A stretch of 14,081 nucleotides of DNA from Sulfurimonas sp. (GTDB taxonomy: Bacteria > Campylobacterota > Campylobacteria > Campylobacterales > Sulfurimonadaceae), in the NCBI GenBank assembly GCA_026988735.1, contig JALSKR010000169.1, forward strand, positions 1 to 14,081, given 5' to 3'. Each line of letters begins with the position of its first letter. The stretch's first letter is position 1. Position numbers and translations under genes: made by a program. The notes under the pieces are model-generated. The model was not told the origin of the DNA. It was given only the letters and a program-made list of their open reading frames with translations, and ran no database searches. This document shows positions 1 to 14,081 of this stretch, one piece after another.

Positions 1-162
1 TAAACTGCATATAATCTCATTTGCTTTTGTATCTGCTTCTGTCAATGGTGACTTGTCATCTTTATATTCAACTGTAAAGTCTTTTTTGTATATTTTCATG
101 ATAGCATCACCTGCTTCTTTAGCAATATTTACAATTTTTTCTAAGTCTATTTTTTCTAACAT
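1..162 (-). CDS. cysQ: 3'(2'),5'-bisphosphate nucleotidase CysQ, N-terminal part (cut by window edge)
   Basis: The first 54 codons are present, from an ATG at 162-160, and the frame stays open to base 1. The translation begins MLEKIDLEKIV and contains SPLTEADTKAN at about residues 38-48, the conserved SPLTxAD region of CysQ in the inositol-monophosphatase superfamily. These enzymes hydrolyse PAP (adenosine 3',5'-bisphosphate), left after PAPS has donated sulfate, and may also turn over PAPS; metal-dependent phosphatase activity is expected. The start overlaps the end of cysC by 7 nt, so translation is probably coupled and the gene is in the same operon. The metal-binding DPxDGT motif would lie beyond the window. 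PAP removal is needed both with PAPS reductase and with sulfotransferases, so it does not by itself tell which is used. The identification rests on the N-terminus only. Confidence 0.85.
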   Translation of the reverse strand, partial: MLEKIDLEKIVNIAKEAGDAIMKIYKKDFTVEYKDDKSPLTEADTKANEIICSL

Positions 163-758
163 ATTAAATATCCATTTTTTTCCAAATAATCTATAATTTT
201 CTCTACACTTGCTTCTATTGACATTCTATCTGTTTGTATCTCAATTTCAGCTTTTTTTGGTGCTTCATAAGGTGAAGATATACCTGTAAAATTTGCCATA
301 TCACCACTTCTTGCTTTTTTGTACAACCCTTTTGGATCTCTTTGTTCACACACTTCAAGAGGTGTATCTACAAAAACTTCTATAAATTCTCCCTCTTCCA
401 CAACTCTTCTTACGCTGTCTCTGTCGTTTTGAAAAGGAGATATAAAAGCACTCAGTACTATAAGCCCACTATCCACAAAAAGCTTTGCAACCTCACCGAT
501 TCGACGAATATTTTCTACCCTATCTGCATCCGAAAATCCAAGCCCTTTATTTAATCCCATACGAATATTATCACCATCTAAAAGATATGTATGCTTTTGC
601 AACTCATAAAGCTTTGCTTCAACGGCATTGGCAATGGTACTTTTACCACTGCCACTGAGTCCCGTAAACCATAAAATACACGGTTTTTGATTTTTGATTT
701 TGCTTCGTTCTTGTTTTAAGACATGATGTTCATGCCATATTATATTTTTATTTGACAT
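156..758 (-). CDS. cysC: Adenylyl-sulfate (APS) kinase CysC, canonical copy
   Basis: This is a 200-residue cytoplasmic P-loop kinase that phosphorylates APS with ATP to make PAPS. The Walker A loop GLSGSGKS is at residues 33-40, the family signature DGDN at 61-64, the APS-contact stretch ENIRRIGEVAKLF at about 82-94, and the ISPF serine region at 106-109. The later segments CEQRDPKGLYKKAR and NFTGISSPYEAP are also typical. Length matches free-standing bacterial CysC. The start overlaps the end of the upstream DUF2061 fusion gene by 11 nt and the stop overlaps cysQ, so it sits in the cysD-cysN-fusion-cysC-cysQ series. All key motifs look intact, so this is probably the working APS kinase. A known caution is that the Campylobacter jejuni CysC homologue Cj1415 acts on a cytidine diphosphoramidate instead, so substrate cannot be fully certain from family alone. 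Confidence 0.95.
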   Translation of the reverse strand: MSNKNIIWHEHHVLKQERSKIKNQKPCILWFTGLSGSGKSTIANAVEAKLYELQKHTYLLDGDNIRMGLNKGLGFSDADRVENIRRIGEVAKLFVDSGLIVLSAFISPFQNDRDSVRRVVEEGEFIEVFVDTPLEVCEQRDPKGLYKKARSGDMANFTGISSPYEAPKKAEIEIQTDRMSIEASVEKIIDYLEKNGYLIC

Positions 759-1473
759 AGTTCTTCTTTATATATTTTACTATCGTTATCACCGCTTCAT
801 CAACAGAAGTTTTTGTCGTATCTATCACAATCTCTGCATGTTGTGGCTCTTCATACACATCATTGACACCTGAAAAGTTTTGCAGTTCTCCTTTTAGTGC
901 TTTTTCATATACGCCTTTGTAGTCTCTTTGCTTACATGTAACTACATCAGCTTTTAGATAAACTACAACATTGTTTTTAACCATCTCCCGAATTGCTTTT
1001 CGGCTCTCTCTGTAAGGGCTTACAAATGATGCAACAGTAGAGACTGAATTGTTTTGCAGTGTTTTTATAAGATGCCCTATACGTTTCATATGTCTGTTTC
1101 TGTCTTCTCTGCTGAACCCTACATTTGGGACTACATCTCTTATGTCTTTAGAGTCCAATCTTTCTAGTGGAATTTGCAATTTTTGAAGTTCTTTATAAAC
1201 TCTGTCTGCAATGGTTGTTTTTCCTGAAAGAGGTAAACCTGTAAACCAAAGATTAAACGGTTCTATTCTTTGTTTGCCCCATCTTACATTTTGCCACACT
1301 CTCTCATGTGCCCAGTAGAGTGCAATTTTAAGAACAGTTTCTATCATTCCCGCAGCGATTGCCAAATCAAGTCTACCAAAAAAAACATAGACAATAATGA
1401 TAGTCGTAGTAGTAGCAACAACCCGCCAGCTAATACCTTTGACTATACTCCTTTTGTTAGTCTCTTTATACAT
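748..1473 (-). CDS. DUF2061 membrane domain fused to a divergent APS-kinase-like domain
   Basis: This 241-residue protein has two parts. Residues about 7-66 match the DUF2061 pattern: a basic KRSIVKGISWR start, a hydrophobic stretch around 17-32, a second around 36-54, then an ALYWAHERVW segment, suggesting two membrane spans. Residues about 72-240 are APS-kinase-like, with Walker A GLPLSGKT at 79-86. Several family positions differ from the neighbouring CysC: DGDN becomes DSKD (107-110), the NIRRIG stretch becomes HMKRIG (128-133), and ISPF becomes VSPY (151-154). The nucleotide-binding site looks intact while the APS side looks altered. Its ATG overlaps the cysN stop as TAATG, and there is no clear ribosome binding site, so translation should be coupled to cysN. 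It could be a membrane-tethered kinase, a regulator, or an enzyme for another nucleotide substrate; the function is not known. Confidence 0.85.
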   Translation of the reverse strand: MYKETNKRSIVKGISWRVVATTTTIIIVYVFFGRLDLAIAAGMIETVLKIALYWAHERVWQNVRWGKQRIEPFNLWFTGLPLSGKTTIADRVYKELQKLQIPLERLDSKDIRDVVPNVGFSREDRNRHMKRIGHLIKTLQNNSVSTVASFVSPYRESRKAIREMVKNNVVVYLKADVVTCKQRDYKGVYEKALKGELQNFSGVNDVYEEPQHAEIVIDTTKTSVDEAVITIVKYIKKNYVK

Positions 1474-2912
1474 TAAATTGCTTTACAGTTCCACTCAGGA
1501 AAATTCTCTCGTATGTATTTGTTTAATGCTATCTCAGCATCTGTGTATTTTTTATGCATTGTAAGTTCTTTATCACTCTCTCTCTTTGCAACATCTACAA
1601 TCATTCCAGCACCGACAGTATTGTTTGTAATTCTGTCTATCACTATAAAGCTACCTGTTTGTTTGTTGTCTGTGTAGTGGTCTGCTGCTATCGGTCGTGT
1701 AAGCATTATCTTACACGAGGCTATATCATTGAGTTGCAGTGTTTTTACCTGCTCTCGTTTGTAGGTGTTGACATCTACTTTGTAGTTAATATGCTCTATA
1801 TGACCGCTAAGCAGTGTTGTTGCTCTTTTAATATCATATATTCTTCCGGTTTGCATAGCTTCTTCGCCCATCCATACAAGCATCACTTTGAGTGCATTTG
1901 AAACTCTTGGCATGTTTTTGGAGTGAACTATCATATCGCCTCTACTTATATCTATTTCATCTTCAGTAGTAAGTGTTACTGCCATTGGAGCATACGCTTC
2001 ATTAGTCGTTTTATCTCTCTTTGCCTCTGTGATATCCCCTGCATTTATAATGCTTTTTATTTTAGTAGTTTTGCCAGACGGAAGTACAGTTATTTCATCA
2101 CCTACTTTCACACTTCCACTGGCAATAGTTCCGCAAAATCCGCGAAAGTCTAAATTTGGACGGTTGACATACTGTACAGGAAAGCGGAAATTTTCCTCTT
2201 TGACCTCTTTTGATATGTCCATCGTATCAAGCAGATTCAAAAGAGCTTTACCCTTATACCATGGAGTATTTTGGCTGATATCTACAACATTATCTCCGTT
2301 TAAAGCACTCAGAGGAATGTAGTAGGTATTTTTTATCTTCAGTTCATCAGCCAATGTTTGATATGCGTTTTGAATCTCTTCAAAGACCTCTTGCGAATAC
2401 TCTACCAAATCCATTTTATTAATAGCCACTATGACATGTTCTATCCCTAAAAGACTCACTATATAGCTATGTCGTCTAGTCTGCGTGAGAATCCCTTTTC
2501 TTGCGTCTATAAGGATAATAGCTACATCAGAAGTACTTGCACCTGTAACCATATTTCGAGTGTACTGTTCATGACCCGGAGTATCTGCTATGATGAACTT
2601 TCTGTTTTCAGTGGTAAAAAATCTATATGCCACATCTATAGTGATACCCTGCTCTCTCTCACTTTGCAGTCCATCAACTAAAAGAGCAAAGTCTATCTTT
2701 TCCCCTGTTGTGCCATACTTCTCACTCTCACTCTCAGCAGCTGCAAGTTGATCATCAAAAATCATTTTAGAATCATATAAAAGTCTTCCAATAAGTGTAC
2801 TCTTGCCATCATCAACACTTCCACAGGTTAAAAAGCGAAGCATATCTTTATGCTCATGCTCTTTAAGGTAACTCTCTATATCTGAGGCTATTTTTCTATT
2901 TTTTTCACTCAT
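1473..2912 (-). CDS. cysN: Sulfate adenylyltransferase subunit 1 (GTPase) CysN
   Basis: This 479-residue protein is an EF-Tu-like GTPase that couples GTP hydrolysis to formation of APS from sulfate and ATP by CysD. The G1 loop GSVDDGKST is at residues 31-39, G3 DTPGH at 110-114 and G4 NKMD at 165-168, followed by two beta-barrel domains as in elongation factors. The length is close to the E. coli protein, and there is no C-terminal CysC fusion as is found in NodQ-type proteins. The start lies 1 nt after the cysD stop. An AAGGG run within the last cysD codons, about 10 nt upstream, may serve as ribosome binding site. It works as a heterodimer with CysD in the cytoplasm. Confidence 0.97.
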   Translation of the reverse strand: MSEKNRKIASDIESYLKEHEHKDMLRFLTCGSVDDGKSTLIGRLLYDSKMIFDDQLAAAESESEKYGTTGEKIDFALLVDGLQSEREQGITIDVAYRFFTTENRKFIIADTPGHEQYTRNMVTGASTSDVAIILIDARKGILTQTRRHSYIVSLLGIEHVIVAINKMDLVEYSQEVFEEIQNAYQTLADELKIKNTYYIPLSALNGDNVVDISQNTPWYKGKALLNLLDTMDISKEVKEENFRFPVQYVNRPNLDFRGFCGTIASGSVKVGDEITVLPSGKTTKIKSIINAGDITEAKRDKTTNEAYAPMAVTLTTEDEIDISRGDMIVHSKNMPRVSNALKVMLVWMGEEAMQTGRIYDIKRATTLLSGHIEHINYKVDVNTYKREQVKTLQLNDIASCKIMLTRPIAADHYTDNKQTGSFIVIDRITNNTVGAGMIVDVAKRESDKELTMHKKYTDAEIALNKYIRENFPEWNCKAI

Positions 2913-2913
2913 T

Positions 2914-3828
2914 TTAAAAGTACCCTTCCATTTTTTTCTTCTCCATAGAACCTATCTGATCTTTATCAATCAAACGACCTTCTCTTTCACTGCTTGTTGA
3001 GAGTAACATCTCTTTGATAATCTCGGGGAGTGTTGTTGCGTTAGAGTTAATAGCTCCTGTAAGCGGATAGCATCCAAGGGTACGAAATCGTACCATCTCC
3101 ATTTTTGCTTTATCACGAAGTTCTTTTGGCATTCTTTCATCATCTACCATGATTTTAGTGCCTTCATACTCTACAACGGGTCTCTCTTTTGCAAAATAAA
3201 GTGATGGAATCTCGATGTTTTCAAGATAGATGTACTGCCAAATGTCTAACTCTGTCCAGTTACTGATAGGAAATACTCTGACAGACTCCCCTTTGTCTAT
3301 TTTTGTATTAAATACATTCCACAGTTCCGGTCTTTGGTTTTTAGGATCCCACCTGTGATGTTTGTCACGAAATGAGAAGATGCGCTCTTTTGCACGGCTT
3401 TTTTCTTCATCTCTTCTTGCTCCTCCTATGACTGCATCATATTCACCATTGTTAAGCGCTTGTTTGAGCGCTTGTGTTTTCATAATGTCAGTATGTGTCT
3501 TACTTCCATGCGTAAAAGGAGAAACATTCATCTCTATCCCTTCTTGATTCGAGTGTACAACAAGGTCAAGGTTTAAATCTTTTGCTCTTTTATTGCGAAA
3601 TGCTATCATTTCTTTAAATTTCCATGTTGTATCTACATGTAAGAACTTAAATGGAGGTACAGCCGGGGCAAATGCTTTCATAGCAAGGTGCAGCATTACA
3701 GAGCTGTCTTTTCCTACAGAGTACATCATGACAGGGTTGGAAAACTCTGCTGCGACTTCACGGAGGATGTAGATAGATTCTGCTTCTAGTTGTTTTAGGT
3801 GGGTTAATTTTTCTTTAGTTAACATCAT
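2914..3828 (-). CDS. cysD: Sulfate adenylyltransferase subunit 2 CysD
   Basis: This 304-residue subunit is the adenylating half of ATP sulfurylase. The PP-loop SVGKDSS is at residues 37-43, preceded by [15 protein letters not shown] and followed by the [10 protein letters not shown] and [15 protein letters not shown] segments typical of CysD. The length matches the E. coli protein (about 302). Two ATG codons are adjacent (3828 and 3825); an AAAGAGA run just upstream fits either closely, so the start is uncertain by one codon. The start overlaps the end of rfbB by 14 nt, which joins the sulfate-activation genes physically to the rhamnose genes. The gene is followed directly by cysN. Together they make APS, the substrate of CysC. 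Confidence 0.97.
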
Positions 3829-4858
3829 ATCTCTTTAAATACCAATTTATTGTTCGAATTATACCAGAATCAAAATTCTCGTCTGCTTTCCAGCCAAGTT
3901 CATTCTCAAGCTTTGTTGCATCTATGGCATAACGTCTGTCATGCCCAGCTCTATCTTCTACAAATGTTATAAGTTCCTTATAGCTTCCTTTGCCAATTCT
4001 CTCTTTTGGAGATACTTTTTCATCAAGAATAGTTGTGATTACATCAACTATTTGAAGATTAGTTCTCTCATTTCTTCCACCAATGTTATACACATTTGCC
4101 TCTTTACCTGTATGGTAAACTAAATCTATCCCTTTGCAGTGGTCAAGCACATAGAGCCAATCTCGTATGTTTTTACCATCTCCATAGATAGGTATAGGCT
4201 CACCTGCGAGACATTTTCGTATAATAGTAGGGATGAGTTTTTCATCATGTTGCTTTGGACCGTAGTTGTTGGAGCAGTTGGTTATAACAGTATTGAGTCC
4301 GTAAGTTTCTTGATAGCTTCGCACTATCATATCACTTGAAGCTTTTGATGCACTATATGGTGAGTTTGGAGCATAGGGTGTCTCTTCTGTGAATAAGTCA
4401 GTCTCATTCAATGTTCCATAGACTTCATCTGTTGAAATATGGTGAAATCTACAACCTTGATAGTTTTCTTTGTAGGTAAAAGGTTTTTGCATCCACTGTT
4501 TATAGGCAACATCAAGAAGTATAAAAGTGCCATTTACATTTGTCTCTATAAACACCCCCGGATTTTTGATAGAGTTATCTACATGAGATTCTGCTGCAAA
4601 ATGAATAACACCTTGAATATCATACTCATTAAAGATAAACTCAACAAGTTCACGATTACAGATATCCCCTTTGATAAATTTATATCGTGGGTTGTTTTCT
4701 ACTTCTTTAAGGTTTTCTAAATTCCCTGCGTATGTAAGTAAATCTAAATTCACAACATTGTATTCCGGATACTTCTCTAAAAAGTATGGTACGAAGTTTG
4801 AGCCTATAAAGCCTGCACAGCCTGTTACTAAAATTGTTTTATTATCGTTTCGAAACAT
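3815..4858 (-). CDS. rfbB: dTDP-glucose 4,6-dehydratase RfbB/RmlB
   Basis: This is the second enzyme of dTDP-L-rhamnose synthesis; it converts dTDP-glucose to dTDP-4-keto-6-deoxyglucose using bound NAD. It is an extended short-chain dehydrogenase with the NAD loop GCAGFIGS at residues 13-20, STDEVYG at 142-148 (catalytic T-D-E) and YSASK at 168-172. I chose the ATG at 4858, giving 347 residues, over an in-frame GTG at 4888. The ATG overlaps the rfbD stop as TAATG, has a GGGAG run about 10 nt upstream, and puts the Rossmann fold near the N-terminus as is usual. The GTG has no ribosome binding site and adds ten residues unlike the family. The stop lies inside cysD. Confidence 0.95.
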
Positions 4859-5745
4859 TATCGTCTTTCTCCCATGATTTTTAAACACTCATCTAAGCTA
4901 TCTTTCCAGTAAGGTATCTCAATATTAAACTCTTTTTTTATTTTTGCTTTATTCAGTAAAGAGTAGTGTGGTCTCTTTGCCGGAGTTGGATACTCTTTAG
5001 TCTCTATTGGTTTTATTTGACACTCAAGTTTTGCCATACGCATAATCTCTTTTGCAAAATCGTACCAGCTTAAAACACCTTCATTTGAGTAGTGGTATAT
5101 TTGTACTTTATTCTCTGCACTGTTAGCCGGCACTAAAATACCGGTTCCGAGAATTTCTAAAATTGCTTCTGCAAGATCTCTTGCATAGGTTGGTGTGCCT
5201 ACCTGATCATATATCACTCCAAGTTCTTCTCTTTCCTTTCCAAGTTGTAGCATTGTTTTTACAAAGTTATTCCCAAATGAGCTATAAACCCATGAAGTTC
5301 TGATAACAACAGAGTTCTTAGGATTTATACTAAGCATAGCTTTTTCGCCATCAAGTTTGGTTTGTCCATAAACTCCCTGAGGGTTTGTAGGGTCATCTTC
5401 TGTATAAGGTTTATAATTTTTCCCATCAAAGACATAGTCTGTTGAGATATGGATGAGTTTAATATTTTTATCTTTTGCTATCTCTGCAAGATATTGTACT
5501 GCTAAGTGGTTTACTTTGTTGGCATTTTCGTAATCTTCTTCTGCTTTGTCAACAGCTGTATACGCTGCTGCGTTGATGATGACATTGATACTGTTTTTTT
5601 TGACAAATGATTCAATTGCTTCTTTACATGTAATATCTAAACTCTCTCTGTCGGTAAAGAAAAAGGTATGATTGTAGTTATTTGCCAACTCGCGTAACTC
5701 AGAACCGACTTGACCGTTTGCACCTGTAACTAAAATATTATTCAT
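4858..5745 (-). CDS. rfbD: dTDP-4-dehydrorhamnose reductase RfbD/RmlD
   Basis: This 295-residue reductase catalyses the last step, reducing dTDP-4-keto-rhamnose to dTDP-L-rhamnose with NAD(P)H. The Rossmann loop GANGQVG is at residues 8-14, STDYVFDG at 101-108 and YGQTK at 126-130 (the YxxxK pair). The RTSWVYS and VGTPTYARDLA segments further along are characteristic of RmlD. The length matches the family. The start overlaps rfbC by 8 nt and the stop overlaps the rfbB start by 1 nt, so translation is probably coupled along the operon. The gene order A-C-D-B is one of several found among rhamnose clusters. Confidence 0.95.
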   Translation of the reverse strand: MNNILVTGANGQVGSELRELANNYNHTFFFTDRESLDITCKEAIESFVKKNSINVIINAAAYTAVDKAEEDYENANKVNHLAVQYLAEIAKDKNIKLIHISTDYVFDGKNYKPYTEDDPTNPQGVYGQTKLDGEKAMLSINPKNSVVIRTSWVYSSFGNNFVKTMLQLGKEREELGVIYDQVGTPTYARDLAEAILEILGTGILVPANSAENKVQIYHYSNEGVLSWYDFAKEIMRMAKLECQIKPIETKEYPTPAKRPHYSLLNKAKIKKEFNIEIPYWKDSLDECLKIMGERR

Positions 5746-6316
5746 TGTAGTAGTTTACCCCATATTCAAATAGATCTTGAGTTTCTCCCAGTTTTGGTTG
5801 TACTTTGTCTTTTTCAGAGAGGAGAAGCTCTTCTGTTGGTACTATCCAGTCAATTTTTAAGAGTTCATCATCAAATGCTACTCCTCTGTCATTTTCAGGG
5901 CTATAGTAGTTGTCTACTTTATAAGCAAAAACAGTATCATCGTCAAGTACTACAAACCCATGTGCAAACCCTCTTGGTACCAAAAGCTGTTTTTTATTCT
6001 TTTCGCTGAGTTCTACTGCTACATGTTTGCCAAAAGTTGGACTTCCTTTACGGATATCTACTGCAACATCTAAAACTCGCCCCTTTATGACACGCACAAG
6101 TTTTGTTTGTGCTGCGGGGTGAAGTTGGTAGTGCAGACCCCGCAAAACACCTCGTGAGCTTTTTGACTCATTATCTTGACAGAAGTTTATTTTATAACCT
6201 AAAAATGCTTCTAATTTATCGGCACGAAAAGTCTCAACGAAGTAGCCTCTCTCATCACCATGTATTTTTGGTTCTATTATCACTACATCTTCAATTGCTG
6301 TTCTTGTAAACTTCAT
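5738..6316 (-). CDS. rfbC: dTDP-4-dehydrorhamnose 3,5-epimerase RfbC/RmlC
   Basis: This 192-residue cupin-fold epimerase acts between RfbB and RfbD, inverting C3 and C5 of dTDP-4-keto-6-deoxyglucose. Diagnostic stretches are [11 protein letters not shown] at about 20-30, [12 protein letters not shown] at 53-64 (the catalytic histidine would be H62), [12 protein letters not shown] at 113-124, and YYSPENDRG at 137-145. The length is close to the usual 180-190 residues. The ATG overlaps the rfbA stop in an ATGA arrangement, with an AGGAAGG run about 12 nt upstream. It is fully embedded in the rhamnose operon. Confidence 0.96.
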
Positions 6317-7203
6317 TGCTCTACTTTACCTTCCTGGGCTCTTTTTAGAAGATACTGTCCATACTGGTTTTTTTTGAGAGGCTGTGCCAACTCTATGAGT
6401 TTTTCTTGAGTGATATAGCCCATCTCATACGCTATCTCTTCAATACAGGCAACTTTTAATCCTTGTCTGTTTTCAATAGTTTGAATAAACATACTTGCCT
6501 CAAGAAGACTCTCATGCGTTCCAGTATCTAGCCATGCATAACCTCGTCCCATCAGTTCGACTTTTAATCTTTTTTCATGTAAATAGTCCTGATTCAGTGT
6601 AGTTATCTCTAATTCTCCTCTATCACTTGGTTTAACAAATTTTGCTTTTTGTACGACATCATTTGGATAGAAGTAGAGACCTACAACTGCATAGTTACTT
6701 TTTGGTTCTCTTGGCTTTTCTTCAATAGAAGTAACATGACCGTTTGCATCAAATTCTGCCACTCCATAACGTTCAGGGTCTTTTACATAGTAACCAAAGA
6801 CCGTTGCTTTTTTTTCAAATTCTGCATTTTTCACACTCTTCGCTAAAAGTTCTGTAAGCCCGTGTCCATAAAAAATATTATCACCCAAAATAAGGCATAC
6901 ATCGTCATCACCAATAAAATCTTCTCCCAAAATAAATGCCTGTGCCAATCCATCTGGTGAGGGTTGTACTTTATAGCTGAATTTCATTCCAATACTGGAT
7001 CCGTCTCCTAATAACTCTTCAAACCTCGGTAAGTCTGTCGGAGTAGAAATTATAAGAACTTCTGTCAAACCTGCTAGCATTAAAACAGAAAGAGGATAAT
7101 AAATCATCGGTTTATCATAAATCGGTACAAGTTGTTTTGAGACACCTTTTGTAATTGGGTACAACCTTGTTCCACTTCCTCCTGCTAATATAATACCTTT
7201 CAT
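6313..7203 (-). CDS. rfbA: Glucose-1-phosphate thymidylyltransferase RfbA/RmlA
   Basis: This 296-residue nucleotidyltransferase makes dTDP-glucose from dTTP and glucose-1-phosphate, the entry step of the pathway. The signature [11 protein letters not shown] is at residues 6-16, [15 protein letters not shown] at 23-37, the metal-binding LGDN at 106-109, and the sugar-binding EEKP at 161-164. It is the first gene of the minus-strand operon. The ATG at 7203 is preceded by a GAGGAG run about 10 nt upstream. A promoter must lie in the 152-bp divergent gap with nrdD or just inside it; that stretch is so AT-rich that I could not single one out for this direction. Confidence 0.97.
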
Positions 7204-7355
7204 TCTTATAAATCTCCTCTTTCTTAAATTTAAAAATATTTTACAATAACTTCTTAGAATTTAATATAAAATGACATAGAAGTGACAAAAATTATTAGCA
7301 CTTTTTAACGCCACTTTCTATAAACTGCCACTATCACTTAAAAAAGGAGCAACAG
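7204..7355. promoter_or_regulatory. Divergent intergenic region between rfbA and nrdD
   Basis: This 152-bp AT-rich gap separates two divergent operons. For nrdD there is a candidate -10 element TATAAA at 7319-7324 and a ribosome binding site AAAGGAG at 7343-7349, 6 nt before the ATG. Upstream of the -10 are two direct TGACA repeats (7272-7276 and 7283-7287), 11 bp apart start to start, which is one helical turn and could be a regulator site. CACTTT also repeats at 7299-7304 and 7312-7317. For rfbA a TTAAATTTAA palindrome lies at 7224-7233 close to its ribosome binding site. I see neither an FNR-type TTGAT-N4-ATCAA box nor a clear NrdR box here. The promoter positions are weakly supported. Confidence 0.4.
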
Positions 7356-9467
7356 ATGGTAGAATATATTTTAAAACGAGACGGTTCTTACAAACAGTTT
7401 TTCGCATATAAAATAGAAGATGCCATCAAAAAAGCTTTTTTAAGTGAAAATGTAGATTTTGACAAAGCCGTATACACAAAAGTTATACAAAGACTCGATG
7501 CCAAACGAGTTGTTGCCGTAGAAGATATACAAGACATTATAGAGCAGGAGTTGTACAAAGCAAAACAGTTTGCTGTTATGCGTTCATTTATACTCTATCG
7601 TCACCTGCATAAACTCCAAAGAGAGACTCTTTTAAGCGAAGACACAACCTATATCAACTCTACGCAGACGATAGAAGAGTATATCAGCGGGAGTGACTGG
7701 AGAATCAAAGCCAACTCCAACACAGGATACTCCAATGCAGGGCTTGTAAACAATACGGCAGGAAAGGTTATAGCAAATTACTGGCTGGACAAAGTCTACT
7801 CCAAAGAAGAAGGGTATGCACATAGAAACGGGGACTATCACATACATGACCTGGACTGTCTGACCGGCTACTGTGCCGGCTGGAGTCTGAGAGTTCTTCT
7901 GGATGAAGGATTTAACGGAGTAAGGGGGAGAGTTGAGAGTGATGCACCGCAACATTTTCGCGAAGCCCTTGGACAAATGGCAAATTTTTTGGGTATTTTA
8001 CAAAGTGAATGGGCCGGAGCACAGGCTTTTTCATCTTTTGACACATACCTTGCACCTTATCTTTTTAAGGATCAACTTTCATACAAGGAGGTAAAAAAAA
8101 ATATTCGCAGTTTCATATATAACCTTAATGTTCCTGCACGATGGGGACAATCACCTTTTACAAATATCACTATAGACTGGAATGTTCCCGATGACCTCAA
8201 AGATCAGATACCTACATGTAAGCAAGAGCATCTTTTTAAAAATATTTCAGATACTCATCTAAGATTCAAAGCGCAGCAGAGGGGTGCCTCATCCCTCATG
8301 AGTATGACATATAAACATTTTCAAAAAGAGATGCACATCATCAACAAAGCCTACTATGAGATTATGACCGAAGGGGACAAAACCGGTCAGCCTTTTACAT
8401 TTCCCATACCTACTGTCAATATTACGGAAGATTTTGACTGGTATGGAGAAAATACAGATCTGCTGTTTGAAAACACGGCAAAAATCGGCTCTTCCTATTT
8501 TCAAAATTTCATAGGAAGCCAATATAAAAGAGATAAAAACGGAAAACTTGTTGCAAACGAAGAAGCCTACAAACCGGGGCATGTCAGAAGTATGTGCTGC
8601 AGACTACAGCTTGATTTAAGAGAACTTCTTAAACGAGGCGGTGGTCTCTTTGGCAGTGCGGAGATGACTGGAAGCATCGGTGTTGTCACCATCAATATGG
8701 CAAGACTGGGATTTTTGCACAAGGGTAATATGTCAGCACTGCTGGAGCGACTTGATGAGCTAATGGAGTATGCAAAATCCACTCTGGAAAAAAAGAGGGT
8801 ATTTATTGAGGAGATGTTTGAGCGGGGTCTTTTTCCCTACACAAAAAGATATTTGAGCGGATTTAACAACCATTTCTCCACCATAGGTGTGAACGGAATG
8901 AATGAGATGATACTCAATTTTTCTAACGGAGCCTATGATATCAGCACAACACAGGGAATTGACTTTGCAACCGAAATACTCAACCATATAAGAGAAAGGA
9001 TGGTTTTGTTTCAGGAAGAAACCGGAAATCTTTACAATCTTGAGGCGACACCGGCGGAGGGAACAACCTACAGATTTGCAAAAGAAGACAAAAAAAGATA
9101 CGGGAACAAAATCATACAGGCGGGAATGGGTGAAAACATCTACTATACAAACTCATCACAGATTCCCGTCGGTCTGACGGATGATCCGTTTGAGGCACTG
9201 ACACTGCAGGATGATCTGCAGACAAAATATACCGGAGGAACTGTATTGCATCTTTATATGCAAGAGAGACTCTCTTCAGCAGAAGCTGCCCGCAAGCTTG
9301 TAAAAAATGTCATAACAAACTTCAGACTCCCCTATATTACGGTAACACCGTTGTTTAGTGTTTGTCCGAAACACGGCTATCTTTCAGGGGAGCATGAGTA
9401 CTGTCCAAAATGTGACGATGAACTGATTCATGCATATGAAAACACCCAGCAAAAAGAAGCAATGTAG
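7356..9467 (+). CDS. nrdD: Anaerobic ribonucleoside-triphosphate reductase NrdD, large chain lacking the glycyl-radical loop
   Basis: This 703-residue protein is the catalytic body of class III ribonucleotide reductase, reducing ribonucleotides to deoxyribonucleotides without oxygen. An ATP-cone regulatory domain occupies about residues 3-90. The barrel core includes GDYHIHDLDCLTGYC (159-173), PSRW-like NVPARWGQSPFTN (258-270), a conserved cysteine pair MCC (C414, C415; one may be the thiyl radical cysteine) and KRGGGLFGSAEMTGSIG (426-442). Near the end, CPKH at 670-673 and CPKC at 683-686 match the C-terminal metal site. The chain then diverges and stops 17 residues later, before the RVxGY glycyl-radical loop that normally follows. 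No other RVxGY is present in the protein. The missing loop is encoded by the next gene. The start has AAAGGAG 6 nt upstream. Confidence 0.95.
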   Translation: MVEYILKRDGSYKQFFAYKIEDAIKKAFLSENVDFDKAVYTKVIQRLDAKRVVAVEDIQDIIEQELYKAKQFAVMRSFILYRHLHKLQRETLLSEDTTYINSTQTIEEYISGSDWRIKANSNTGYSNAGLVNNTAGKVIANYWLDKVYSKEEGYAHRNGDYHIHDLDCLTGYCAGWSLRVLLDEGFNGVRGRVESDAPQHFREALGQMANFLGILQSEWAGAQAFSSFDTYLAPYLFKDQLSYKEVKKNIRSFIYNLNVPARWGQSPFTNITIDWNVPDDLKDQIPTCKQEHLFKNISDTHLRFKAQQRGASSLMSMTYKHFQKEMHIINKAYYEIMTEGDKTGQPFTFPIPTVNITEDFDWYGENTDLLFENTAKIGSSYFQNFIGSQYKRDKNGKLVANEEAYKPGHVRSMCCRLQLDLRELLKRGGGLFGSAEMTGSIGVVTINMARLGFLHKGNMSALLERLDELMEYAKSTLEKKRVFIEEMFERGLFPYTKRYLSGFNNHFSTIGVNGMNEMILNFSNGAYDISTTQGIDFATEILNHIRERMVLFQEETGNLYNLEATPAEGTTYRFAKEDKKRYGNKIIQAGMGENIYYTNSSQIPVGLTDDPFEALTLQDDLQTKYTGGTVLHLYMQERLSSAEAARKLVKNVITNFRLPYITVTPLFSVCPKHGYLSGEHEYCPKCDDELIHAYENTQQKEAM

Positions 9468-9480
9468 CATTGTAAAAAAT

Positions 9481-9487
9481 TAAGGAG
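9481..9487 (+). promoter_or_regulatory. Strong ribosome binding site for the detached glycyl-radical gene
   Basis: TAAGGAG lies 8 nt before the ATG at 9496 and 11 nt before a second ATG at 9499, favouring the first. It sits in the 28-nt gap after the nrdD stop. This supports independent translation of the small gene rather than readthrough or a frameshift, and its TAA also closes the reading frame of the small gene immediately upstream. Confidence 0.8.
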
Positions 9488-9495
9488 AAAACATT

Positions 9496-9648
9496 ATGAT
9501 GAAAAGAGATGAAATTTTAAATATAGTCAAAGAAAACCGACAAAAATGTACAGTATACACACGGGTAATGGGTTATCACAGACCTGTTGAAAGTTTCAAC
9601 ACAGGAAAAACAGGTGAACACAGAGAGCGAAAACAGTTTAAAGAATAA
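9496..9648 (+). CDS. Detached glycyl-radical C-terminal piece of NrdD, 50 residues
   Basis: This small gene encodes 50 residues. Residues 18-45 (CTVYTRVMGYHRPVESFN and onward through GKTGEHRER) match the end of NrdD proteins of the type with CPxH and CPxC zinc ligands, where a V-[YW]-[ST]-R-V-x-GY-x-RPV pattern carries the radical. RVMGY is at 23-27, so G26 would be the glycine that holds the radical after activation by NrdG. The first 17 residues (MMKRDEILNIVKENRQK) are basic and probably helical, with no counterpart I recognise in the fused protein. The frame differs from nrdD, is closed by a TAA at 9481, and has its own TAAGGAG, so it is a separate chain. I infer that it binds the large chain to rebuild the active site, as the free-standing GrcA (YfiD) does for pyruvate formate-lyase. 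It may already be catalogued as a short NrdD entry. Confidence 0.85.
   Translation: MMKRDEILNIVKENRQKCTVYTRVMGYHRPVESFNTGKTGEHRERKQFKE
9603..9606 (+). promoter_or_regulatory. Ribosome binding site deciding the nrdG start
   Basis: AGGA lies 7 nt before a GTG at 9614 and inside the small radical-loop gene. The longer in-frame option, a TTG at 9587, has no purine-rich run at a suitable distance. This favours the GTG start for nrdG. Confidence 0.55.
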
Positions 9649-10315
9649 AAAATGCATCTATGATATAAGCAAATTTTCCCATTTGGACTACCCTGATCAC
9701 CTCGCATCTATTTTCTGGTTTAGCGGATGCAATATGCGTTGTGATTTTTGTTACAACAAAGATATAGTCTTTGCAAAAGAGGGAAACTATACACTTGAAG
9801 ATGCTCTTGCATTTTTAAAAACAAGAAGAGGTCTGTTGGATGCGGTTGTTCTTTCCGGAGGAGAGGCTTCTTCTTATGAACTGACAGACTTTTGCAAAGA
9901 GATCAAAAAGCTCGGATTTCTGATAAAACTCGATACCAATGGTACAAACTACTTACATGTAAAGAGACTCATTGATTTGGATCTGCTTGATTTTGTTGCA
10001 CTTGACTACAAAGCACCACAATATAAATTTACCCAAATCACACACGCAAACAAATATCATGAGTTTAGCAAAACACTCGATCTTCTGTTGCAAAGCAACA
10101 TTGCATTTGAAGTGAGAACCACTTTACATGCAGATTTGCTCAGCAGTGATGATATCAACTTTATACTTGAGGATCTTAAAACAAAAGGGTACAGCAAAAA
10201 CTATTATATTCAAGAGTTTCTCGACACACAAAATACACTGGGAAATATGAAAAAACCTTCAAAACCCTTTGACAAATCCCTCTTACGCAGTACTTTTCCC
10301 ATAATTTGGAGATAA
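9614..10315 (+). CDS. nrdG: Anaerobic ribonucleotide reductase activating protein NrdG (radical SAM)
   Basis: This is a radical SAM activase that uses a 4Fe-4S cluster and S-adenosylmethionine to install the glycyl radical on NrdD. With the GTG start it has 233 residues. The cluster motif CNMRCDFC (CxxxCxxC) gives C39, C43 and C46. The SAM-binding SGGE run follows at about 81-84 and LDTNGT at about 106-111. The opening IYDISKFSHLDYPDHLASIFWFSGC is the usual start of this activase family, though split here only by minor changes. An in-frame TTG at 9587 would add nine residues but lacks a ribosome binding site. The gene overlaps the small radical-loop gene by 35 nt, so the two are probably translated together. 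In this organism the activase would have to act on the small chain in complex with the large one. Confidence 0.92.
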   Translation: MNTESENSLKNKKCIYDISKFSHLDYPDHLASIFWFSGCNMRCDFCYNKDIVFAKEGNYTLEDALAFLKTRRGLLDAVVLSGGEASSYELTDFCKEIKKLGFLIKLDTNGTNYLHVKRLIDLDLLDFVALDYKAPQYKFTQITHANKYHEFSKTLDLLLQSNIAFEVRTTLHADLLSSDDINFILEDLKTKGYSKNYYIQEFLDTQNTLGNMKKPSKPFDKSLLRSTFPIIWR

Positions 10316-10327
10316 ATTTCTTTTTCC

Positions 10328-10341
10328 TTGATCTATATCAA
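10328..10341 (+). promoter_or_regulatory. Perfect FNR/CRP-family binding site
   Basis: TTGATCTATATCAA matches the FNR consensus TTGAT-N4-ATCAA exactly and is a perfect dyad in its half-sites. Its centre (between 10334 and 10335) is 41.5 bp upstream of the start predicted from the -10 element below, the classical class II activating position. It lies 12 nt after the nrdG stop, on the side of the tiny gene downstream. In Campylobacterota the reader could be any FNR/CRP-like regulator, such as one sensing oxygen or nitrogen oxides. Confidence 0.75.
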
Positions 10342-10363
10342 TTTTTTGTTCTTATTTATAGGT

Positions 10364-10369
10364 TATCAT
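10364..10369 (+). promoter_or_regulatory. Candidate -10 element of an FNR-type promoter
   Basis: TATCAT at 10364-10369 predicts a transcription start near 10376. The distance to the FNR-like dyad fits activation at -41.5 exactly. No good -35 element is needed in such promoters. The transcript would carry a leader of about 73 nt ahead of the small gene at 10449. Confidence 0.55.
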
Positions 10370-10378
10370 TCTGTGAAA

Positions 10379-10409
10379 TTTAAATCAGACAAAAATTGTC
10401 CTATTTAAA
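10379..10409 (+). repeat. Inverted repeat in the leader of the tiny gene
   Basis: Two 14-nt arms, TTTAAATCAGACAA and TTGTCCTATTTAAA, surround a 3-nt AAA loop; 12 of 14 positions pair, with a two-base internal mismatch. The inner part is a perfect GACAA-AAA-TTGTC dyad. It begins about 3 nt after the predicted transcription start. It could be an mRNA 5' stem-loop that stabilises the message, or an operator for a second regulator. It has no ideal U-tract, so I do not call it a terminator for nrdG. Confidence 0.55.
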
Positions 10410-10448
10410 AAAACTGAGTATTTTACATACTCTATACAAGGAAATATT

Positions 10449-10577
10449 ATGACAAAAGTTATACTGACATTTACATTGGCAATGGTTTCGTTGCAGGCAC
10501 AGGATATAGTACACTATGACAAAAAAGAGCTAAAAAAACCGGCTATAGCAAGACCAAACCATCCAGGTCAAAATTAG
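10449..10577 (+). CDS. Tiny exported peptide candidate, 42 residues, unknown function
   Basis: I do not recognise this gene. The ATG at 10449 has AAGGA at 10438-10442, 6 nt upstream. The product has a signal-peptide-like start: one lysine, a hydrophobic run VILTFTLAMVSL at about residues 4-15, then QAQ, with a plausible cleavage after A17 or nearby. The remaining 25 or so residues, beginning QDIVHYDKKELKK and ending ARPNHPGQN, are hydrophilic and basic with no cysteine. The gene sits behind a well-formed FNR-type promoter, which supports it being real. It ends by overlapping the last 4 nt of the convergent response regulator gene. It could be a small periplasmic protein made under low oxygen or with nitrogen oxides; that is inference from the promoter only. 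Confidence 0.6.
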   Translation: MTKVILTFTLAMVSLQAQDIVHYDKKELKKPAIARPNHPGQN

Positions 10578-11254
10578 TCTGAAGCTATTTTGTAGCCTCG
10601 TCCTTTTACATTTGTAAGCAACGCTTTTGAGGTTTTGCCTCGAAAGCGTCTTATAAATGTTCTCAGTCTTTCATCACTTACCGTCTCTCCCCAAATCATT
10701 TTTTTTATTGCTTCATACTCCAATAAAGGAACACCGTTCTCATAATTTGTTACAAGTGTTTTTAAAAATATAACTTCTTTTTTTGAAAGTGCGATGTATC
10801 GGCTGTTTTTATACAAACTGTTAGTATTTTTGTTAAACACAAACCCCTCTTGCAACTCTATAAGCTTTTTGCCTATCATACCTTCGAGTGAAAGAATATA
10901 CTCGAGGACCTCATCCGGATCAAAAGGCTTGATAAAGTATTTGACGACACCTGTATCAATCGCACCCAAAAGTTTTTCCACATCACTAAAAGCACTCAGT
11001 ATGATAATTTTACTCTCAGGATTGATACTTTTTATCTCTTTGGCCATTTCCAGACCGGTTTTGTTTGGCATCATAATATCGGTAATTACAATGTCCGGCA
11101 AAACCTTTTTATAAATCTGCAAACCTTCATTCCCGTCTTTGGCAAGTAAAAAACTGTGAAAATTCTCTCCTATCGCATTTTTAAGCAACAATGCAAGGTT
11201 CTCTTCATCTTCGACAAGTAAGATTTTCAGGCTTTTCAAAAATTTATTTCGCAT
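10574..11254 (-). CDS. OmpR-family response regulator
   Basis: This 226-residue DNA-binding regulator has a receiver domain at about residues 9-125 with acidic pair E15/D16, phosphoacceptor D59 in VITDIMMP, S87 as the switch residue in IIILSAF and K109 in FIKPFD. A winged-helix OmpR/PhoB-type effector follows at about 140-224, ending RRFRGKTSKALLTNVKGRGYKI. All phosphorylation residues look intact. The start overlaps the histidine kinase gene by 11 nt and has AGAGGAG 8 nt upstream, so the two are a cognate pair in one operon. Its target genes are not evident; the nearby divergent nitroreductase is a reasonable candidate. The stop overlaps the convergent tiny gene by 4 nt. Confidence 0.92.
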   Translation of the reverse strand: MRNKFLKSLKILLVEDEENLALLLKNAIGENFHSFLLAKDGNEGLQIYKKVLPDIVITDIMMPNKTGLEMAKEIKSINPESKIIILSAFSDVEKLLGAIDTGVVKYFIKPFDPDEVLEYILSLEGMIGKKLIELQEGFVFNKNTNSLYKNSRYIALSKKEVIFLKTLVTNYENGVPLLEYEAIKKMIWGETVSDERLRTFIRRFRGKTSKALLTNVKGRGYKIASD

Positions 11255-12467
11255 TCTCTGTGCTCCTCTTTTGCAATGGAATTTTTATACTAAATTTTGT
11301 ACGCCCTCTTTTTGAGAACACATCTATGGAACCGTTAAGCCCCTGCTCACAAATCATCTTCGACATAAAGAGTCCGAGCCCTGTACCCGAAGAGGAGTGT
11401 TTTGTTGTAAAATAGGGCTCAAAAATTTTATATATCTCTTTTTCCTGTATACCACCCGCATTGTCTTCAAAGGTTATAAGTGCGAAATCCTGCTCTTTTT
11501 TTACACCAATATATATCTCTTTTAGCAAAACAGAAGATTGCAAAAAGGCATCTTTTGAGTTTTGAATCAGGTTGATAATTACCTGTGTCAACTCGTTTGC
11601 ACTACCCAAAACTTCCACATCTTCAAACTCCGTATGGACACTGATCATCTCTTTTATAATAATCTTTTCCAAGATATTGAGCGACTCATTGATGCTCTCA
11701 GCCACTTTAAAGCAGTGTTTGTGTTTTGTAGGTTTAAAGAAGTTGGTAAAATCATCTATGGTTGTAGACATATTCTGTATAATTGCCTTGCTCTCACTGT
11801 AAAGATTTTCAAGCTCTTGTATATTTCCGTTAACAGCGGCTTTTTTTAAACTAAAGAGTGTCAGACTGAGTTCTGTGAGCGGTTGTCTCCATTGGTGTGC
11901 GATATTTGCCAGCATTTCACCCAGACTTGCAAGCCGTGACTGCCAAAACATGACCTTCTGTTTCTCCTCATTTTTGGCTATCTCTTCACGGACTCTGCGT
12001 TCAAGTGTTTCATTGAGTTCTTTTAGCTCTTTTGTCTTTTCCTGCACTCTTTTTTCAAGGTTTTCGTTGAGTTCTTGCAGTTCTCTCTCTTTTTGTTCCA
12101 AACTTTTTTTATAAAAAACCTCTTTTGTAACATCATAACGAATCGCTACAAACTCTTCAATGTTGTTTTTTTTGTCAAGTATGGGAATTACAGTCGTATT
12201 GACATAAAAAGTTCTTCCGTCTTTGGCTCTGTTTTTTACCGTAGCTTTGTAGGTCTTTTTTGCTTTTATCGTCTCCCACAGTGCTCTAAACACAGAAGCA
12301 GGCACGTCAGGGTGTCTTACGATATTGTGATTTTTGCCAAGCAGTTCCTCTTTTGTATAACCCGAAATTTTGCAAAATTCATCATTGACAAAAGTAATAA
12401 TGCCGTTGACATCGGTTTTGGAGATAATATTGCTTTTTTCAATCGCTTCTTTATACTGTTCCAACAT
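11244..12467 (-). CDS. Soluble PAS sensor histidine kinase with Aer-like PAS domain
   Basis: This 407-residue protein has no transmembrane segment, so it senses a cytoplasmic signal. A PAS domain occupies about residues 8-115; its ITFVNDEFCKISGYTKEELLGKNHNIVRHPD region and later VKNRAKDGRTFYVN closely resemble the FAD-binding PAS of the aerotaxis receptor Aer. A charged coiled coil of heptad-like repeats follows at about 120-172. The H-box NIAHQWRQPL gives H191 as phosphate site. The ATPase domain has the N-box around N303, DNAGG at 335-339 and GTGLGL at 361-366. All catalytic boxes are intact. The start has no clear ribosome binding site and lies 18 nt after the gene upstream, so it probably depends on coupling. 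Redox or oxygen sensing is inferred from the PAS resemblance, not shown. Confidence 0.92.
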   Translation of the reverse strand: MLEQYKEAIEKSNIISKTDVNGIITFVNDEFCKISGYTKEELLGKNHNIVRHPDVPASVFRALWETIKAKKTYKATVKNRAKDGRTFYVNTTVIPILDKKNNIEEFVAIRYDVTKEVFYKKSLEQKERELQELNENLEKRVQEKTKELKELNETLERRVREEIAKNEEKQKVMFWQSRLASLGEMLANIAHQWRQPLTELSLTLFSLKKAAVNGNIQELENLYSESKAIIQNMSTTIDDFTNFFKPTKHKHCFKVAESINESLNILEKIIIKEMISVHTEFEDVEVLGSANELTQVIINLIQNSKDAFLQSSVLLKEIYIGVKKEQDFALITFEDNAGGIQEKEIYKIFEPYFTTKHSSSGTGLGLFMSKMICEQGLNGSIDVFSKRGRTKFSIKIPLQKRSTENAK

Positions 12468-12485
12468 AACTAAATTTTAGCGAAA

Positions 12486-12830
12486 CTAATCCCAAAGTAC
12501 ACTTACACCATACTCTTCATTGAGAACAACTGTTTTTGTGTAGTGGATTTTTTTACCGTATTTTTTACTCAAAAGCTCCACTTCAAGCTCACCCTCGCTT
12601 AAAAGTTCTCGCACTTCTTTATAGTGCAGCCATTTGCCATACTTCGCCAAAGAGTTCTGCCAGATTCTATAACTGCATGTAGACTCCGGTGTCACTTCAA
12701 ACATCTCACCGTCTTGTGTCATCCAGTGTGCATTTGTACAGGCATAGAGTTTTACCTTTTTGCCTCGCACCTCTTTGTCCCGTACTTCTATTGCTCCGTC
12801 ATCACAATATGGACATTTTCCTAAAATCAT
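12486..12830 (-). CDS. Small zinc-ribbon protein resembling topoisomerase IA C-terminal modules
   Basis: This protein of 114-115 residues has no family name I can give with certainty. The N-terminal part, CPYC at about residues 7-10 followed by YACTNAHW near 30-37, resembles the C4-type zinc finger at the end of type IA topoisomerases, though the second half shows C and H rather than two cysteines. The C-terminal part, with LAKYGKWLHYKEVRELLSEG, a KKYGKKIHYTK run and an ending close to VVLNEEYGV, resembles the short C-terminal repeat of topoisomerases (Toprim_Crpt). There is no catalytic domain. Two ATG codons adjoin (12833 and 12830); AGGAG lies 4 nt before the first and 7 nt before the second, so I chose the second. 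It is first in an apparent operon with the histidine kinase and response regulator. A nucleic-acid-binding role is inference. Confidence 0.75.
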   Translation of the reverse strand: MILGKCPYCDDGAIEVRDKEVRGKKVKLYACTNAHWMTQDGEMFEVTPESTCSYRIWQNSLAKYGKWLHYKEVRELLSEGELEVELLSKKYGKKIHYTKTVVLNEEYGVSVLWD

Positions 12831-12857
12831 CATCCCACTCCTGATTTTTCTGCTATG

Positions 12858-12863
12858 ATTATA
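12858..12863 (-). promoter_or_regulatory. Candidate -10 element for the zinc-ribbon/kinase/regulator operon
   Basis: On the minus strand this reads TATAAT, a perfect -10 hexamer, and predicts a start near 12851, about 20 nt before the chosen ATG. No good -35 is visible, which is normal in Campylobacterota. It is the mirror image of the plus-strand -10 element at 12884-12889. Confidence 0.45.
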
Positions 12864-12883
12864 AGATATTTACAAAACTGCCT

Positions 12884-12889
12884 TATAAT
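12884..12889 (+). promoter_or_regulatory. Candidate -10 element for the nitroreductase gene
   Basis: TATAAT on the plus strand predicts a start near 12896, with a leader of about 39 nt and AAAGGA at 12924-12929, 5 nt before the ATG. It is one half of a perfect inverted repeat, ATTATAAG (12858-12865) and CTTATAAT (12882-12889), so the expected -35 region of each promoter falls on the -10 of the other. Confidence 0.45.
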
Positions 12890-12934
12890 TTATGGCAATT
12901 TGACATATTATGCGTAGACACTTAAAGGATTAAA

Positions 12935-13564
12935 ATGCAAAACAAATTTATGGATGCAATGAACTTTCGTCATGCCTGTAAGATATTTGATGAAACAAAG
13001 AAAATAAGTGATGAAGATATACGCTTTATTTTAGAGTGCGGCAGAAAATCACCCTCTTCTTTCGGTATGGAGGCCTGGAAGTTTCTAGTCATTACCAATG
13101 AAGAGTTAAAGGCAAAACTCAGACCTGCCTGCTGGGATCAGGTGCAAATCACTTCCTGTTCCCATCTTGTTGTTATTCTTGCCGGAATTGAGAGTCTCAA
13201 ACCTGAATCAGGGGAAGTCAAAAAAAGATTTGCAAGGCGAGATATGCCACAAGAATCATTAAACATGTATATGGATCTGTATGCAAAACATTTGCAAAAA
13301 ACACTCAGCAATGATGAAAACATCTACTGCTGGAGTGCAAGACAGACCTATATAGCTGCTGCAAACATGATGACCGGTGCTGCCTACATAGGGATAGATT
13401 CCTGTCCTATAGAGGGGTTTGAAAAAGAAAAAGTCGAAGAGATACTCTCACTTGACACAGCCAAATTCCAGGTGGCAATGGTGCTTCCTTTTGGGTACAG
13501 ACTCAACCCTCAGCCAGAACAGATAAGACTGCCTTTTGAAGAAGTGACAGAGTTTATACTCTGA
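12935..13564 (+). CDS. NAD(P)H-dependent nitroreductase family flavoprotein
   Basis: This 209-residue protein belongs to the FMN-dependent nitroreductase superfamily. Visible landmarks are NFRHACKIFD at residues 10-19 (equivalent to the RRSxRxF phosphate-binding start), SPSSFGMEAWKFLVI at 39-53, a central helix with WSARQTYIAAANMMTGA at about 133-149, DSCPIEGF at 155-162, and a GYR near 187-189 toward the C-terminus. These fit the NfsB-like, oxygen-insensitive group, a cytoplasmic homodimer that reduces nitro compounds or quinones with NAD(P)H. The physiological substrate cannot be read from sequence. It is transcribed divergently from the sensor operon and converges with the HAD gene, overlapping it by 11 nt. 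Confidence 0.9.
   Translation: MQNKFMDAMNFRHACKIFDETKKISDEDIRFILECGRKSPSSFGMEAWKFLVITNEELKAKLRPACWDQVQITSCSHLVVILAGIESLKPESGEVKKRFARRDMPQESLNMYMDLYAKHLQKTLSNDENIYCWSARQTYIAAANMMTGAAYIGIDSCPIEGFEKEKVEEILSLDTAKFQVAMVLPFGYRLNPQPEQIRLPFEEVTEFIL
13548..13563. terminator. Weak hairpin over the convergent stop codons
   Basis: CAGAGT and ACTCTG form a 6-bp stem around a TTAT loop. The hairpin spans the stop codons of both the nitroreductase and the HAD gene. It lacks a U-tract in either direction, so it is at best a weak bidirectional terminator. Confidence 0.25.
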
Positions 13565-14030
13565 GTGTGGCAATCAGTCTTTTAGGATAGACAAAAAGTT
13601 CAAGCGCTTCTACTATAGACTTACATGTAATGTCTGAAGCAAGCAGGCTTTTTGTACTGCACCCTTCATCACCCATCAGACAGATGCCTATTTCTGCAAT
13701 TTGGAGCATTTTTTCATCATTGTTGCCGTTGCCGACAGCTGCGCACTGATACTCGTTTAACTCAATAACATATGCCTCTTTTTCCAAAGTATGGTTTTGA
13801 CTCTGCAGAACCTTTACATGTACGTCAAAACCCTGCAACTCCTTTTGTACACTGCCGAATGTATCTGCTGTGATTACATGTAAGGTGTATGTTTGTGCTA
13901 AAAGCGGCAGGAGTTTTTTTACCTCCTCTTTTAAAATACCGTCTTTTGCGACAGTACCGTTGTAATCCAAAACGATATGTTTGAGATTTACGGTTTTATA
14001 ATTTGGTATTTCTATAAGATTTTGCTGCAT
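13554..14030 (-). CDS. Soluble P-type ATPase-like HAD phosphatase (COG4087 type)
   Basis: This 158-residue protein is a small haloacid-dehalogenase-fold hydrolase. Motif I is LDYNGTVA at residues 21-28, with D22 as the nucleophile. The residue two positions on is N24, where most phosphatases have aspartate and P-type ATPases have threonine. Motif II is VITADT at 52-57 (T54), and motif IV is GNGNNDEKML at 100-109, close to the GDGxND of P-type ATPases. A lysine around 84 may supply motif III. There is no cap domain and no membrane segment. These features match the stand-alone soluble P-type ATPase-like group, whose substrate is not established to my knowledge. The start has AGGAG 5 nt upstream. 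Confidence 0.85.
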   Translation of the reverse strand: MQQNLIEIPNYKTVNLKHIVLDYNGTVAKDGILKEEVKKLLPLLAQTYTLHVITADTFGSVQKELQGFDVHVKVLQSQNHTLEKEAYVIELNEYQCAAVGNGNNDEKMLQIAEIGICLMGDEGCSTKSLLASDITCKSIVEALELFVYPKRLIATLRV

Positions 14031-14074
14031 CTTTGCTCCTGTTAATCTCTCTTTTAGCCAAAGAGGACTAGTAT

Positions 14075-14081
14075 ATGAAAA
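14075..14081 (+). CDS. Possible start of a further plus-strand gene (cut by window edge)
   Basis: An ATG at 14075-14077 followed by a lysine codon is preceded by AGAGGA at 14062-14067, 7 nt upstream. It would be divergent from the HAD gene with a 44-bp gap. Only two codons are in view, so the product cannot be named. Confidence 0.3.

Follow-up and report, generated by a model that had tools for sequence, protein, structure and literature searches.

A class III ribonucleotide reductase of Sulfurimonas with its glycyl-radical loop encoded by a separate small gene

In Sulfurimonas sp. (assembly GCA_026988735.1), the class III ribonucleotide reductase (RNR) is very probably a two-chain enzyme in which the radical is carried by a small second chain, judging from domain content, gene order and conservation. 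The comparative evidence strongly supports two separate chains, and it gives the same strong support to the initial annotation of this DNA, which had taken the loop to be a separate and obligatory chain. Whether the small chain also serves as an exchangeable part, replaced after oxygen cleavage and supplied by phages, is a further idea that is treated separately below.

Results

The nrdD operon in the window

The window, meaning the whole stretch of 14,081 nucleotides that was analysed, comprises positions 1-14,081 of contig JALSKR010000169.1, forward strand. The following features were located in it.

7356..9467, plus strand: nrdD body, 703 aa, with ATP-cone and class III RNR barrel, stop codon TAG, no glycyl-radical loop
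8592..8603, plus strand: MCCR codons (residues 413-416), double-Cys finger-loop motif, invariant in both alignments
9402..9413, plus strand: CPKC, second half of the terminal Cys/His cluster of the large chain, followed by 17 residues
9481..9487, plus strand: TAAGGAG, putative ribosome-binding site of the small gene, read from the sequence and including the frame-closing TAA (9481-9483)
9496..9648, plus strand: small gene for a free-standing 50-aa glycyl-radical protein (PF13597 positions 529-562; PHROG 4132, E 8.9e-10)
9562..9576, plus strand: RVMGY codons, with Gly26 (9571-9573) as the radical site expected from homology to class III RNR
9614..10315, plus strand: nrdG, radical-SAM activase (TIGR02495, NrdG2-type, 179 bits, cut-off 131)

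The large chain has the features of a class III RNR apart from the loop. Its NRDD barrel was matched by PF13597 over positions 2-532 of 562 (534.8 bits) and by TIGR02487 above the cut-off (404.9 bits), the ATP-cone corresponds to PF03477, and PRK08270 was aligned over positions 2-656 of 684. The finger-loop radical cysteine is present in the MCCR motif at residues 413-416, which was invariant in alignments A2 (35 rows) and A5 (15 rows) and for which we adopted the name double-Cys finger loop from a passage of PMC9669993. C670, H673, C683 and C686 were invariant in alignment A2 (35 rows), and the activase NrdG is encoded in the same operon, as expected of this class. The glycyl-radical loop, which in a class III RNR lies on the same chain, was instead found on the 50-aa chain. 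Both the domain scan and the residue count bear out the earlier description of a 703-residue NrdD that lacks the loop and ends 17 residues past CPKC.

The small open reading frame was matched by PF13597 at positions 529-562 (E 9.1e-8, 31.6 bits, cut-off 26.2), and the loop signature occurred once in the window and in none of 200 base shuffles of it. The RVMGY motif was invariant among 33 short relatives. The small gene follows nrdD after 28 nt in a different frame, and the earlier reading of it as a separate gene with its own TAAGGAG and with RVMGY around G26 agrees with the sequence and the PF13597 match. Its frame is shut upstream by the TAA at 9481-9483, and reading through the nrdD TAG meets a TGA as the 15th codon, both as had been claimed. 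One count had to be corrected from 17 to 22, that of the residues before the R of RVMGY. The Cys pair is accordingly separated from the end of the large chain by 17 residues and RVMGY from the start of the small one by 22, compared with a spacing of 8-16 residues between Cys pair and RVMGY in fused relatives. The nrdG gene overlaps the small gene; its start was placed at GTG 9614, and the list of open reading frames gives TTG 9587. In Pfam and NCBIfam scans at E ≤ 1, the small protein matched only NRDD-type glycyl-radical families, plus a weak Pfam TEA match (0.13), and no homology to the C-terminus of pyruvate formate-lyase (PFL) was detected. Its profile had no relevant sequence match in the PDB at E ≤ 1. 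Elsewhere in the window, positions 156-758 and 748-1473 on the minus strand both resemble adenylylsulfate kinases by eye, with P-loop motifs, and the N-terminal part of the latter appears membrane-like by eye.

The genome from which the window comes is a metagenome-assembled genome (MAG) of 291 contigs that is 80% complete. Within these 80%, no third PF13597 match was found beyond the body and the small gene, nor any full-length NrdD that the small protein could back up. A second full-length nrdD, which the initial annotation had named as grounds for abandoning its reading, was therefore not found in this genome, a result that is not final at 80% completeness. A class I NrdA is also encoded.

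Conservation of the split in Campylobacterota

When Sulfurimonadaceae were searched, NRDD was present in 112 of 200 genomes, and nearly all of the matches listed had a body ending at about 529-538, a separate piece of 530-562, or both. The search for short relatives of the small protein found 2153. Across Campylobacterota, the small protein was present in 186 and NRDD in 208 of 397 genomes, while the small protein was absent from all 189 genomes that lack NRDD; each small protein among the matches listed lay within an open frame of 51-90 aa. We broke down the 208 genomes by comparing the lists by eye and searched 19 odd or multi-copy genomes again. A loop-less body of the present type occurred in 185 genomes, 182 of which also encode the small protein; it was not found in G097 and G515, where the body reaches the contig end, or in G316, which has a broken piece. 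In one further genome (G514) the small protein was present and the body was not found. In another 19 genomes (17 from genera g26 and g19, together with G440 and G408), NrdD is full-length and of another type, and the small protein is missing. The NrdD of g26 and g19 is about 25% identical in the two that were tested, and the pattern in these 17 genomes would fit a replacement of the split enzyme. Body and loop share one frame in only three genomes (G427, G330 and G258), so that the continuous nrdD frame for which relatives had to be checked is absent save for a few re-joined cases. The split arrangement is conserved order-wide rather than peculiar to this genome, and it is also found in Pseudomonadota.

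Body trees with midpoint rooting placed the fused Campylobacterota within the split ones with good support, and joining, or repeated splitting, appears from these sequences to have happened at least twice. Since fused forms lie inside the split clade, the chemistry does not depend on the split.

Gene junctions, action in trans and selection

To describe the junctions we used 80 named loci, selected for encoding the small protein. In 76 of them the body precedes the small gene on its strand, and the small gene overlaps the body end in 24, follows it within 60 nt in 29 or within 250 nt in 18, and lies farther away in 5. Among the 71 close pairs (within 250 nt), frame offsets of 0, 1 and 2 were seen in 26, 12 and 33 cases, respectively. 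All 71 close small genes start with ATG, and 70 of them are preceded by a Shine-Dalgarno (SD)-like site, compared with 9.8% of random positions. In six genomes of 1-3 contigs each (G384, G442, G378, G357, G522 and G272), the small gene and nrdG are found together but at least 58 kb from the body; because of this distance from nrdD, the small gene must act in trans there. In G082 and G106, of another genus, nrdG lies next to the body, with the small gene at a distance of about 6 kb. At one locus (G129:C1:2259093-2260801) the NrdD body is read in two overlapping frames, with the break inside the body, beside the small gene.

The small gene is under purifying selection. For 81 host small-gene sequences (34-codon core) pN/pS was 0.10, for 8 prophage or mobile copies it was 0.18, and for two viral sets it was 0.26 and 0.31, all of which are rough values because synonymous sites are near saturation.

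These results bear on two rival explanations. A sequencing or assembly error, or gene decay, might have cut one nrdD in two, and the origin of the window from an 80% complete MAG of 291 contigs speaks for that; however, the same split occurs in hundreds of genomes, single-contig ones included, with three frame offsets, SD sites, separate loci and a pN/pS of 0.10. We regard this explanation as practically negligible, and a frameshifted gene or pseudogene was rejected on conservation, frame offsets, SD sites and selection. The earlier argument that a single-base error does not account for the break is reinforced by the conservation of the split in hundreds of genomes, at all frame offsets and with SD sites. 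Alternatively, one fused chain might be made by stop read-through or programmed frameshifting, as could be imagined for the 26 of 71 close pairs in which both genes share a frame, often with just one stop codon separating them. The other 45 pairs are out of frame, however, three stop codons are used, the small gene has its own SD site and lone copies exist, and in the six genomes with at least 58 kb between the genes neither read-through nor frameshifting could join them. Recoding of this kind is extremely unlikely, and we rejected it on the out-of-frame pairs, the own SD site, the distant genes and the lone copies.

Fold model of the tethered chains

For modelling we used a close relative (L033, nrdD 97% identical) as one tethered chain in which the stop was read through as a modelling device. 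While a first, shallower fold (40 rows) gave a tail with pLDDT below 50, the tethered fold of L033 had a pLDDT of 80.0 and a pTM of 0.77, with the helix and strand of the small chain at about 90 pLDDT and the loop region at 63-71. The fold matched class III RNR structures first: the 21 leading VIA rows were all class III RNRs, followed by other glycyl radical enzymes. Of these class III chains, 16 aligned to residue 742 or beyond, into the small-chain part, and 5 stopped at residue 664-665. The model is consistent with a small chain that would complete the barrel, and it is weak evidence for binding because the tether forces proximity.

Extra copies in genomes, and copies in viruses and on plasmids

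Among the 19 genomes searched again, nine encode a single NrdD body together with two or three small genes, namely three in G272, G397 and G508 and two in G131, G509, G417, G388, G362 and G394. Several of the extra copies lie amid phage genes, such as those for tail fibre (L150, L151), Mu-type transposase (L156) and tail protein (L162), and the copy in G388 is the same protein as that of the IMG/VR provirus L192; the copy at L159 (G417) has no clear phage appearance. As for additional bodies, the second nrdD copy of G407 is broken into two overlapping frames (G407:C1:1341154-1342862), and the second copies in G193, G519 and G047 look like assembly pieces, weak tandem copies or remnants.

Two scans of IMG/VR, the second keeping 80 of 200 relatives, gave at least 117 distinct contigs with the small protein. 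No NrdD body was detected in 115 of 117, and 112 had the short protein with neither an NrdD body nor an NrdG relative in the fetched DNA, although most IMG/VR records are fragments, so that absence of the body there is no proof. The body was present in two contigs (L198 and L232). The 84 contigs that had been fetched in part were searched as whole records, with the loop in 83 and an NrdD body in one (L232); for the remaining 33, the fetched DNA covered all or almost all of the contig. Single contigs deviated: L192 and L323 lack a body but have RCMGY in place of RVMGY, L196 had no PF13597 match at E ≤ 0.001, L204 had an additional weak PF13597 match (15 bits) within a frame of 368 aa, and L265 encodes the same short protein within a long open frame. 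Phage-type genes stood beside the small gene at 14 of 18 loci tested, and the genes tested at L157, L204, L218 and L230 had no phage-family match. Seven contigs (L221-L224, L233-L235) share the same neighbours around the small gene, one of which, in L221, is a head-tail adaptor. The viral family corresponds to PHROG 4132 (3 of 5 proteins tested), which is catalogued as of unknown function. Carrying a host-type part without the rest of the enzyme, as these loci do, is what characterizes a phage auxiliary metabolic gene. Proviruses and uncultured contigs supply nearly all of the phage evidence, and most of them have no completeness estimate; from cultured phages, three small-protein queries matched 3 of 50,697 records (ANMV-1, MT835493 and MT836281).

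Several viral sequences are unusual in other respects. ANMV-1 (L242, 3692-4126) encodes a free-standing protein of 144 aa with both the Cys pair and the glycyl loop, so its break point differs, and no NrdD body was found in the 8 kb fetched. The gut phage MT835493.1 (L253, 4042-6438) encodes an NrdD with the loop in the same chain, followed by a C-terminal stretch that resembles a glutaredoxin/thioredoxin domain by eye. In five virus contigs (L227 at 10001-10105, L229, L230, L231 and L236) an in-frame TGA stands at the conserved Gly of NxGK, and L236 has it at two positions. All five proteins are intact when TGA is translated as Gly (table 25), and the hosts of these viruses may therefore be SR1/Gracilibacteria-type bacteria.

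Plasmids also carry the split. We opened 15 of 28 matching records and found 10 clear splits, one split with a two-frame body, one lone small gene and three fused forms. The clear splits are those of Cupriavidus necator H16, C. metallidurans CH34, Paracoccus, Sulfuricurvum, Bradyrhizobium, Cereibacter, Aquabacterium, Azospira, Sulfuricystis and Shinella, and the split occurs on alpha- and betaproteobacterial plasmids. The Thiothrix plasmid has the small gene and nrdG with a body read in two frames, pAt1 of Allochromatium tepidum (L247, 2460-2645) has a lone small gene with no body or nrdG within 6 kb, and fused NrdD is found on plasmids of Acidithiobacillus, Acidiphilium and Actinomyces. With a mixed NrdD profile built mostly from split members, none of the best 120 of 8000 scored matches had RVxGY in the last 80 residues. 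The split form on pHG1 of C. necator H16 has a small gene for 66 aa and a large chain of 676 aa with a computed mass of 76.2 kDa, and Siedow in 1999 reportedly described an NrdD of 76.2 kDa. According to a passage of PMC2864759, nrdDG of H16 is essential for complete denitrification, which together with the split on pHG1 indicates that the split enzyme works in a cell. We infer that the number skipped in that passage is the H16 small gene.

Discussion

In the two-chain enzyme that we propose, the large chain would supply the ATP-cone and the barrel as well as the MCCR finger loop, and the 50-residue chain would supply the last strand, the radical loop and the helix at the C-terminus. NrdG, made from the same operon, would generate the glycyl radical at Gly26, and the small chain, docked in the large one, would pass the radical on to the active-site Cys. 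Oxygen cleaves such a chain at the radical glycine, so a cell could discard the cleaved 50-residue chain and bind a fresh one without remaking the 703-residue enzyme. Phages and mobile elements carrying extra copies may in this way keep the host enzyme working during infection.

We give about an even chance to the exchange after oxygen cleavage and to the role of phage and mobile copies in sustaining the host enzyme. Extra copies, and phage copies without an NrdD body, are what replacement after oxygen damage would predict. The broadest form of the idea, in which the radical carrier is a universal exchangeable part, hosts accept copies from another locus, a prophage or a phage, and the phage copy is a spare after oxygen cleavage, could equally well prove right or wrong. 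A different role of the phage copies is conceivable, since they might poison the host enzyme, act as decoys that compete for NrdG, or be passengers without a role. They are more variable, with pN/pS of 0.26-0.31 at sites near saturation, and L192 and L323 have the RCMGY variant of the loop; nevertheless, the phage copies keep the loop, the Arg/Cys before the loop and the NxGK...E tail, and are under purifying selection, which makes such roles rather unlikely.

The closest known parallel to the proposed two-chain enzyme is GrcA/YfiD together with Y06I of phage T4, the spare parts of PFL, which, as far as the source describes them, are likewise small free-standing glycyl-radical proteins and phage-borne too. 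The idea of replacing a cleaved loop is common to both systems: in the part of PMC8683613 on PFL, oxygen cleaves at the radical glycine and a small protein can replace the tail. The small chain here, in contrast, is the PF13597 tail, belongs to another family and has no loop-bearing full-length partner. It might still be a mere repair part like GrcA/YfiD, with the large chain working otherwise, and the extra and phage copies do resemble spare parts. Yet the split-type large chain never has a loop, whereas PFL has its own, and at least one small gene accompanies the loop-less body in 182 of 185 genomes; a repair function only is very unlikely and was rejected on these two grounds. The same source states that the leftover strand of PFL is in the way of replacement and that trimming has been proposed. 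In the two-chain RNR, the small chain holds both the strand and the loop, and by that account no prior trimming would be needed.

Within RNRs, the enzyme is nearest to the NrdD/NrdG double-Cys (MCCR) lineage of the PRK08270 type, with which it shares the barrel, ATP-cone, MCCR, Cys cluster and adjoining NrdG. In the NrdD described in the passages of PMC9669993 and PMC9531940, the radical domain is the C-terminus of NrdD, whereas here it is a separate and sometimes unlinked gene. RNR chains in two pieces are also known from the class II NrdJa/NrdJb of Pseudomonas aeruginosa (PMC4520616), which is of another class, and from split or intron-broken phage RNR genes (PMC3653736), where the break is elsewhere; in neither, as far as these sources describe them, is the radical carrier a separate exchangeable protein. 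Our literature search found no description of a separate or phage-borne NrdD radical subunit, and Siedow 1999 and Wei 2014 may mention one.

The split would represent a natural enzyme whose oxygen-destroyed radical piece is a separate, apparently exchangeable protein. According to PMC8683613, PFL is the one enzyme with validated spare parts, and others may exist; if the present reading is true, this is the first such system outside PFL among the glycyl radical enzymes. It offers a concrete candidate spare-part family in hundreds of genomes, including that of the genetically tractable Cupriavidus necator H16. For annotation, loop-less NrdD bodies should not be taken for pseudogenes. If true, the reading would also give a function to phrog_4132, a viral family listed as of unknown function, and would explain 'nrdD' fragments in phages without any ribonucleotide reductase.
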